From the NCBI RefSeq assembly GCF_900114435.1, contig NZ_FOZK01000002.1:930001-994000 (forward strand): a stretch of 64,000 nucleotides of DNA. Reading direction: 5' to 3'. Shown here in pieces: positions 1 to 64,000 of this stretch. The stretch comes from Halomicrobium zhouii. GTDB taxonomy: Archaea; Halobacteriota; Halobacteria; Halobacteriales; Haloarculaceae. The position numbers were made by a program, and so were the translations under genes. Numbering within the stretch: the stretch's first letter is position 1; the number at the start of each line of letters is the position of its first letter. Below the pieces are notes generated by a model. It had not been told where the DNA came from. It saw nothing but the letters and a program-made list of their open reading frames with translations, and did not search any database.

Positions 1-217
1 TCCGGTCCGACCGACAGGCCGGGCAGTAGTCCGGGACGCCGGCCTCGGAACGGGGGACGTAGACCGCGCCGCCACACTCCACGCACGCGTCGGGGACGAT
101 CGTCACACAGTCCGCACAGAGGTTGAAGTCGTCGACCGTGAGTTCGCGCAGGGGTTCGAGTTGTTTGTCCAGGATGTACTCGTCGATGACCGCCTGACAG
201 TTTTGGCACGGTTGCAT
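1..217 (-). CDS. zinc-ribbon protein, C-terminus cut by window edge
   Basis: The frame starts at the ATG at 217 and runs off the left edge, giving 72 residues. Four CxxC pairs are visible (C4/C7, C34/C37, C45/C48, C65/C68), enough for two zinc ribbons. There is no signal peptide or membrane segment, so it should be a cytoplasmic zinc-binding protein. I do not recognise a function. Small multi-CxxC proteins of this kind are common in haloarchaea. A TATA-like stretch lies about 30 nt upstream on the minus strand. Confidence 0.8.
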   Translation of the reverse strand, partial: MQPCQNCQAVIDEYILDKQLEPLRELTVDDFNLCADCVTIVPDACVECGGAVYVPRSEAGVPDYCPACRSDR

Positions 218-689
218 GTCGATCCACTCGGTACCATGTGAAGAGGTACCAAATAGCTTCCCCCGCCGGCCGTACTTGCGGGCCGGAAACGGGTTCACTG
301 GAGTGATGTCTCTCCTTCGTGTGCGTTCGCGAGAAGATAGTCGCGGCCGTTCCCGCAAACGAGTGAACGAGGGCTCGGAAGAGCCCGCTCTTTCGGCGTC
401 TGCGCGAGCGACGCGAGCCCAGACTCGCCGAACGCTCGCGTTCGGCGGCGGATTCGAACCGGAGCAAGACTCGCTACGCTCGTCTTGCAGGGTTCGAATC
501 CTTGTGGGCTATTCGCTCCTCACGTCCGTTCGTCGCAGAATAGTCCCGGGCGTCCTCGTGAACGCAGTGAACGAGGGCTCGGAAGAGCCCCGCTCTTCCG
601 GCGGATTCGAACCGCGAGGACTCGCTGCACTCGTCCTCTGGGCCCGAACCGCCGGGGATATCTCTCGCTCACCTGCGTTCGCGAGAAGA
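218..689. repeat. scarred tract: tRNA 3'-end fragments, hairpins, duplicated segment
   Basis: No credible gene is present. Pieces resembling the T-arm and acceptor end of the adjacent tRNA-Gln recur at about 331-350, 447-460, 541-552 and 600-614. A further T-arm-like stretch with a different acceptor sequence is at about 488-512. A segment of about 45 bp ending in a GGGCTC/GAGCCC hairpin is present twice (around 355-395 and 560-600). Perfect hairpins lie at 426-447, 464-488 and 616-638. The pattern fits repeated integration at the tRNA 3' end followed by decay, which is an inference. Confidence 0.6.
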
Positions 690-794
690 TAGTCCCGGGC
701 GGATTCGAACCGCCGTCATAGGCTCTCTTCCGAATCCGGTCGAAACCAGATCGCGTCCAAAGGCCCATATGATTGGCCACTACACCACGGGACT
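690..794 (-). tRNA. tRNA-Gln (anticodon TTG) with intron
   Basis: The acceptor arms AGTCCCG (794-788) and CGGGACT (697-691) pair, with A at 690 as discriminator and no encoded CCA. The T-arm is GGCGG TTCGAAT CCGCC. The anticodon stem is TGGGC/GCCTA and the loop carries TTG at 760-758. Between positions 37 and 38 lies an extra stretch of about 32 nt (about 756-725), the usual site of archaeal bulge-helix-bulge introns. A tRNA-Gln intron of about this size is known from haloarchaea. The mature tRNA would be about 73 nt. Confidence 0.93.
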
Positions 795-818
795 GCAATT
801 CCTTGGTTCCCCCTGATT

Positions 819-827
819 CCTTAATAG
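819..827 (-). promoter_or_regulatory. TATA-like box of tRNA-Gln
   Basis: On the minus strand the sequence reads CTATTAAGG about 25-30 nt before the tRNA 5' end at 794, the expected spacing for an archaeal TATA box. It is the only AT-rich stretch immediately upstream. Confidence 0.5.
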
Positions 828-975
828 CGTTACTTTCCGGCGGTGGAGAACACTGATACCGCACCCAGCTTGGTGCGATGTCCCCCGTTAGGAGCGCAGA
901 TCGTTCACCGAAATCGCAGTAGGGCGGCGTTACTGGGACGGAAGACCTATACGATCCCTTCGAAAACGGAGACCA

Positions 976-1410
976 ATGATCGCGACGGCAGTTCTCGCTG
1001 GACTCGGACTCCTCCTGTCTGTCGCAGGCGGTGTCGTCGTCCACGAACTGCTCCACGTGCTGGTCTTGCGGTCCGGCGGCGTGCGGTGTTCGCTCGTGCT
1101 CCGACGGGTTCGCGGCGAACGGGGCGGCTTCCACACGCTCGTCTCCGGGTCGTGGGCGTCGGTCGAGATGGAGTCGATCCCGGCGGACTGTTCCAACTGG
1201 CGCTTGCGTGGCGCGTCGATGGCGCCCATGGCGATGCTGGTCCCCGTCGGCGCGTACGCGTGGGCCGTGACGAGCGGACAGGTGACGGGGTCGCTGTTCG
1301 GGTCGATGGTCGTCATGGGGTGGATGGCGTGTGCGCTGCCGAGTCCGGCGGACTTCTCCGTCGTCTGGTACACCGACGAGGCGAGAGAACTGGTAGCGGA
1401 GCGCGACTGA
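976..1410 (+). CDS. membrane protein with HExxH motif, metalloprotease-like
   Basis: A 144-residue protein with a hydrophobic N-terminal segment containing HELLH near residue 29, followed by two or three further hydrophobic stretches in the second half. HExxH inside a membrane segment is seen in M50-type and DUF3267-like zincins. I cannot see a convincing third ligand motif, so protease activity is only possible. It is monocistronic, convergent with the DtxR-type gene. A site-2-protease-like or merely structural role cannot be separated from sequence alone. Confidence 0.75.
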   Translation: MIATAVLAGLGLLLSVAGGVVVHELLHVLVLRSGGVRCSLVLRRVRGERGGFHTLVSGSWASVEMESIPADCSNWRLRGASMAPMAMLVPVGAYAWAVTSGQVTGSLFGSMVVMGWMACALPSPADFSVVWYTDEARELVAERD

Positions 1411-1443
1411 GTCCGCAGCGACGACAACGAAAAGACGAGTCGT

Positions 1444-1875
1444 TCAGTCGGAGGCTTCGAGTTCGGGTTCCAGCAGGCCGCAGACGTCTTCTTCCGCGTT
1501 GAAACAGTCGGGGCACTGGGGCTCGCGGTCGATGATCGTGTCCAGTCGCTCGGCGACCGTCTCGTCGATGACGCCCTCTAGCTGTTTGGCCTCCTCGCGG
1601 AACTCCTGGACTTCGAGTACCTCGACGAGGAAGCGCTGGATGATGCAGTAGTTCTGGAGCGAGAGCCGGGCCCGTCGGATCCCCTCGTCGGTGAGGTCGA
1701 CGCCCTTGTACTTCTCGTGGTCGAGCAACTCCTGGGACTCGAGCTTGCCGATCATCTCGTTGGCGCTGGCGGGGCTCACCTCCAGCAGGTCGGCGACGTC
1801 GCCGGTCGAGGCGGGACCGTCTTCCTGTTCCTGGACGAGGTAGATCGCTTTGAGATACTGGTCTGCCGTGTTCAT
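1444..1875 (-). CDS. DtxR/IdeR-family metal-dependent transcriptional regulator
   Basis: A 143-residue protein. Residues 1-60 form the DtxR winged helix (MNTADQYLKAIYLVQEQ start, then a helix-turn-helix around VADLLEVSPASANEMIGKL). Residues 65-115 match the metal-binding and dimerisation domain. The C-terminus adds a short cysteine cluster (CPDC and a further Cys), and there is no SH3-like third domain. Family members sense Fe2+ or Mn2+ and bind palindromic operators. It starts 1 nt after the stop codon of the ferritin-like gene, so the two are probably cotranscribed. sufCBD lies just upstream on the same strand and carries a palindromic promoter site that is a candidate target. Confidence 0.93.
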   Translation of the reverse strand: MNTADQYLKAIYLVQEQEDGPASTGDVADLLEVSPASANEMIGKLESQELLDHEKYKGVDLTDEGIRRARLSLQNYCIIQRFLVEVLEVQEFREEAKQLEGVIDETVAERLDTIIDREPQCPDCFNAEEDVCGLLEPELEASD

Positions 1876-1876
1876 T

Positions 1877-2359
1877 CTATTCTCGCGCCTCCATCAGTCG
1901 CGTCACTTCCTCGACGCCGTCGGCCTCCTCGTCGCGGATCGAGCGGAGGGTATCGACGAGCCGGTTGCGGTCGATGCTGAACTCCGTGTTCGACGCCGCG
2001 ATGGCGCCGATGAGGTCGTCGTAGAACTTGTAGGCGGTCTCCTCGTTGCAGAGCTGGTCGTAGAGGACGCCGTCGAAGTCGTCGTCGGCCTCGTACTGGG
2101 CTTCGACGAGGCGCTTTATCTCCTCGAAGGGCACCGTGTCGGCGTCCATGTCGTCGATGAGCGCTTCGAGCCGGTCGCGGTGCTCCGCGGACTCCTCGGC
2201 GGCGTGTTCGAACAGCGTCACGACCTCCTCGTCGAGGTCCGCAGCGGTCACCTGGGCGTGCTTGTCGGCGCGGGCCTCGACGACCTCTTCGAGCACGACG
2301 CCGATCTGCAGGAGCCGGGCGAGCTGGTGGTCCGAGCCGATGGGTCGCTGGAGGCTCAC
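1877..2359 (-). CDS. ferritin-like/rubrerythrin-type protein
   Basis: About 160 residues, mostly amphipathic helices rich in Glu and His. Segments such as LLQIGVVLEEVVEAR and HAAEESAEHRDRLEALI resemble the carboxylate-rich helices of ferritin-like diiron proteins, so iron handling or oxidative protection is likely. A GTG at 2365 is also in frame, but the GGGAGGGG ribosome-binding site sits about 8 nt before the GTG at 2359 and directly abuts the one at 2365, so 2359 is preferred. The gene precedes the DtxR-type regulator by 1 nt, which supports a role in iron metabolism. The 2359 GTG overlaps the stop of a 14-codon leader frame. Confidence 0.8.
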   Translation of the reverse strand: MSLQRPIGSDHQLARLLQIGVVLEEVVEARADKHAQVTAADLDEEVVTLFEHAAEESAEHRDRLEALIDDMDADTVPFEEIKRLVEAQYEADDDFDGVLYDQLCNEETAYKFYDDLIGAIAASNTEFSIDRNRLVDTLRSIRDEEADGVEEVTRLMEARE

Positions 2360-2400
2360 TGCCACCCCCTCCCGGAACGTTCGTCGGACGATGCGGTCAT
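2356..2400 (-). other. 14-codon leader frame overlapping the ferritin-like start
   Basis: An ATG at 2400 opens a frame encoding MTASSDERSGRGWQ and stopping at TGA 2358-2356. The stop overlaps the GTG start of the ferritin-like gene in a GTGA arrangement. A TATA-like TTAAG sits about 27 nt before the ATG, so the ATG would be close to the 5' end of a leaderless mRNA. This could couple translation of the two frames, or it may be chance. Confidence 0.3.
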
Positions 2401-2450
2401 GGTCCAGTTTCGGGGAGGTGGCGACTTAAGCGATTCCCTCCGTGCGACCG

Positions 2451-2687
2451 TCACTCCAGCTCTCGCTGGTCGTATCTAACCCGTTCCGCGATCAGGCCCC
2501 AGAGAAACCGAGTGATCCGAAAGAGGATCCAGAAGACGATCCCCCAGAAGACGAACATCATCACCGCAGTGACGACGAGAATGAGGGCGAGAAGCAGGTC
2601 GTTCGCACCCGCGGAGGGGAGCCCTATCTGCCCTGCTGGTCGGTGGCGTGCAGCAAGTAGCGGAACAGCGAACGCCCGAGAAAACAT
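2451..2687 (-). CDS. small membrane protein, function unknown
   Basis: A 78-residue frame whose middle (about residues 30-65) is strongly hydrophobic with a Phe/Trp-rich run, followed by a basic and charged tail (RVRYDQRELE). One or two membrane helices are likely. It lies 18 nt downstream of sufD on the same strand and may ride on that transcript. The N-terminal 25 residues look less protein-like, so the true start may be further in. No family is recognised. Confidence 0.5.
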   Translation of the reverse strand: MFSRAFAVPLLAARHRPAGQIGLPSAGANDLLLALILVVTAVMMFVFWGIVFWILFRITRFLWGLIAERVRYDQRELE

Positions 2688-2705
2688 GCGGCGAAGAGCG
2701 ATTGG

Positions 2706-3917
2706 TTACTCGACGAGACGCTCGACGATGAGGTCGTCGAGGTCGTCGCGGAGTTCGTCGACGGCGACCTCTTCGAGGACGGGGACGAAGAAGCCCTCGA
2801 CGAGCATGTTCCGGGCGAGTTCGGGGTGCACGCCGCGCGAGGTCATGTAGAACAGGTCCTCCTCGTCGACCTGTCCGACCGTCGCGGAGTGGCTCGCTTC
2901 CGTGTCGTGGTTGTTGATGATCAGCTTCGGGGACGCGTCGGCCTCGCTATCCTCGGAGAGCATCAGCGTGTTCTCGCGCTGGTAGGAGTTCGTGTCCCAG
3001 GCCTCGCGGCCGACGTCCTGGACGCCCTCGTACACCGACCGGGCCGCGTCGTCGAGGACGCCGCGGGTGACCAGATCGGCCGTGGTGTGCTCGGCCTCGT
3101 GCCAGACGCGCGAGGCCAGATCGAAGTGCTGGTCCTCGTGGCCGAAGAACGCGCCGACGATCTTCGACTCCGAGGAGTCGCCGAGCAGTCGGGTCTCGAC
3201 GTTCGTCTTCGTGAGCCGGGAACCGATGTTGCCCTCGATCCAGTCGATGCTGCCGTAGGTGCCGGCGTGGCCGCGCTTGACCTGGAAGTTGTACGTGTCT
3301 TCGGCCAGGTTCTGGAGCGTGCCGTACTGGATGTGTGCGTTCTCGCCGGCGACGGCCTCGACGACGCCGGAGTAGTACTGCTCGCCGTCGACGTTCGTCC
3401 CCGTACGCTGGCGCTCCAGGATGGTGACCGAGGATGACTCCTCGGCGACGACGAGCGTGTAGTTGAACAGCGACCGGCTGTTCATCGTCGTCCGGATCTT
3501 CACGTCCTCGGCGGCGACGCCCTCGGGGACGTAGACGACGGTCCCGGCCGCGAACAGTGCGGTCGAGAGCGCCGTGAGGTAGTCACGCTGCGGGTCGACG
3601 ACCGACCCGAAGTGCTCCTCGATCAGGTCGCCGTGCTGGTCGAGCGCGTCGGCCCAGGAGAGCACGTCGACGCCTTCGGCGTCAACGCGGTCTTTCTCCT
3701 GTTCCCACTCGAGGGGGTCGACGAGCGTCTCGTAATCGAGCGCGTCGAGGTTGGTCCAGTCGCGACCGGGGGTCCGGATGACCTTCGGCATGTCCAGATC
3801 CTCGAGCGCCGCGAGGGCGTCGAGGCGGGTCTCGAGCAGCCAGTCGGGCTCGTCGAGCTCCGCGGAAATCTGCTGTACCTGCTCCTCCGTGAGGTTGGCT
3901 GTTAGCTGCGTACTCAT
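2706..3917 (-). CDS. sufD: Fe-S cluster assembly protein SufD
   Basis: A 403-residue SufBD-family protein, the last gene of sufC-sufB-sufD. The N-terminus carries the EEQVQQISAELDEPDWLLETR element common to SufB and SufD. The C-terminal beta-helix ends in the family segment around ASHSATVGQVDEEDLFYMTSRG, which contains the conserved His. SufD joins SufB and SufC as the scaffold complex that builds Fe-S clusters in the cytoplasm. It starts 15 nt after sufB. It is shorter than SufB and lacks the SufB cysteine signature, which supports the D assignment. Confidence 0.96.
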   Translation of the reverse strand: MSTQLTANLTEEQVQQISAELDEPDWLLETRLDALAALEDLDMPKVIRTPGRDWTNLDALDYETLVDPLEWEQEKDRVDAEGVDVLSWADALDQHGDLIEEHFGSVVDPQRDYLTALSTALFAAGTVVYVPEGVAAEDVKIRTTMNSRSLFNYTLVVAEESSSVTILERQRTGTNVDGEQYYSGVVEAVAGENAHIQYGTLQNLAEDTYNFQVKRGHAGTYGSIDWIEGNIGSRLTKTNVETRLLGDSSESKIVGAFFGHEDQHFDLASRVWHEAEHTTADLVTRGVLDDAARSVYEGVQDVGREAWDTNSYQRENTLMLSEDSEADASPKLIINNHDTEASHSATVGQVDEEDLFYMTSRGVHPELARNMLVEGFFVPVLEEVAVDELRDDLDDLIVERLVE

Positions 3918-3932
3918 GGTAGATCCGGGGAG

Positions 3933-5363
3933 TTACCCGAGGCTTCCCTCCATCTCGAGTTCGATCAATCGATTCAGTTCGACCGCGTACTCGATGGGCA
4001 GTTCCTCCGTGATGGGCTCGATGAAGCCGGCGACGATCATCTGCTTTGCGTCGTCGTCGTCCAGGCCGCGGCTCTGGAGGTAGAAGACGTCCTCGTCGCC
4101 GATCTTGCCGACGGTCGCCTCGTGGGCGACGTCGACCTTGTTCTCCTGGATCTCCATGTACGGCATCGTGTCCGAGGTGGACTCGTTGTCGAACATCAGC
4201 GCGTCACACTCGACCGACGTCGAGGAGTTCTCGGCGCCGTCGGAGATGTGGACGAGGCCGCGGTAGTTGGTGCGGCCGCCGTCCTTGCTGATGGACTTGG
4301 ACTCGATGGTCGACTTCGTGTCGGGCGCGTTGTGGTACACCTTCGCCCCGGTGTCGATGTTCTGACCCTTGCCCGCGAACGCGATGGTGATGTGGTTGTC
4401 CGTCGCGCCCGGGCCCTTGAGGATCGTCGCGGGGTAGAGCATGGTGGCCTTCGAGCCCATGGAGCCCGAGACCCACTCCATCGTGCCCTCTTCCTCGACG
4501 ATGGCGCGCTTGGTGTTGAGGTTGTACGTGTTCTTCGACCAGTTCTGCACCGTGGAGTACTGGACGTGGGCGTTGTCGCGGACGAAGACCTCCACGCAGC
4601 CGCTGTGGAGGTTGAACGCGGAGTACTTCGGCGCGGAACAGCCCTCGATGTAGTGGACTTCCGAGTTCTCCTCGGCGACGATGAGCGTGTGCTCGAACTG
4701 ACCCATCCCCTCGGAGTTCATGCGGAAGTACGCCTGGACCGGCATGTCGACCGTCGTGTCCTCGGGGACGTAGACGAACGAGCCGCCGGACCAGATGGCG
4801 CCGTGGAGCGCCGCGAACTTGTTGTCGCTCGGGGGGACGCACTTCGTCATGAAGTGCTCGCGGACGAGGTCGGGGTGCTCCTGGACGGCCTTGTCCATGT
4901 CCATGAAGATGACGCCCTTCTCCTCCCAGCGCTCCTGCATGTTCTGGTAGACGATCTCGGACTCGTACTGGGCGCCGACGCCGGAGAGGGCGTTCTTCTC
5001 GGCCTCAGGGATGCCCAGCTTGTCGAAGGTGTCCTGGATCTCTTCCGGGAGGTCCTCCCAGTTCTCGGCCCCGCCGCGGGTCTCGATGTCGGGCCGGATG
5101 TAGGGGACGATCTCGTTGAGGTCGACCTCCGAGAGGTCCGGCTGGCCGGGCCAGTCGGTCGGCATCGGCATTTCCTGGAACTGTTCGAGTGCGCGGAGAC
5201 GTCGCTCGAGCATCCACTCGGGCTCGTCCTTGTCCTCGGAGATGAGGCGGACGGTCTCCTCGGTGAGGCCTTTGTCGGTCTCGAAGGCGGACTTTTCCTC
5301 CTTCTTGAATTCGAAGCGGGCCTCGGTGTCCGTTTCTTTGAGTTGGTCTTGATCTGAGCTCAT
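3933..5363 (-). CDS. sufB: Fe-S cluster assembly scaffold SufB
   Basis: A 476-residue SufB with a charged N-terminal extension of about 35 residues before the EDKDEPEWMLERRLRAL element. The core matches SufB: GGAENWEDLPEEIQDTFDKL, GCSAPKYSAFNLHSG and a late Cys in SVECDALMFDNES that corresponds to the essential cysteine near the family C-terminus. SufB is the scaffold on which the nascent cluster forms, with SufC as ATPase partner. It lies 64 nt after sufC and 15 nt before sufD, so one operon is likely. Confidence 0.97.
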   Translation of the reverse strand: MSSDQDQLKETDTEARFEFKKEEKSAFETDKGLTEETVRLISEDKDEPEWMLERRLRALEQFQEMPMPTDWPGQPDLSEVDLNEIVPYIRPDIETRGGAENWEDLPEEIQDTFDKLGIPEAEKNALSGVGAQYESEIVYQNMQERWEEKGVIFMDMDKAVQEHPDLVREHFMTKCVPPSDNKFAALHGAIWSGGSFVYVPEDTTVDMPVQAYFRMNSEGMGQFEHTLIVAEENSEVHYIEGCSAPKYSAFNLHSGCVEVFVRDNAHVQYSTVQNWSKNTYNLNTKRAIVEEEGTMEWVSGSMGSKATMLYPATILKGPGATDNHITIAFAGKGQNIDTGAKVYHNAPDTKSTIESKSISKDGGRTNYRGLVHISDGAENSSTSVECDALMFDNESTSDTMPYMEIQENKVDVAHEATVGKIGDEDVFYLQSRGLDDDDAKQMIVAGFIEPITEELPIEYAVELNRLIELEMEGSLG

Positions 5364-5427
5364 GGTTGTTGTCTGCGGCTTGGGTGTGTGCGGTTAAGGG
5401 ACTTGTGCCCGGGACGATACGAGACGG

Positions 5428-6345
5428 TCACGCGGCCTCGTACACTTCTTCGCGGACCCAGTCGTACCCCTTGTCCTCGAGTTCCTCGGCCAGCGTCGCG
5501 TCGCCGGACTTGGCGATTTCGCCGTCGATCATCACGTGGACGTGGTCCGGTTCGACGTAGTCGAGGATGCGCTGGTAGTGGGTGATCTGCAGGACGCCGG
5601 TCCCCTGCTCGTCACGGAGCGCGTTGATGCCGTCGGAGACGTCCTGCAGGCGGTCGATGTCCAGCCCGGAGTCGATCTCGTCGAGCACGGCGACGGATGG
5701 CTCGAGGATCGCGGCCTGGAGGACCTCGTTCTGCTTTTTCTCCCCGCCGGAGAAGCCCGCGTTGAGGTAGCGATTGGCGAACTTCTCGTCCATGTCGAGC
5801 TGTTCCATCTTCTCCTTGAGGAGCTGCTGGAACTCGGCGACGCCCACCTCGCCCTCGTCGACGTCACCCTCCATCGGGGAGGTGTCGTAGCCGACGTCCT
5901 CGTCTTCCTCGTCGGCTTCGGCCTCGTCGTCGTCCTCGAACAGTTCCTCGCGCTCTTCGAGCTTGGCGTTGAGCGCCGTGCGGAGGAAGTTCACCATCGT
6001 GACGCCCTCGATCTCCGCAGGGTACTGGAAGCCGAGGAACACGCCGAGCGCGGCGCGTTCGTTGGGCTCCAGGTCGAGGAGGTTCCAGGTGCGCTTGTCC
6101 TCGGGGATTTCGAAGTCCTCGCCGAACTCGTCGTCCTCGAGGTGGATGAGGACCTCGCCGTCGGTCACGTCGTAGGCCGGGTGGCCCGCGATGATCTTCG
6201 CCGTCGTCGACTTGCCCGAGCCGTTGGGACCCATCAGCGCGTGGATCTCTCCGGACTCGACTTCGAGGTCGACGCCGCGAAGGATGGTCTCACCGCCCTC
6301 TTCAGCGACTTCCGCGTGTAGATTGTTGATTTCGAGTACTGCCAT
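5428..6345 (-). CDS. sufC: Fe-S cluster assembly ATPase SufC
   Basis: A 305-residue ABC-type ATPase. Visible motifs are Walker A GPNGSGKST near residue 40, signature SGGEKK near residue 200 and Walker B VAVLDEIDSGLD near residue 220. It powers conformational change of the SufB-SufD scaffold. Compared with bacterial SufC (about 250 residues) it carries a very acidic insertion at roughly residues 130-175, which may be a halophilic loop. It is the first gene of sufCBD, and its promoter has an inverted repeat between the TATA-like box and the start codon. Confidence 0.97.
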   Translation of the reverse strand: MAVLEINNLHAEVAEEGGETILRGVDLEVESGEIHALMGPNGSGKSTTAKIIAGHPAYDVTDGEVLIHLEDDEFGEDFEIPEDKRTWNLLDLEPNERAALGVFLGFQYPAEIEGVTMVNFLRTALNAKLEEREELFEDDDEAEADEEDEDVGYDTSPMEGDVDEGEVGVAEFQQLLKEKMEQLDMDEKFANRYLNAGFSGGEKKQNEVLQAAILEPSVAVLDEIDSGLDIDRLQDVSDGINALRDEQGTGVLQITHYQRILDYVEPDHVHVMIDGEIAKSGDATLAEELEDKGYDWVREEVYEAA

Positions 6346-6355
6346 AGTAGATGCT

Positions 6356-6373
6356 TAGGTCACCCGAAACCTA
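6356..6373 (-). promoter_or_regulatory. inverted repeat TAGGT-N8-ACCTA at sufC promoter
   Basis: A perfect 5-bp inverted repeat (TAGGT, 8-nt spacer, ACCTA) lies 11-28 nt upstream of the sufC ATG, just downstream of a TATA-like ACTATTATC at about 6386-6394. It would overlap the transcription start. The half-site resembles the TTAGG half of DtxR/IdeR operators, and a DtxR-family gene lies about 4 kb away. Iron-dependent repression of suf is therefore a reasonable inference. Confidence 0.5.
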
Positions 6374-6745
6374 GAGAGAGACGCTGATAATAGTTTCGAG
6401 TTTTCCCGGGCCACTTTTCTGAATCGGAAACACAATTTATTCTGAGGAAAAATTCTACACCACGTCGTTCGATCCCGTTTGTGGAAACGCACACCAGACT
6501 TCGATAGAGCCCGGTTTCTAGATGTACGCTATCTGTCGAACGGGTACTGTTTCACTGGTACCACTCGTCTCCCTGGTTTCTGTGATACCGCTGATTTCGG
6601 TAGCAACACTGCTCTCGTGCGCGCGTCGGCGGGCCTCTCGAGCAGGTGATGGTCCCGACAGTTTCGCAGTGAACGGGCGTGGACGATTCGACCCGATAAT
6701 ACAGCGTAAGAAACTATTAAATAATGTCCGGGTCATCCAAAGATA
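6374..6745. other. intergenic region between divergent sufC and Tat-protein genes
   Basis: Beyond the sufC TATA-like box at about 6386-6394 (minus strand) and a TATA-like ACTATTAAATAA at about 6711-6722, placed for the plus-strand gene at 6746, I see no gene-like frame. The middle contains AT-rich patches but no clear repeat. Confidence 0.5.
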
Positions 6746-7645
6746 GTGCCAGACAGGACCGATTCGGACAGGAGGGAGTCGGTGACAGAGGGGCTGTCCG
6801 GTGGTCGGGGGAGGTCGTCCGGCGGTGTGTCGCGCCGCGCCGCGCTCGGACTCGGTGGTCTCCTCGCCACCGGCGGCCTGCTCGGGACGGGTCTCGTCAC
6901 GTCGGGAGCCACCAGTTCGCGTACACTCGACGGGAATCTCGACTGCAACGGCTACGACCTGGGAGAAGTCGGGGCGATCCAGGGAAGCGTCGCGGACGGC
7001 CAGCGCCTGGAATCCCTCGTCGGCCGGAACCTCTCCGTCGCCGACGGACGACTCCAGGCTGCTGTCGGCGAAGTCGACGACGACGTCGCCTCGCGGCTGG
7101 ACGATGCACTGACGCGCCTGGAGGTCGTCAGCGGCACGGCGAATACCTGGCGTGTGGGCCCCGTGCTTCCCGCAGGCGATTATCACCTCACCAACGAGTT
7201 CGGGTTACTCATCGAGACGGACCGACCCGCCTACCTCGGCGAGTGTACCATCGACGCAGACTCCGCCGGCCGGTTCAGCCCGGCGCTGTACGAGTACGAC
7301 CCGGAGACGGACGGGCTCGGCACACGGCTGGAGGCGATGACCGTCCAGGCGACGGGTGGCCGTCAGACCATCTACCTCGACTTCCTCCTCGACGAGCCCG
7401 GTCAGTACCTGCTGACGCGCCTCCTGCCCCGTGAAGCGCCGGACAACCCGAACGCGCCGGCCACCCTCTACAGACCCTCGGACGACGCGGTCGAACTCCG
7501 GCGCGTGGAGGGATACGGCCAGTTCGAGGACGACTCCCGGAACGGCGTCACGTTCCGGGGCGGGTACAGCCCGTCGGCGACGGACGGCCCGGTCGATTAC
7601 TACTACTACTTCTTCGACCTCGAGGTGTCCTCGGCGCGCTCGTGA
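6746..7645 (+). CDS. Tat-exported protein, function unknown
   Basis: A 299-residue protein starting at GTG. Residues 25-55 form a twin-arginine signal (SRRAALGLGG followed by a Gly/Leu-rich hydrophobic stretch), so it should be exported folded. A helical, heptad-like section follows (about residues 80-125). A beta-rich domain (about 130-299) ends in a Tyr-rich YYYYFFDLEV segment. There is no lipobox or C-terminal anchor. No family is recognised. A TATA-like box about 28 nt before the GTG supports this start. The next gene follows after about 50 nt. Confidence 0.75.
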   Translation: MPDRTDSDRRESVTEGLSGGRGRSSGGVSRRAALGLGGLLATGGLLGTGLVTSGATSSRTLDGNLDCNGYDLGEVGAIQGSVADGQRLESLVGRNLSVADGRLQAAVGEVDDDVASRLDDALTRLEVVSGTANTWRVGPVLPAGDYHLTNEFGLLIETDRPAYLGECTIDADSAGRFSPALYEYDPETDGLGTRLEAMTVQATGGRQTIYLDFLLDEPGQYLLTRLLPREAPDNPNAPATLYRPSDDAVELRRVEGYGQFEDDSRNGVTFRGGYSPSATDGPVDYYYYFFDLEVSSARS

Positions 7646-7694
7646 GGAAGACGATGCAGGCACCGACCGACCGACCCGACGCCGGAGGGGGCCG

Positions 7695-8528
7695 ATGACG
7701 GACGCCACGCTCGAGGAGAGCGTCGAGCGGATCGAACGAGCCCTCGCGGCCTACCGCCGGTATCGACGCCGGCGGCGGAACCCACAGCTGGTCACCGAGC
7801 GGAACGACTCGAAGGACGTGGACCGGTCGATCGAGATGCTCATGCCGGACACCAAGTGGGCGACGCCGCTGCACGAAATCGATTCGGCCAGGGACGGGCC
7901 GACTGCGTTCGTCGTCGCGGGCCAGCACGGCATCGAGCCAGCCGGCTGGAAGGCCGCCGAGTTGCTCGTCGAGATGACGCCCCAGTCCGGAACGCTCGTC
8001 GTCGTTCCGCGCGCCGACCAGACCGCGATCGAGGCCGGTGTCTACAGCGGCGACGAGGGGAGCCTCAACGACCACTGGCGCGTCGGCAGTGAGCCGACGA
8101 TCGAAATCGCGCGCGTCATCTGGGACCGGTTCGAGTCCTACCAGCCGGACATCGCGTTCGACCTCCACAGCTCACAGGGCATCTACAAATCAGGCATCGA
8201 CGACGGGTTCGGGCAGGCCCTCTACCCGACGCCCGGTCGAGCGCGTGACGTCGCGGCCGCGGTCGTCGACACGCTCAACGAGGAGTTCGTCACCGACTGG
8301 CCGGACCACTACGACTACATCGTCGGGAACCTGCAGAGCGGCTGGGGCACCTTCTTCAGCCACAAGGTCGGCGGCCAGTACGACGGCGACTGCCTGCTGT
8401 GTGAGCCGACCCGCCGGACCACCGAGGACGGGCGACACCCGACGGAGGCCCAGCGGATCAGGTGGAACCTGGCCTCGGCCGTGCTCGCGCTCGACCACTA
8501 CGAGATGACGTTCGACGAATCGATCTGA
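7695..8528 (+). CDS. AstE/aspartoacylase-type zinc carboxypeptidase-like protein
   Basis: A 277-residue M14-fold protein. The zinc-site pattern is visible: GQHGIEP (His and Glu ligands, near residue 77) and FDLHSS (third ligand His, near residue 157). Succinylglutamate desuccinylase and aspartoacylase relatives remove acyl groups from amino acids, and substrate choice cannot be read here. The ATG at 7695 is preceded by GGAGGGG at 7684-7690, which decides the start over the longer open frame beginning at 7431. It follows the Tat-protein gene and may be cotranscribed with it. Confidence 0.85.
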   Translation: MTDATLEESVERIERALAAYRRYRRRRRNPQLVTERNDSKDVDRSIEMLMPDTKWATPLHEIDSARDGPTAFVVAGQHGIEPAGWKAAELLVEMTPQSGTLVVVPRADQTAIEAGVYSGDEGSLNDHWRVGSEPTIEIARVIWDRFESYQPDIAFDLHSSQGIYKSGIDDGFGQALYPTPGRARDVAAAVVDTLNEEFVTDWPDHYDYIVGNLQSGWGTFFSHKVGGQYDGDCLLCEPTRRTTEDGRHPTEAQRIRWNLASAVLALDHYEMTFDESI

Positions 8529-8596
8529 GGACGACCGACTTCGACCGCTCGCGCTCCCTGGTCCCTTCTCCCGGAGCGCTTGCTCCCCCGGGCACT

Positions 8597-9268
8597 TCAC
8601 TCCCCGCGCGTCGGGGAGACCGGGCGAACCTCGTCGGGCGCCGTCTCGCAGTCGATCCACTCGACGTCGAACGACCCCGAGTACTCGAAGACCAGGCCGA
8701 CGACCGGATTCGTCACGCGGACGGCGATCCGATAGCTATCGGCCGCCTCGTCGTACCACTCGTGGACGTTCGCCGTCGCCGAGAGGACGAGCGGGAAGTC
8801 GATTCCCGTCCCGAACGCGTACAGGCGCTGGGCGCCGGTCGTGAGTTCGATTCCGCCCGCGTCGCTGACGCCGACGTCGACGTCGACCGCGAGGTGGTGG
8901 CGCTTCCCCAGGTAGTCGACGATACGGTCGCGCTCCTCGCTGTAGATCATCGCCGCGTCGAAGTGGCGTTCCCTGGGCAACTCGAACGTCCGCAGCCAGG
9001 TCACCGTCTCCCGCCCGTAGGCGTCCTCGTACGCGTAGTTCCGGATGGTGAACGGGACTGCAGTGCTCTCCTCCGGGAACATGGTGTGCATCGTCGCCCC
9101 GACGGCGAGGAACGGGAGGGTGTACAGCCCGCCGTTGCGGACGTACTCCATCGTCCCGCGGCCGATGGCGGCCACGCCGTCCTCGCTCGTGAACCCGAAC
9201 CGCCGCTGCATCTTCGGGTGGAGGTCGTCGAACTCCTCGCCGAGGGCCCGCTGGTAGATGGAGTTCAC
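8597..9268 (-). CDS. DUF4166-type protein
   Basis: A 223-residue protein beginning MNSIYQRALGEEFDDLHPKM, which matches the opening of DUF4166 proteins. The body is predicted beta-rich with a conserved GRGTMEYVRNGG segment. No catalytic motif is known for the family. It overlaps the preceding SRPBCC-DoxX gene by 4 nt (ATGA), so the two are translationally coupled and probably act together, perhaps on a lipid or membrane-linked substrate. That last point is inference. Confidence 0.8.
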   Translation of the reverse strand: MNSIYQRALGEEFDDLHPKMQRRFGFTSEDGVAAIGRGTMEYVRNGGLYTLPFLAVGATMHTMFPEESTAVPFTIRNYAYEDAYGRETVTWLRTFELPRERHFDAAMIYSEERDRIVDYLGKRHHLAVDVDVGVSDAGGIELTTGAQRLYAFGTGIDFPLVLSATANVHEWYDEAADSYRIAVRVTNPVVGLVFEYSGSFDVEWIDCETAPDEVRPVSPTRGE

Positions 9269-10182
9269 TGGAGGTCACTCTCCGTCCGATCGGTGATACA
9301 GCGACGGGCACTCGGGAGTTCCTCGCCGGCGGCGTAGCCGACGGCCGCGAGCCCGAGCATCGCGACGCCCAGCGGAATCGACGAGAGAGGATGGGCGAGC
9401 AAGCCCGGGTTCGCGACGAGGCCGGCGCCCACCAGCGCCACGGTGAGTAGCGCCGACGCGGGGAACGCCAACCGGCGGTGCCAGGCTACGAGAAGCAGCA
9501 GGCCGAATCCGACCTCGGCCGCGCCGAGCGCCTGGATGGTCCCGTCGACGGGGAGCCCCGCCGGTAGCAACGCCGCAGACAGTTCCCGCTCGACGGGATG
9601 GGGCCCGAGTAGCTTCGGAACCAGGCCCTGGTAGACCCAGACCACGGCGAGCGAGAGCCGTGCTACGGCGTGGACGATAGCCTGGCGCATCGACGCCTCC
9701 GGAGAGACGTCCGATTCGAGCCACAGGCGGAGACGGTCGAAACTCCACGCCGTCGCCCACACCATCAGCGGTCGGAAGACGAACCGGTCGAAGACGCTGC
9801 CGAGACGGCCGAAGCGCGTGTCGTAGTTGTACGCAGTCAGGAACCGGACGCCGCCGTCCTCCGGGAGGTACTTCCAGTACCCGTTCCCCTCGGTGATCAG
9901 CGACTTCGGGTCGTCGGACCAGAACCGGAGCGCGGAGGTCCGCTCTCCTCCATCCGCACGCTCGCCGGTCGACTCGCCGCCACCAGCGACGCCGATGCCG
10001 AACCCGATTCTCGTCTCGTAGTCGAACTGCTGCGGTTCGCTCTCGTCGGGCCTCGGGAGATAGTCGATGTCGGTAAAGCGGAGGTCCCACCGCTCGTGCT
10101 GGTCCGGTTCCTGCGTCGCCCCCCACAGGTCCTCGACGTCGGCGTCCACCCACGTCTCGATGTACAGTTCCGTCCCACTCAT
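9265..10182 (-). CDS. SRPBCC-like domain fused to DoxX-like membrane domain
   Basis: A 305-residue two-domain protein. Residues 1-165 look like a START/SRPBCC ligand-binding fold (ELYIETWVDADVEDLW opening). Residues about 165-295 contain four hydrophobic segments of DoxX type with the LVPKLLGPHPVERE loop. It overlaps the downstream DUF4166 gene by 4 nt. A role in handling a hydrophobic ligand at the membrane fits the domains but is not shown. Confidence 0.8.
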   Translation of the reverse strand: MSGTELYIETWVDADVEDLWGATQEPDQHERWDLRFTDIDYLPRPDESEPQQFDYETRIGFGIGVAGGGESTGERADGGERTSALRFWSDDPKSLITEGNGYWKYLPEDGGVRFLTAYNYDTRFGRLGSVFDRFVFRPLMVWATAWSFDRLRLWLESDVSPEASMRQAIVHAVARLSLAVVWVYQGLVPKLLGPHPVERELSAALLPAGLPVDGTIQALGAAEVGFGLLLLVAWHRRLAFPASALLTVALVGAGLVANPGLLAHPLSSIPLGVAMLGLAAVGYAAGEELPSARRCITDRTESDLQ

Positions 10183-10278
10183 CTACCACTCTGTCCACGT
10201 ACTCCCCAATAAACGCGGGGGAGAGCTAGGAGTGGATGTTCGTGTGTGAGCTATCGCCAAACCTGGATCCAAGACGAC

Positions 10279-10672
10279 GAAAGCCCTCGCGCGTTTCCGG
10301 TCCCGGGACCCACGCTGTGCGCGCTCGCTTCGCTCACGTGCTTGCGGGGTCCGGGTTCCCGGAAACGCCCTCGCCCTTTCAGTCCACCAGGGCCACAGTA
10401 CTCTCGCGATGAAACGCGCTCACGTGAGGGTCCACTACTCCCCGGTCGCTCACCGTTCGGCGAGCGACACGCTTCCTACCGCAACCGAATGGCCGGGAGC
10501 GAGTGGCCGACCGACAGCGAGGCCCTCGCGACCAGGGGAAGGGCAGGGCTGCTGAAGCGATCCTTGGCGGACTGAAAGGGCGAGGCGGGGTGGGGGAAGC
10601 ACGACCCCGCAAGCACGCGAAGCGCGCGCAGCATGGGTCGCGCGACCCCAGCACGCCGAGGGCTTTCTTCGT
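10279..10672. repeat. large imperfect intergenic inverted repeat
   Basis: Left arm (about 10279-10392) and right arm (about 10566-10672) are inverted copies. Both ends start with AAAGCCCTCG, both have a CGCTTCG-type block followed by GTGCTTGCGGGGTC, and both finish with CTCGCCCTTTCAGTCC. The left arm also contains its own internal inverted repeat (about 10291-10312 against 10347-10368). The about 170-nt centre has no gene-like frame. The CTTTCARTCC core recurs at 29031. It lies between convergent or neutral gene ends, downstream of no obvious T-tract. Confidence 0.75.
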
Positions 10673-10744
10673 TCTAGTGACTGCAGTCACTGAACTGCTC
10701 CCAGAAGCACCACTTTAGAACTCGAAGAAGCCGAAAACGCCGAG

Positions 10745-13480
10745 TCAGCCGAACTGCCCCAGGCCGGTCTGTTCCTGGCCGGACTTCACTTCGTTCCAGG
10801 AGATGTCCAGGGCTTCGAGAATCCGCTCGATGGGACCCTGGAGGGTCTTGTCGAGCATCTTCTCCCAGTCGATCTCGAACTCCTCGGGCACCTGGTCGGC
10901 GAACTCGTAGCAGATGACGTCCTGGTCGCGGCGGAACTCGTTGAACAGGTCCTCGGCGCCCGGCGGGATGTCGTCCTCGATGCGCTGGAAGAAGTCGTCG
11001 TGGACCCGGTCGAGGTAGACGCGCTTTGGCTTGGAACCCCGCTGGAAGTTCGTCCCGAGCATGAGGTTCGCGTACTTCGCACCCCGGACCTGTGCGGTGT
11101 CGGTGTCGTAGTTGTCCAGGCGCTTGCCGATTCCGCCCGGGATACCGACGTCGTCGAGGTCGACGTTCCCGGCCTGGTAGTCCTCGATGACCGCGTGGAC
11201 GTAGTCCTTGATGGCCTCGCGGTCCTCGCCGTGGACGATCATGTCGATGACTTCCTTCTGGACGCGCTTGGTGATGGGCGAGATGTCCGAGCGCTGGTAC
11301 TCGAAGCCGGTGATGTCGATGTCGTCGACGTCCTTCCCCTCCTTCCAGACGATGTGGCCGGCGTAGCGCTTCTTCTTGCCCGCCTGGAAGAACCGCCGGT
11401 AGAGTTTCTCGAACTCGATCTGGAAGCGGTGGTCCTCGGCGTTCAGTTCCTCGCGGGCGAACTCGTCGTAGGCTCCGTTGATGTGGTCCTCGATCTCGAA
11501 GGACTGCTCGATGGCCTCCTCGACGGAGACGTCGCTACCGAGCGAGAGCATGACACTGTCAGTATCCCCGTAGGCGACGTCGTAGCCGATGTCGTTGGCG
11601 GCTTTCTCGGTGAACTGGATGACGTCGCGGCCCGTCGCCGTGACGGCGGCGCCCATCTCCTTGTCGTAGAGGCGGAACCGGTCCCAGCCCAGCACGCCGT
11701 ACAGCGAGTTCATGATGACCTTCACCGCGGCCTGCTGGCGGTCGTACCGGCCGTAGGCGTCCGAATCGGGGTCGTGCTCGTTGCGCAGGGACTTCTTCTC
11801 CTCGCGCTCGCTGAGGAGTTCGTCGACCATCGACCGGATGACGCCGTCCGGTTCCTTGCGGAAGTGGGTCCCGTTGGGGGCGCGGTAGGTGTTCTCCTCG
11901 AACGCTTCCTCGCTCTCGTACTCGTCGGGCGTGACCTTCGTCTCGGGACTCGCGTTCGTCGTCACCATGCACATCGGGTACAGTGACTTCAGGTCCAGCA
12001 CGGTGACGTTCTCGCGCACGCCGGTGATCGGTTCGAAGACGGCCCCACCCTCGTACTCCTCGCCCTCTTGCTGGCCCTTCGAGGGGAGCGCGTAGTTGCC
12101 GTGGAGCTTGTGGAGGACGTACATGTCCACCGCGTCGCCGGGCGTCGTCGCGTCTTCGATCTTGCAGCCGACGAACTGGCGCACCTCGTCCCAGAAGGGG
12201 ATGATGCCCTGTTCGCGGTCGAGTTCCACGCAGAGTTCGACGTCGCGGAGGTTGTACTCAAGCAGGCGCTCGGGGTCCTCCTCCCAGAGGTCGCCGATGT
12301 CGCCCTTGTAGCGTTCCTTGCCGACGCCCAGCTCCACTTCGCCGACGGCGTCGAGCCGATACGAATCCAGCTCGCTGAACTGGGTGCGCTGGTATGCGTA
12401 CAGCAGGTCGAAGACGACCCGTCCCTTGACGTTCGGGCCCTGCCAGTTCGAGCGCCACACCTCGTCGATGCGGGAGAGCCGGTCCGAGTCGAGGTCGTAG
12501 TCGTGGTTGTAGTCCTGCAGTTCCTCCAGTCGGTCGAGGAAGTACGGCGCGTCGAAGTCGTCGAAGTTCCAGCCCGTGAGGATGTCCGGATCTGTCTCGT
12601 CGATGTAGTCGAGGAAGGCTTCGAGCATCGCCTCTTCTTCCTCGAAGATGCGGACGTCGGCGTCGAACTCGCCGCTGATGGGCTCGTAGCGTTCGAGCGC
12701 CTCCGGGCCGGCGACGTTGTCCGGGTCCTCGTAGAGCCAGACGACGTACTCGTCGTCGTAGGAGTCGTGGCTGGTGAGACAGATGATCGTCTCTTCGCCG
12801 TCTTCGGGGAAGCCGTGGCGGTCGTCGACTTCGATGTCGAAGGTGTTGACGCGCGGGTCGGCCTGTACCTCGGCCGGTTCCAGTTCGGCGTGGTGAACTC
12901 GCAACGAGCCGTCGTCTTCCTCGCGAACGGGCACGCGCACGCCGCCCGTGATGCCCTTGTCGATGAGCAGCCGGTTCGGGAAGAGGATGTCCGCCTCGTA
13001 GTGGTCGAACTCGTCGCGGATCTGGCCGACGTCGCGGGGGGTCTGGCCGAATATCTTCACCAGCCGTTCCCCGCGGATGGACTCGTAGGGCTCGCCGTCG
13101 TCGTCGAACTCCTCCCAGCCGGTGATCCGGTCGTACTGGCGGAGTCGGTCGTCGGAGACGGAGTCGACCGGGGCGTAGAAGTACGGTCTGAAGTCGTAGA
13201 CGCGTGCGTGGACCGCCTCGTTCTCGCTCGTCCGGCCGAAGACGTGGACGACGGGGTACTCGTCGTCCCCGTTGCCCTCGATCGTGTAGTCGACCTGGGT
13301 CACGACGAACTCCTCGTGGCCGTCGACGTCGGGGAACAGGTGCTCGCTCGCGTCGACGACGTCGGCCGTCGACCCGCCGTTGCCGGCGATGGCTTCGGCC
13401 TCCGCCGTCGCGTCCCGCTCTCCGCCGTCCCCGTCGTTCGTGGCGAACGCATCGAGGCCTTGCTGGCCCTCGTCGGTCAT
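10745..13480 (-). CDS. polB: family B DNA polymerase
   Basis: A 911-residue replicative-type DNA polymerase. The 3'-5' exonuclease motifs are FDIEVDD (about residue 212), DILTGWNFDDFD and YNLRDVE. The polymerase motifs are A DLKSLYP (about 497), B NSLYG (about 590) and C YGDTDS (about 637). None is interrupted by an intein, although motifs A and C are common intein sites in archaeal PolB. The ATG at 13480 is preferred over longer open sequence because a TTTTTACC TATA-like box lies about 27 nt upstream and residues before it look non-coding. The N-terminal 60 residues are acidic and low in complexity. Confidence 0.96.
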   Translation of the reverse strand: MTDEGQQGLDAFATNDGDGGERDATAEAEAIAGNGGSTADVVDASEHLFPDVDGHEEFVVTQVDYTIEGNGDDEYPVVHVFGRTSENEAVHARVYDFRPYFYAPVDSVSDDRLRQYDRITGWEEFDDDGEPYESIRGERLVKIFGQTPRDVGQIRDEFDHYEADILFPNRLLIDKGITGGVRVPVREEDDGSLRVHHAELEPAEVQADPRVNTFDIEVDDRHGFPEDGEETIICLTSHDSYDDEYVVWLYEDPDNVAGPEALERYEPISGEFDADVRIFEEEEAMLEAFLDYIDETDPDILTGWNFDDFDAPYFLDRLEELQDYNHDYDLDSDRLSRIDEVWRSNWQGPNVKGRVVFDLLYAYQRTQFSELDSYRLDAVGEVELGVGKERYKGDIGDLWEEDPERLLEYNLRDVELCVELDREQGIIPFWDEVRQFVGCKIEDATTPGDAVDMYVLHKLHGNYALPSKGQQEGEEYEGGAVFEPITGVRENVTVLDLKSLYPMCMVTTNASPETKVTPDEYESEEAFEENTYRAPNGTHFRKEPDGVIRSMVDELLSEREEKKSLRNEHDPDSDAYGRYDRQQAAVKVIMNSLYGVLGWDRFRLYDKEMGAAVTATGRDVIQFTEKAANDIGYDVAYGDTDSVMLSLGSDVSVEEAIEQSFEIEDHINGAYDEFAREELNAEDHRFQIEFEKLYRRFFQAGKKKRYAGHIVWKEGKDVDDIDITGFEYQRSDISPITKRVQKEVIDMIVHGEDREAIKDYVHAVIEDYQAGNVDLDDVGIPGGIGKRLDNYDTDTAQVRGAKYANLMLGTNFQRGSKPKRVYLDRVHDDFFQRIEDDIPPGAEDLFNEFRRDQDVICYEFADQVPEEFEIDWEKMLDKTLQGPIERILEALDISWNEVKSGQEQTGLGQFG

Positions 13481-13791
13481 GTTGAGACGACCTTTGCGAC
13501 GCCCGGTAAAAACTACGGCGGTCCGGTCGCTCGAACGTCGCCGGGGACCGTGACCGGATCTACGTCGGCCGCTGGGCCGAACCACCGTCTGTCCTGCGTG
13601 TCGCCGGCCGTCCGCTGACGAAATCACACCCTGTCTGTAAACGATGTTAAACGGTTGCTAAGGCCGATATGGCGGCCGAACACCGGGTACAGGCCGCCGT
13701 GGTTAGGAGGTAACTAGCAGACGTCTTGCTATTATTTGAACGATTGTGGCAGATTAAGTAACCGCCACCACTCTGAGCTGAATGGATATTC
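13481..13791. other. divergent promoter region of polB and the GH10 gene
   Basis: It holds the polB TATA-like box (about 13505-13513, minus strand) and, on the plus strand, a TATA-like AGATTAAGTAACC at about 13752-13764 before the GH10 start at 13792. No small gene is convincing here. An 80-codon open frame on the minus strand lacks protein-like composition. Confidence 0.5.
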
Positions 13792-15960
13792 ATGCCAGAC
13801 GAACGGACAGGGTTCGAGAGCAGGCGGCGAACGTTCCTGAAATCGGTGGGCGCGCTAGGGGTCACGGCGGCCGGCAGTTCGGTCGCCACGGCCCAGGAGT
13901 CGACGGAGTCGGCAGACTCGCTCGGCGACTACCACCAGGCGCTCCGGGACGACCTCACGGGTCGCGGGGGGAACAGGACGCTCCCGGCAGGAGAGTACGT
14001 CTACGGCACGACTGAGGAGGCGGCACTGGAGGCCTTCTCGCTCGAGGGCGACGGCGAGGAGTCGACTATTTCGGTCGACACCGACGCCGTCCCGATCACG
14101 ACCGCGGGACGGCTGAACGTCTCCGGTGGCGCAGGTCAGCCCCACGAGGTATCGTATAAAGGGCTCATCGAAGACGCCTCATTCAGCGAGGGTGATCTCC
14201 TCCTGGGCGTCGCGTACGTCCGGAGCGATTCCGAACACGCGCAGGCGAAGGCGTCGTTCAAGTACGAGTACACCGACTCGGATGGGGAGACGACCTATAG
14301 CGACAGTTTCGTCCAGCGGGGTGCAGAGATGGACCCGACGGGCGAGTGGCTGCGCTACTTCTTCCCCATCGAGGTGGGCGCGAAACCCGACGGGTCGGAC
14401 CACGTCCCGTTCCTGGAGTTCTGGACGGGCTACGGCGATCAGACGATCGAGTTCGGCGGGCTGGCGCTGATCGACTACAGCGACGACGACGTCGACCTGG
14501 GGACGCTGCCGCCCTACGACTACGAGGGCCGGTCGCCAGACGCCGAGTGGCGGGAGGAGGCCCACGAGCGGATCGAGGAACACCGCAAGACCGACCTCGA
14601 GGTCGAGGTCCTCGGGCCCGGCGGCCAGCCGATGAATCGCGCTGGCGTCGAGGTCGAGATGCAGGAACACGAGTTCGACTTCGGCAGCGCCGTCTCCGTC
14701 AACCACGTCACGGGCGACGAGGAGGACGACGAGACGTACCGTGAAACCTTCCTCGAGTACTTCAACAAGGCCGTCGTCGAGAACGGCCTGAAGTACCCGG
14801 CCTGGGAGGGGGGCTGGGACATGTCCCAGGACGACATCAGGTCGACGCTCGACTGGCTGAACGAGCGGGACGTTCCGACTCGCGGCCACTACCTCCTGTG
14901 GGAGGAGTACACTACCGACGGCGGCGGTGGCATGTACATCGAGAACGCGGACGAACTCTCGACCGACGAGATCGAAGACCTCGTCGCCGAGAAGATCCGA
15001 AACCACGCCGAGACGTTCGACGGCGAGGTCTCCGACTGGGACATGCACAACCACCCCATCTGGCAGAGCAACTTCCGCGACACGGAAGGGCTCGGCTGGG
15101 AGGCAGTCGACCGCTGGTGGCAGGTGGCGAACGAGGCCACGGACGACGAACTGTACACCAACGAGATGGGCGCCATCGGCGGTGCGTGGCAGCGGAGCCA
15201 GTACCTCGATTACATCGAGCACCTGGTCGAGAACGACTACCCCGTCGACGGGATCGGATTCATGGGCCACCACCAGCAGCAGTGGGGCCAGATGCTCCCC
15301 ATCACGGGCGACCGGAGCATGGAGGAGGGCTTCGACGCGTTCGCCGACTTCGACCTGCCGCTGCTCATCACCGAGTTCGACATCGAGATTTTCAGTCGCC
15401 GCAACGCCCAGGACGTCGCGGTCCAGGCCGACTACACGCGTGACTTCCTCACGATGGCGTTCAGCAAGGAGGCCGTCGAGGGCGTCATGTCCTGGGGCTT
15501 CTGGGAGGAAGACCACTGGCGACCGACCGGCGCCTACTTCGATTCGGACTGGACGCTGCGTGAGAACGGCGAAGTCTACAGGGACCTGGTCTTCGACGAG
15601 TGGTGGACCCACGAGCGCGGCTGGACCGACCACGACGGCGTCTTCGAGACGCGCGGGTTCAAAGGCGACTACGCCGTCAGGGCCCGGAAGGGCGGACTGA
15701 CTGGCGAGAAGATCGTGACGGTCGACGACGAGACGGAGACGGTGACGGTCGAACTCTCCCCCGACGACGAAGAGTCGGACGACGAAGAATCGGACGACGA
15801 CGTGGAGTGCGGACCAGGTCGGGACGACGAACCGGGGAAGGGCCCTGGCTGGAAGGGGAAGAAAGGAAACGGGCACGGAAAGGGGAAGCGAGGTAACGGT
15901 CACGGGAAGGGGAAACACGGGAAAAAGCACGGCTGGAAGGAGAACGACGAGCGCACCTGA
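13792..15960 (+). CDS. secreted GH10-family (xylanase-like) protein, acid/base Glu missing, early stop
   Basis: A 722-residue Tat-exported protein: RRRTFLKSVG at 11-20, probable cleavage after ATA near residue 35. Residues 60-235 form a carbohydrate-binding-like beta domain. Residues 250-605 form a divergent GH10 barrel with GHYLLW (366-370) and the nucleophile segment LITEFD (E528). The usual acid/base motif WDxxNE reads WDMHNH here, with H421 in place of Glu. The tail (about 655-722) is acidic, then Gly/Lys/His-rich. The TGA at 15958 is followed in frame by 47 more coding-like codons, so this end may be a nonsense mutation. The role in xylan or other glucan breakdown is inferred from the fold; hydrolysis is doubtful without the acid/base residue. 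Confidence 0.85.
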   Translation: MPDERTGFESRRRTFLKSVGALGVTAAGSSVATAQESTESADSLGDYHQALRDDLTGRGGNRTLPAGEYVYGTTEEAALEAFSLEGDGEESTISVDTDAVPITTAGRLNVSGGAGQPHEVSYKGLIEDASFSEGDLLLGVAYVRSDSEHAQAKASFKYEYTDSDGETTYSDSFVQRGAEMDPTGEWLRYFFPIEVGAKPDGSDHVPFLEFWTGYGDQTIEFGGLALIDYSDDDVDLGTLPPYDYEGRSPDAEWREEAHERIEEHRKTDLEVEVLGPGGQPMNRAGVEVEMQEHEFDFGSAVSVNHVTGDEEDDETYRETFLEYFNKAVVENGLKYPAWEGGWDMSQDDIRSTLDWLNERDVPTRGHYLLWEEYTTDGGGGMYIENADELSTDEIEDLVAEKIRNHAETFDGEVSDWDMHNHPIWQSNFRDTEGLGWEAVDRWWQVANEATDDELYTNEMGAIGGAWQRSQYLDYIEHLVENDYPVDGIGFMGHHQQQWGQMLPITGDRSMEEGFDAFADFDLPLLITEFDIEIFSRRNAQDVAVQADYTRDFLTMAFSKEAVEGVMSWGFWEEDHWRPTGAYFDSDWTLRENGEVYRDLVFDEWWTHERGWTDHDGVFETRGFKGDYAVRARKGGLTGEKIVTVDDETETVTVELSPDDEESDDEESDDDVECGPGRDDEPGKGPGWKGKKGNGHGKGKRGNGHGKGKHGKKHGWKENDERT

Positions 15961-16104
15961 CACGGGAAGAACGCCAGCGAGTGGAACGAAACCGCCCACG
16001 ACTGGCCGGAGAAGAACGCGAGCCAGTGGGGCGAATCTGACGAGCACGGGTGGAACAAGACGGTGCGGGAGTGGTTCGACGAGACGGGGGACAACGGCGA
16101 CTGA
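15961..16104 (+). other. in-frame continuation of the GH10 gene beyond TGA
   Basis: Directly after the TGA the same frame runs for 47 sense codons to a second TGA at 16102. The encoded stretch is Trp-, Asn- and Glu-rich with spaced EWNE, DWPE, SQWGE, HGWNK and REWFDE units, continuous in style with the tail before the stop. This suggests that the ancestral protein ended here, as about 770 residues. Confidence 0.65.
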
Positions 16105-16238
16105 CCGAAATCGCAGCGTACCCCCACCCAGGGACCGTCAGATCCGGCGGGCCGGTTAGGTGGGCCGGTCCTGTCGTCTGAACTACTGGTGCCGGAAAGT
16201 ATATGGCATGACATCCCATACCACATTCCGACGCCCCA

Positions 16239-16427
16239 ATGTCGAACCACGCACCCAGTGGAGAAACGGACGACGCGATAGAACTGACGTCGGAACCACA
16301 GTTGCCCGATGCCATCCAGTCCACGGAGACGTACCAGACCGACGAGGGGACAGTATTCTACGACGCCCAGAATCCGCTTGCGTGGCTCCAGACCGACGCC
16401 GCCGTTCGCCTGAGCGACCGGGCGTAG
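16239..16427 (+). CDS. small conserved haloarchaeal protein
   Basis: A 62-residue acidic protein with the compact segment ETYQTDEGTVFYDAQNP then LAWLQTDAAVRL. The layout matches a recurrent small haloarchaeal protein type of unknown function. There is no membrane segment or cysteine. A TATA-like AGTATATGG is about 35 nt upstream of the ATG, which supports expression. Confidence 0.75.
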   Translation: MSNHAPSGETDDAIELTSEPQLPDAIQSTETYQTDEGTVFYDAQNPLAWLQTDAAVRLSDRA

Positions 16428-16464
16428 GCGAACGACTTTTGCGGTCCCCCGCCAACGACGACTC

Positions 16465-16839
16465 GTGAGCCAGTCGGACGACCAGGGTGACGACCGAAAC
16501 CTCGCCCGCCAGTACGCCGACCGGTACGGCGGATCCGACCTCGACTTCTCGCTTCTCTCCGAGGAAGAGGACGAAGACCTCCCCGGTCCCGGGGCTCCGT
16601 CACCGCCGAACCCCGGCGACGCCGACCGGACCGTCAGGGGACTGTTCTGGGTGCTCGTGCTCGTGTTCAACGTCGCCGTCGCCGCGCTGGCCATCGGACC
16701 GATGATGATCGCCTTCCAGGGCTGGTGGGACCTCGGGCTACAGGTGACGCTGGTCGGCGTCCTCGCCATGGCGTACGGCCTGTTTCGGTACTACCAGTTC
16801 AGAGAGAGTCGCGACGACGACGGGGAGCACAACGGCTAA
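16465..16839 (+). CDS. small membrane protein with acidic N-terminal half
   Basis: A 124-residue protein starting at GTG. Residues 1-55 are acidic and Pro-rich. Residues about 58-80 and 86-106 are two hydrophobic helices, followed by a charged tail. It is probably anchored with both ends in the cytoplasm. No family function is known to me. It is followed 25 nt later by the winged-helix-like gene on the same strand. Confidence 0.75.
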   Translation: MSQSDDQGDDRNLARQYADRYGGSDLDFSLLSEEEDEDLPGPGAPSPPNPGDADRTVRGLFWVLVLVFNVAVAALAIGPMMIAFQGWWDLGLQVTLVGVLAMAYGLFRYYQFRESRDDDGEHNG

Positions 16840-16864
16840 CCCTCCTGGACGGTAATCCTATTCC

Positions 16865-17287
16865 ATGCGAACCGTCCGGGACGCCGACGGCGACCGCTAT
16901 TTACTCCTGAAGGAGTCCTCGGAGTCGAGCCGCGTCCGCGACCCCGAGACCGGCGAGGAGCGCCACGTCCCGAACGACGAACTCGAACCGGTCGACGGGG
17001 AGTCGCCGCTGGAGACGGCTGCGAAGGCCGTTCCCGAGCCCGCCCGCCGCCTCGTCACTGCCGTCCCGGACAAGCGGGCCCTCGGGCTACTCGTCGAAGT
17101 CGACGACCGCGGCCCGCTCGACGTCCACGTCCTCCTCGATTCGTACGACCTCTGCGAGAGCGACCTCCACGGGCTGCTCGCGGAGTTTCGCGCCGCCGGG
17201 CTCGTCGAGGAGACGGACGTCGCGGGCCGCCGCGGTTACCAGATCACCGACGCGGGCCACGACGCGCTCGCGCGACTGCGGGACTAA
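16865..17287 (+). CDS. winged-helix-like protein, possible regulator
   Basis: A 140-residue protein. The first 50 residues resemble a small beta domain (DADGDRYLLLKESSESSRVRD). The second half (about 70-140) looks like a winged helix: LLVEVDDRGPLDVHVLL, a recognition-like helix, and the wing RRGYQITDAGHDAL. It could bind DNA or simply be a haloarchaeal protein of unknown role. It converges on rad50, whose stop lies about 30 nt away. Confidence 0.7.
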   Translation: MRTVRDADGDRYLLLKESSESSRVRDPETGEERHVPNDELEPVDGESPLETAAKAVPEPARRLVTAVPDKRALGLLVEVDDRGPLDVHVLLDSYDLCESDLHGLLAEFRAAGLVEETDVAGRRGYQITDAGHDALARLRD

Positions 17288-17315
17288 TCGACCCGTTTGA
17301 CCGGCGCCCTCGACC

Positions 17316-19991
17316 CTAGTCGGCCAGTTCGGCGACGACGCCGGTCTCCACGTGTTCGACCGAGGACCGGTTGGTCGTCGAGTCTTTCGCCACCCGCACC
17401 AGGTCGTCCGCCGCGCCGACGAGTTCCTCGTCGTGGCTCACGACGACGATCTGTTCGACGCCGACGTCGTCGCGCATGTACTCGATCATGTCGAGTAACT
17501 GCGTGACGTGGCCCGAATCGAGGAACACCGTCGGTTCGTCGAGGATGAGCGGCGGCATCGGAGCCGCGCCCTCGATCCCTTCCGCGAGCAGTCGATAGAT
17601 CGCACAGCGCAGACTAAGGTTGAACAGCGCTCGCTCGCCACCGGAGAGCTGTTCGGGGTCGAGTGCCTCGCCGTCCTTCTGGTAGACGGTCAGCTGATAC
17701 TCGCCGTCCAGTTCGATGCGGGCGTACGAGTCGTTCTGGTAGACCAGGTCGAACGTCTCGTTGACCATCCGTTCGAGCGTCTCGACGTTGCGCTGGCGGA
17801 GCTCTGCCCGCAGGGTGCCGTACATCTCCTGGAGGTCGTCGGCCTCCCCGTACAGCGATTCGAGCCGTTCCAGTGTTTCCGAGAGCTCCTCGCGCCGTTC
17901 CCGGAGTCCCTCGAGTTCCTCGATCTCGTTCTCGACGGCGCCGACCTGGCTCTGTAACTCCGACAGGCGCTCTTCGAGTTCCTCTAGCCTCGCGTCGGCC
18001 TTCTCGACGTACTCGGTCGCGCGGTCGCGTTCGTTCCGGGCCTGCTCGACCTTCTCGTCGTCGAACTGCCCGGCCAGATCCTGTTTCCGTTCGCGCTTGT
18101 CGGCCAGCCGCTCCCGGCGTTCGTCGTTGACCTCGCCCTTCTGGTCGTGCTGTTCGCGCAGACGTTCGATCGCCTCCTCCAGGGTCTCGACCTCGTCGAG
18201 CAGGGTCGAAACCCGTTCCAGCCGGTCGATACGCTCCCGTATCTCCTGGCGTTCCTGGTTGCACTCGGCGACGACGTTGCGGCACTCTTCGGCCGATTCC
18301 TCGGCCTCGGAGGCGGCCGCACGCTTCTCCTCGGCCGTCGACGCCAGTTCCTCGGCCTCTTCGCGGAGCCGTTCGATGGCCTCCTCGTCGTCACCCAGCC
18401 CGGATTCCTTCTCCTCGACGAGCGTCTCGACCGTCTCGCGGTTCGTCTCCAGCTGGTCGAGCTTCGTGGCGGTCTCGGCGAGGGCCTCGGTGCGATCGAA
18501 CTTCGCTTCCAGTTCGTCGCGCTCCTCGGCGGCAGATTCGAGTTCCGCTTCCAGTTCTGCGATACGCTCTCTGTCTTCCTCGATGGTCTCGACGTGTGGC
18601 GAGCCGTCGACGTCCTGACCGCACTCGGGGCACTTCCCCTGGTCCCGGAGTCGCTCGGCCTCCTCGAGAGCCTCGCGCTCGCTCTTCAGCGTCGTCTCCA
18701 GCTCCGTGACGGTCTGGCGGGCCTCGTCGAGTTCGCTCGCCACCGCCTCGCGGTGCTCGCTGACCGACGCCCTGTCGGCGGGCGCGTCGTCGAAGTCGCT
18801 CGATAACGTCTCGATCTTCTCGTCCAGGGAGTCGAGTTGCGCCCGTTTCTTCTCGATTTCCTCGCGGGTCTCGGCCAGTTCGGTCTCGGTTTCTGCGGCC
18901 TCCTCACGCTTCGCGTCGGCGCGCGATTCGAGGTCCTTGGCCTGTTCGCGCAGCGACTCGGCCGTGCTGTTGTGTTCCTGGGCCTCGACGCTCTGTTCTT
19001 TGATCCGCTCCTGGAGGTCGTCGTCGGTCGCTTCGAGTTCGTCGACCTTTGCTTCGACAGTCCCGGTGTCGGCTTCCTCGACTTCGCTCTCGGTGACGGC
19101 ATCCTCCAGTTCGTCGCGCTTTTCGGAGAGTGTCTCGCGCCGGTCGCGGATCCGCTCGTTCAGTTCGTCGCGTTCCTGTTCCGTCTCGGCGATAGAGTCC
19201 CGGAGTTCCGCAATCTCATCTTCGAGTTCGTCCAGTTCCGCCCGCTTCTCCTCGTACTCCTCGAGCACCGACTCCGCGTCGTCGCGAGTCTGGACCGCCT
19301 GTTCGCGCTGGTCCTCGATGCGCTCTCGCTCCGCGGTGACCTCGTTGACCTGGCCGCCAAGTTCGTTCAGCCGCTCGTGGAGGTCCTTGTCCTCCTTGGC
19401 CTCGATCTGTTGATCGAGATTTTCGAGGACGTCTCGCTTTCCGTCTCGGACTCGTTTCACGCCGACGCGGGCGTCGCTGGCGCGCTCGCGGTACTCCTCG
19501 AGCTTCCCGAGCTGGAGGAGGTCGTCGAGCATATCCTGGCGCTCGCCGGGCGAGGCGTTGATCAACTTGTTGACCTCGCCCTGGCGGACGTAGGCGCAGT
19601 TGACGAACGCCTCGTGGTCCATCCGGAGCAGGTCCGTGACCCGCTGGCGGACGGCGCGCGCGCCCTCGTAGGTCCCCTCCGGCGTCTCGAGGACGGCCTT
19701 CGCCGTGACGGCGCGCTCGTCCCGGACGCGGATCCGGCGTTCGACGTGGTAGTCCCCGCCAGCGTGGGTGAACCACAGTTCGACCTCCGCGTCTTCGGCA
19801 CCGATCGAGACGACGGCTTCGAGCGTCTCGTCCAGCGCTTTCGACCCGTAGAGTGCAAAGAAACAGGCCTCCAGTAACGACGACTTGCCGCTCCCGTTGA
19901 GCCCGTGGATGACCGTGACGCCGCGGTCGAGGCGGAGGTCGGCGTCGGCGTAGCACTTGAAGTTCTCGACCCGGACGCGCGTGAAGCGCAT
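17316..19991 (-). CDS. rad50: DNA double-strand-break repair ATPase Rad50
   Basis: An 891-residue SMC-like ATPase. Walker [10 protein letters not shown] is near residue 30. Two very long coiled coils flank the zinc hook CPECG near residue 454. The C-terminal lobe has the signature [14 protein letters not shown], Walker B LILDEPT and the VVSHDEEL switch. With Mre11 it tethers and processes broken DNA ends. It starts 43 nt downstream of mre11 on the same strand, so the pair is an operon. Confidence 0.97.
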
Positions 19992-20034
19992 CAGGCCTCA
20001 CCTCCCGTCGGACGGCGGGTCACGGGATTCCGGA

Positions 20035-21414
20035 TCACAGGTACTCCTCCATCGACGACTGGCCGTCACTGGCGTCTGGTTCCGGTCGCGACTCGTTCGG
20101 GGAGGCAGAATCGTCGGTCGCAGAGTCTTCCGGCGAACTACCGTCGGTTTCGGTGCCGCCATCTGCCTCCGCGGCCGTCGTGACCTTCTCCGCTGCCGTC
20201 GAGGCGCCCGTCTCAGAATCTGTTTCCGGAGCGTCTCCACCCTCGACGACGGCCCCTGCTTCCTCGCCGCCGGGTTCGACTTCCTCACCGGCAGGCTCTG
20301 GCGCCGCGTCGAACACCGACAGGTCCTCGTCGGCGACGAGTTCCCGGACGTGTGATTCGACCTCGTCGGCGACGTTCGAGCCGGCGACTTTCGAGGCCCG
20401 GATGGTCTCGTCGATGTCCCGGGCGGCCTCGCTGAGGCCCAGTTCGCGCACGCGCTCGCGGACTGCGTCGTCCGGGTCGGCGAAGTTCACCTCGACCTCG
20501 CGGTCGTCGGCCAGTTCCCGGTGGTCGGTGACGCGGGCGACGAGGGCTCCTTCATCCAGGGCGAACTCTTCGACGCTGGCGGGCGTGACTGGTTCCCCGT
20601 CGCCGTCGACGTGGACGATGACGACGGCGTCGGTCAGGTCGTACTGGCCGACGGCCTCGCGGACGCGAGAGACGCCCTCGTCTTCGGCGAGTTCGACCTC
20701 GCAGAAGACGAACTCGCGCGTGTCCAGCCCCCGGCGGCTGATCTGGACGTCGTCGTCGAAGGTGACGATGTTGTACCCCCGGTCCTCCCGTTCGTCCGCG
20801 CTCGCGCGCTCGGTCGACCCGCAGTAGGTGAGCCAGGTGTCCGCGACCTGGGCCGTGTCGGGGACGTGGTCGTCCCCGAGCAACATCGCGTCGAAGTCGA
20901 CGCCGGCCCCGTCCAGGATCTCGGTGGCGTCCCAGTTCCCGTGCTCGAACGGCTGGAACAGGCCGTGGGTCACGAGCGCCGCGAAGTCGGCGTCGTGGTC
21001 CTCGAACGAGTACGCGAGATCGTCACGTTTCGACCGCGGGACGAAGTCTAGCCCGTAGAAGGCGGTGTCGCCAATTATCTCGGGGTCGTCGCCAAGTCGC
21101 GTGGCGAGGCCGAGCGACTCGAAGAGGTCGAGCCACTGGGCGTCGCGCTTGGCCTCGTGGTTGCCCACCACGGCGAGAAACGGGATGTCCGCGTCGTCGA
21201 GGTTCCGCAGCACGTCGAGCGTCCCCATGATGTCCGACAGCGTCGGGCGCCGGTCGTGGAAGAGGTCCCCGGCGTGGACCACCGCGTCGACGTCGTCGGC
21301 GACGGCGTCCTCGACGACCTGCCGGAACGCCGCGAGAAAGTCCCGCCGGCGTTCGGGGACGTGGTACTGCTGGTACCCGAGGTGGGTGTCGCCGGTGTGT
21401 ATCACCCTCGTCAT
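20035..21414 (-). CDS. mre11: DNA double-strand-break repair nuclease Mre11
   Basis: A 459-residue protein. The phosphoesterase motifs are in order: HTGDTHLG (7-14), HAGDLFHD, VVGNHE and VTHGLF. The motif that is GHxH in many Mre11 proteins reads GDDH here, so one expected metal ligand is Asp. The nuclease core ends near residue 290. The last about 110 residues are acidic and Ser/Thr-rich, possibly disordered. The very end, SSMEEYL, may be the Rad50-binding or another contact site. The 5' end overlaps the gene upstream by 4 nt and rad50 follows, giving a three-gene operon. Confidence 0.95.
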   Translation of the reverse strand: MTRVIHTGDTHLGYQQYHVPERRRDFLAAFRQVVEDAVADDVDAVVHAGDLFHDRRPTLSDIMGTLDVLRNLDDADIPFLAVVGNHEAKRDAQWLDLFESLGLATRLGDDPEIIGDTAFYGLDFVPRSKRDDLAYSFEDHDADFAALVTHGLFQPFEHGNWDATEILDGAGVDFDAMLLGDDHVPDTAQVADTWLTYCGSTERASADEREDRGYNIVTFDDDVQISRRGLDTREFVFCEVELAEDEGVSRVREAVGQYDLTDAVVIVHVDGDGEPVTPASVEEFALDEGALVARVTDHRELADDREVEVNFADPDDAVRERVRELGLSEAARDIDETIRASKVAGSNVADEVESHVRELVADEDLSVFDAAPEPAGEEVEPGGEEAGAVVEGGDAPETDSETGASTAAEKVTTAAEADGGTETDGSSPEDSATDDSASPNESRPEPDASDGQSSMEEYL

Positions 21415-21827
21415 TCGCTCGGGCCTATGTCACCACTTCCTAAAGAGGTTCCGTGACCGGGGTGGAAGTGGTCGGCGTCGCCCCTCTCGTGCTCGTCGCT
21501 GCTATCTCCGCTCGCTTCGCTCGTGTCGGTGCCCTCGGCGGCGTCCCTGAACTCACGAAACGCGGCCAGCGCACGCCGGCCGTCCTCGGCACACGCGCTC
21601 ACGGACTGCTCCGCTTGCTCGACGGCGCGTTCGAGTTCGGAGAGGCCACCGTCCTCGACGAACGCCGCCGCCGCGTCCAGGTCTTCGACGGCGGCGCTCG
21701 CGCGTTCGATCGTTTTGCGGTACGTTCCCGGCTGCTCGTCCGGGCCCGAGACATCGACCGTCTCGGACTCAGAATCGGCCGAGTGCGCCAGGTTCGCGAG
21801 TGCTCGTCGGACGGCGTCGTCGGACAT
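21411..21827 (-). CDS. haloarchaeal protein of unknown function upstream of mre11
   Basis: A 138-residue acidic protein with a predicted helical bundle (about residues 30-100), including RKTIERASAAVEDLDAAAAFVEDGG, and a His-rich tail (HFHPGHG). It overlaps mre11 by 4 nt (ATGA), so it is the first gene of the mre11-rad50 operon. A repair-related or accessory role is suggested only by that position. Confidence 0.75.
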   Translation of the reverse strand: MSDDAVRRALANLAHSADSESETVDVSGPDEQPGTYRKTIERASAAVEDLDAAAAFVEDGGLSELERAVEQAEQSVSACAEDGRRALAAFREFRDAAEGTDTSEASGDSSDEHERGDADHFHPGHGTSLGSGDIGPSE

Positions 21828-21902
21828 GAAGCGAGTTGGTGCGTGATCGCTGAAAAAGGTTCGTCGAAGCGAGCAGGGTAGTTGACTCCCGCGGCGGCCC
21901 GT

Positions 21903-22172
21903 TCACTCGATCGTGAGGGTGTAGATGCGCTTGCGTGCGTCTGCGAAAGAGAACCGCGAATCGACGACCCCGACGTCTTCGAGACGGTTCAGCGCGTAGC
22001 GGACGGTCCGCGGCGGGAGGAGCGTCTCGTCGGCGAGCTGGCTCTGGGTGAGCGTCCCGTCGTACTCCAGTACTTTCGCGACGAGTTTCGCGCTGGGGGG
22101 TAACTCTTGAACGGCGCTCCAGTCGGCCTCGGCTGGCTCCGCGTCGGCAGTGGTCGCCTCGGGTGCACTCAT
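21903..22172 (-). CDS. winged-helix transcriptional regulator, MarR-like
   Basis: An 89-residue protein. After 20 flexible residues comes a compact winged helix: LPPSAKLVAKVLEYDGTL, recognition helix PPRTVRYALNRLEDVGV, then the wing RFSFADARKRIYTLTIE. It is short for MarR and closer to single-domain haloarchaeal HTH proteins. It is divergent from pan with about 190 nt between them, so it could regulate either direction. A TATA-like TTAATAATA lies just upstream. Confidence 0.8.
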   Translation of the reverse strand: MSAPEATTADAEPAEADWSAVQELPPSAKLVAKVLEYDGTLTQSQLADETLLPPRTVRYALNRLEDVGVVDSRFSFADARKRIYTLTIE

Positions 22173-22360
22173 GGTACTCTCTCGTAATGGATACAGCTTA
22201 ATAATATTTCCCGTTCGAGTTTATGACTGGCGGGAATGATTGGGCAATATTCTCCCGGGCTGGCTCGTTCCTCGTCGGCCTTTCGAACCGGCGATAGCGC
22301 AACTGTCGGCCGATGACCCGACCCGAAACCTCATAATGGCTGACCCGCTAGCGAGGGGTA

Positions 22361-23575
22361 ATGACTGACACCGTCGACGACGTGGATATGCCGTACGAGG
22401 ACGACACGTCGCAACAAGAGAAAATCGAGTCGCTCCAGGAACGGCTCGAGGTGCTGGAGGGGCAAAACGAGGAGATGCGCGACAAGCTCCTCGACGCGAA
22501 CGCGGAGAACAACAAGTACCAGCAGAAGCTCGAACGACTCACTCACGAGAACAAGAAGCTCAAGCAGTCGCCGCTGTTCGTCGCCACCGTCCAGGAGATG
22601 ACCGACGACGGCGTCGTCATCAAGCAACACGGCAACAACCAGGAGGCCCTGACCGAGGTCACCGACGAGCTCCGCTCGGAGCTCGAACCGGACAGCCGCG
22701 TCGCCGTCAACAACTCCCTCTCTATCGTGAAGTCTCTCGACGACGAGACGGACGTGCGCGCCCGGGTCATGCAGGTCGACCAGAGTCCCGAGGTCACCTA
22801 CGCCGACATCGGTGGCATCGAGGAGCAGATGGACGAGGTCCGCGAGACCGTCGAGATGCCGCTGGAACACCCCGAGATGTTCGAGGACGTCGGCATCGAC
22901 CCGCCGTCGGGTGTCCTCCTCCACGGCCCGCCGGGCACCGGCAAGACGATGCTCGCGAAGGCCGTCGCCAACGAGACTGACGCGACGTTCATCAAGATGG
23001 CCGGCTCCGAACTCGTCCACAAGTTCATCGGCGAGGGCTCGAAACTCGTCCGCGACCTGTTCGAACTCGCCCGCCAGCACGAACCCGCCGTCATCTTCAT
23101 CGACGAGATCGACGCCATCGCCGCCAAGCGAACCGACTCCAAGACCTCCGGCGACGCCGAGGTCCAGCGGACGATGATGCAGCTGCTCTCGGAGATGGAC
23201 GGCTTCGACGAGCGCGGTGAAATCAGGATCATCGCCGCCACCAACCGCTTCGACATGCTCGACCGGGCCATCCTCCGGCCCGGCCGCTTCGACCGCCTCA
23301 TCGAGGTGCCCAAGCCCGACTACGAGGGCCGCGTCCAGATCTTCAAGATCCACACGCGCAACATGAACCTCTCCGACGACGTCGACTTCGAGGTGCTCGC
23401 CGACGAGGCCGGCGAAGTCTCCGGCGCCGACGTCAAGGCCATCACCACCGAGGCCGGGATGTTCGCCATCCGCGACGACCGCACCGAGGTCCAGATGGAC
23501 GACTTCCGGAACGCCTGGGAGAAGATCGAGGCCGAAGAAGAGGAAGACGAGGACGTCTCGAAGACTTTCGCCTGA
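22361..23575 (+). CDS. pan: proteasome-activating nucleotidase (PAN)
   Basis: A 404-residue AAA ATPase that unfolds substrates for the 20S proteasome. An N-terminal coiled coil (about 18-75) is followed by an OB domain. Walker A GPPGTGKT is near residue 190, Walker B FIDEID near 245, and the arginine-finger region ILRPGRFDR near 305. The C-terminus ends KTFA, with Phe at the penultimate position where the proteasome-docking HbYX motif has Tyr. A TATA-like box about 25 nt upstream supports a leaderless start at ATG 22361. Confidence 0.96.
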   Translation: MTDTVDDVDMPYEDDTSQQEKIESLQERLEVLEGQNEEMRDKLLDANAENNKYQQKLERLTHENKKLKQSPLFVATVQEMTDDGVVIKQHGNNQEALTEVTDELRSELEPDSRVAVNNSLSIVKSLDDETDVRARVMQVDQSPEVTYADIGGIEEQMDEVRETVEMPLEHPEMFEDVGIDPPSGVLLHGPPGTGKTMLAKAVANETDATFIKMAGSELVHKFIGEGSKLVRDLFELARQHEPAVIFIDEIDAIAAKRTDSKTSGDAEVQRTMMQLLSEMDGFDERGEIRIIAATNRFDMLDRAILRPGRFDRLIEVPKPDYEGRVQIFKIHTRNMNLSDDVDFEVLADEAGEVSGADVKAITTEAGMFAIRDDRTEVQMDDFRNAWEKIEAEEEEDEDVSKTFA

Positions 23576-23590
23576 GCCTTTTTCTTCGTC
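23576..23590 (+). terminator. T-rich terminator after pan
   Basis: The pan TGA is followed within 3 nt by CCTTTTTCTTC. Archaeal termination typically relies on T-tracts like this rather than on a hairpin. The hairpins downstream are therefore probably not the primary terminator. Confidence 0.5.
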
Positions 23591-23600
23591 GGGTTTCCTC

Positions 23601-23716
23601 GCGCGCTCGAAGAGCGCGCTGCGGGAACCACTCCTCGAAAAACGTTCGCGAAAAAGTCCTTCTGGCTCGCTCCGCTCGCCAGAAGTGAAACTGCGCCTCA
23701 CTCCGTTCGGCGCAGT
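23601..23716. repeat. three tandem perfect hairpins after pan
   Basis: The first has 8-bp stems GCGCGCTC and GAGCGCGC around a GAA loop (23601-23619), enclosed by GGTTTCC/GGGAACC. The second pairs CTTCTGGC with GCCAGAAG around loop TCGCTCCGCTC (23659-23685). The third pairs ACTGCGCC with GGCGCAGT around loop TCACTCCGTTC (23690-23716). A T-rich CCTTTTTCTTC just after the pan stop codon (about 23578-23588) is a likely terminator. Confidence 0.85.
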
Positions 23717-23783
23717 ATGCTTACAGCGACCGCATGCTCTCACTGGGACTCACAACTAAGAGGCCTCGCTCGCAATTCCAGAT

Positions 23784-23912
23784 ATGCCCACCCTCGCCGA
23801 CCAGTTCGACCATCCGACGTGGCTGACGGCCGCCGCGACGGCCGCCGGCTACGGACTGATCTTGCTCGTCCTGTTCGTCCTGCTGTTTCTCGTTCCCTAC
23901 GCGCTGATCTGA
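23784..23912 (+). CDS. 42-residue single-helix membrane protein
   Basis: A tiny gene, ATG at 23784 and TGA at 23910. The N-terminal 13 residues are polar (MPTLADQFDHPTW). The rest is a Leu/Ala/Val/Phe-rich helix ending LVPYALI, consistent with one transmembrane segment. Codon use (third-position C/G) matches neighbours. It sits between pan and the SIMPL gene with its stop 19 nt from the convergent gene. Function unknown. Confidence 0.6.
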   Translation: MPTLADQFDHPTWLTAAATAAGYGLILLVLFVLLFLVPYALI

Positions 23913-23930
23913 AACGGGAGCCGCTCGTCC

Positions 23931-24686
23931 CTAGCTGGTCGCGTTGTAGGTCACCTGCACGGTCGCCTGAACGGTGACCGGGCCGCCGTCTATCTGGGTG
24001 CCCGAGGATTCGAGCGCGGCGACGTCCTGCGTGGCGTATGGCTGCGGACCCTCGGAACTCGTCGAAATCGAACTGACGCCGGTTATTCGGACGTCTTCGG
24101 TCGCGGCGAGCGTCTCTGCCTGTGTTCGTGCGCTTCCCATCGCTTCTTCGAGCGCCTGGTTCCGGAGGTCGGCCTGGGACTCCTCGGAGAGCGTGAACTC
24201 GACGTTGCGGACGCCCGTGGCCCCGCTGGCGACGGCGACGTCGACGAGTTCGCCGACGCGGCTGGTGTTCGTCACGTCGACGGCGATCCCCTGCTGGGCG
24301 ACGTACCGCGTCTGGTTGGGCGGCTGCTCGGGTCCACCGCGTTCGGACTCGTCGTAGAGGTTGTAATCGGTCGTCCGGATCTGGTCCTCCGAGATGCCCG
24401 CGTCGAGGAGGGCGCTCCGGAGTCGCGAGGTGTTGGCGGCGAGGCGGTCCGTGGCGGTCTGGGGCTCCTCGGCGGTCGCGGCCGATTCGAGGTGGAGGAC
24501 CGCGACGTCCGGTTCCGCCTGGACGTCGCCGGAAGCCGAGACGGAGATAGTCGTCGCGGATCCGGTCGCGTTGCCCGCCTGGGCGGTCTGTGCCTGGGGT
24601 TCCGGTGCGACCGCGACTGCCGTCATCGTCCCCGCGAGGAGGACGACGAAGACGACGCTGATCGCCGATCGGTGCGCTGATCCCAT
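23931..24686 (-). CDS. exported SIMPL-domain (DUF541) protein
   Basis: About 251 residues. The N-terminal hydrophobic stretch (SAISVVFVVLLAGTMTAVAVA) is a signal peptide or anchor. The SIMPL domain follows from about residue 45 (TTISVSASGDVQAEPD opening) to near the end. SIMPL proteins act outside the membrane, often in stress-related roles, but no molecular function is established. The ATG at 24686 is preferred to a TTG at 24728 because a TATA-like CATAACAAAA lies about 30 nt upstream of it and the signal peptide then starts promptly. Confidence 0.85.
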   Translation of the reverse strand: MGSAHRSAISVVFVVLLAGTMTAVAVAPEPQAQTAQAGNATGSATTISVSASGDVQAEPDVAVLHLESAATAEEPQTATDRLAANTSRLRSALLDAGISEDQIRTTDYNLYDESERGGPEQPPNQTRYVAQQGIAVDVTNTSRVGELVDVAVASGATGVRNVEFTLSEESQADLRNQALEEAMGSARTQAETLAATEDVRITGVSSISTSSEGPQPYATQDVAALESSGTQIDGGPVTVQATVQVTYNATS

Positions 24687-24828
24687 ACCTGTCCGTCCGC
24701 TGGATCGGGTTTTGTTATGCGGCTTCAATTCCGGAGAGCCGGTTCTCGCGTTCGGAAGCCCCTTCGGAGATAGCAGGGGCGTAGCGGTAAGCCGAATCTA
24801 CGCGTCCGATTCCCGTCGCTGGAGCCTC

Positions 24829-25116
24829 CTACATCCCCATGTCGCTGGCGGCATCGGGGACCGGTAGTGCCGTCGGGTCGACGCCGAGAAGTTCGCCGGC
24901 GTGGTCCAGCGCCATGTCGAAGCCGTAGTAGCGTTCGAGTTCGTCGCCGTCGGCGGTCGGTCGCACCTTGAGCATTGCGTATCCATCGCGGTTCTGCGCG
25001 ATGGCGGCGGTGCCCGTCGCGCCGTCGCCCTCGCCCTCGAACGCCAGGATGCGCTCGGTGTCGGTCTCGTAGTAGCGGGCCGTCACGCCGTTCGCACTCG
25101 CCTCCGCGTCGGTCAT
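24829..25116 (-). CDS. small haloarchaeal protein of unknown function
   Basis: A 95-residue acidic protein with an alternating-strand look (VTARYYETDTERILAFEGE, then AAIAQNRDGYAMLKVRP) and a C-terminal helix, ending in DMGM. There are no cysteines, signal or membrane segment. The ATG at 25116 is chosen because the upstream 27 codons of open frame are basic and unlike haloarchaeal protein. Divergent from the HTTM gene. Confidence 0.7.
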   Translation of the reverse strand: MTDAEASANGVTARYYETDTERILAFEGEGDGATGTAAIAQNRDGYAMLKVRPTADGDELERYYGFDMALDHAGELLGVDPTALPVPDAASDMGM

Positions 25117-25231
25117 TGCGAGGGAGTTCGACGCCGGGGGAGTGAAAGCTGTCGGTCCGCGGTCGACGACCCGACGCAGGAGTAGAAGACTTTTCACCCG
25201 ACGTGGGCAGGTACCATCCGAGAAGGTTCCC

Positions 25232-26695
25232 GTGACCGAACGAACGACTGACGGTTCGTCGACGCTCGCCCGGGTTCGCGACGGCCTCGAGCGCCGGTTC
25301 GGCGTCGACCCCAGATCGCTGGCCGCGTTGCGTATCGCGCTCGGGACGCTGCTGTTACTCGACCTCGCCCTGCGAGCGCGCGACCTGGCGACCTTCTACA
25401 GCGACGTCGGCGTGTTCCCGCGGTCGGCCCTGGCCCACCACTATCCGGCCATGGGGTCGCTGTCAGTCCACGCCATCACCGGTGAGGTCTGGGTGCAGGG
25501 CGTCCTGTTCCTGGTGGCCGCGGCGTTCGCGACGGCGCTGCTCGTCGGCTATCGGACCCGCCTCGCCACGCTGGCGTCCCTCGTGTTGCTCGTCTCCCTG
25601 CACGCCCGCAACCCGATGGTCCTCAACGCCGGCGACGTGCTGTTCCGCAGGCTGCTGTTCTGGGGACTCTTCCTCCCCCTCGGTGCCAGGTGGGCGGTCG
25701 ACGTCGACACCGCGGCCACCGGCGACGCTGGCGATGATGGCCGCGACTGGATAGCGACCGTCGCCACCGCGGCGTTGCTGGTGCAGGTGGTGCTGGTGTA
25801 CTTCGCCAACGTCGCGTTCAAACTCCGGACCGACGTCTGGCTCCAGGGGGACGCTATCCGGTACGTGTTCGAACTGGACCGGTTCACGGTCGGTCTGGCG
25901 TCCTCCGTCGCGCAGTACCCGAGGCTGCTCGAACTGGCCGCGCTGGGGTGGTTCGCGCTGCTCTGTATCTCGCCGCTGCTCCTCGTCGTCACCGGCCGGG
26001 CCCGCCTCCTGCTGGTCTCGCTGTTCGCCTCGGGACACCTCGGCATGTTTCTGACGATGGACCTGGGTATTTTCCCGCTCGTCTCCCTCACAGCGTTACT
26101 TCCCTTCCTCCCGCCGTCTGTGTGGGACCGGGTCGAAGCGGCCACCGAACCGGTGCGGATGCGCCTCTGGACTGGCTTCCCTTCGGTCGACCCCCGTCGT
26201 GTGGAACTCCCCGTCGGACAGCGAGCCAGAACAGCGCGCTCGGTGTTTCTGGCTGGATTGCTGGCGTCGATGCTCCTCCTCAACGCTGTCGCCGTCGGAC
26301 TCGTCGACGCCCCGGCGGGGACACCGGAGGCCGTGGAGGACCGATCCTGGAACATGTTCGGGAATCCGCCGGAGTCGGAGAGCTGGTACGTCGCGTACGC
26401 GACGCTCGACTCGGGGCGAAACGTGTCCGGGCACGTCTCGGCGGCACGCTGGGGCGGGCCAACGGACGGTCGCGACAGGTATCCACGAGGACGCTGGCGG
26501 AAGTTCACCTCGAACGTCGACAGGGGCGACGAGGACCAGTTAGTGGCAGCGCTCGGGCGGGACGTCTGTCGTCGCTGGTCCGCCAGCGGTGACCAGCAGG
26601 TTCGCGCCGTCACGCTCGAACGCGTGGACGAGGAGTCCGTGCTGGATGGCCCGGACCGGCGCACGAGTACCGTCGTCTGGCGTGGCGACTGCTGA
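25232..26695 (+). CDS. HTTM-domain multi-pass membrane protein
   Basis: A 487-residue protein starting at GTG 25232. The opening FGVDPRSLAALRIALGTLLLLDLALR and the ARNPMVLNAGDVLFRRLLFWGLFLPLG block match the horizontally transferred transmembrane (HTTM) domain, related to the membrane part of vitamin-K-dependent gamma-carboxylase. About eight to nine hydrophobic helices extend to residue 370. The last about 110 residues are a soluble domain. The earlier in-frame ATG at 25142 would add 30 basic residues and is less likely. Biochemical role unknown. Confidence 0.88.
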   Translation: MTERTTDGSSTLARVRDGLERRFGVDPRSLAALRIALGTLLLLDLALRARDLATFYSDVGVFPRSALAHHYPAMGSLSVHAITGEVWVQGVLFLVAAAFATALLVGYRTRLATLASLVLLVSLHARNPMVLNAGDVLFRRLLFWGLFLPLGARWAVDVDTAATGDAGDDGRDWIATVATAALLVQVVLVYFANVAFKLRTDVWLQGDAIRYVFELDRFTVGLASSVAQYPRLLELAALGWFALLCISPLLLVVTGRARLLLVSLFASGHLGMFLTMDLGIFPLVSLTALLPFLPPSVWDRVEAATEPVRMRLWTGFPSVDPRRVELPVGQRARTARSVFLAGLLASMLLLNAVAVGLVDAPAGTPEAVEDRSWNMFGNPPESESWYVAYATLDSGRNVSGHVSAARWGGPTDGRDRYPRGRWRKFTSNVDRGDEDQLVAALGRDVCRRWSASGDQQVRAVTLERVDEESVLDGPDRRTSTVVWRGDC

Positions 26696-26755
26696 GGTGG
26701 GCACCGGCCGACAGGAAGCGCAAGGAACTACTGGCCCTGCTACCTTCGCTCGTGC

Positions 26756-27055
26756 ATGACCAGGTGGCTCCAGAGCGGGCGGCGGCGAGATGTGTGCGTC
26801 TTCCTCGCCGACGAGGGCGAACTCACTGGACAGAAGCTCAAGACCCATCTCGAACGCCACTACGACACACGCATCGACCCGAAGAGTTTCTACGGCGCGC
26901 TCTCGGCGCTGGTCGATTCGGGGTTCGTCGAGAAGCACGAGGACGGCATCGCGGACGTGTACTCACTCACCGAGGCGGGCGAACGTCGCGTGCACGAACA
27001 CTACGAATGGATGCGTGAGCATCTGGATGGGGACCGCGAGCACCCGGACGGGTAG
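26756..27055 (+). CDS. PadR-like winged-helix transcriptional regulator
   Basis: A 99-residue protein that is almost entirely one winged helix: DVCVFLADEGELTGQKLKTHLERHY, recognition region KSFYGALSALVDSGFVEKHEDG, then the wing and C-terminal helix LTEAGERRVHEHYEWM. PadR relatives repress nearby genes. Two small membrane-protein genes follow on the same strand and could be targets. There is no ligand domain beyond the C-terminal helix. Confidence 0.85.
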   Translation: MTRWLQSGRRRDVCVFLADEGELTGQKLKTHLERHYDTRIDPKSFYGALSALVDSGFVEKHEDGIADVYSLTEAGERRVHEHYEWMREHLDGDREHPDG

Positions 27056-27104
27056 AGCGAGCGGCCGACGAATGACTTTTCACGGGGCTCCGTGACGGAC
27101 GGCC

Positions 27105-27350
27105 ATGGGACGGAGACGGGCGGCTATCTACGGCATCCTCGACGCGACGCCGTTCGCTATCGGTCTGGCTATCGCCGTGTGGAGCGTCGGCGAGATGTTC
27201 GCACCGGGTCGATTGCTACTCATTGCGCTCCTCCTCGGCGCCGGCGTCGGGTCGCTCCTGGCGACGCTCAGCGCGAGTCGGTACGTCGCAGACGGGACGC
27301 GGCTCTGGCTGATCAGGGCAGCCCTCGACACGGTGCTCTGGTGGTCCTGA
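27105..27350 (+). CDS. small membrane protein, function unknown
   Basis: An 81-residue protein with a basic start (MGRRRA), two or three hydrophobic helices (about 8-28, 35-55 and possibly 66-80), and a Trp-rich end. It lies 49 nt after the PadR-like gene. The reading is supported by composition and by its place between two regulated-looking genes. No family is recognised. Confidence 0.6.
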   Translation: MGRRRAAIYGILDATPFAIGLAIAVWSVGEMFAPGRLLLIALLLGAGVGSLLATLSASRYVADGTRLWLIRAALDTVLWWS

Positions 27351-27386
27351 CCGGAGGTTTATAAGAAAGAGCGGACCAGCCGGCCT

Positions 27387-27593
27387 ATGCGAATCGTAAC
27401 TCCACTCGACCGACTTCTCCAGCTGGGGGGTGATGGCGTGACGATGCTGTTCTGGTTGCTGGCCGTCGCTGGCGCGCTCGCGTTCGTGCTCACCGACCTC
27501 CCGGAAGCACTCTCCATGGGAATGGCCGGGACCGGGACGACGATGTACTGGCTCCGCTTCCGGAACATCACAGTCGCAGAACTCCTCACGTAG
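27387..27593 (+). CDS. small membrane protein, function unknown
   Basis: A 68-residue protein with one clear helix (MLFWLLAVAGALAFVLTDL) and a second weaker one. A TATA-like TTTATAAGAAA about 25 nt before the ATG gives good support for a leaderless start. It converges on the acyl-CoA dehydrogenase gene, 49 nt away. No function can be assigned. Confidence 0.6.
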   Translation: MRIVTPLDRLLQLGGDGVTMLFWLLAVAGALAFVLTDLPEALSMGMAGTGTTMYWLRFRNITVAELLT

Positions 27594-27642
27594 ATCCGGT
27601 CCCGGTCCGTACCCACCGGTGGGAACGACGGGGACGTGGCCG

Positions 27643-28785
27643 TCACTCCAGCAACTGGTCGGCAATGGTGTTCCGCAGGACTTCGCTCGTCCCCTCGTAG
27701 ATTTCGTTGAGCTTCGCGTCGCGGTAGAACCGTTCTGCCGGGAAGTCCTTCGTGTAGCCGTAGCCGCCGTGGATCTGGATGCCCTCGTTGGCGACCTCGC
27801 GGGAGATCTCCGAGGCGTAGAGCTTGGCCTGGGCGGCCTCCTTCACGAAGTCTTCGTCGCGCATCTTCAGGTCTGCGGCCCGGTGCATCAGCATGCGCGC
27901 GGCCTGGAGCTTCGTGTCCATGTCGGCCAGTTTGTGCTGGATGGCCTGGAAGTCGGAGATGGGCTGGTCGAACTGCTCGCGCTCCTGGGCGTACTCCAGC
28001 GCCGCGTCGAGGGCGGCCTGCGCGATGCCGACGCCGCGCGCGGCGATGGTGATCCGCCCGCCGTTGAGCGTCTTGAGCGCGTGGACGAACCCCCGACCCT
28101 CCTCGCCGAGGCGGCGGTCCGCCGGGAGTCGCATCTCGTCGAATCGCAGCTCCGCCGTCGGACACCCCTTGTCACCGAGTTTGTGCTCGGTCCCCTCGAC
28201 GTGGAACCCCTCGTCCTCGTCCGGCCGGACGACGAACGACGAAATGCCCCTGTTCCCCGCTTCGGGGTCCGTCTTGGCGAAGAGGACGACTGTGTCCGCG
28301 ACGGAGCCGTTGGATATCCAGAGTTTGCCGCCGTTGACGACGTACTCGTCCCCGTCTCGCTCTGCGGTGGTCTCCATCGCCGGCACGTCGCTCCCCGCGC
28401 CAGCCTCGGAGAGGGCGAAGGCCCCGACCTCCTCGCCGTCGGCCAGCGGGACGAGGTACTCCTCTTTCTGATCCTCGTCGCCGAACTCGTCGATCATGTT
28501 ACAGGCCAGCGAGATGTGGGCGGCGACGATGGTCCCGAGGCCGCCGCTGCCTCGCGATATCTCTTCGAGCGCCATGGCGTAGGCGTGGTAGTCCAGCCCC
28601 GCGCCGCCGTACTCCTCTGAAATTGGCATCCCCAGTAGCCCGAGATCGGCCATCTGGTCGACGAGGTCCTGTGGGAACTCGTCTGTCTCGTCGATGTCGC
28701 TCGCGCGCGGAACGACCTCTTCGTCGACGAACTCCGCGACCATCTCCCGGATCTGTCGCTGTTCCTGCGTCGGCGCGAAATCCAT
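27643..28785 (-). CDS. acyl-CoA dehydrogenase
   Basis: A 380-residue FAD enzyme with the full three-part fold. FALSEAGAGSD is near residue 125, the middle beta domain holds LWISNGSVADTVVLFAK, and the C-terminal bundle contains QIHGGYGYTKDFPAERFYRDAK. The catalytic Glu lies in YEGTSEVLRN close to the end. It oxidises acyl-CoA to enoyl-CoA in the cytoplasm; chain-length preference cannot be read. A 3-hydroxyacyl-CoA dehydrogenase gene lies upstream on the same strand, which fits fatty-acid oxidation. Confidence 0.95.
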   Translation of the reverse strand: MDFAPTQEQRQIREMVAEFVDEEVVPRASDIDETDEFPQDLVDQMADLGLLGMPISEEYGGAGLDYHAYAMALEEISRGSGGLGTIVAAHISLACNMIDEFGDEDQKEEYLVPLADGEEVGAFALSEAGAGSDVPAMETTAERDGDEYVVNGGKLWISNGSVADTVVLFAKTDPEAGNRGISSFVVRPDEDEGFHVEGTEHKLGDKGCPTAELRFDEMRLPADRRLGEEGRGFVHALKTLNGGRITIAARGVGIAQAALDAALEYAQEREQFDQPISDFQAIQHKLADMDTKLQAARMLMHRAADLKMRDEDFVKEAAQAKLYASEISREVANEGIQIHGGYGYTKDFPAERFYRDAKLNEIYEGTSEVLRNTIADQLLE

Positions 28786-29148
28786 GCTAGCAGGTATCGT
28801 GGGACGGGCCTTGATTGTTCGCCCATGATCTGTGGAAAGCGGGCTAGAAACTGACGGAATCGGCGAGAACTACAACCAGAAAGCCCCGGCCGTCTCACCT
28901 CCCGCGGCTCGCTGTCGTCCGAGAATCGAAGATTCTCGTGATGACGAAAGACGGCGCGCCGTCTTTCGAACCACGCGCGCTCACTCCGTTCGCGTGCTTC
29001 CTTCGCCGGGGTTCGGTGAGACGGCCGCCCCTTTCAATCCCACCCGCATCTCCGATTAACCAGCCGACTCAGGGTGGGACTGAAACGGTCGGGGCTTTCT
29101 GGTTGTCGTTTGACGGTACGACGTTCCCGGTACCGAATCCGCTCGAAT
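28786..29148. other. intergenic region with palindromic repeat element
   Basis: No gene is seen. The stretch from 28920 to 29086 is a dense series of inverted repeats, listed separately. The acyl-CoA dehydrogenase promoter should lie near 28810, where AT-rich sequence is weak. Confidence 0.5.
28920..29086. repeat. composite palindromic element
   Basis: Four inverted repeats occur in sequence. The first is CGAGAATC/GATTCTCG around GAA (28920-28938). The second is a perfect 24-bp palindrome with half-site CGAAAGACGGCG (28945-28968). The third pairs GCGCGC with GCGTGC (one G-T pair) around TCACTCCGTTC (28975-28997). The fourth pairs CTTTCAATCCCACCC (29031-29045) with GGGTGGGACTGAAAC (29072-29086). 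The last shares its CTTTCARTCC core with the repeat at 10.3 kb. Confidence 0.8.
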
Positions 29149-30015
29149 TCACTCCTGGTCGTACTCGTAGAACCCTTGGCCGGTCTTCTTGCCGAGGTCG
29201 CCTGCCTCCACCTTCCGTTTCAACAGGTAGGCGGGCTTGTACCGGTCGCCCAGTTCATCGTGGAGCGTCTCGGAGGCGTGGAGGCAGACGTCGAGGCCGA
29301 CGTGGTCCGCGAGTTCCAGGGGCCCCATCGGGACGTTGGTCCCGAGTTTCAGTCCGCGGTCGATATCGTCCTTCGTGGCGACTCCCTCGTCGAGGGCGCG
29401 GATTCCCTCGTTGATCCAGGGCATCAGCACCCGATTTACCACGAACCCGGGCTTGTCGTCGGACTCCCAGGTCTCCTTGTCGAGGGACTCGGCGAACTCG
29501 TGGGCAGTCCGGAGCGCCTCTGCACTCGTCTTCTCGCCGTCCACGACTTCGACGCCGGGCATTATCGGGACGGGGTTCATGAAGTGGAGGCCGACGACCT
29601 GTGCCGGACGGTCGGTGGCCTCGGCGATGCTCGTTATCGAGAGCGTGCTGGTGTTGGTCGCCAGGATGGCCCCGTCGCCACAGACGTCGTCGAGGTCCGC
29701 GAACACCTTGCGCTTGACGTCCATCGATTCGACGACGGCCTCGATGGCCAGATCGGCGTCGCCCAGGTTCGCGGTTTCCGTCGACCCGTCGATGCGGTCC
29801 AGTGCGGCGTCGGCCTCCTCGCGCGTCAGGTCGTCCCTGCCGACCAGTCGGTCCAGGCTGTCGTCGATGCGGTCGAAACCGGCGTCGACGAGGTCCGATT
29901 CGACGTCGACCATCGTCACGTCGTAGCCGGCCGTCGCGGCGACCTGTGCGATGCCGGCGCCCATCGTCCCCGCGCCGACGACGCCGACCGTCTGGATACT
30001 GACGATCTCACTCAT
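29149..30015 (-). CDS. hbd: 3-hydroxyacyl-CoA dehydrogenase
   Basis: A 288-residue NAD-dependent dehydrogenase. The Rossmann motif GVVGAGTMGAGIAQ is at residues 11-24, the catalytic segment VVGLHFMNPVPIMPGVEVV is near 135, and DKPGFVVNRVLMPWINEG near 185. It oxidises 3-hydroxyacyl-CoA to 3-ketoacyl-CoA. The ATG at 30015 is chosen because it places the Rossmann motif near the N-terminus; the longer open sequence before it is non-coding in character. It has single-domain bacterial type length. Pairs functionally with the acyl-CoA dehydrogenase downstream. Confidence 0.95.
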   Translation of the reverse strand: MSEIVSIQTVGVVGAGTMGAGIAQVAATAGYDVTMVDVESDLVDAGFDRIDDSLDRLVGRDDLTREEADAALDRIDGSTETANLGDADLAIEAVVESMDVKRKVFADLDDVCGDGAILATNTSTLSITSIAEATDRPAQVVGLHFMNPVPIMPGVEVVDGEKTSAEALRTAHEFAESLDKETWESDDKPGFVVNRVLMPWINEGIRALDEGVATKDDIDRGLKLGTNVPMGPLELADHVGLDVCLHASETLHDELGDRYKPAYLLKRKVEAGDLGKKTGQGFYEYDQE

Positions 30016-30209
30016 GCGAGAATGGTCGCCCGCCTGTCGTATAGAGGTGCCGTCGAGCGAGCACGCAGATCGGTCGCGTGAATTGCTACCACGAGACCCG
30101 CTCCGTCCGGGGATATTGGCAATTCCTGCCTCGCCGAACGCGGATTGACTCGCTTCGTAGTAAATGTCAGTAACAAAATACTTGGTCGGTCGCCGAGAAC
30201 CGACACCTG

Positions 30210-30998
30210 ATGCGGCCCATCGACGACACTCCACTGGCTCGGGACGGCAAAGTGCTGATTCTCGCGTACGACCACGGCATGGAACACGGCCCGGTCGACT
30301 TCGAGGAGCGCCCGGAGAGCGCTGACCCGGAGTCCATCTTCCGGACGGCGACCCACGACGCGGTCACCGCACTGGCGGTCCAGAAGGGACCCGCGGAGGC
30401 GTACTACCCCTCCTACGAGGACGACGTGACGCTACTGGCGAAGCTCAACGGCACCTCCAACATGTGGATGGGCGAGCCGGACTCGTCCGTCACGTGCTCC
30501 GTCGAGTACGCGGCCACCCAGCTGGAGGCCGACGCCATCGGCTTCACGGTGTACCCCGGCTCGAACAAGGAGACGGAGATGGTCGAGGAGTTCCGCGAAG
30601 CCCAGGAGGCGGCCCGGGACTACGACATGCCCGTCGTGCTGTGGTCCTACCCGCGCGGTCAGGGACTCAAGAACGACACCAAGGAGAGCACCATCGCCTA
30701 CGCGGCCCGACTCGGGCTGGAACTCGGCGCCGACGTGACGAAGGTCAAGTACCCCGGTAGCCGCCAGGGGATGGAACAGGCGGTTCAGATGGCCGGCAAG
30801 TCGAAGGTCATCATGAGCGGCGGCTCCAAGGTGTCCGACGAGGCGTTCCTGGACAGCGTCCGCGCGGTGATGGACGCCGGCGGCGCCGGCCTCGCGGTCG
30901 GGCGCAACGTCTGGCAGCGTCAGGACCCCGAGAGCCTGCTCGACTCGCTCGAACGCGTCATCTATAAGGACGATACCGTCGACGCTGCACTTCGATGA
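30210..30998 (+). CDS. fba: archaeal class I fructose-bisphosphate aldolase
   Basis: A 262-residue TIM-barrel aldolase of the archaeal DhnA type. LILAYDHGMEHGP is near residue 17, VLWSYPRGQGLKN near 145, the Schiff-base lysine is in VTKVKYPGSRQG near 178, and the phosphate-binding IMSGGSK and AGLAVGRNVWQ follow. It interconverts fructose 1,6-bisphosphate and triose phosphates. It overlaps the next gene, a fructose-1,6-bisphosphatase, by 4 nt, which points to a gluconeogenic role. A TATA-like CAAAATACTT lies about 30 nt upstream. Confidence 0.93.
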   Translation: MRPIDDTPLARDGKVLILAYDHGMEHGPVDFEERPESADPESIFRTATHDAVTALAVQKGPAEAYYPSYEDDVTLLAKLNGTSNMWMGEPDSSVTCSVEYAATQLEADAIGFTVYPGSNKETEMVEEFREAQEAARDYDMPVVLWSYPRGQGLKNDTKESTIAYAARLGLELGADVTKVKYPGSRQGMEQAVQMAGKSKVIMSGGSKVSDEAFLDSVRAVMDAGGAGLAVGRNVWQRQDPESLLDSLERVIYKDDTVDAALR

Positions 30999-31894
30999 AC
31001 GGCTCGCTCGACGTGTCCAGCGACGAAACGAATTCGACCGTCGACGCCGTCGTCGAGACCATCGCCGAGACGGCGCCCGAGGTCCGGACGGCCATCGCCG
31101 AGTACCGACAGTACACGGCGGACTCCAACGCGACCGGCGACCAGCAACTGGCCGCCGACGTCCGTGCCGACGAACTGTTCGAGGAGCGACTGCTGGCCAT
31201 CGACGGCGTCGCGAGCTACGCAAGCGAGGAGCGCGAGGACGTCGTCACCCAGGACCGCGACGACGTTGCCACTGACGAGGGCGATCTCCACGTCGCGATG
31301 GACCCGCTCGACGGCTCGTCGAACCTCAAGCCCAACAGCGGGATGGGTACGATATTCGGTGTCTACGAGACCCAGCCACCGACGGTCGGTCGCGACCTCG
31401 TCGCCGCGGGGTACGTCATCTATGGCCCCGTCACGAGCATGGTCGTCGCCCGCGACGGGAGCGTCACGGAGTACCTCCTCCACGACGGCGAGTCCCGCGT
31501 CGTCGACGACGACGTCACCATCTCCGACGACCCGACGGTGTACGGCTTCGGCGGCGGCGAACCCAGTTGGACCGACGCGTTCACCGAGTTCGCCGACGAC
31601 GTCCGCGAGGAACTCAAGCTCCGCTACGGCGGCGCGATGATCGCCGACATCAGCCAGGTGCTCACCTACGGCGGCATCTTCGCGTACCCCGCGCTCCGCG
31701 ACGCCCCCGAGGGCAAACTGCGCCTCCAGTTCGAGGGCCAGCCGATGGGCTACGTCGTCGAGACCGCCGGCGGTCGCTCCTCGAACGGCGAGCAGTCGCT
31801 GCTGGACGTCGAACCCGACGAACTCCACGAGCGCACGCCGCTCTACGTCGGGAACTCCGACCTCGTCGACCGGCTCGAAGCGGCACTCGACTGA
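30995..31894 (+). CDS. fbp: fructose-1,6-bisphosphatase, class I
   Basis: A 299-residue sugar phosphatase with the metal-binding signature MDPLDGSSN near residue 104, an upstream SYASEERED metal ligand segment, and a C-terminal GRSSNGEQSLLDVEP block typical of FBPase I. It hydrolyses fructose 1,6-bisphosphate to fructose 6-phosphate, the committed gluconeogenic step. It starts within the aldolase stop codon (ATGA), so the two products are likely made together. Confidence 0.93.
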   Translation: MNGSLDVSSDETNSTVDAVVETIAETAPEVRTAIAEYRQYTADSNATGDQQLAADVRADELFEERLLAIDGVASYASEEREDVVTQDRDDVATDEGDLHVAMDPLDGSSNLKPNSGMGTIFGVYETQPPTVGRDLVAAGYVIYGPVTSMVVARDGSVTEYLLHDGESRVVDDDVTISDDPTVYGFGGGEPSWTDAFTEFADDVREELKLRYGGAMIADISQVLTYGGIFAYPALRDAPEGKLRLQFEGQPMGYVVETAGGRSSNGEQSLLDVEPDELHERTPLYVGNSDLVDRLEAALD

Positions 31895-31924
31895 TTCTCG
31901 ACCGCGCCGGTGCGCACGTTTCGG

Positions 31925-33949
31925 TCAGTATCCCAGGTAGATAGCCAGGGCCTTGAGCACGCCGTAGGTGCCGACGACGAGACCGACGATCCCTGTGAGA
32001 ACCGTCCCGACCAGCCCGTCGGGCCAGAGGGCCAGCGGGTTCGGTATCGGGACGTCGAATCCCCCTCCGTCGCCACTGTTCTCGCTCCCGTTGGCCTCCT
32101 CGCCGGTATCGTTGCCGTCGTTCGAGAGCAGGCCGCCCCCGCTTTCTTCGGTGGGCGTCTCGTCTCGCGTGACCACTCGAAGGTCGCCAGCGACGGTGCC
32201 GTTCACGCTGACGGTCCCGTTGCTGACGGCGCGCGTGGCGAAGGACACCGACCTCGTCTCGCCCGCGTCGACCGTCACTCGCCGCGTGTCGACGACCCGG
32301 GACCCGACTGACAGGCCAGCGAGGAAGGAGCCCCGCTCGATTCCGTCGTTCGCGAGCGTCACTTCGACGACGACGTACTCGCCGAGGGGGACCGAGTCGC
32401 GGACGAGGCGTGCGTCGGCGACGCGAATGTCGCCTCCGTCACCCCCGTCGCTCGCTTCCCAGTCTCGCTCCGCCCCCGACGCGCCGACGACGAACGTCGA
32501 CAGTCCGGGGGACTCGGCCTCGTAGACGACCGTCGACTTCGTCGCGCGGACCACTTCGGTGGGGAGTTCGGTCCAGTTCCCGTCGTCACGGTACAGCGCG
32601 ACGTCGGAGTAGGAGATGCCGGCCCGGGAGAGCCGCGAGGCGGAGACGGAGAAGCGGAACGTCGGATCGCGGACGGTCTCGTTCCCGTGGTCGATGGAGA
32701 CTACCGTGAGCGCCTCGCGCCCCGTTCCGTCCTCGAAACCGGGAGCCGTGGCGTTGCCACAGACGTTCAGGCGAAGCGTCTCGTCGGTCGGGAGCGTGAC
32801 GCGGAGCGAGCGCACCGTCACGTCGTCGTCACCCACGAGGCGGCCGTACTCGTCGGTGATCCGGACGCGTTCCTCGGTCCGGTTCGAACTCACCACGACG
32901 AGGCGACGGGCGCTGTCGTTCGTCGCCGTGACGCCGACGCCGCGCTTGCTCGGCGCGTCGTGGACCGTCACCGACCAGTTCGCCGTGTCCGCGTTACCGC
33001 CTTCGTCGGCGACGGTCAGGCCCACCCGGTGGGTCCCTGGCTCGTCGAAGGCGTGTTCGAAGCCGCTCCCGTTGGCCAAAGTCTCGCCGTCGACGGTCCA
33101 CTCGTAGTCGACGACGCCGACGTTGTCGGTGCTGGCCGACCCGTCGAAGCGGGCGCGGTCACCCGCTTCGACGTGGCTGGGGCCGTCGATTTCTGTGGTC
33201 GGCGCCGTCGCGTCGCGGACGAACGTCTCCGCCGTGGTGAGATTGACGAAGAGGCCTGATTCGTCCTCGAGCGAGGTCACCTCGACGGTGTAGACCCCGT
33301 CTTCGGGAAAGTGGACGGTCCGCACGTGGGGGACGCCGAAGACGTTGTCGTCGACGGCGCGGAAGTCGGCCCTGGTCAGGTTCGCCGACGTCGGGCCGCG
33401 GATCTCGACGTCGAGCCCGGTCAGCGGTTCGTTCGACCGGGCGACGATCTTCGCCGCCGACTCGTTGACACGTTTGAGTCTGAACTCCCGGAGGAAGGGG
33501 AGCCGGCTGTCCATGCCGGTGACGGTGACCGAGTCGCTGGCGAGCGCGTTCCCGGCGGCGTCGGTGACGGCACCGTCGGCGGGGCTCCGGACGGTGACCG
33601 TGTCGGTGTTGACACCGGATTCGAGGAAGAGCTTCACCGTCGCGTTCGACCCGCTCTCGGTGACGTTGATCGACGCGAGGTCGCCGTCGCTGAGCGAGAA
33701 GTCCTCGACGTCGATGGACGCTTCGTCGACGTCGGTATCGTCCGCGACGGTGACCTGCATCGTCGTGGCGTTGACCCGCTCTCCCCCGGCCAGTGTCGGC
33801 GGAGTGTCGTCCGACTCCTGGGCGAGGGCCGAGGTCGCCAGTAGTAGCGAGAGTACCAGCACCGCGACGATGGCCAGGACGGCGGCCCGCGCTCGCCACC
33901 GCTCGCTGGGCGAGGCGGACGGCGCCGCTGGCGAGGACGAGGCGTTCAC
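31925..33949 (-). CDS. cell-surface protein with PKD domain and C-terminal anchor
   Basis: A 674-residue exported protein. The signal peptide is at about 20-44 (AVLAIVAVLVLSLLLATSALA, cut after ALA). An adhesin-like beta region with DAAGNAL is at 45-125, and a PKD domain at about 235-320 (GDRARFDGSASTDNVGVVDYEW). A PGF-pre-PGF-like domain spans about 340-495 (SYSDVALYRDDGNWTELP, SPGLSTFVVGA), and a CARDB-like beta domain about 510-600. A low-complexity linker leads to a C-terminal membrane helix (VGTVLTGIVGLVVGTYGVL). Many N-x-S/T sites suggest glycosylation. There is no PGF-CTERM signal. Its role at the surface is unknown. Confidence 0.85.
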   Translation of the reverse strand: MNASSSPAAPSASPSERWRARAAVLAIVAVLVLSLLLATSALAQESDDTPPTLAGGERVNATTMQVTVADDTDVDEASIDVEDFSLSDGDLASINVTESGSNATVKLFLESGVNTDTVTVRSPADGAVTDAAGNALASDSVTVTGMDSRLPFLREFRLKRVNESAAKIVARSNEPLTGLDVEIRGPTSANLTRADFRAVDDNVFGVPHVRTVHFPEDGVYTVEVTSLEDESGLFVNLTTAETFVRDATAPTTEIDGPSHVEAGDRARFDGSASTDNVGVVDYEWTVDGETLANGSGFEHAFDEPGTHRVGLTVADEGGNADTANWSVTVHDAPSKRGVGVTATNDSARRLVVVSSNRTEERVRITDEYGRLVGDDDVTVRSLRVTLPTDETLRLNVCGNATAPGFEDGTGREALTVVSIDHGNETVRDPTFRFSVSASRLSRAGISYSDVALYRDDGNWTELPTEVVRATKSTVVYEAESPGLSTFVVGASGAERDWEASDGGDGGDIRVADARLVRDSVPLGEYVVVEVTLANDGIERGSFLAGLSVGSRVVDTRRVTVDAGETRSVSFATRAVSNGTVSVNGTVAGDLRVVTRDETPTEESGGGLLSNDGNDTGEEANGSENSGDGGGFDVPIPNPLALWPDGLVGTVLTGIVGLVVGTYGVLKALAIYLGY

Positions 33950-34067
33950 TACCGGTCCAGTTTCCCGCCCCGGAGCATCAATAACCCGGCGCGATTACAA
34001 CTGGTGATAACCGGGAGCGGTCGCGGCGGGGACAAACGTTGTTACAGCCCCGTCCGTGGTACGTGGT

Positions 34068-35897
34068 ATGAAGGTCCACATCGCGGCCGGCGCGAGCGAG
34101 GACGAGGCGTCGGCCATCGCCGCCGCGGTCGCGGAACACGTCGGCGAGACGGTCGAGGTGTTCGTCGGCGACGCCGAGGAACCCGCCGTCGTCCACGACG
34201 CCGATGCTGCCCCCGCGACCGACGGGCACGCGTCCGGTCCGGGCGACGTGTCGGACGATGCCGAGGAGGACCTCGGGCCGACCGACCGCGAGCGCCGACT
34301 GCTTGAGGAGATCGCCGACGTCCACCGCGGCGGCCCGGAGAAGTACCGTGACCGGTTGAGCGAGCAAGGGAAGCTGTTCGTCCGCGACCGCCTCGACCTG
34401 TGGTTCGGTGGCGACGGGGCCGGGGGAAACGGGCCCGACGGAGAAGACGGCGACGACGGCGTCCGCTTCGAGGACGGGACGTTCGCCAACTTCGACGCCT
34501 GGCACGAGGACTCTCCGGACGTGGACGAGGCGGACCCGGACACCCGGCTGCCGGCCGACGGCCTGCTGACCGGCGCGGCCACCTTCGAGGGCAGGGACCT
34601 GTTCTTCATGGCCAACGACTTCACCGTCAAGGCCGGGTCGATGGCCGAGAAGGGCGTCGAGAAGTTCCTCCGGATGCAACAGCGGGCGCTCAAGACCGGC
34701 AAACCGGTCCTCTACCTGATGGACTCCTCCGGCGGGCGCATCGACCAGCAGCGGGGCTTCTTCGCCAACCGCGAGGGCATCGGGAAGTACTACTACAACC
34801 ACTCGATGCTGTCCGGGCGCGTGCCACAGATCTGCGTCCTCTACGGGCCCTGCATCGCCGGCGCGGCCTACACGCCCGTCTTCGCCGATTTCACGGTGAT
34901 GGTGAAGGGGATGTCGGCGATGGCCATCGCCAGCCCGCGGATGGTCGAGATGGTCACGGGTGAAGAAATCGACCTGGACGAACTGGGCGGCCCCGGGGTT
35001 CACGCCCGCCACTCCGGGAGCGCCGACCTGGTCGCCGAGGACGAGGAGCACGCCCGCGAACTGGTGGCACAGCTGATCTCTTATCTCCCGGACAGCGCCG
35101 GCGACTCGCCGCCCCAGACCGAGGGCACCGAGCCCGAGAAACCACCCGCCGGCATCGACTCCGTCATCCCCGAGGCGCCCAACAGGGGGTACGACGTCCG
35201 GCGCGTGATCGACCGGGTGGTCGACGCGGGCTCCGTCCTCGAACTCCGGCCGGAGTACGGGCGAGAGATCCTCACCGCGTTCGCCCGCATCGACGGTCGC
35301 CCGGTCGGCATCGTCGCCAACCAGCCGAACCAGCGCGCCGGCGCCATCTTCCCCGACGCCGCGGAGAAAGCCGCCCAGTTCGTCTGGACCTGCGACGCCT
35401 ACGACGTCCCCCTGCTGTACCTCTGTGACACTCCCGGATTCATGGCCGGTTCACAGGTCGAAAAGGAGGGCATCCTCGAACAGGGCAAGAAGATGATCTA
35501 CGCGACGTCGTCGGCCACGGTCCCGAAGCAGTGCGTCGTCCTCCGGAAGGCCTACGGCGCCGGCATCTACGCCATGTCCGGGCCGGCCTACGACCCGGAG
35601 GCGACGCTCGGTCTTCCTTCGGGAGAGATCGCCATCATGGGCCCCGAGGCGGCCATTAACGCCGTCTACGCGAACAAGCTGGACGGCATCGAGGACGAAG
35701 CGGAGCGCGAACGGCGGGCACAGGAACTCCGCGAGGCGTATCGCGAGGACATCGACGTCCACCGGATGGCCAGCGAGGTGGTCATCGACGAGGTCGTCCC
35801 GCCGAGCGACCTGCGAGCCCAGCTCGCGGCCCGCTTCGAGTTCTACGAGACCGTCGAGAAGGACCTGCCCGAGAAGAAACACGGGACCGTCATCTGA
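34068..35897 (+). CDS. acyl-CoA carboxylase carboxyltransferase subunit (PccB-like) with N-terminal extension
   Basis: A 609-residue protein. From about residue 70 it is a carboxyltransferase: ERRLLEEIADVHRGG, LTGAATFEGRDLFFMANDFTVKAGSM near 175, the acyl-CoA binding SSGGRIDQQRGFF near 225, GPCIAGAAYTPVFADF, and the biotin-site half QRAGAIFPDAAEKAAQFV and GPEAAINAVYANKL. It transfers carboxyl from carboxybiotin to acetyl- or propionyl-CoA. Residues 1-45 resemble the small epsilon/PccX subunits that assist such enzymes. An acidic Gly-rich insert is near residue 120. No biotin carboxylase gene is nearby. The ATG at 34068 is preferred to a GTG 4 codons earlier. Confidence 0.9.
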   Translation: MKVHIAAGASEDEASAIAAAVAEHVGETVEVFVGDAEEPAVVHDADAAPATDGHASGPGDVSDDAEEDLGPTDRERRLLEEIADVHRGGPEKYRDRLSEQGKLFVRDRLDLWFGGDGAGGNGPDGEDGDDGVRFEDGTFANFDAWHEDSPDVDEADPDTRLPADGLLTGAATFEGRDLFFMANDFTVKAGSMAEKGVEKFLRMQQRALKTGKPVLYLMDSSGGRIDQQRGFFANREGIGKYYYNHSMLSGRVPQICVLYGPCIAGAAYTPVFADFTVMVKGMSAMAIASPRMVEMVTGEEIDLDELGGPGVHARHSGSADLVAEDEEHARELVAQLISYLPDSAGDSPPQTEGTEPEKPPAGIDSVIPEAPNRGYDVRRVIDRVVDAGSVLELRPEYGREILTAFARIDGRPVGIVANQPNQRAGAIFPDAAEKAAQFVWTCDAYDVPLLYLCDTPGFMAGSQVEKEGILEQGKKMIYATSSATVPKQCVVLRKAYGAGIYAMSGPAYDPEATLGLPSGEIAIMGPEAAINAVYANKLDGIEDEAERERRAQELREAYREDIDVHRMASEVVIDEVVPPSDLRAQLAARFEFYETVEKDLPEKKHGTVI

Positions 35898-35932
35898 GTG
35901 AGAATCGCCGTCGGCCACAGCAACTGACGGCG

Positions 35933-36541
35933 CTACTCGCCGTCCGTCGCCGCCTCGTATTCCTCGCGGGTGACGCTGTAGCGACGGACGTCGGCGGGTT
36001 CGTCGCCGTAGACGAGTTCGTTCCGGAACAGGCCCTCGTAGGTCCCGCCGTGGGCCTCGACGTACTTCTCGATGGCGCGCCGCGACTGCTCGTTGTCCAC
36101 GTGGCAGGTGACGCCGACGACCTCCAGGTCGAGTCGCTCGAAGGCGAGTTCGAACAGCGCCGCCGCGCGCTCTCCGGAGTAGCTCCGGCCCCAGAACCGC
36201 TTGCGTAGCCACACGCCGAGCGTGCCGCGACGGCGCTCCCAGTCGACGTCGAGGGCGGCGCCGCCGGCGATCTCACCGGCGCCCGCCTCGCCCTCGGCCG
36301 GCCGGATCAGGTACGCTGCGCCCTCGCCGTCCTCACGATCGGCGGTGACTGTCTCGATGAACTCCAGGGAGTCCTTTGGCGTCTGGTGGGGGTTCCACGT
36401 GAGATACCGAGTTATCTCGTCGATGGCCGGTTCGTGGTGCGAGGCGATTTCGTAGAGTGTTAGCGGGTCGATGGTTTCCGCAGTCAGCGCATCGAGTTCC
36501 AGGCGGTCGGTTTCGAGCCGCTCCGGGAAGAGGTCGCCCAT
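35933..36541 (-). CDS. GNAT-family N-acetyltransferase (RimJ/RimL type)
   Basis: A 202-residue protein of the RimJ/RimL branch: FPERLETDRLELDALTAE at the start, core strand GEIAGGAALDVDWERRRGTLGVWLRKRFWGRSYSGE near residue 100, and VVGVTCHVDNEQSRRAIEKYV near 150 for acetyl-CoA binding. It acetylates an amino group; the target could be a ribosomal protein N-terminus or a small molecule. Convergent with the carboxyltransferase gene. Confidence 0.9.
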   Translation of the reverse strand: MGDLFPERLETDRLELDALTAETIDPLTLYEIASHHEPAIDEITRYLTWNPHQTPKDSLEFIETVTADREDGEGAAYLIRPAEGEAGAGEIAGGAALDVDWERRRGTLGVWLRKRFWGRSYSGERAAALFELAFERLDLEVVGVTCHVDNEQSRRAIEKYVEAHGGTYEGLFRNELVYGDEPADVRRYSVTREEYEAATDGE

Positions 36542-36712
36542 GGTTCGACGTCGGGAGACTGGCTCTTAACGCTACTCAGGCCGTGCCATCCGTTCTCGTT
36601 CGCCGGGGCGAAGTGGGAAATAACAGGTAGCTTTTTGATATATTGCGCCCACCTATCCGGTGGACCACGGTGCACCTGGTGGGAACACGGTGAATGGTGG
36701 TCCGTCGAAGGA

Positions 36713-37084
36713 ATGGACGCACGCAACACGTCGGAGTCCCCGGTGACGAACTGGGCAGACTCACTGACGGAACGGGTGGTGGCGTCCGGCGTCGACCGCG
36801 GGGAGATAGAGCGACACCTCTGGCTCGTCGTCGTCTTCGCGCTGGTCGCGGACGTGCACCTGACGCATCTCGGACTCCAGTACGGCCTGACGGAGGGCAA
36901 TCCGGTCGCCCGGTGGGCGATCGCCGCGGGGGGCATCGAGACCCTCGCCCTCGGCAAGGTGGCCGTGCTCGGCATCGCCGCGCTCGTGCGGTGGCGGCAT
37001 CCACAGCACGGGCCGGTCATCCCGCTCGGACTGGCGGTCCCCTGGCTGACGGCCGTGGCGCTCAACGCCGTCACGCTGGCGTAG
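36713..37084 (+). CDS. DUF5658-like membrane protein
   Basis: A 123-residue protein with about 35 polar residues, then three hydrophobic segments: HLWLVVVFALVADVHLTHLGL, VARWAIAAGGIETLALGKVAVLGIAAL and PLGLAVPWLTAVALNAVTLA. The YGLTEGNPVARW loop between the first two helices is characteristic of DUF5658 proteins. Function unknown. The ATG at 36713 is preceded by GAAGGA, and the longer upstream open frame is Trp/His-rich and unlikely. Confidence 0.8.
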   Translation: MDARNTSESPVTNWADSLTERVVASGVDRGEIERHLWLVVVFALVADVHLTHLGLQYGLTEGNPVARWAIAAGGIETLALGKVAVLGIAALVRWRHPQHGPVIPLGLAVPWLTAVALNAVTLA

Positions 37085-37169
37085 GACCCCGCGTCCGGGC
37101 ATCGCTGTGAACCGATCCGTTACTGGCGAGACTCCCGAGTCGGGACTCGCCTGCCGGTCTCCCTGGCCG

Positions 37170-37352
37170 TTACCGCATCGCTTCGAGGCTCTGGACGACC
37201 GACGCCGGTGCAGTTATCCACTGACTCAGCTGGTCGTATCCTGTCACGTCGTCGGGAGCGATGGTGTACGTCGCCGATCCGGCGGACTCTTCCTCGACGT
37301 ACCCGATCAGTTGCGGCGCTTTTCCGTCCAGTTCCCGGTGGCGTATCGACAT
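37170..37352 (-). CDS. small conserved haloarchaeal protein
   Basis: A 60-residue protein with the segment GSATYTIAPDDVTGYDQLSQWITAPASV. This layout recurs in a family of very short haloarchaeal proteins without known function. There are no cysteines and no membrane segment. It lies alone between the DUF5658-like gene and the MFS gene. Confidence 0.7.
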   Translation of the reverse strand: MSIRHRELDGKAPQLIGYVEEESAGSATYTIAPDDVTGYDQLSQWITAPASVVQSLEAMR

Positions 37353-37452
37353 AGTCTGGCCCCTCTATCTGGTGCTGGGACGTGCGCGGGGTTATAGCTG
37401 ACCGCCGATTCTTGGCCGGTGAGAATCGGGCGAATATCTGGCCCTGTTCCGG

Positions 37453-38697
37453 TCACTCCGTGCGTTCGGGGAGGCCCATTCCCGCCAGTACGATCGCCGT
37501 CGCGCCGACCGCGAGCGCGACGAGGCCGGGGACGAACGACCCCGTGACGTCGCGGAGCGTGCCGACGAGGAACGGCCCGGCGAATCCACCGAGCTCGCCG
37601 ACGGCGAAGATCAGGCTGACGGCGGTGGCGGTCAGCGCCGGACCGACGTCCTCGATCTCGGTGGGGATGGCCCGGATCAGCGGCGAGACGCCGCCGACGG
37701 CCGCGCCGGCGACGAGCACGGCCGCGCCCGCGCCGACGACGCTCTCGGCGACGACGAGCCAGCCGACGCCACCGGCGGCGGCGACGCCACAGCCCACGAC
37801 AGCGGGGCGTCGTCGGCCGAGCCGGTCAGACGCGGGCGGGATCACCAGCGTCCCGGCGGCCTGGCCGACGACGAACAGCGTGGCGACGGTGGCCGCGAGG
37901 CCCGGGTCGAGGCCGCGTGACTCGAGGATGGTCGGGAGCCATCCCTGGAGGCCGTGTGCGAGTAGCAGGTAGGCCGTCCCGACGACGACGAGCAGTCGCA
38001 TCGCGCGGTGGGCGAACACCTGGGCCACGTCTTCCCGGACAGAGGTGAGCGAAAACGCCGACTCGCTCCCCTCGTCGTAGGGCGTCCCGTGCTCGCGCGC
38101 GTGCCACAAGGCGACGGGGACCCAGACTGCCAGGAACGCGAGCGAGACGACCGCCAGGACGCGAAACGTCGGCCGCCAGCCGCCCAGCAGCGGTCCGAGA
38201 ATCCCGCGACCGACGCTGTAGGCGGCGGCGATGCCCGCGTAGGAGCCAAGCAGGTACACCGTCGACATCGTCCCGAGCAACCGCGGGGGAAAGACGCCGG
38301 CGACGAGCTTCGGCAGCCCGAAGGTGATCGCCGTGGCGCCGACGGCCAGCAGCACCGTCGTCGCCAGCATGTCCGGGAAGCCGACGGTGAACGAGCGGAG
38401 GAACTGCGCGACGCCGAAGACCGCGAGGGCGGCCGCGATGCCGGTTCGCGCGCCGACCCGGTCGAGGACGAGCCCGGTGAGCAAGGAGAGGGGGACGTAC
38501 GTCAGCGGTATCGCCCCGACGAGCGCGCCGGCCTGGGCGCCGGTGAACCCGAGCTGGTCGCTGATCGGGTCGAGAAACGCCGCGAGCGCGAACCAGTTTG
38601 CCATCAGGAGCAGGTAGCTGACGCCGCCCAGCACGACCAGCGCGTAGGAACTGGGAGCCACGGCGTCTCCGTGTTCGGTCCCGTCTCCGCGGTCCAT
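37453..38697 (-). CDS. MFS transporter
   Basis: A 414-residue protein with about 12 hydrophobic segments and the MFS loop motif between helices 2 and 3 (GLVLDRVGARTG near residue 72), repeated in the second half as SDRLGRRRPAVVG. The cyanate/nitrate-type branch (CynX-like) is suggested by the opening LLLMANWFALAAFLDPISDQLGFTGAQ. The substrate cannot be deduced. A TATA-like box is not obvious. Confidence 0.9.
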   Translation of the reverse strand: MDRGDGTEHGDAVAPSSYALVVLGGVSYLLLMANWFALAAFLDPISDQLGFTGAQAGALVGAIPLTYVPLSLLTGLVLDRVGARTGIAAALAVFGVAQFLRSFTVGFPDMLATTVLLAVGATAITFGLPKLVAGVFPPRLLGTMSTVYLLGSYAGIAAAYSVGRGILGPLLGGWRPTFRVLAVVSLAFLAVWVPVALWHAREHGTPYDEGSESAFSLTSVREDVAQVFAHRAMRLLVVVGTAYLLLAHGLQGWLPTILESRGLDPGLAATVATLFVVGQAAGTLVIPPASDRLGRRRPAVVGCGVAAAGGVGWLVVAESVVGAGAAVLVAGAAVGGVSPLIRAIPTEIEDVGPALTATAVSLIFAVGELGGFAGPFLVGTLRDVTGSFVPGLVALAVGATAIVLAGMGLPERTE

Positions 38698-38760
38698 CTA
38701 CTCCGGAGTCGGGTGATCGGCGCAAAAACTCTGTCGGCCGGGCCACACGCGCTCGTCAGG

Positions 38761-39207
38761 TCAGTCCGCCCGTTCGGACAGCACCGTTCGCTCGAAGGCA
38801 CAGACCACCTCGTCGTCCTGGTTGCGGGCCTCGACGGCCATCGTGACGACGCCCCGTTCCCCGTCTGAGGTCTCCCGTTTGTCGAGCACCGTCGTCTCTG
38901 CCCGGATCGTGTCGCCGTGGAAGACGGGCGCGGGGTGTTCGACATCGTCGTAGCCCAGGTTGGCGACGATGGTCCCGTCCGTCGTCTCCGGGATGGTCAT
39001 CCCCACGGCGAGGGACATGGTGTACAGGCCGTTGACGAGGCGCTCGCCGAACTCGGTGTCCGCGGCGAACTCGGCGTCGAGGTGGATGGGCTGCTGGTTC
39101 ATCGTCAGGTCGCAAAAGCGCTGGTTGTCGCTCTCGGAGATGGTTCGCGAACGCGGGTGTTCGATGGTCTCCCCGACCTCGAACCCTTCGTAGTACTTCC
39201 CGGGCAT
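38761..39207 (-). CDS. MaoC-like (R)-hydratase
   Basis: A 148-residue hot-dog-fold protein: MPGKYYEGFEVGETIEHP opening, catalytic-type segment TISESDNQRFCDLTMNQQPIHLDAEFA (Asp and His of the hydratase dyad), then VNGLYTMSLAVGM and HPAPVFHGDTIRAETTVLD. Family members hydrate enoyl-CoA to 3-hydroxyacyl-CoA or related mesaconyl compounds. The ATG at 39207 gives the family length; the 45 extra codons upstream are Arg-rich. It could work with the beta-oxidation genes at 28-30 kb. Confidence 0.9.
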   Translation of the reverse strand: MPGKYYEGFEVGETIEHPRSRTISESDNQRFCDLTMNQQPIHLDAEFAADTEFGERLVNGLYTMSLAVGMTIPETTDGTIVANLGYDDVEHPAPVFHGDTIRAETTVLDKRETSDGERGVVTMAVEARNQDDEVVCAFERTVLSERAD

Positions 39208-39281
39208 ACGTTGCAGGACGGTTTCGCCGACCAAAGGTGTCCGGGAGAAAACCTCTCCCCTGCGGAACCCCTCGATAGGCC

Positions 39282-40115
39282 ATGCCCACCGTCCGAACGA
39301 ACGACGTCGATACCTACTACGAACGGCGCGGAAGCGGCCCACCCATCGTGTTCGTTCACGGTGCCATCCTGGACCACTCCCAGTGGGACCCCCAGGTGGA
39401 CGAACTCGGCGAGGACTACGAGACCATCGCCTACGACGTCCGCGGCCACGGTCGGACCGGCGGTTCTGACAGAGGAACCTACTCGATCGACCTCTTCGCC
39501 GACGACCTCGACGCGCTGCTCGCGGCGCTCGACCTGGAAAATCCGGTGCTCTGCGGGCTCTCGACGGGCGGGTGTATCGCGCAGGTGTACGCGGCCCGCC
39601 ACCCCGAGCGGCTGGCAGGACTCGTCCTCGCGGACACGTTCACGCCCGCCATCGACGACTGGCGCGAGTGGCTCCAGCGAGTCGCCCTGCTGAAAGCGAC
39701 TGTGCCGCCGGTCCGCCTCGTCGGGTACCAACGGGTGGAACGGGTCATGGTGTGGCTTCAGGAACGGTTCGCGGGCGAGGGCGTCAGCGGTGACTACGAG
39801 CAGATCGAGCGACTTCGGACGGCGGGCCCGAAGATGGAGACAGACGAGTTCGTCAAGGTGATCCGCGCCGTCGCGAACTTCCACCGGACGACTATCGACT
39901 TCGGCTCGATACCTGTGCCGACGCTGGTCCTCTACGGGGAACGCGAACCGCTGTTCGTCCGCCGGCACGCGTCGAAACTGAGCGCTGAGATACGGAATGC
40001 GACCGTCAGGGCCGTTCCCGGGGCCGGACACGCGTCGAACCTCGACGAACCCGAGTTCTTCACGGGCGCACTACGGGAGTTCCTCTCGGGGATAGAAACG
40101 CGGCCAGAGAACTGA
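39282..40115 (+). CDS. alpha/beta hydrolase
   Basis: A 277-residue hydrolase. The oxyanion strand IVFVHGAILDHSQWDPQ is near residue 25, the nucleophile elbow GLSTGGC near 97, and the His segment PGAGHASNLDEPEFF near 255. The acid position reads GEREPLF, with Glu or Arg where Asp is usual, so the acid residue may lie elsewhere. A large cap (about 130-195) covers the site. An esterase or haloperoxidase-like role is possible; the substrate is unknown. Confidence 0.88.
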   Translation: MPTVRTNDVDTYYERRGSGPPIVFVHGAILDHSQWDPQVDELGEDYETIAYDVRGHGRTGGSDRGTYSIDLFADDLDALLAALDLENPVLCGLSTGGCIAQVYAARHPERLAGLVLADTFTPAIDDWREWLQRVALLKATVPPVRLVGYQRVERVMVWLQERFAGEGVSGDYEQIERLRTAGPKMETDEFVKVIRAVANFHRTTIDFGSIPVPTLVLYGEREPLFVRRHASKLSAEIRNATVRAVPGAGHASNLDEPEFFTGALREFLSGIETRPEN

Positions 40116-40139
40116 GACGCCGGTGAGATGGACAGGTCG

Positions 40140-42059
40140 CTACAGGAACCGGAACGTCTCGAGGTTCTGCGGGGCGAAGGTGCGCATGTTGAACTCGTGG
40201 TAGAGCCCGGAGGAGAGATCCTGCGTCGCGGACTCGTCGCCGTGGACGCAGAGCACTTTCTCGGGGCGGGGGTTCATCGTCCGGACGAAGTTCTCCAGGC
40301 CCTGGCGGTCGGCGTGGCCGGAGAAGCCGTCGACGGTCTCGACGTTCATCTCCATCGAGACGGTGTTCGAACGACCGGAGCCGCCGCCGACGGGGATCTC
40401 GTTCTGGCCGTTCTGGATCCGGCGGCCGAGCGTGCCCTGGGCCTGGTAGTCGACGAACACCAGCGATGAGTCCGGGTCGGGGCCGAGGTGTTCGAGCCAG
40501 GACGTGATCGGCCCGCCGGTGACCATCCCCGACGTCGAGAGGACGATACAGGGCTCGCCGTCGGCGACGGCCTCGCGTTCGTCGTCGCCGCCGTCGACGT
40601 GTTCGAACTGGTCGGCGAGGAACGGGTTCTCGTCCTCGTCGAAGATGCGGTCCCGGAGGTCGTCGCGGAGGTACTCCGGGTAGGTCGTGTGGATGGCAGT
40701 GGCCTCCCAGATCATTCCGTCGAGGTAGACGGGCATCTCCGGGATGTCGCCGTTGCGCATCGCCTCTTCGAGGACGAGCATTATCTCCTGGGACCGACCG
40801 ACGGCGAAGGCGGGGACGAGCACCGTGCCGTCCCGCTCGTAGGTCTCGTTGATGACGCGCTTCAGGTCGCGTTCGGAGTCGCCCTGGTCGGTCTGGTAGT
40901 CGTTGCGCCCGCCGTAGGTCGATTCGAGGACGAGCGTCTCGACGCGCGGGAAGTCGTTGACGGCGCCGTCGAACAGCCGGGTGTCGTCGTAGTGGATGTC
41001 GCCGGAGAAGGCGACGTTGTAGAGGCCGTCGCCGATGTGGAAGTGTGACACGGCGGAGCCGAGGATGTGCCCGGCGTTGTGCAGCGTCAGCTTGACGTCC
41101 GGTGCGATGTCGGTGACGTCGCCGTACTCGATGGGGACGGTGTGCTTGATCGCCTCGCGGACCATCTCGGAGTCGTAGGGCTGGGTGCGACCCTCCTTCG
41201 AGGCGGCGTCGATGTAATCCAGCGTGAGCAGTCCCATCAGGTCCCGGGTGGGTTCGGTGCAGTAGATGGGACCATCGTAGCCGTGCTCGAACAGTAGCGG
41301 GACGAACGCGGAGTGGTCGAGGTGGGCGTGGGTGAGCACGACCGCGTCGATAGACGTCGCGCCCGACCCGAGCCCTTCGGGGATGTGGAGGTACGGCATC
41401 TCGTCCTCGGCTCCGGGCTTGTCGCCGCAGTCGACGAGGATCCGGGTGTCCGGCGTCGAGAGGATGAACGCGGCGCGGCCGACCTCGCGACAACACCCCA
41501 GCGTCGTGATCCGGACCCACTCGTCGTCGGACATGGGTTCGCGGTGGATCTGGCGGCCGACGCGTTCGAGGATGTCACGGCGGTCCTCCCGTTCCTGCTT
41601 GAGGAAGTTGCGGACGTTCTGGACCGTCGAGGACTCGATGGGCGGCGTCCGGACGACTTCCGGCGTCCAGCCGACTTTCTGTGTTATCTCCCGGAGGGTC
41701 GCGCCGTGGCGACCGATGACTATCCCGGGCTTCTGGGCCTCGATGACGACCTCACCGGTGTCGGCGTGGAAGTCCAGATCCGTGACGCCCGCCTCCTCGG
41801 GGATGACGTCCGAAATCTCTTCGCGGGCCTGGTCGGCCGGGGAGAGCACCTCGGGGTCGGGACGGACGGTGATCCGCTTGCGGAGTTTGCTCGCGAGCCG
41901 CCGGATCAGGTCCCCGTCGCTGGCGAACTCCCTGGGATCCCGGGTGTAGATGACGAGTTCGGGCCCCTCGTATTTCACGTCGGAGATGGAGATTCGGTTC
42001 GGAACCTCGTCGGCGATCGTTGCGCGGACCGTCTCTAGCTGCTTGTCTACCGTACTCAT
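40140..42059 (-). CDS. beta-CASP ribonuclease aCPSF1 with KH domains
   Basis: A 639-residue archaeal homologue of the polyadenylation factor CPSF73. Two KH RNA-binding domains are at the N-terminus (about 1-150; GIVIGRHGATLREITQKVGW). A metallo-beta-lactamase core follows with the zinc motif HAHLDHS near residue 243, then the beta-CASP domain and the final VHGDESA motif. aCPSF1 cleaves at U-rich tracts to complete transcription termination and acts as an exo/endonuclease. Full length and complete motifs suggest that it is active. Confidence 0.95.
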   Translation of the reverse strand: MSTVDKQLETVRATIADEVPNRISISDVKYEGPELVIYTRDPREFASDGDLIRRLASKLRKRITVRPDPEVLSPADQAREEISDVIPEEAGVTDLDFHADTGEVVIEAQKPGIVIGRHGATLREITQKVGWTPEVVRTPPIESSTVQNVRNFLKQEREDRRDILERVGRQIHREPMSDDEWVRITTLGCCREVGRAAFILSTPDTRILVDCGDKPGAEDEMPYLHIPEGLGSGATSIDAVVLTHAHLDHSAFVPLLFEHGYDGPIYCTEPTRDLMGLLTLDYIDAASKEGRTQPYDSEMVREAIKHTVPIEYGDVTDIAPDVKLTLHNAGHILGSAVSHFHIGDGLYNVAFSGDIHYDDTRLFDGAVNDFPRVETLVLESTYGGRNDYQTDQGDSERDLKRVINETYERDGTVLVPAFAVGRSQEIMLVLEEAMRNGDIPEMPVYLDGMIWEATAIHTTYPEYLRDDLRDRIFDEDENPFLADQFEHVDGGDDEREAVADGEPCIVLSTSGMVTGGPITSWLEHLGPDPDSSLVFVDYQAQGTLGRRIQNGQNEIPVGGGSGRSNTVSMEMNVETVDGFSGHADRQGLENFVRTMNPRPEKVLCVHGDESATQDLSSGLYHEFNMRTFAPQNLETFRFL

Positions 42060-42262
42060 AACTCAGACGCGATTGTGGCGGTTCCCGGGGCGGCTGGACC
42101 CGACGACCAGCGTGACCCGGGTTCGACACGGTCTAGGAACATCATTGAAACTCTGTAATCGGCTCTCGGTAACGTCTCCGGACCGTCGAACGTCCGGAAA
42201 ACCGGCCTATGGTTCAGCGTATCTCCTGCCAATATAAAAGCCTTCGCAATACGGAGTTTCCG

Positions 42263-42817
42263 GTGGCCGACCGGCTGGCAGTCGGTAGACAGTTGCCCAG
42301 TGGAGACGAACTCGCCGCTATGCACGTGACGCGAGAGACAGTCCGCGACCAGCGGAACTGGGTCGCGGAGCGGACACCCGTCGTCACCGACCTGATAAAC
42401 GAGACGCGCGCGGGCCTGGGGGACCACTTCGACGTCGACGTCGATACCGTCACCGTGGACCAGGTCGACGACGCGGTCGACGCCGTCTTCACCGACGGCG
42501 ACCGCGCGGTCAACGTCGCCGCCATGATCGGTATCCTCCGCGATCTCGACGTCGAGGGCGATTATCCCGGGTTCGTCGTCGACGAACTGATCGGTCGGGA
42601 ACTCGCCGCGACGATAGCCGGCGACCAGCCCCTGCGATTGCTGGCCGAGGCGACATTCCACTACGCCGACGTCCGAACCCACGGCGACCCGGACGACCCC
42701 GCAGACGGGGCGGGCCTCGACGACCTGGACGCCGCGCTTGCCGCCGGTTTCCAGACGCGCTTGCCCGGGTGGCCCTGGCGCGAGCGTCCCAGCCCCTTCA
42801 GGACCGGAACCGAATGA
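42263..42817 (+). CDS. conserved haloarchaeal protein of unknown function
   Basis: About 184 residues, acidic and mainly helical, with no recognised motif or membrane segment. Start choice: a strong TATA-like ATATAAAAG at about 42231-42239 predicts transcription near 42263, exactly at an in-frame GTG, so a leaderless start there is preferred to the ATG at 42209 (upstream of the box) or the ATG at 42320. It is divergent from aCPSF1. The C-terminus is Pro/Arg-rich (RLPGWPWRERPSPF). Confidence 0.7.
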   Translation: MADRLAVGRQLPSGDELAAMHVTRETVRDQRNWVAERTPVVTDLINETRAGLGDHFDVDVDTVTVDQVDDAVDAVFTDGDRAVNVAAMIGILRDLDVEGDYPGFVVDELIGRELAATIAGDQPLRLLAEATFHYADVRTHGDPDDPADGAGLDDLDAALAAGFQTRLPGWPWRERPSPFRTGTE

Positions 42818-42862
42818 CGCCGCCGTCCCCACGCTTTTCCTTCCCCCCTTCGTGGGGCGGAT

Positions 42863-43579
42863 ATGGACACCATCGGGATCGTCTGCGAGGCCGACCATCC
42901 CGTGTTCGGGCGGGCGGCCGAACGTCTCGCAGCACGCGGGTTCGGCGTCGAGTTCTTCTCACCGGGCGAGCCGCTCGGTCCGGACGCGCTCGACGGACTC
43001 GACGCGCTCGCTAACACCGTGCTCAGCCCCCGGTCGTTCGCCGTGCTCCGCGAAGCCGACCGGGCCGGCCTGGAGACCTGGAACGGGTACGCACCGACGA
43101 CGATGCTCTCCTGCCGGCTCCTCTCCCTGCACGCACTCGACCGGCTGGGCTGTCAGGTACCGTCGACTGGACCGTCCGAAACTGACGGCGACGCCGTCGA
43201 ACGGGCCCGGTTTCGCTGGGACCAGCCCACGGCTGCGCGGGCGGACGTCCCCGTCGAGCGCGTCCGGACCGAGCCGGTGACCTACCGGTACTACGCGGTC
43301 GACGACGGCGTGGAGACCCACGTCCACGCGATGGTCCTGCGGTCGGAACTGGACGGTTATCGGCCCGCCGCGGAGGAGGCCGACGTCGACGTCGAACTGG
43401 CCACCCGCGTTCGCGAGTTACTCGACCGGTTCGGGGCCCGGACCGTCGCCGTCGACTTCGTCGCGACGCGGGAGGCGTTCTTCGCCGTCGACGTCGACCC
43501 GGCCCCGGACTTCTTCGGGACGGATCTGGACCGCCGCATCGCGGACTCGATCGCTTCGCTGGCGACTATCGGTGCCTGA
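42863..43579 (+). CDS. ATP-grasp-like protein, RimK-type, probably degenerate
   Basis: A 238-residue protein. The first 90 residues look like the N-terminal and linker part of RimK/ITPK-type ligases (TIGIVCEADHPVFGRAAERL, then LSPRSFAVLREADRAGLETWNGY and TTMLSCRLLSLHALDRLG). The last 60 resemble the metal-binding end (AVDFVATREAFFAVDVDPAPDF), where ligases have an E-x-N motif; here it reads DVDP. The central ATP-binding lid is short. It may be an inactive relative or bind nucleotide without ligase activity. It lies 45 nt after the previous gene. Confidence 0.7.
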   Translation: MDTIGIVCEADHPVFGRAAERLAARGFGVEFFSPGEPLGPDALDGLDALANTVLSPRSFAVLREADRAGLETWNGYAPTTMLSCRLLSLHALDRLGCQVPSTGPSETDGDAVERARFRWDQPTAARADVPVERVRTEPVTYRYYAVDDGVETHVHAMVLRSELDGYRPAAEEADVDVELATRVRELLDRFGARTVAVDFVATREAFFAVDVDPAPDFFGTDLDRRIADSIASLATIGA

Positions 43580-43641
43580 CCCCACCCCCGTAGGGTCCTC
43601 CCTGTCTGCGAACTCCGCTCCCCCCAGGCCCCCAAAACAGC

Positions 43642-43789
43642 GCCCGGGCCGGTCCCGGTGGACGGTGATGGATAGGCGGGGCACCGGCCCGGGCAATACA
43701 CGGTGGCCCCGTCATCTGCCTTAAGGGTTCGGAGGTGGAGCAACCGAACGGGCGGGAATGAAAGGGGCCGGGCGCCCGGGGGCTTTCAC
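43642..43789. ncRNA. structured intergenic tract, possible small RNA
   Basis: A perfect 12-bp stem pairs GCCCGGGCCGGT (43642-43653) with ACCGGCCCGGGC (43683-43694). A competing stem pairs CGGGGCACCG (43677-43686) with CGGTGGCCCCG (43701-43711). Further hairpins are GTTCGG/CCGAAC (43727-43749) and a TGAAAG...CTTTCA palindrome (about 43759-43788). On the minus strand a TATA-like CTTAAGG (about 43719-43726) lies 25 nt before the big stem, which is followed by GCTGTTTTGG. A minus-strand hairpin RNA is possible. The proS TATA box is downstream, so this is not the proS leader. Confidence 0.35.
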
Positions 43790-43870
43790 GTTGGTATCGT
43801 CCATCGGTATCGCCACTCCAAGGCCTGCGAAACACAGCGCGTTTATTCCCCCCACGAATCAATACCAGGT

Positions 43871-45325
43871 ATGACCGACGAGCAGGACCTGGGAATCACG
43901 AGTTCGAAGTCCCACCAGACGGGTGACTGGTACGCGGAGGTCGTCCAGAAAGGGGAGATGGCCGACTACGCTCCCATGGGCGGCTTCATCGTCACGCGCC
44001 CGCGCGGATACGCGGTGTGGGAACGACTGCAGGAGAACCTCGACGGCTGGTTCAAGGAGACGGGCGTCCAGAACGCCTACTTCCCGCTGTTCATCCCCGA
44101 GAGCTACCTGGAGAAGGAGAAGGACATCGTCGAGGGGTTCGACCCCGAGGTGGCCTGGGTCACCCACGGCGGCAACGAGGAACTGGAAGAGCGCCTGGCG
44201 GTCCGGCCGACGAGCGAGTCCATCATCGCGCCGTTCCTGGCCCAGTGGACGCGCTCACACCGTGACCTGCCCCTCCGGCTGAACCAGTGGTGTTCGGTCG
44301 TGCGCTGGGAGGCCACGGAGACCAAGCCGTTCTTCCGGACGAAGGAGTTCCTCTGGCAGGAGGGCCACACGGCCCACGCCGACGAGGAGAGCGCCTGGGA
44401 CGAGACGATGACGCGCCTCGACCAGTACGAGCGCCTCTACGAGGAGGTGATGGCGATGCCCGTCATGAAGGGTCGCAAGCCCGAACACGACAAGTTCCCC
44501 GGCGCGCACACGACGAGCACCGTCGAGGCGCTGATGCCCGACGGGAAGTCCGTCCAGGGGGGCACCTCCCACTACCTCGGGACCTCCTTCGCGGAGGCAT
44601 TCGACATCGAGTTCGTCGACGAGGACGAGGAGATGCAGACGGCCCACACCACCTCGTGGGGCCTCTCCTGGCGCGCGATGGGCGCGCTCATCATGACCCA
44701 CTCCGACGACCAGGGACTCGTCCTCCCGCCGGCCGTCGCGCCCGAGCAGGTCGTCGTCGTCCCCATCTACTCCGAGGACACCCAGGAGGAGATCCTGGAG
44801 TACTCGGCCGACATCGCCGCGGAACTCGACGAGGCGGGCGTCCGCGTCCACCTCGACGACCGCGACCACCGCAACCCCGGGTTCAAGTACAACGACTGGG
44901 AGCTCAAGGGCGTCCCGCTGCGTATCGAAGTCGGCCCCAACGAGATGGCAGACGGCGAGGTCACCTTCTCCCACCGGCCCGACGGCGAATCGATCACCGA
45001 GAGCCGCGAGGACCTGCCCGCGACTGTCGAGGAACACCTCGACGCCGTCTTCGCCAAGCTCTACGCCAGCGCCGAAGAGACCCTGGAAGGGGAGATACGC
45101 GAGGCCGAATCCCGCGAGGAGATACTCGGGACCCTCGGCCAGCACGGCGGCTACGTCGAGACCGGCTGGTGCGGCGACGAGGCCTGCGAAGAGCCCATCA
45201 AGGACGCCATCGCCGCCGAGATCGTGATGGTGCCCCTCGACCGCGACGAGGAACCGATCCACGACGAGTGTGCCATCTGCGGTGAAGAGGCCGAAGAGAC
45301 GGCGTACTTCGCGAAGAGCTACTAG
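43871..45325 (+). CDS. proS: prolyl-tRNA synthetase, archaeal/eukaryotic type
   Basis: A 484-residue class II synthetase charging tRNA-Pro. Motif 2 lies in QWCSVVRWEATETKPFFRTKEFLWQEGHTAH (about 142-172). TTSTVEALMPDGKSVQGGTSHYLG is the proline and ATP site, and motif 3 is in the GLSWRAMGALIMTHSDDQGLVLPP stretch. There is no bacterial editing insert. The C-terminal extension carries two cysteine pairs (CGDEAC and CAIC) typical of the zinc-bearing archaeal form. A TATA-like GTTTATTC at about 43841 suggests a leaderless start at ATG 43871; the longer open frame upstream is not coding-like. Confidence 0.97.
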   Translation: MTDEQDLGITSSKSHQTGDWYAEVVQKGEMADYAPMGGFIVTRPRGYAVWERLQENLDGWFKETGVQNAYFPLFIPESYLEKEKDIVEGFDPEVAWVTHGGNEELEERLAVRPTSESIIAPFLAQWTRSHRDLPLRLNQWCSVVRWEATETKPFFRTKEFLWQEGHTAHADEESAWDETMTRLDQYERLYEEVMAMPVMKGRKPEHDKFPGAHTTSTVEALMPDGKSVQGGTSHYLGTSFAEAFDIEFVDEDEEMQTAHTTSWGLSWRAMGALIMTHSDDQGLVLPPAVAPEQVVVVPIYSEDTQEEILEYSADIAAELDEAGVRVHLDDRDHRNPGFKYNDWELKGVPLRIEVGPNEMADGEVTFSHRPDGESITESREDLPATVEEHLDAVFAKLYASAEETLEGEIREAESREEILGTLGQHGGYVETGWCGDEACEEPIKDAIAAEIVMVPLDRDEEPIHDECAICGEEAEETAYFAKSY

Positions 45326-45775
45326 CGGACCGCGGCGTCCCGTTTTCCGTCGCGATTCGTTCTTCTGGGAGCGGGAGCGTTCGAAACCTGGTCGCCGGGA
45401 TAGCCGTCACTGACCGTGTGGGTGCGCGCAGAGAACCGATGCCTGTACCGGTCAGTCGAACGAGTTGGGGAGGGAGCGTGTGACATTTCCGGCGCCCCCA
45501 GGGAATCGTGTTCCGCCATCCCGTATAAATCACCGTCAGACTTCGGTCGGACGACCGGCAGACTGTGGGAGCCTTCCTCACCGCCCTGGCCCCGACGATA
45601 CCACGAGACTGCCGATCTATCACGATAGATTGTTCCTTAATCGTATAATAGGTGACCTTATTGGTCTAAATGGATTTAAGAACTAAAACAAAACTGCCCC
45701 GTTCCTCATGGTTTGTCAGCCATTCGGCGAACGAATTCCGATTCACTTTTAACTCCATTATACAAACGTCCAGTT
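45326..45775. other. intergenic region upstream of gdh
   Basis: No gene is seen. From left to right: GC-rich sequence; a strong TATA-like CCGTATAAATC at about 45524-45534 with no gene start after it; a palindromic operator candidate (45615-45630); an AT-rich run with GTATAATAGG (about 45642-45651) and GATTTAAG; and the likely gdh TATA box CTTTTAACT at about 45746-45754. The length suggests elaborate regulation of gdh. Confidence 0.5.
45615..45630. promoter_or_regulatory. palindromic operator candidate upstream of gdh
   Basis: ATCTATC and GATAGAT form a perfect 7-bp inverted repeat separated by AC. Read on the minus strand it matches, at 14 of 16 positions, the site at 47207-47222 before the glutamate synthase gene. 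It lies about 120 bp upstream of the likely gdh TATA box. A shared regulator of ammonia assimilation is inferred. Confidence 0.5.
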
Positions 45776-47032
45776 ATGGCAGACGACGTCAATCCGTTCG
45801 AGAGCTTACAGGAACAGGTCGACGACGCTGCGGCGTACCTCGACATCGACGAGGGTATGCTCACTCGCATCAAGAACCCGGAGCGCATCCTCGAGACGAA
45901 CCTCTCCGTCGAGATGGACGACGGCGACATCGAGGTCTTCCGCGCGTTCCGCTCGCAGTTCAACGGCGACCGCGGGCCGTACAAGGGTGGCATCCGCTAT
46001 CACCCGCAGGTGTCCCGCGACGAGGTCAAGGCCCTCTCGGGCTGGATGGTGTACAAGTGTGCGACAGTCGGCATCCCGCTGGGCGGCGGCAAGGGCGGCA
46101 TCATCATCGACCCCGACGAGTACTCCGAGGCCGAACTGGAGCGGATCACCAGGTCGTTCGCGAAGGAACTCACGCCCCTCATCGGCGAGGACCGGGACGT
46201 CCCCGCGCCGGACGTCAACACCGGCCAGCGCGAGATGAACTGGATCAAGGACACCTACGAGACCCTCGAAAACACCACCGAGCCCGGCGTCATCACGGGC
46301 AAGGATCTGGCCTCCGGCGGGAGCGAGGGCCGCGTCGAGGCGACCGGTCGCTCGACCGTCATCGCTGCGCGCGAGGCATTCGACTACCTCGACAAGGACG
46401 TCGAGGGCGCCACCGTCGCTGTCCAGGGCTACGGGAACGCCGGCTGGATCTCCGCGAAGCTCATCGAGGAGATGGGTGGGACGGTCGTCGCCGTCTCCGA
46501 CTCCAGTGGCGGCGTCTACAGCGAGGACGGCTTCGATGCCGTCGCCGCGAAGGACCACAAGCGCGAGACCGGAAGCGTCGTCGGCTTCGAGGGCGCCGAC
46601 GAGGAGGTCACCAACGACGAGCTGCTCCAGCTCGACGTCGACCTGCTGATCCCGGCGGCCCTCGAGAACGCCATAACCGAGGAGATCGCCGAGGGCGTCC
46701 AGGCGGACGTCATCTCAGAGGCCGCCAACGGCCCGATCACCCCGAAGGGCGACGACGTGCTCGCCGAGAAGGACGTCATCGTCGTGCCCGACATCCTGGC
46801 CAACGCCGGGGGCGTCACCGTCTCCTACTTCGAGTGGGTCCAGAACCGACAGCGCTTCTACTGGGAGGAAGAGCGCGTCAACGACGAACTCGAATCGATC
46901 ATCGTCGAACAGTTCTGGAACCTCGTGGACGCCTACGAGGACCACGACCTGCCGACGCTTCGCAACGCGGCGTACGTCGTGGCCCTCCAGCGCGTCGTCC
47001 AGTCGGCCGAGGAAGGCGGCGTCTGGCCCTAG
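45776..47032 (+). CDS. gdh: glutamate dehydrogenase
   Basis: A 418-residue hexameric-type GDH interconverting 2-oxoglutarate plus ammonia and glutamate. The substrate domain carries GGIRYHP, the catalytic PLGGGKGG near residue 105, and [14 protein letters not shown] near 142. The cofactor domain has VQGYGNAGW near 222, with a Gly-rich loop ending in Asp in [11 protein letters not shown] versus NADP preference cannot be settled by eye. The ATG at 45776 is preferred because a TATA-like CTTTTAACT is about 26 nt upstream. It is followed by the glutamate synthase gene on the same strand with its own promoter. Confidence 0.96.
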
Positions 47033-47303
47033 CTGACCGCCTCACTGCCAGCCCGCCCGGATAACCCTCAGACTATTCGACGTTCGAACAATTCTTTTGC
47101 CTAGTTACGACTATTTGTCGGCGTCGAATTCAAGTTGTTACGCGTTCTTTCGTTTCTCGTGGCTGGCTGCGCCTCGTCGACTGCGATCACTGGCCCGATC
47201 GTGGTGATTTACCGTGATAGATATATATCGCCTTAAATGTGATAGTACAACCCTAATACCTTCAGGAGTACGCTCTTAATCGATGGAATCAACGTACGGG
47301 TAG
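47033..47303. promoter_or_regulatory. gltB promoter region with operator candidate
   Basis: A 16-bp site ATTTACCGTGATAGAT at 47207-47222 matches the gdh operator candidate at 14 of 16 bases and is followed by an alternating TATATAT run, CCTTAA, and another GTGATAG at 47239-47245. A TATA-like CTCTTAATC at about 47273-47281 lies 26 nt before the ATG at 47304, supporting a leaderless start. Nothing gene-like is present. Confidence 0.5.
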
Positions 47304-50300
47304 ATGACTGGAGAAGACGCGACTGGTGAGGCCACGGGCGCCGCAGGGCTCGCGGACCCCACCGACGAACGGTCGAACTGTGGCGTCGGGGTCGTCATGG
47401 ACCTCGACGGCGGCTCCGAACACTGGGTCGTACAGGACGGGATCGAACTGCTCGGGAACCTGGAGCACCGCGGCACCACCGGTGCCGAGGAGAACACCGG
47501 CGACGGCGCCGGTATCATGCTCCAGATGCCGCACGACTTTTTCGCCGACGAGGTGGACGCGGACCTGGGCGAGCCCGGCGAGTACGCCGTCGGCACGCTC
47601 TTCCTCCCGCAGGACGAGGACGCCGCCGCCGAACTGATCGACGTCGTCGAATCCGCGTTCGCCGACGAGGGCCTCGACGTCGTCGCCTGGCGGTCCGTCC
47701 CCACGAACAACGAGGAACTCGGCGCGACCGCACTGGAATCCGAACCGTCCGTGATGCAGGTGTTCGTCCGCTCGACTGACGGGCTAACCGGCGAGGCGTT
47801 CGACCGACGCCTGTACGTCGCCCGGCGCGTGCTTGAGAACACCGTCGAGGCGGAACAGCCGCCGGGTCACGAGCGCTTCTACGTCTGCTCGCTCGACCGC
47901 GAAACGATCGTCTACAAGGGCCTCCTCACTGCCGAGCAGCTACCGACCTACTTCCCCGACCTGATCGACGAGCGCATCGAGTCGACGTTCGCGCTCGTCC
48001 ACGCGCGATTCTCGACCAACACCCTCGGTGCCTGGCATCTCGCCCACCCCTACAGGAACATTATCCACAACGGCGAGTTCAACACCATCCAGGGCAACAT
48101 CAACTGGATGCGCGCCCGCGAGACGGACATCGCGAGCGAGGCCTTCGGGGACCGGTCGGCGCGAAGCGCCGACGAACGAGCGAGCGGTGACGAACCGCGA
48201 GCAGAGATAGAGAAGATCAAGCCGATCATCGACGACCCCGAGCAGTCCGACACCGCCAGCGTCGACAACGCCCTCGAACTGCTCCTCCAGGGCGGCCGCG
48301 ACCTGCCCCACGCGCTCCGGATGCTCGTTCCCGAGGCCTGGCGCGGCGAGTTGAACGACGTGCAGGGCGACCGCCGTGACTTCTACGACTACCACGCCTC
48401 GCTCGTCGAACCGTGGGACGGCCCCGCGCTCGTCGCGGCGACCGACGGCGACCGCATCGGCGCGGTCCTCGACCGGAACGGCCTGCGCCCCTGCCGGTAC
48501 GACGTGCTCGAAGACAACACGCTCGTGATGGCCTCGGAGGCCGGTGCACTCGACCACAGCCCGGAGGAGATCGCCGAACGCGGGCGACTCCAGCCAGGCC
48601 AGTGTTTCCTCGCCGACCCCGCAGAGGGCCGTGTCATCTCCGACGAGGAAGTGTTCGAGGACATTACCGACGAGAAGTACGGCGAGTGGGTCGCCGAAGA
48701 GCAAGTTCACCTCGACGACCTCACCGACCGGGCTGACCCGCTCCCACGCTCAGCAGTCGACGACCTCCGGAGCCACCAGGCCGTCTACGGCTACACGTAC
48801 GACGAGGTCGACCACCTCATCGAACCGATGGCCCACAAGGGCAAGGATCCCGTCGGCTCGATGGGCGACGACACGCCGCTGTCCGTCCTCTCGCAGTTCA
48901 ACCGCCCGCTGTTTACCTACTTCAAACAGCTCTTCGCTCAGGTGACGAACCCGCCGCTGGACAACATCCGTGAGGAACTCGTCACCTCCCTGGAGTCGCG
49001 ACTCGGCTACCAGCGCAACATCCTGGACGAGTCGCCCGAACACGCCCGACAGCTCGTGCTCGACTCGCCGGTCCTCACCGACGAGGAGACGACTGCGATC
49101 AAGGAGCTGGACGCCAACGGCCTCTCGACGGCCGTCGTGGACATCACCTACGACGAGTCCGAGACGGACCTGGAAGCCGCCGTCGAAACGGTCCGCGACG
49201 AGGCGACCGAGGCCGCGACCGAACACGACGTCGTCGTTCTCTCCGACCGCGCGGCCGGCCCGGACCGGGCCCCCATCCCGAGCCTGCTCGCCGTGGGTGG
49301 CGTCCACCATCACCTCGTTCGCAACGGCCTCCGCAACCACGTCGGCCTCGTGGTGGAGTCGGGCGACCCGCGGACGTCCCACCACGTCGCGACGCTGGTC
49401 GGCTACGGCGCCGGCGCGGTCAACCCCTACCTGGCCTACCAGACCATCGAGGACCTGGTCGCCGGCCCGGACGGCGCCGACACGGACGAAGCGATCCAGT
49501 CGTACGTGAAGGCCGTCGAGGACGGCCTGCTGAAGACGATGGCCCGGATGGGGATCTCGACGGTCGAGTCCTACCAGGGCGCCCAGATCTTCGAGGCCGT
49601 CGGGCTCGACTCCGACTTCGTCGCCGAGTACTTCGAGGGCACTACCTGCCGAACGGAGGGCATCGACGTCGAGGACGTCGAGGAGGACCTGCTCCGCCGG
49701 CACGAAATCGCCTGGAGCGAGGACGAACCGGAGATGGAACGCCAGGGCGAGTACGAGTTCCGCTCGAACGGCATCCACCACCAGTGGAACCCGAGCACCG
49801 TCGGTGCGCTCCAGCAGGCAGTTCGCACCGGCGACTACGAGAAGTACCAGGAGTTCGCCGAGCAGATCAACGACCAGCAGCAGAACCTCCAGACCCTGCG
49901 CGGCCTCCTGGAGTTCGACGACGGGTCCCGGAACTCGATTCCCATCGAGGCGGTCGAACCCGTCGAAGATATCGTCAAACGGTTCGAGACGGCCGCGATG
50001 TCCCTGGGCTCGCTCTCGCCGGAGATGCACGAGAACAACGCCATCGCGATGAACCGGCTGGACGCCACCTCCAACACCGGCGAGGGCGGCGAACCGCCGG
50101 AACGGTTCGGCACCGAGAAGGAGTGTTCGACCAAGCAGGTCGCCTCCGGGCGCTTCGGCGTCACTTCGGGCTACCTCACCTCGGCGGACGAACTCCAGAT
50201 CAAGATGGCGCAGGGCTCCAAGCCCGGCGAGGGCGGCCACTTGCCGGGCAAGAAGGTCAACGAGATGATCGCCCACGTCCGTCACGCGACGCCGGGAGTC

Positions 50301-51911
50301 GGCCTCATCTCCCCGCCGCCCCAGCACGACATCTACTCCATCGAGGACCTCAAGCAGCTGATCCACGACCTGAAGGCCGGCAACCCCGAGGCGGACATCA
50401 ACGTCAAGCTGGTCGCCGAGGACGGCATCGGTACCATCGCCGCGGGCGTGGCCAAGGCCAACGCCGACGTGGTCCACATCTCGGGCCACTCCGGCGGCAC
50501 CGGCGCCTCGCCGAAGACGTCCATCAAGAACGTCGGCCTCCCGTGGGAGCTCGGACTGTCGGAGGCCAACCAGATGCTCCGCGCGACGGGGCTGCGATCG
50601 CGCATCAAGGTCACCACCGACGGCGGGATGAAGACCGGCCGTGACGTCGCGGTCGCCACGCTGTTGGGCGCCGAGGGGTACACCTTCGGCACCGCGTCGA
50701 TGGTCACCTCCGGCTGCGTGATGGCCCGCCAGTGCCACGAGAACACCTGCCCGGTCGGTATCGCCACCCAGAACGAGACGCTCCGCGAGCGCTTCCCCGG
50801 CGAGCCCCAGCACGTCATCAACTACATGACGTTCGTCGCCGAGGAACTCCGCGAGATCATGGCCGAACTCGGCTTCGCCACGGTCGACGAGATGGTCGGC
50901 CAGGTCGACGTCCTGCGCCAGCGCGACGACGTCGAGAACCCCAAGGCGAAGAAGCTCGACCTCTCGGGCCTGCTGGCCGAGCCCGCGGGCGACGACGACC
51001 CGTACAAAACCCGCGAGCAGAACCACGACGTCGACGAGCAACTCGACTGGGACCTGATCGACGCGGCCGAACCCGCGCTCGAACGCGGCGAGCCGGTCAC
51101 GATCGCGACGGACGTGGACAACGCCGACCGCGCGGTGGGCGCGACGCTGTCGAACCGGATCACCCGCGCTCATGGCGTCGGCGGCCTGGCGGACGACACC
51201 ATCCAGGTCGACTTCGACGGTTCGGCCGGCCAGTCCTTCGGCGCGTTCCTCCAGAGCGGCGTGACGATGAACCTCGTCGGCACCGCCAACGACTACGTCG
51301 GCAAGGGCCTCTCCGGCGGCAAGCTGATCGTCAGGACCCCCGAGGCCGCCGGCTACGACGCCGCCGAGAACATTCTCGTCGGCAACGTCGCGCTGTACGG
51401 CGCGACCGACGGCGAACTGTACGTCAATGGGATGGCCGGCGAGCGCTTCGGCGTCCGCAACTCCGGGGTCAAAGGCGTCGTCGAGGGCGTCGGCGACCAC
51501 GGCTGCGAGTACATGACCGGCGGCGCCGTCGCCGTCCTCGGCGACACGGGGAAGAACTTCGCGGCCGGCATGTCCGGCGGCGTCGCCTACGTCTACGACC
51601 CCGACGACGAGCTCGAAGCGAAGGCCAACACCGGAATGACGTCGCTCTCGACGACGCTCGAACCGAAGGACGAGGCGATGATCACCCGACTGGTACAGAA
51701 CCACGCGGCCTACACCGACTCGGACCGCGCGACGGAACTCCTCGACGACTGGGACGAGTCCCTCTCGGACTTCGTCCGCGTCCTCCCCGACGCCTACGCG
51801 GAGATCATTGCCGAGGGCGACCGTCACGACGTGCGCAACGAGCTGCCCGAGGCCGCGACGCCGACCGCCGACGGCGTCGACGCCGACTTCGCCGCCCAGA
51901 GCGACGACTGA
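47304..51911 (+). CDS. gltB: glutamate synthase, large subunit
   Basis: A 1535-residue protein. Residues 1-25 form a propeptide before Cys26 (NCGVGVV), the nucleophile of the class II glutamine amidotransferase domain (to about 420). The central domain and the FMN-binding synthase barrel follow (about 790-1190), with GGEPPERFG and SPPPQHDIYSIEDLKQLI. The 3Fe-4S cysteines are in SGCVMARQCHENTCPVG near residue 1140. The C-terminal GXGXG beta-helix runs from about 1240. It makes two glutamates from glutamine and 2-oxoglutarate. No small subunit is in the window, so ferredoxin may be the donor. Near residue 282 an 18-residue insertion is encoded by hairpin-rich DNA. Confidence 0.95.
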   Translation: MTGEDATGEATGAAGLADPTDERSNCGVGVVMDLDGGSEHWVVQDGIELLGNLEHRGTTGAEENTGDGAGIMLQMPHDFFADEVDADLGEPGEYAVGTLFLPQDEDAAAELIDVVESAFADEGLDVVAWRSVPTNNEELGATALESEPSVMQVFVRSTDGLTGEAFDRRLYVARRVLENTVEAEQPPGHERFYVCSLDRETIVYKGLLTAEQLPTYFPDLIDERIESTFALVHARFSTNTLGAWHLAHPYRNIIHNGEFNTIQGNINWMRARETDIASEAFGDRSARSADERASGDEPRAEIEKIKPIIDDPEQSDTASVDNALELLLQGGRDLPHALRMLVPEAWRGELNDVQGDRRDFYDYHASLVEPWDGPALVAATDGDRIGAVLDRNGLRPCRYDVLEDNTLVMASEAGALDHSPEEIAERGRLQPGQCFLADPAEGRVISDEEVFEDITDEKYGEWVAEEQVHLDDLTDRADPLPRSAVDDLRSHQAVYGYTYDEVDHLIEPMAHKGKDPVGSMGDDTPLSVLSQFNRPLFTYFKQLFAQVTNPPLDNIREELVTSLESRLGYQRNILDESPEHARQLVLDSPVLTDEETTAIKELDANGLSTAVVDITYDESETDLEAAVETVRDEATEAATEHDVVVLSDRAAGPDRAPIPSLLAVGGVHHHLVRNGLRNHVGLVVESGDPRTSHHVATLVGYGAGAVNPYLAYQTIEDLVAGPDGADTDEAIQSYVKAVEDGLLKTMARMGISTVESYQGAQIFEAVGLDSDFVAEYFEGTTCRTEGIDVEDVEEDLLRRHEIAWSEDEPEMERQGEYEFRSNGIHHQWNPSTVGALQQAVRTGDYEKYQEFAEQINDQQQNLQTLRGLLEFDDGSRNSIPIEAVEPVEDIVKRFETAAMSLGSLSPEMHENNAIAMNRLDATSNTGEGGEPPERFGTEKECSTKQVASGRFGVTSGYLTSADELQIKMAQGSKPGEGGHLPGKKVNEMIAHVRHATPGVGLISPPPQHDIYSIEDLKQLIHDLKAGNPEADINVKLVAEDGIGTIAAGVAKANADVVHISGHSGGTGASPKTSIKNVGLPWELGLSEANQMLRATGLRSRIKVTTDGGMKTGRDVAVATLLGAEGYTFGTASMVTSGCVMARQCHENTCPVGIATQNETLRERFPGEPQHVINYMTFVAEELREIMAELGFATVDEMVGQVDVLRQRDDVENPKAKKLDLSGLLAEPAGDDDPYKTREQNHDVDEQLDWDLIDAAEPALERGEPVTIATDVDNADRAVGATLSNRITRAHGVGGLADDTIQVDFDGSAGQSFGAFLQSGVTMNLVGTANDYVGKGLSGGKLIVRTPEAAGYDAAENILVGNVALYGATDGELYVNGMAGERFGVRNSGVKGVVEGVGDHGCEYMTGGAVAVLGDTGKNFAAGMSGGVAYVYDPDDELEAKANTGMTSLSTTLEPKDEAMITRLVQNHAAYTDSDRATELLDDWDESLSDFVRVLPDAYAEIIAEGDRHDVRNELPEAATPTADGVDADFAAQSDD
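48155..48198. repeat. two hairpins inside the gltB coding sequence
   Basis: GTCGGCGC and GCGCCGAC pair around GAA (48155-48173). A second hairpin GCGGT/ACCGC around GACGA follows (48184-48198). Together they encode the extra segment RSARSADERASGDEPRAE. Without it the flanking FGD and IEKIKPIIDD read as a normal gltB surface loop. The GAA loop matches that of intergenic hairpins at 23601 and 28920. Confidence 0.65.
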
Positions 51912-52030
51912 TAGTGGTGGTTGTAATTCGTTACCGGTGTTTCTTCGCAACCGGCCGGTTCAGCTCCGGTTCAGCTCCGGTTCACCACCGGTAGTGTCTG
52001 CCTCCTGAAAATAGTTACAACCACCACTAT
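51911..52030. mobile_element. 120-bp MITE-like element with 16-bp terminal inverted repeats
   Basis: ATAGTGGTGGTTGTAA (51911-51926) and its exact reverse complement (52015-52030) bound a 120-bp non-coding segment. Inside are two full 11-bp tandem units CCGGTTCAGCT and a partial third (about 51954-51985). The left end begins at the last base of the gltB stop codon. No target-site duplication is evident. No transposase is present, so it would be a non-autonomous element or the remnant of one. Confidence 0.7.
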
Positions 52031-52314
52031 GAGGGGCTGGACGGCTCCGTTCGTTCACTTTCGACTGTTTCTGTACGTGCCCGATCGTGGCTCGTTCGAG
52101 CGGCCCGGGGACGTTCGCTGTGTTCGAGATCGTGGTCACAGCGACGGCTTTGCCACCCGCTGACCGATACGTCGCTAACCGTTAGCAACTGTTTAGTGAA
52201 AACGGGGTCGGAAAGTCTGAATCACTCGACGCTTCGCTCGCTCAGCAGGGGCTGCACAGCAGGCCACAGGCTACGCGTGACCGAACACGGCGTCCGAGAA
52301 TCGCTCCTGGCCGA
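52031..52314. other. intergenic stretch without recognised features
   Basis: Nothing gene-like on either strand. An AT-richer patch CGTTAGCAACTGTTTAGTG at about 52177-52195 could be promoter-like, but no start follows at the right spacing. Confidence 0.4.
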
Positions 52315-52437
52315 CTACACCCACTCTTCGAGGCAGTCGGTCGAGCAGAAGGCCAGGTCGACGTTCGACTCGGTCTCCTCGACGTGTGCTCGAAGGGTGT
52401 ACGCGGTTCCGTCGGTGTCACAGTTGATGCATCCCAT
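52315..52437 (-). CDS. 40-residue treble-clef zinc finger protein
   Basis: A tiny gene, ATG at 52437 and TAG at 52317-52315. The layout is CINC (C3, C6), about 24 residues, then FCSTDC (C31, C35) and LEEWV, the pattern of minimal haloarchaeal zinc fingers with a C-terminal helix. A TATA-like CATAACAAACC on the minus strand lies about 27 nt upstream. Role unknown; small zinc fingers of this kind often mediate protein or nucleic-acid contacts. Confidence 0.8.
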   Translation of the reverse strand: MGCINCDTDGTAYTLRAHVEETESNVDLAFCSTDCLEEWV

Positions 52438-52621
52438 GGCCGATTAGTCGCACCGAGCGTGGTTTGTTATGAAGCTTTTACCGACCGCGGGCGATCGTCT
52501 GGCGGGCTGAATCGGCCTGAACGATCGTGAGGGACGACGGTCGCGGGAGCGGTCCGGCAGCTCCGCTCTCCCGGGCCCTGAACACCAGTAGGTTTTCACC
52601 TATCCCCGGTAAGAGAGGAGT

Positions 52622-53680
52622 ATGTTCGACAAAGCGACGTGGATCCGGCTGCCGCGCAACGTCGTGGTGGGCCACGGCGTCATCGGGCAGACGGTCGACG
52701 CCGTCGAGGACGTCCACCTATCGGGGCGCCCGCTGGTGGTCTCCAGTCCGACGCCCCACGAGGTGGCGGGCGAGCGAGTCTTCGCGCAGTTCGAAGAGCG
52801 TGGCCAGGACCCGGCCGAGGTCATCGTCGAGACGGCGAGCTTCGGCGCCGTCGAGCGCGTCATCGAGACGGCCGAGGAGGTCGACGCCGGCTTCCTGCTG
52901 GGTGTCGGCGGTGGCAAAGCCATCGACATCGCGAAGATGGCCGCCGAAGACCTGGACCTGGGGTTCGTCTCCGTGCCGACGGCGGCGAGCCACGACGGCA
53001 TCGTCTCGGGTCGCGGGTCGGTGCCCGAGGGCGACACCCGCCACAGCGTGGCGAGCGAGCCGCCGCTGGCCGTCGTCGCCGACACGGAGATCATCGCCGA
53101 CGCGCCCTGGGAGCTGACGACGGCGGGCTGTGCCGACATCATCTCGAACTTCACGGCCGTCCGTGACTGGCAGCTCGCCAACCGGTTGAAGAACGTCGAG
53201 TACCACGAGTACGCGGGGACGCTCTCGCAGATGACCGCGGAGATGCTCGTCGAGAACGCCGGGTCGATCAAGCAGGGTCTCGAAGAGTCGGCCTGGATCG
53301 TCGTCAAGGCGCTCGTCTCCTCGGGCGTCGCGATGTCCATCGCGGACTCCTCGCGACCGGCGTCGGGTGCGGAACACCTCTTCTCCCACCAGCTCGACCG
53401 CATCGCGCCCGAGCCGGCACTCCACGGCCACCAGGTCGGCGTCGGTGCGATAATGACGGAGTACCTGCACACGGGCGCGAAGGGCCAGTGGCACGACGTC
53501 CACGACGCGCTCGAAGCGATCGGTGCGCCGACCACGGCAGACGACCTGGGCATCGCCGAGGACACCGTCATCGAGGCGCTGACGACGGCCCACCAGATCC
53601 GCGACCGCTACACCATCCTCGGCGACGGGGTCAACGAGCCCGCCGCTATCGAGGCGGCGACGGTGACGGGCGTTATCTAG
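52622..53680 (+). CDS. egsA: sn-glycerol-1-phosphate dehydrogenase
   Basis: A 352-residue iron/zinc-type dehydrogenase that reduces dihydroxyacetone phosphate to sn-glycerol 1-phosphate, the backbone of archaeal lipids. LGVGGGKAIDIAKMAA near residue 98 binds NAD(P). TAASHDGIVSGRGSV near 122 and the later SGAEHLFSHQLD (His near 255) and HGHQVGVG (His near 270) supply substrate and metal contacts. Length and motifs match the family. A TATA-like box is about 30 nt upstream (GTAGGTTTTCACC). Confidence 0.96.
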   Translation: MFDKATWIRLPRNVVVGHGVIGQTVDAVEDVHLSGRPLVVSSPTPHEVAGERVFAQFEERGQDPAEVIVETASFGAVERVIETAEEVDAGFLLGVGGGKAIDIAKMAAEDLDLGFVSVPTAASHDGIVSGRGSVPEGDTRHSVASEPPLAVVADTEIIADAPWELTTAGCADIISNFTAVRDWQLANRLKNVEYHEYAGTLSQMTAEMLVENAGSIKQGLEESAWIVVKALVSSGVAMSIADSSRPASGAEHLFSHQLDRIAPEPALHGHQVGVGAIMTEYLHTGAKGQWHDVHDALEAIGAPTTADDLGIAEDTVIEALTTAHQIRDRYTILGDGVNEPAAIEAATVTGVI

Positions 53681-53712
53681 CCAGCAGCTAGGGACTAGAC
53701 GTCAACTAAGAA

Positions 53713-54189
53713 CTAGACGTACTCCGGAACCGCGGGCGTCTCGGGGGCCCACGCCGCGTTCTCTACGCTTCCGCGCACGTACGTCGCGTCGAGGAGTGCG
53801 ATCAATCGGTAGACGGTCGGCGCGTCGGAATCGGCCTCGTTGTTGACGCCGGCGATTGTCACTCGCGTGACCTCGTCGAGACTCACCTCGACGCCGGATT
53901 CCCGTCGGACTGCCCTCGCGACGGCGATGGCGAGGGGTTCGTCCGGCCCGGCCACGCACCGCGGCACTGGGCAGTCCCGGTCGTCGCCGAGGTGCAGGGC
54001 GTCGCCCTCGTCGTCGTACACTCTCACGTAGACGTCGATGGCGCCCGCGTCGGCGCGCTCGCGCGCCGTCTCGTAGTCGGGCTCTGGGACCGTCAGCGTC
54101 GTCTGGTTGACGGGAAACGAGCCGAAGCGTTCCTCCAGTCGCTCGATACCGGCACCGACCCGGTCCTGCATCGTCCCATCACATCCCAT
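53713..54189 (-). CDS. Nudix-like haloarchaeal protein, catalytic box degenerate
   Basis: A 158-residue protein. The middle resembles a Nudix fold: strand AIDVYVRVYDDEGDALHLGD, then AIAVARAVRRESGVEVSLDEVTRVTIAGV, where RRESGV recalls the REETGL core of the Nudix box but lacks the full Glu pattern. A metal-dependent pyrophosphatase is therefore unlikely, and a binding role is possible. Convergent with egsA. The start could also be the ATG six codons further in. Confidence 0.6.
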   Translation of the reverse strand: MGCDGTMQDRVGAGIERLEERFGSFPVNQTTLTVPEPDYETARERADAGAIDVYVRVYDDEGDALHLGDDRDCPVPRCVAGPDEPLAIAVARAVRRESGVEVSLDEVTRVTIAGVNNEADSDAPTVYRLIALLDATYVRGSVENAAWAPETPAVPEYV

Positions 54190-54272
54190 ACGGGATACTC
54201 ACCGCCGAGAATGGATAAATCCATCTCGTCGTCTCGACAGGCGAAATAGCTGTGCCGTCTGCCTGTTTCGGG

Positions 54273-56111
54273 CTAGACGTGTCTGGATAGAAATTCGACG
54301 ACCTGGGTGTAGGCCTCGACGCGATTCTCCCGCTTGCCGATCCCGTGACCCTCGTCGTCGAAGATCAGTTTCTCGACGGGGACGCCCTGGTCTCTCACCT
54401 CTTCGACGATCTGTTCGGCCTCGCCCACGGGGACGCGCGGGTCGTTCGCGCCGTGGAGGACGAACAGCGGTGCGTCGATGCGGTCTGCCCTGTGAATCGG
54501 CGAGATCGATTCGAGGAACTCGCGGTCGTCCTCGAGCGACCCGTACTCGGCCTCCCGGAGCGACCGGCGCCAGTCGCCCGTGTTCTCCAGGAACGTGACG
54601 AAGTTGGCGATGCCGACGACGTCGACGCCCGCCGCCCAGAGGTCGGGATACTCGGTCATCGCCGCCAGCACCATGAATCCGCCGTAGGAACCGCCCATCG
54701 CGACGATCCGGTCGGGGTCGACCGCCGGGTGGTCGTGGAGCCACTCGACGCCCGCTTTCAGGTCCTTTACGCTATCCATGCGCTTCTCGACGTCGTCGAG
54801 CCGGGTGTACTCGGTCCCGTAGCCAGTCGATCCGCGGACGTTCGGCTCGAAGACAGCGTACCCCTGCGAGAGGAAGTACTGGGTGAGCCCGGAGAAGGAG
54901 GGGCGGCGCTGGCTCTCCGGTCCGCCGTGGATGTCGACGATCACGGGCGTCTCGCCGGTTCCCCCTCCGACGGTCCCCGTCTCGTCGGAGGCTGCGTCGC
55001 CGTCGGTCGCGGCGCCGTCGGGCAGCGAGAAGAACGCCGGAATCTCCCGGCCGTCGAAGCTCTCGAACCGGACCACCTCGGGCGCGACGAAAGTCGATTC
55101 GGGGATACCGGCGGTCGACGCGTACGTCCAGCGCTCGGCTTCACCCGTGGCCGTCTCGACGACGAAGACGTTCGTGTTGACGGTGCGGCCGGTGACGGTG
55201 ACGGCGAACCGCTCGCCGTCGGGTCCCCACGAGACGCCGCCGGCGATGCCGCCAGGGAGGTCTGGTTCGGGAAACTCGTCGACAGTCGCCGGGCCCGTTA
55301 TCTCGCCGACGGTGAGTTCGTTGTACCCCTCGACGTTGCGCGAGTAGGCGATCTGATTCGACTCCTGGTCGACCGACACCCCGTCGACGTTCCACCCCTC
55401 GCCGTCGGCGACGGTCTCCAGCGTTCCGTCGAGTCCCAGACGGGCGAGATACAGCGTGTCGCTGTCGCGGTCGGTGACGAGGTAGAGCCCGTCCCCGTCG
55501 GGCGCCCACTCGGCGCTCTGGTACCGGACGTCGCCCTCGTGGGGCGTGAGGTGGTCGAGGTCGCCCGACTCGACGTCGAGAACGTAGACGTCCTGGTCGA
55601 AGTTCGAGTAGGCCTCCGTGACGAGGAGTTTCTCGTCGTCGGGCGACCACCCGCCGACCGAGAGCCAGCCGTCGCCCTCCAGGATCACCTCGGCATCGGC
55701 ACCCACAGCGTCCCGGTCCTGGACGTACACGTCGAACACCGACCCGTCCCGGCGGTTGGCGGCGAAGGCGAAGCGCTCGCCGTCGTGACTCCAGCCGCCC
55801 CACCTGTGTTTGGCGTCGGGCCGATCGGTGAGCGGGTGTATCTGCCCGTCGTCGTCGAGTCGGTAGAACTGCAACCGCTCGTTGCCGCCCTCGTCCATCC
55901 CGAAGATCAGTTCCGGGCGTTCGGGCGAGTAGGAAGCGAAGGAGACCGGTTCGTCGTAGAAGGTGCGCTGTTCGGGCCAGGCACCGGGCGATTCGAGCGT
56001 CCAGACCTGCGGGACGCCGGTCGTGTCCATCCGGAAGGAGAGGGCGCCGTCGGGTCCGAAGGTAGCCCCGTAGGCGCTCCGGACGTTGAGGTACCGTTCG
56101 AGGTCGTACAC
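54273..56111 (-). CDS. S9-family prolyl oligopeptidase/acylaminoacyl peptidase
   Basis: About 612 residues. A seven-bladed beta-propeller with WSHDGERFAF-type repeats fills about 1-360. The alpha/beta hydrolase domain follows with Ser in GGSYGGF near 474, Asp in GANDPRVPVGE near 557, and His in DEGHGIGKRENR near 588. It cleaves short peptides in the cytoplasm. Start: the GTG at 56111 lies 26 nt after a TATA-like GTTATACTC, so it is preferred to an upstream in-frame start at 56162 that lies beyond that box. It ends in a conserved helix VEFLSRHV. Confidence 0.9.
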   Translation of the reverse strand: MYDLERYLNVRSAYGATFGPDGALSFRMDTTGVPQVWTLESPGAWPEQRTFYDEPVSFASYSPERPELIFGMDEGGNERLQFYRLDDDGQIHPLTDRPDAKHRWGGWSHDGERFAFAANRRDGSVFDVYVQDRDAVGADAEVILEGDGWLSVGGWSPDDEKLLVTEAYSNFDQDVYVLDVESGDLDHLTPHEGDVRYQSAEWAPDGDGLYLVTDRDSDTLYLARLGLDGTLETVADGEGWNVDGVSVDQESNQIAYSRNVEGYNELTVGEITGPATVDEFPEPDLPGGIAGGVSWGPDGERFAVTVTGRTVNTNVFVVETATGEAERWTYASTAGIPESTFVAPEVVRFESFDGREIPAFFSLPDGAATDGDAASDETGTVGGGTGETPVIVDIHGGPESQRRPSFSGLTQYFLSQGYAVFEPNVRGSTGYGTEYTRLDDVEKRMDSVKDLKAGVEWLHDHPAVDPDRIVAMGGSYGGFMVLAAMTEYPDLWAAGVDVVGIANFVTFLENTGDWRRSLREAEYGSLEDDREFLESISPIHRADRIDAPLFVLHGANDPRVPVGEAEQIVEEVRDQGVPVEKLIFDDEGHGIGKRENRVEAYTQVVEFLSRHV

Positions 56112-56175
56112 GGTGGTGCTGACGTCCGCAGCGAGTATAACGGTTGGGCGCGTCGCGAGCACACCGCCCGCGAGT

Positions 56176-57720
56176 TCAGAACTGGAGGAGGCCCTCGTAC
56201 AGCTCCCTGGTCGTGAGGTGCTCCTCCACCTCGGCGTCGATCCGCTCGTAGTACTCGTCGTGTTTCCGGACGACCTCCTCGCTCACGTCGAAGTCGTTGG
56301 TCTCGTAGAAGACGGACTCGGCGCCGAGGTTGCGCATCATCGTGTAGAAATCCGGGAGGGAGAAGATGGACAGTTTCAGCAGGTCGTCGTCCTCGGAGAG
56401 CGGGACGACCTCCCTGGTCAGCCCGTTCCGGTCGAACTGCTCGACGATGGCGTCGACGCGCGGGCTGTACTCCCTGGTGGCGACGTCGCGCCAGAACGCC
56501 GTCTCCCCGGTCGCGTACCGGTAGTGGATCGCGATGAAGTCGTAGATGGACTCCCAGACCCAGCGCACCCACGTGTTGTACTCCTCCCGGAACCGGTCGT
56601 CGGCGATCCCGCCGCGTATCGACAGCATGGTCGCGAGTTTCTCGGCCGCGGTGGCGTTCCCGGTCAGACCCGTCGATTGCAGCGGTTCGACGAAGCCCTG
56701 GGAGTTGCCGATCGCGACGCAGTTCTCGATCCAGGCGCGGTCGTAGTAGCCGGAACTGAACTCGTACTTCGCCACGTCGTCCCTGTCGACGTCCGGATCG
56801 CCGCCGGCGCTGTCGGGGGCCACGTCCGGGATGTGGCCGAGGAACTCCTCGAGGGCCGTCTCGTCGTCCACGTGCTCGGAGCTGAACACGTAGCCCAGGT
56901 CCCGCTCGTCGTAGGTATCGATCTGCCAGAACCAGCCGTGGTCGCCCGTGTCGACGGCCGTCGCTGGCAGGACTTCCGAGAGATCCCTGTCGATCCGAAC
57001 GGTGTAGGCCGAGTCGAGCGGGAAGCCGAAGTCCCTGAACTCGGCGTCCTGCTCGCGGCGGAGCACGCGCCCGAATCCCGTCGCGTCCACGTACAGGTCC
57101 CCCTCGTATCGCGCCTCCTCGCTCAGCACGCCGTCGATGTGTGCGCCGGTCGTCTCGACGCCGGTGATCGCGTCGTCGACGATCGATATCCCCCGTTCGC
57201 GACAGACTGTCCGCAGGAACGACGCGAAGCGCTTCGTGTTGAGGTGATAGGCCACCTTCTCGTACCGGTCGAGGTTGCCGTCGGGCCCGAAGAACCACGG
57301 CGACTTCCCCTTCTCGACGATGGCTTCACCCTTCGTCAGGTGGTCCGGACTGTCGTACAGGTCCGCGTACTGGTGGTAGTAGTGCTCGACCGCGTTCGGA
57401 TTCTTCGGGTCGGGGTACTTGTCCTCCGGATCGAAGGGGTAGTGGAACGCCGTTCGGTCACACCAGTCCCGGAAGTACAGCGCCCCCTTCCAGACGGGGC
57501 GGACCTCGCCGATGAACCGCCGCTCGTCGATGTCGAGCGTCCCGTGGAGGATGTCCTGTATCTTCTTGAACGTGCTCTTGCCGACCGCCGGCGCGTCCCG
57601 CTGGAGGTCGTCGACGACGGTCACGTCCATCTCGGGGTTCAGTTTGTTGATCGAGAGCGCTGTCAGCAACCCGATGTCTCCGCCACCGACCACGACCACG
57701 TCCCCAATCTCGTCGTCCAT
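56176..57720 (-). CDS. tryptophan-halogenase-like flavoprotein, catalytic Glu replaced
   Basis: A 514-residue FAD protein of the flavin-dependent halogenase family. The nucleotide-binding loop reads VVGGGDIG (10-17). The catalytic lysine equivalent is K78 in WKGALYF. The WxWxIP signature reads WFWQID (263-268), with Asp for Pro. The PLESTG motif that carries the catalytic Glu of PrnA-type halogenases reads PLQSTG, with Gln at 348. The fold and Lys are kept, but two hallmark residues differ, so it may hydroxylate or oxidise rather than halogenate, or be inactive. It is 64 nt upstream of the S9 peptidase start on the same strand. Confidence 0.88.
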   Translation of the reverse strand: MDDEIGDVVVVGGGDIGLLTALSINKLNPEMDVTVVDDLQRDAPAVGKSTFKKIQDILHGTLDIDERRFIGEVRPVWKGALYFRDWCDRTAFHYPFDPEDKYPDPKNPNAVEHYYHQYADLYDSPDHLTKGEAIVEKGKSPWFFGPDGNLDRYEKVAYHLNTKRFASFLRTVCRERGISIVDDAITGVETTGAHIDGVLSEEARYEGDLYVDATGFGRVLRREQDAEFRDFGFPLDSAYTVRIDRDLSEVLPATAVDTGDHGWFWQIDTYDERDLGYVFSSEHVDDETALEEFLGHIPDVAPDSAGGDPDVDRDDVAKYEFSSGYYDRAWIENCVAIGNSQGFVEPLQSTGLTGNATAAEKLATMLSIRGGIADDRFREEYNTWVRWVWESIYDFIAIHYRYATGETAFWRDVATREYSPRVDAIVEQFDRNGLTREVVPLSEDDDLLKLSIFSLPDFYTMMRNLGAESVFYETNDFDVSEEVVRKHDEYYERIDAEVEEHLTTRELYEGLLQF

Positions 57721-57768
57721 GCGTGGGACCTATAGCGCGATGGGAGTAATAACGGTTTTGCGCGCCCC

Positions 57769-58500
57769 TCAGAGCGCGCCGAAGAGAAGGAACAGCGCCG
57801 TCACGGACCCGGCGACAATCGCGGCCCGTGAGCGGGTGACCGACCGGGCGGATTCGAGGCCGAACGTCCAGACGACGGCGCCCCAGAGCGACCCGACGGC
57901 GTTGAGTGCGAATGCGACGGGCCGCCACCGTTCGAGACTCGCCATCACCGGGTCCCGGAAGGCGGCGGGGTCGCCACCGGGCGACACCGTTACCGGGTCC
58001 ATCATCGCCCACAGCGCGAGTATCGACACCGGCATCACGACGAGCGTCGGGACGAACCCCCACGCCGTCACCGTCAGCGTCTGCCCGAACCCGCCGTCGG
58101 CGTCGAAGAGAGCGGTGCCGACGTGGAGCATCGCAGCCGCCAGCAACAACACGATCGGTAGCCCGACCAGTATCGGGCCATAGAACTGACTCAGGGCGTC
58201 GCTGAGTATCGTATCGACGTCCCGGTCGACCTGTGCCGGCGCGTCGCAATCGAAGGCCGACGCGTCCATCTCCTCGAACGTGCTCCCCGTTCCGTCGTCG
58301 CAGAACGCCTCGGGGGGTCGGTCCGGATTGTCGACTGCGACGGTCCCGTCGATTCTGTCCATGAAAACCGCGCCGAGCAGCCAGATGGTCACCAGGAACC
58401 CGAGCGTGACGACGACGGCCAGGATCAGGCCTCGAACGGGGTCCGGCACTCGCTGCGCGAAGTACCTGTCGGGGCGGAGGAGGGGCGTGCGAGGACGCAT
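57769..58500 (-). CDS. Yip1-like multi-pass membrane protein
   Basis: A 243-residue protein. A basic N-terminal PDRYFAQRVPDPVRG segment leads into a first helix, typical of archaeal Yip1-domain proteins. A polar loop with two Cys follows (about 60-105), then four further hydrophobic helices. Function in archaea is unknown. The ATG at 58500 is preferred because the 24 codons before it are basic and untypical. It lies 48 nt upstream of the halogenase-like gene's end region and is divergent from the glycosyltransferase. Confidence 0.8.
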   Translation of the reverse strand: MRPRTPLLRPDRYFAQRVPDPVRGLILAVVVTLGFLVTIWLLGAVFMDRIDGTVAVDNPDRPPEAFCDDGTGSTFEEMDASAFDCDAPAQVDRDVDTILSDALSQFYGPILVGLPIVLLLAAAMLHVGTALFDADGGFGQTLTVTAWGFVPTLVVMPVSILALWAMMDPVTVSPGGDPAAFRDPVMASLERWRPVAFALNAVGSLWGAVVWTFGLESARSVTRSRAAIVAGSVTALFLLFGAL

Positions 58501-58673
58501 ATCTACCGAGATATACACCGTGAATAAATCTCTTCTCACTCGACGTGTTGCCGGTGCCGACCGGACGCTCACGCAATCTCCGGGTGGCGTCCTGTCGACG
58601 CCGAGGAACGACCGGACGCACTCCCATCACTCGAACGAGGGGATTTTTCATCCCCCATAGCAATCTCGGGAGT

Positions 58674-59735
58674 ATGCGCGTGGCGTTCGTCGCGATGGAG
58701 ACGGTCCACCTGCGAGACACGGAGGGAAATCGACGGCTGGACCGGCTCGCACACCAGCTCGCGGGAGCGGGCCACGACGTGACGGTCTTTTGCTCCCGGT
58801 GGTGGGAAAGCGACGGCGACGTGTTCGAACCCGAGGACGTCACGTACCACGCACTGGCGGACGAGCCCGCGACGGCCTCGTTCTGCGTCCGCCTGCCCTA
58901 CGAACTCGCCCGGCTGAAACCGGACGTGATCCACGCCACGTCTGCGCCCTCGTCGGTCGTGCTGTTCGCGCGGTTCGGTGGAACGCTCGCGCGGGCGCCC
59001 CTGCTCGTCGAGTGGTTCGGTGACAACGAGCCCCTGCACTCGCGGACGAGCGACCTCGCGGTGCGCGCGCCGGCAGAGATTGTCACCCCCTCCGAGATGG
59101 TGCGGACCAGCGCGCGCGAGCGCGGCGCGACGGAGAACGGGACGACGGTTATCCCCGAGAGCATCGACATGGACCTTGTCCGCGAGGCCGACCCGGCGGA
59201 GAAGGTGGACGTGGCCTTCGCGCACTCGCTGGACGACAGCGCCAACCTGGAGAGCCTCTTTCTCGGCCTCGCGGAACTGCGCGAGAAGGACTGGTCGGCG
59301 ACGATCATCGGCGACGGCCCCAACCGGGCGGACTACGAGCGCCAGGCGTCGGACCTGCGCATCGACGACCGCGTCGAGTTCGTCGGCGCCTGCGACCGCG
59401 AGCGCCGCGTCGAGATATACAAGGGCGCCCACGTCTTCGTCCAGACGGCCTACCGGGAGTTCTTCGCCTCGGAGCTGCTGTGGGCGCTGGCGTGTGGCTG
59501 CGTCGGCATCGTCGAGTACCAGGCCCGTTCCAGCGCCCACGAACTCATCGAACAGCGCGAACGGAGCTTCCGGGTGACGAGCACCCAGCAGATGGCCGAG
59601 GCCATCGTCGAGGCCGGCGAGTTCGAGCGCCTCACCGTCGACGACACGCTCGCGCCCTACGACCACGACAGCGTCCGGGCGGAGTACGAAGGGTGCTACC
59701 AGGATCTGGTTGGCGAGTTCGGCTTGATCGGGTGA
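58674..59735 (+). CDS. glycosyltransferase, GT4/GT-B type
   Basis: A 353-residue protein. The N-terminal lobe has LDRLAHQLAGAGHDVTVFC and KPDVIHATSAPSS. The C-terminal lobe has SATIIGDGPNRADYERQASDL and the sugar-nucleotide site region KGAHVFVQTAYREFFASELLWALACGCVGIVEYQA, close to the GT4 E-x7-E pattern. It transfers sugar from a nucleotide donor; protein or lipid glycosylation at the membrane is likely in a haloarchaeon. The ATG at 58674 follows CTCGGGAGT. The longer upstream frame is non-coding in character. Confidence 0.9.
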   Translation: MRVAFVAMETVHLRDTEGNRRLDRLAHQLAGAGHDVTVFCSRWWESDGDVFEPEDVTYHALADEPATASFCVRLPYELARLKPDVIHATSAPSSVVLFARFGGTLARAPLLVEWFGDNEPLHSRTSDLAVRAPAEIVTPSEMVRTSARERGATENGTTVIPESIDMDLVREADPAEKVDVAFAHSLDDSANLESLFLGLAELREKDWSATIIGDGPNRADYERQASDLRIDDRVEFVGACDRERRVEIYKGAHVFVQTAYREFFASELLWALACGCVGIVEYQARSSAHELIEQRERSFRVTSTQQMAEAIVEAGEFERLTVDDTLAPYDHDSVRAEYEGCYQDLVGEFGLIG

Positions 59736-59927
59736 GCGTGCGACAGGGCGTTCCGTCGTTCGAGCTAGCCGACAATTCGAGTTATCGGGAGTGAATACGC
59801 TGAACGTTGGAGTTATACATGTCGTACAGAGACATAGGAGAACCCCTCTTGGAGGTGAACACTCCCCCATTATGGTTATCATCTCTGATTCTCAACCACG
59901 ATTACTTAACGCCACACGTGGTACGAC

Positions 59928-61208
59928 GTGCACGTTACTGGGTATGAAAGCCCCGAAGAAACCAGTCAGACCGACGTCGAATTCGAGGCGTCGAACGTGA
60001 ATTCGCTCGATAGAGGCCGCGACCTGTCGGGTTCGCTCGCACGAATCCGCCGGCTCCGTGCCGAAGACGCCGCGCCCCTGTGTATTTCCGCAATCGGCGT
60101 CGCGCTCCTCGTCGTCGTCGTCCTCGAGTGGATACTCTTCGCACGGCTCCAGCTCGCTCTCATACTCCATCCTGCGAATCTTACCGGCTTACTCACCAGC
60201 GTTCCCTTCATGGCAGCGCTCGTCTATGGGGGCCACTGGCTCGCTCAGAGCGACGTCTCCGCCGACCGGCACGTCCGCGTCATCGGGTGGACCGTCGCCG
60301 GCATCACCGTCTCCTCGGCGATGAATCTCCTGATTATGAGTAGCGCGCCGCCGCCGGACGCGTGGTACCTCGTGGGCTGGCTGCGGTGGGCGGTGTCGAT
60401 CGGTGGCGGCGTCGGACTGCTCGTCGGGGTCATCGAGGCGCGAGCGATAGAGCGTGAGCGAACTACCGAACGCGCCATCGCCCGTGCCGACTTCGCCGAG
60501 TCCCAGCAAGAGTGGCTCGATTACCTCAACAGTCTCCTCAGGCACGAGGTGCTCAACACGTCGAACGTCATCGGCGGGCGCTCCACCCTCCTGCTGGAGG
60601 AGTACGACCCCGACGACGAGGCCCGATCCCACCTCGAAACGATCACCCGCCAGAGCGAGGACCTGACGAGGGTCATCCGCGACGTGCGCGTCCTGCTCGA
60701 GGCGACGGACCGCCACCCTCAGTACGAGGCCGCCGACCTCGCGAGCACGCTGGAGACGGAGGTAGCGAGCCTCCACGACCGCTACGAGGGCGTCCGGACC
60801 GATCTGTCGGTTGCAGACGACCTCACCGTGATGGCCGACGACCTCCTGCCCCGCCTGTTCTCGAACCTGCTCTCGAACGCGGTCGAACACAACGACGGCG
60901 ACTCCACGACGGTCCGCGTGACGGGGGAACGGCGGGGAGAGCGCGCGGTCGTCCGCATCGCCGACGACGGTCCCGGGATCCCGGCGAAGCGACTCGATAC
61001 CCTCTTCGAACGCGACACGACCAGGAGCGACACCCACGGACTCGGACTTTTCATCGTCCGCACCCTGGCCGAACGCTACGGTGGGACCGTCGCGCTCACC
61101 GAGACAGGCCCGGACGGCACCACGATCACCGTCGAACTCCCGCTCGCTGGATTCGGCCCGGACACGGCGTCCCGCGACCCCGCGTGGGTCCCGACGGATT
61201 CCGAGTAG
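59928..61208 (+). CDS. membrane-bound sensor histidine kinase
   Basis: A 426-residue kinase starting at GTG. Residues about 48-165 hold four hydrophobic segments forming the sensor. HisKA follows with the phosphoacceptor in LNSLLRHEVLN near residue 206. The ATPase domain has N box NLLSNAVEHNDG near 325, G1 IADDGPGIP near 350 and G2 GLGLFIVRTLAERYGG near 380. No receiver domain or PAS is present, and no response regulator gene is adjacent, so its partner is elsewhere. A TATA-like TACTTAAC is about 24 nt upstream. Confidence 0.92.
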   Translation: MHVTGYESPEETSQTDVEFEASNVNSLDRGRDLSGSLARIRRLRAEDAAPLCISAIGVALLVVVVLEWILFARLQLALILHPANLTGLLTSVPFMAALVYGGHWLAQSDVSADRHVRVIGWTVAGITVSSAMNLLIMSSAPPPDAWYLVGWLRWAVSIGGGVGLLVGVIEARAIERERTTERAIARADFAESQQEWLDYLNSLLRHEVLNTSNVIGGRSTLLLEEYDPDDEARSHLETITRQSEDLTRVIRDVRVLLEATDRHPQYEAADLASTLETEVASLHDRYEGVRTDLSVADDLTVMADDLLPRLFSNLLSNAVEHNDGDSTTVRVTGERRGERAVVRIADDGPGIPAKRLDTLFERDTTRSDTHGLGLFIVRTLAERYGGTVALTETGPDGTTITVELPLAGFGPDTASRDPAWVPTDSE

Positions 61209-61268
61209 CCCCCGTCCAGCGGGCCGGTGGCGCAAGGCGTTTACCCCTCCGACGGATAGCCCGCGGCA

Positions 61269-63149
61269 GTGACAGACGACGACGAACTCTCGCTGTCGGA
61301 CCTCTACGACGCCATCGAGAGCGTCGGCCGGCCCCACCTCACCGCCGCGGAGCTCTCGCGGAAGACCGACCTGACGACCGAGCGGGCCCGCGAGGAACTC
61401 GAACGCCTCGCGGACCTGGAGGAGGTGGCCCGGCAGGACGTCACCAGCGCCGACGCCGTCTGGTACCCGACGGATCTGGACGCCGTCACGGACCGCGAGC
61501 GCGTCGTGCTCTTTCCCGACCGCCGCGAGGTCGTCGTCCAGCACGCCGACCAGTTCACCCGCGCACAACTCTCGCAGTTTGCCCACCTCGTCGACACGAA
61601 TCGCTCCGGTGGGGCAATCTACGAGATGCGGGAGGAGGATATCTGGCAGGCACCCTACGACTCGCTCGAGGACCTGATCGCGACGATGCGGGACGTCTTC
61701 GGCGAGCGCTCGCCCCACCTGGAGGAGTGGGTGACCAGCCAGTGGGAGCGCGCCCGGAAGTTCAGGCTGTACACCCACGAGGACGGCTATACCGTCCTTG
61801 CGGCCGAGAGCGACGACCTGATGGGTAACGTCGCCCGGCAGAAACTCGACGACGACGCGCTGCGGGCGCCCATCTCCGATTCGGAGAGCTGGGTCAACGA
61901 GGAGAAGACGGCCCAGGTAAAGCGGACGCTGTACGACGCGGGCTATCCCGTCCGGGACGAGCGAGAGCTGGACGAGGGCGAGGACCTGGACCTGGAACTC
62001 CGACTCACCCTCCGGGACTACCAGGCCGACTGGGTCCAGCGCTTCGTCGAGCAGGGCTCGGGCGTCTTCGTTGGCCCGCCCGGCAGTGGCAAGACCGTCG
62101 CCGCGATGGGCGCCATGGAAGCGGTTGGGGGAGAGACGCTCATCCTCGTCCCATCGCGTGAACTCGCCAGCCAGTGGCACGACGAGTTGATCCTCCACAC
62201 CGACCTGGAGGAGTCCCACATCGGCGAGTACCACGGCGGCACCAAGGAGATCCGTCCGGTCACCATCGCGACGTACCGGACGGCCGGGATGGACCGCCAC
62301 CGCAAGCTCTTCGACGAGCGCCGGTGGGGACTCATCGTCTACGACGAGGTCCACCACGTCCCCGCCGACGTCTACCGGCGTAGCGCCGACCTGCAGGGGA
62401 AACACCGGCTGGGACTCACCGCGACGCCGACCCGCGAGTCCGACGACGAGGAGGAGATATTCACCCTCGTCGGCCCGCCCATCGGCACCGACTGGTCGGC
62501 GCTGTTCGAGGCCGGCTTCGTCCAGGAACCCGAAGTCAACATCCGACTCGTCCCCTGGGGCGACGATTCAGAGGCCGACGAGTACGTCTCCGCCGTCGGC
62601 CACGGTCGGCGGCAAGCGGCAGCGGACAACTCCGCGAAGATAGACGAGATCAGATTCCTGCTGGAGGAACACCCCGCCGCGAAGGCGTTGGTCTTCGTCG
62701 AGTACCTCGACCAGGGCGAGGCCATCTCCGAAGCACTGGACGTGCCGTTCATCAGCGGCGAGATGCCACACGCCCGCCGCGAGAAGCTCTTCGACGAGTT
62801 CCGCCGCAGCGAACGGGACGCACTGGTGGTGTCCAGGGTGGGTGACGAGGGCATCGACCTGCCGGACGCGGAACTGGCGATCATCGCCTCCGGTCTCGGT
62901 GGGTCGCGACGGCAGGGTGCGCAACGTGCCGGCCGGACGATGCGTCCCGTCGGCGACGCGCTGCTGTACGTGCTCGCTACCCGGGGGACCGAGGAGGAGG
63001 ACTTCGTCCGCCGGCAGATGCGTCACCTCGCGTCGAAGGGGATTCGCGTGACCGAGAGCGAGAGCGAGGTTGGCGACGTTCGGGAGTCGACGCTGGAAGA
63101 CGGCGACGCTGATTCCGACACGTCCGGTGGGTCCGGGACTGTGGACTGA
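61269..63149 (+). CDS. rad25: XPB/Rad25-type DNA helicase
   Basis: A 626-residue SF2 helicase starting at GTG. The N-terminal about 240 residues include a small winged-helix-like start and the damage-recognition-like region. Helicase motifs: I VGPPGSGKTVAAMG near 267, II YDEVHH near 358, III GLTATPTRESDDEEE near 378, V and VI in VVSRVGDEGIDLPDAELAII and QRAGRTMRPVG. Archaeal XPB relatives unwind DNA in excision repair. The C-terminus has an acidic tail. It starts 60 nt after the histidine kinase. Confidence 0.93.
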   Translation: MTDDDELSLSDLYDAIESVGRPHLTAAELSRKTDLTTERAREELERLADLEEVARQDVTSADAVWYPTDLDAVTDRERVVLFPDRREVVVQHADQFTRAQLSQFAHLVDTNRSGGAIYEMREEDIWQAPYDSLEDLIATMRDVFGERSPHLEEWVTSQWERARKFRLYTHEDGYTVLAAESDDLMGNVARQKLDDDALRAPISDSESWVNEEKTAQVKRTLYDAGYPVRDERELDEGEDLDLELRLTLRDYQADWVQRFVEQGSGVFVGPPGSGKTVAAMGAMEAVGGETLILVPSRELASQWHDELILHTDLEESHIGEYHGGTKEIRPVTIATYRTAGMDRHRKLFDERRWGLIVYDEVHHVPADVYRRSADLQGKHRLGLTATPTRESDDEEEIFTLVGPPIGTDWSALFEAGFVQEPEVNIRLVPWGDDSEADEYVSAVGHGRRQAAADNSAKIDEIRFLLEEHPAAKALVFVEYLDQGEAISEALDVPFISGEMPHARREKLFDEFRRSERDALVVSRVGDEGIDLPDAELAIIASGLGGSRRQGAQRAGRTMRPVGDALLYVLATRGTEEEDFVRRQMRHLASKGIRVTESESEVGDVRESTLEDGDADSDTSGGSGTVD

Positions 63150-63231
63150 ACGTAGCAGGACGTCCTCTAGATCTGGTTACTCTCCACACCCGAGATGCAG
63201 AGTACACAGCCTAATCAACACGGTAACCCAC

Positions 63232-63840
63232 CTACGCTCGCGCACGGAAGAACTCGAAGGTGCCGCCGAGTTCGTCGTCGACTTCCTCGACGTCCGCTAT
63301 CTCGAAGCCCGCCTCCGCCACCAGTTTGCGGTTCTTCTCGGGGCCGTAGAAACTCCAGGACATCGTCTCGCCGGTGTCGAGCCAGTCGTCGTTTTCATCC
63401 TCGAACTCTGCGGTACCCATCGTCACCACGAGCCGACCATCGGGCCGGAGCACCCGCTGGAACTCCGAGAGGACGTCGGCGTGCTCCTCCTTCGGGACGT
63501 GGATAATAGCGTGGTACGAGACGAGTGCGTCGAAGCTGTCGGCGGCGAACGGCAGCGTCGCCAGGTCACCCATCGTCAGGTCGGCGTCGGGAACTCGCTC
63601 GCCGGCCAGGGATAGCTGTTCGCGGGAGATGTCGAGGCCGACAACGTCGTGGGCCGCGGCTAGCGTCTCCGTCGCCGGCCGACCCGCGCCGCACCCGGCG
63701 TCCAGGACGCGCGATCCGTCTGGCAGTGACGCAGCGAGTTCCGCGGCGATCTCCCGCTCCCGGCCTTCGCCGCGACGCTCTTGGACGTAGGTCTCCGCGA
63801 TGGCGTCGTACCCTTCGCGAACGACGTCGCGCTGGTCCAT
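63232..63840 (-). CDS. SAM-dependent methyltransferase
   Basis: A 202-residue class I methyltransferase of the UbiE/COQ5-like type. Motif I RVLDAGCGAGRPATE is near residue 50, the acidic loop VVGLDIS follows, and FDALVSYHAIIHVPKEEH is the post-I region. The C-terminal strands end in LGGTFEFFRARA. The substrate is unknown. The ATG at 63840 starts the conserved core promptly (MDQRDVVREGYDAIAETY). It is convergent with the helicase gene. Confidence 0.9.
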   Translation of the reverse strand: MDQRDVVREGYDAIAETYVQERRGEGREREIAAELAASLPDGSRVLDAGCGAGRPATETLAAAHDVVGLDISREQLSLAGERVPDADLTMGDLATLPFAADSFDALVSYHAIIHVPKEEHADVLSEFQRVLRPDGRLVVTMGTAEFEDENDDWLDTGETMSWSFYGPEKNRKLVAEAGFEIADVEEVDDELGGTFEFFRARA

Positions 63841-63941
63841 AGTCCAAACCTGCGAGCATCCGGGAATGAGTTTTCCGGTCCTATGGGGCCGTCTCCCACG
63901 CGGGAGCAGCACTTTTAGTCCCGCGAGGGGTCAACTCGCCC

Positions 63942-64000
63942 ATGCCGGAGCCGACGGTCGAGCAGGTGACCACCGACGAGCAGTGGGACGAGGCGGTCCC
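63942..64000 (+). CDS. start of a probable GNAT acetyltransferase, cut by window edge
   Basis: Nineteen complete codons from ATG 63942 read MPEPTVEQVTTDEQWDEAV and continue past the edge. The opening resembles that of GNAT proteins, in which a short strand precedes helix 1, but too little is present for a firm call. A TTTTAG TATA-like element lies about 28 nt upstream. Confidence 0.4.
   Translation, partial: MPEPTVEQVTTDEQWDEAV

Follow-up and report, generated by a model that had tools for sequence, protein, structure and literature searches.

A TGG-to-TGA substitution has probably removed the C-terminal tail of a secreted GH10 glycoside hydrolase in Halomicrobium zhouii

C-terminal trimming by a nonsense mutation, outside the catalytic part of a protein, is a known general class of change, recognizable by a single substitution, a sense codon at the same position in a relative and an intact sequence downstream. 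Programmed readthrough and selenoproteins present a similar picture, i.e., an in-frame TGA followed by coding-like sequence; in the excerpted text of one review, the archaeal readthrough cases given as demonstrated are only those of selenocysteine and pyrrolysine (PMC8211752). We studied a gene of Halomicrobium zhouii for a secreted glycoside hydrolase of family GH10, located in a window of 64,000 nucleotides (contig NZ_FOZK01000002.1, positions 930,001 to 994,000, forward strand), whose reading frame is interrupted by TGA close to its 3' end. The locus shares the three features of the trimming mutations and differs from the readthrough and selenoprotein systems in its unconserved stop, the absence of a recoding tRNA from the genes found and the lack of clear selection on the extension. 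The homologue that decides most of what follows belongs to Halomicrobium sp. HArc-gm2, described as a glucomannan-enriched strain whose closest listed relative is H. zhouii, at 99% (PMC9726719).

The features of the gene are collected in Table 1. A preliminary description of this DNA had reported the TGA, the 47 open codons after it and the second TGA, as well as a series of Trp-containing motifs in the extension, and all of these were present in the sequence. The catalytic domain matched the Pfam profile PF00331 (Glyco_hydro_10) at residues 291-580 with 98.4 bits (E 6.2e-28; Pfam cut-off, 22.1 bits), and near the N-terminus lies RRRTFLK, which we take to be the Tat motif. The 47 codons following the stop translate as HGKNASEWNETAHDWPEKNASQWGESDEHGWNKTVREWFDETGDNGD, a sequence that matched no Pfam family.

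Table 1 Features of the H. zhouii GH10 gene (window positions)
Feature	Position	Strand	Details or basis
Gene for the secreted GH10-family glycoside hydrolase, up to its present stop	13792..15960	+	ATG at 13792, 722 codons plus TGA
RRRTFLK, presumed twin-arginine export motif region	13822..13842	+	Read from the translation
GH10 catalytic domain	14662..15531	+	Pfam match
Low-complexity tail kept in the protein: an acidic repeat followed by Gly/Lys/His-rich repeats	15751..15957	+	Alignment; tandem repeats; low pLDDT in a low-confidence model of the HArc-gm2 protein
TGA in place of the HArc-gm2 TGG (Trp)	15958..15960	+	Codon alignment
Putative former tail 3' of the stop: 47 codons, 5 Trp, 4 N-X-S/T sequons	15961..16101	+	Translation and alignment
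Second TGA; the natural stop of the HArc-gm2 homologue aligns here	16102..16104	+	Codon alignment

The HArc-gm2 protein (JAOPKE010000002.1 in genome G006; locus L009, identical to L066) was 92% identical to the window protein, with the same architecture, the same low-complexity tail and an aligned natural stop. Its codon aligned with the TGA is TGG, one substitution away, which keeps the tail inside the open reading frame, and the protein runs on past this position as ...TWHGKNASEWNETAHDWPEKNASQWGESDEHDWNETMREWFNETGDRGD. The post-stop alignment covered 47 codons, with 42 residues identical and 5 different, and both frames ended at the aligned TGA. The retained tail upstream differed between the two genes by in-frame indels of 5, 9 and 2 codons, those of 5 and 9 falling inside tandem-repeat sequence (periods 15 and 27). 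HArc-gm2 lacks one repeat unit of 9 codons and one of 5, and has 2 extra residues directly ahead of the Trp; near its N-terminus it is 3 residues shorter. The 9-codon unit belongs to a 27-base tandem repeat coding for Gly, Lys and His (15853-15914), of which the window has one unit more.

The C-terminal tail, which lies outside the catalytic domain, was probably lost through a single TGG-to-TGA substitution in the lineage of H. zhouii. A G-to-A change would have converted the Trp codon near the end of the gene into TGA; the ribosome would terminate there, and the protein would lose this Trp and the 47-residue tail. It would keep its signal region, its catalytic domain, its C-terminal beta module and the greater part of the Gly/Lys/His-rich linker. 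Production of the final 47 residues has thus probably ceased. The event is an ordinary nonsense mutation, not a new mode of reading genes, and a sequencing error is less likely. A recent change of TGG to TGA was among the options offered in the preliminary description, and that option agrees with the closest homologue, whose aligned codon is TGG and whose alignment runs on for 47 residues. The comparison directly shows which codon each genome has, how the tail aligns and how rare such events are in this genome; the direction of the change we infer. A TGA-to-TGG change in HArc-gm2 instead is formally possible, there being a single informative homologue and no outgroup that carries the tail. A change on the H. 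zhouii side is suggested by the tail residues themselves, since at three of the five differences (G/D, K/E and D/N) HArc-gm2 fits the tail motifs HDW and WNET.

A search with the last 98 residues of the HArc-gm2 protein found the tail in only two of the 146 family genomes, those of H. zhouii and HArc-gm2, which makes it look young and dispensable. The preliminary description had considered that homologues might stop at the first TGA, with nothing similar to the extension. The more distant homologues terminate earlier or have unrelated tails, the other clade members that terminate early doing so shortly past the C-terminal beta module, but the sole close homologue continues. Other stops flagged in GH10 matches of four genomes (G126, G128, G129 and G131) were found at gene ends; a TAG was also flagged in a further genome, G093, in its second GH10 match.

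Sequencing error was a further option of the preliminary description: a wrong base call or a misassembly could have put TGA where the strain truly has TGG, an explanation we hold to be improbable. In its favour, the two species differ by one base at this codon, and most of the tail downstream is preserved. For the codon comparison, 260 of the 364 genes from 400 kb of HArc-gm2 were matched at a minimum of 70% identity in 400 kb of H. zhouii, giving 78,245 aligned residues. Among 1149 aligned TGG codons of HArc-gm2, 1136 were TGG in H. zhouii and one was TGA, the codon at 15958; the only other premature stops in H. zhouii lay 2 and 8 codons before the aligned gene ends. With just these two over 260 genes and 78,245 residues the sequence is not error-rich, and an error-prone assembly as a general property is ruled out. 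The reverse comparison (263 of 338 H. zhouii genes, 78,754 residues) gave one premature stop, TAG for GAG, so that the comparison in both directions shows nonsense changes to be rare yet occurring in both genomes. This last case concerns a 307-residue H. zhouii gene (G000:C2:777614-778537), whose homologue in G006:C11 carries the TAG with 162 residues aligned beyond it.

The substitutions past the stop also bear on the error, weakly: amino-acid changes exceed silent ones there, which points to a tail that escaped selection some time ago. Between H. zhouii and HArc-gm2, dN/dS was 0.154 in the body of the gene, 0.188 in the tail before the stop and 0.877 in the 47 codons after it, the last ratio being based on about eight changes (6.5 nonsynonymous and 1.5 synonymous) and due in part to a low dS. 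With counts rounded to 7:1 and 55:88, the post-stop codons differed from the body (Fisher p 0.008); the difference from the retained tail, also with rounded counts, was not significant (p 0.17). None of the 677 stretches of 47 codons before the stop had as few synonymous changes as the extension. Nucleotide identity was 136/144 after the stop, 1807/1950 in the body and 122/134 in the intergenic DNA beyond; since post-stop identity is not below that of the body or the intergenic DNA, decay is not advanced. The dN/dS contrast hints, weakly, at relaxed amino-acid constraint past the stop.

An open frame after a stop is not in itself unusual in this genome. In 400 kb of H. zhouii, 174 of the 338 genes called had at least 47 open codons past their stop, some of the extensions being hundreds of codons long and presumably entering other genes, and 22 of the 338 had an extension whose total coding score was at least that of the GH10 extension. 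Because open stretches of this length are common after stops here, openness alone proves nothing, and the case for a formerly coding tail rests on the HArc-gm2 homologue and on the composition of the tail. The case shows that, in GC-rich haloarchaeal DNA, an open frame after a stop should not be taken for recoding until a homologue has been compared.

Partial readthrough of the TGA, with insertion of Trp or another residue, would yield a short form together with a long glycosylated form. The frame is open and the tail composition has been kept, as this explanation would have it; the stop, however, is not conserved, as the closest homologue has TGG and no further homologue of the tail was found in the 146 family genomes, and the extension is without clear purifying selection. 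The RNA 3' of the stop showed no unusual structure (z -1.48 over 90 nt and 0.25 over 144 nt), although some readthrough sites function without RNA structure. TGA is the commonest stop in the region, used by 204 of the 338 called genes, and a global recoding of TGA to Trp is ruled out by the base rate of one in 1149 codons over the 260 matched genes. A tRNA with the anticodon UCA was not seen among 53 ARAGORN calls, one of which (L173) had an unclear anticodon, and three intron-bearing tRNAs examined in Rfam alignments, a list that is incomplete in that tRNA-Trp itself is absent from it. Programmed readthrough, which the preliminary description had listed as an option, is disfavoured by the unconserved stop, the rarity of TGA for Trp, the ordinary RNA structure and the lack of clear selection, and we give it a very small probability.

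Insertion of selenocysteine at the TGA, which is its codon, is smaller again, to the point of being negligible. The aligned residue in the homologue is Trp, not Cys, and none of the five Rfam matches to tRNA-Sec was above the cut-off, so this candidate was ruled out; the five weak matches overlie ARAGORN genes for tRNA-Arg (two), tRNA-Ser, tRNA-Thr and tRNA-Leu. Within the window, an intron-bearing tRNA gene missed by ARAGORN lies on the minus strand at 690-794 (Rfam, 48.6 bits), with an anticodon that apparently starts with UU. Fourteen tRNA genes were located at G000:C2:253014-258675, on the contig that holds the window at 930001-994000; a published table likewise gives, for Halomicrobium zhouii CGMCC 1.10457 (4.2 Mb), 14 tRNA genes at 253014-258675 of FOZK01000002.1 (PMC6333295). 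The coordinates coincide exactly, which points to this strain as the source of the window.

A second replacement of Trp by TGA was observed in a homologue from another genome of the same genus, G004 (62-65% identity; L010, G004:C1:2554870-2556870, minus strand), in this instance within the catalytic domain, where RGHYLLWEE becomes RGHYLL*EE. The frame past this TGA is open and conserved, and the column holds Trp in 39 of 43 loci, Tyr in three and TGA in one (the loci include a few genes twice). Two TGG-to-TGA changes within one subfamily of one genus are mildly surprising because the genome base rate is low. The G004 gene, with conserved sequence beyond its TGA, speaks for readthrough; against it, the two TGA sites have no common flanking sequence by eye. 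That Halomicrobium reads some TGA codons of this GH10 subfamily inefficiently as Trp, with a minor long form in H. zhouii and some full-length enzyme in G004, is to us very improbable. Paralogy may instead explain the two nonsense changes: the closer clade is represented by three genes in H. zhouii (51-100% identity), besides further GH10 matches, and with several paralogues present an individual copy may be at liberty to degenerate.

The catalytic domain, which the substitution would leave in place, was compared with GH10 xylanases of solved structure (7d88, 7d89, 1exp and others). The window protein matches them in catalytic-domain sequence and keeps the nucleophile Glu (ITEFD); its clade differs from them in the acid/base Glu (NE), in whose place there is His (WDMHNHP, 15037-15057), and in NDYN, which aligns with NEMG (15160-15171). 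Relative to 7d88, 7d89 has Glu-to-Ala replacements at precisely the acid/base and nucleophile columns, and thus supports the assignment of these columns. Over 67 distinct segments, the acid/base column and the NDYN/NEMG column read His/Glu in 28, Glu/Asp in 28, Tyr/Asp in 6, Phe/Asp in one and Glu/Leu in one, and three further segments look misaligned. His was paired with Glu in 28 of 28 segments and Glu with Asp in 28 of 29, a pattern that may represent a single ancestral event. A relocated acid/base catalyst, or a changed chemistry, is a possible lead for the GH10 clade of the window. By title and the start of the abstract, no paper on a GH10 enzyme with a replaced acid catalyst was found in a literature search.

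The composition of the tail sets it apart from the rest of the protein. In HArc-gm2, the 47-residue tail has five Asn, each of them within an N-X-S/T sequon, versus 1 of 23 Asn elsewhere (p 6e-5); for the window frame the proportions are 4 of 5 versus 2 of 19 (p 0.006). The sequon cluster lies at 15961-16101 of the window and at 3625-3765 of L009. Trp is also enriched in the tail (5/47, p about 0.02 to 0.03). Residues 657-755 of HArc-gm2 had a pLDDT below 50 in a low-confidence structure model, built from 6 sequences with a mean pLDDT of 54.4 and too poor for active-site geometry, and in this model the tail is probably unstructured. Composition and model together point to a flexible, presumably glycosylated extension at the C-terminus, separate from the catalytic domain, and the likely outcome of the substitution would be a protein without it. 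A literature search found no paper joining N-glycosylation, haloarchaea, glycoside hydrolase, C-terminal and xylanase.

In isolation, the shortening of a dispensable tail by a point mutation is of little import. H. zhouii without the tail and HArc-gm2 with it form a natural pair for the role of a sequon-rich tail in a secreted haloarchaeal polysaccharide hydrolase.
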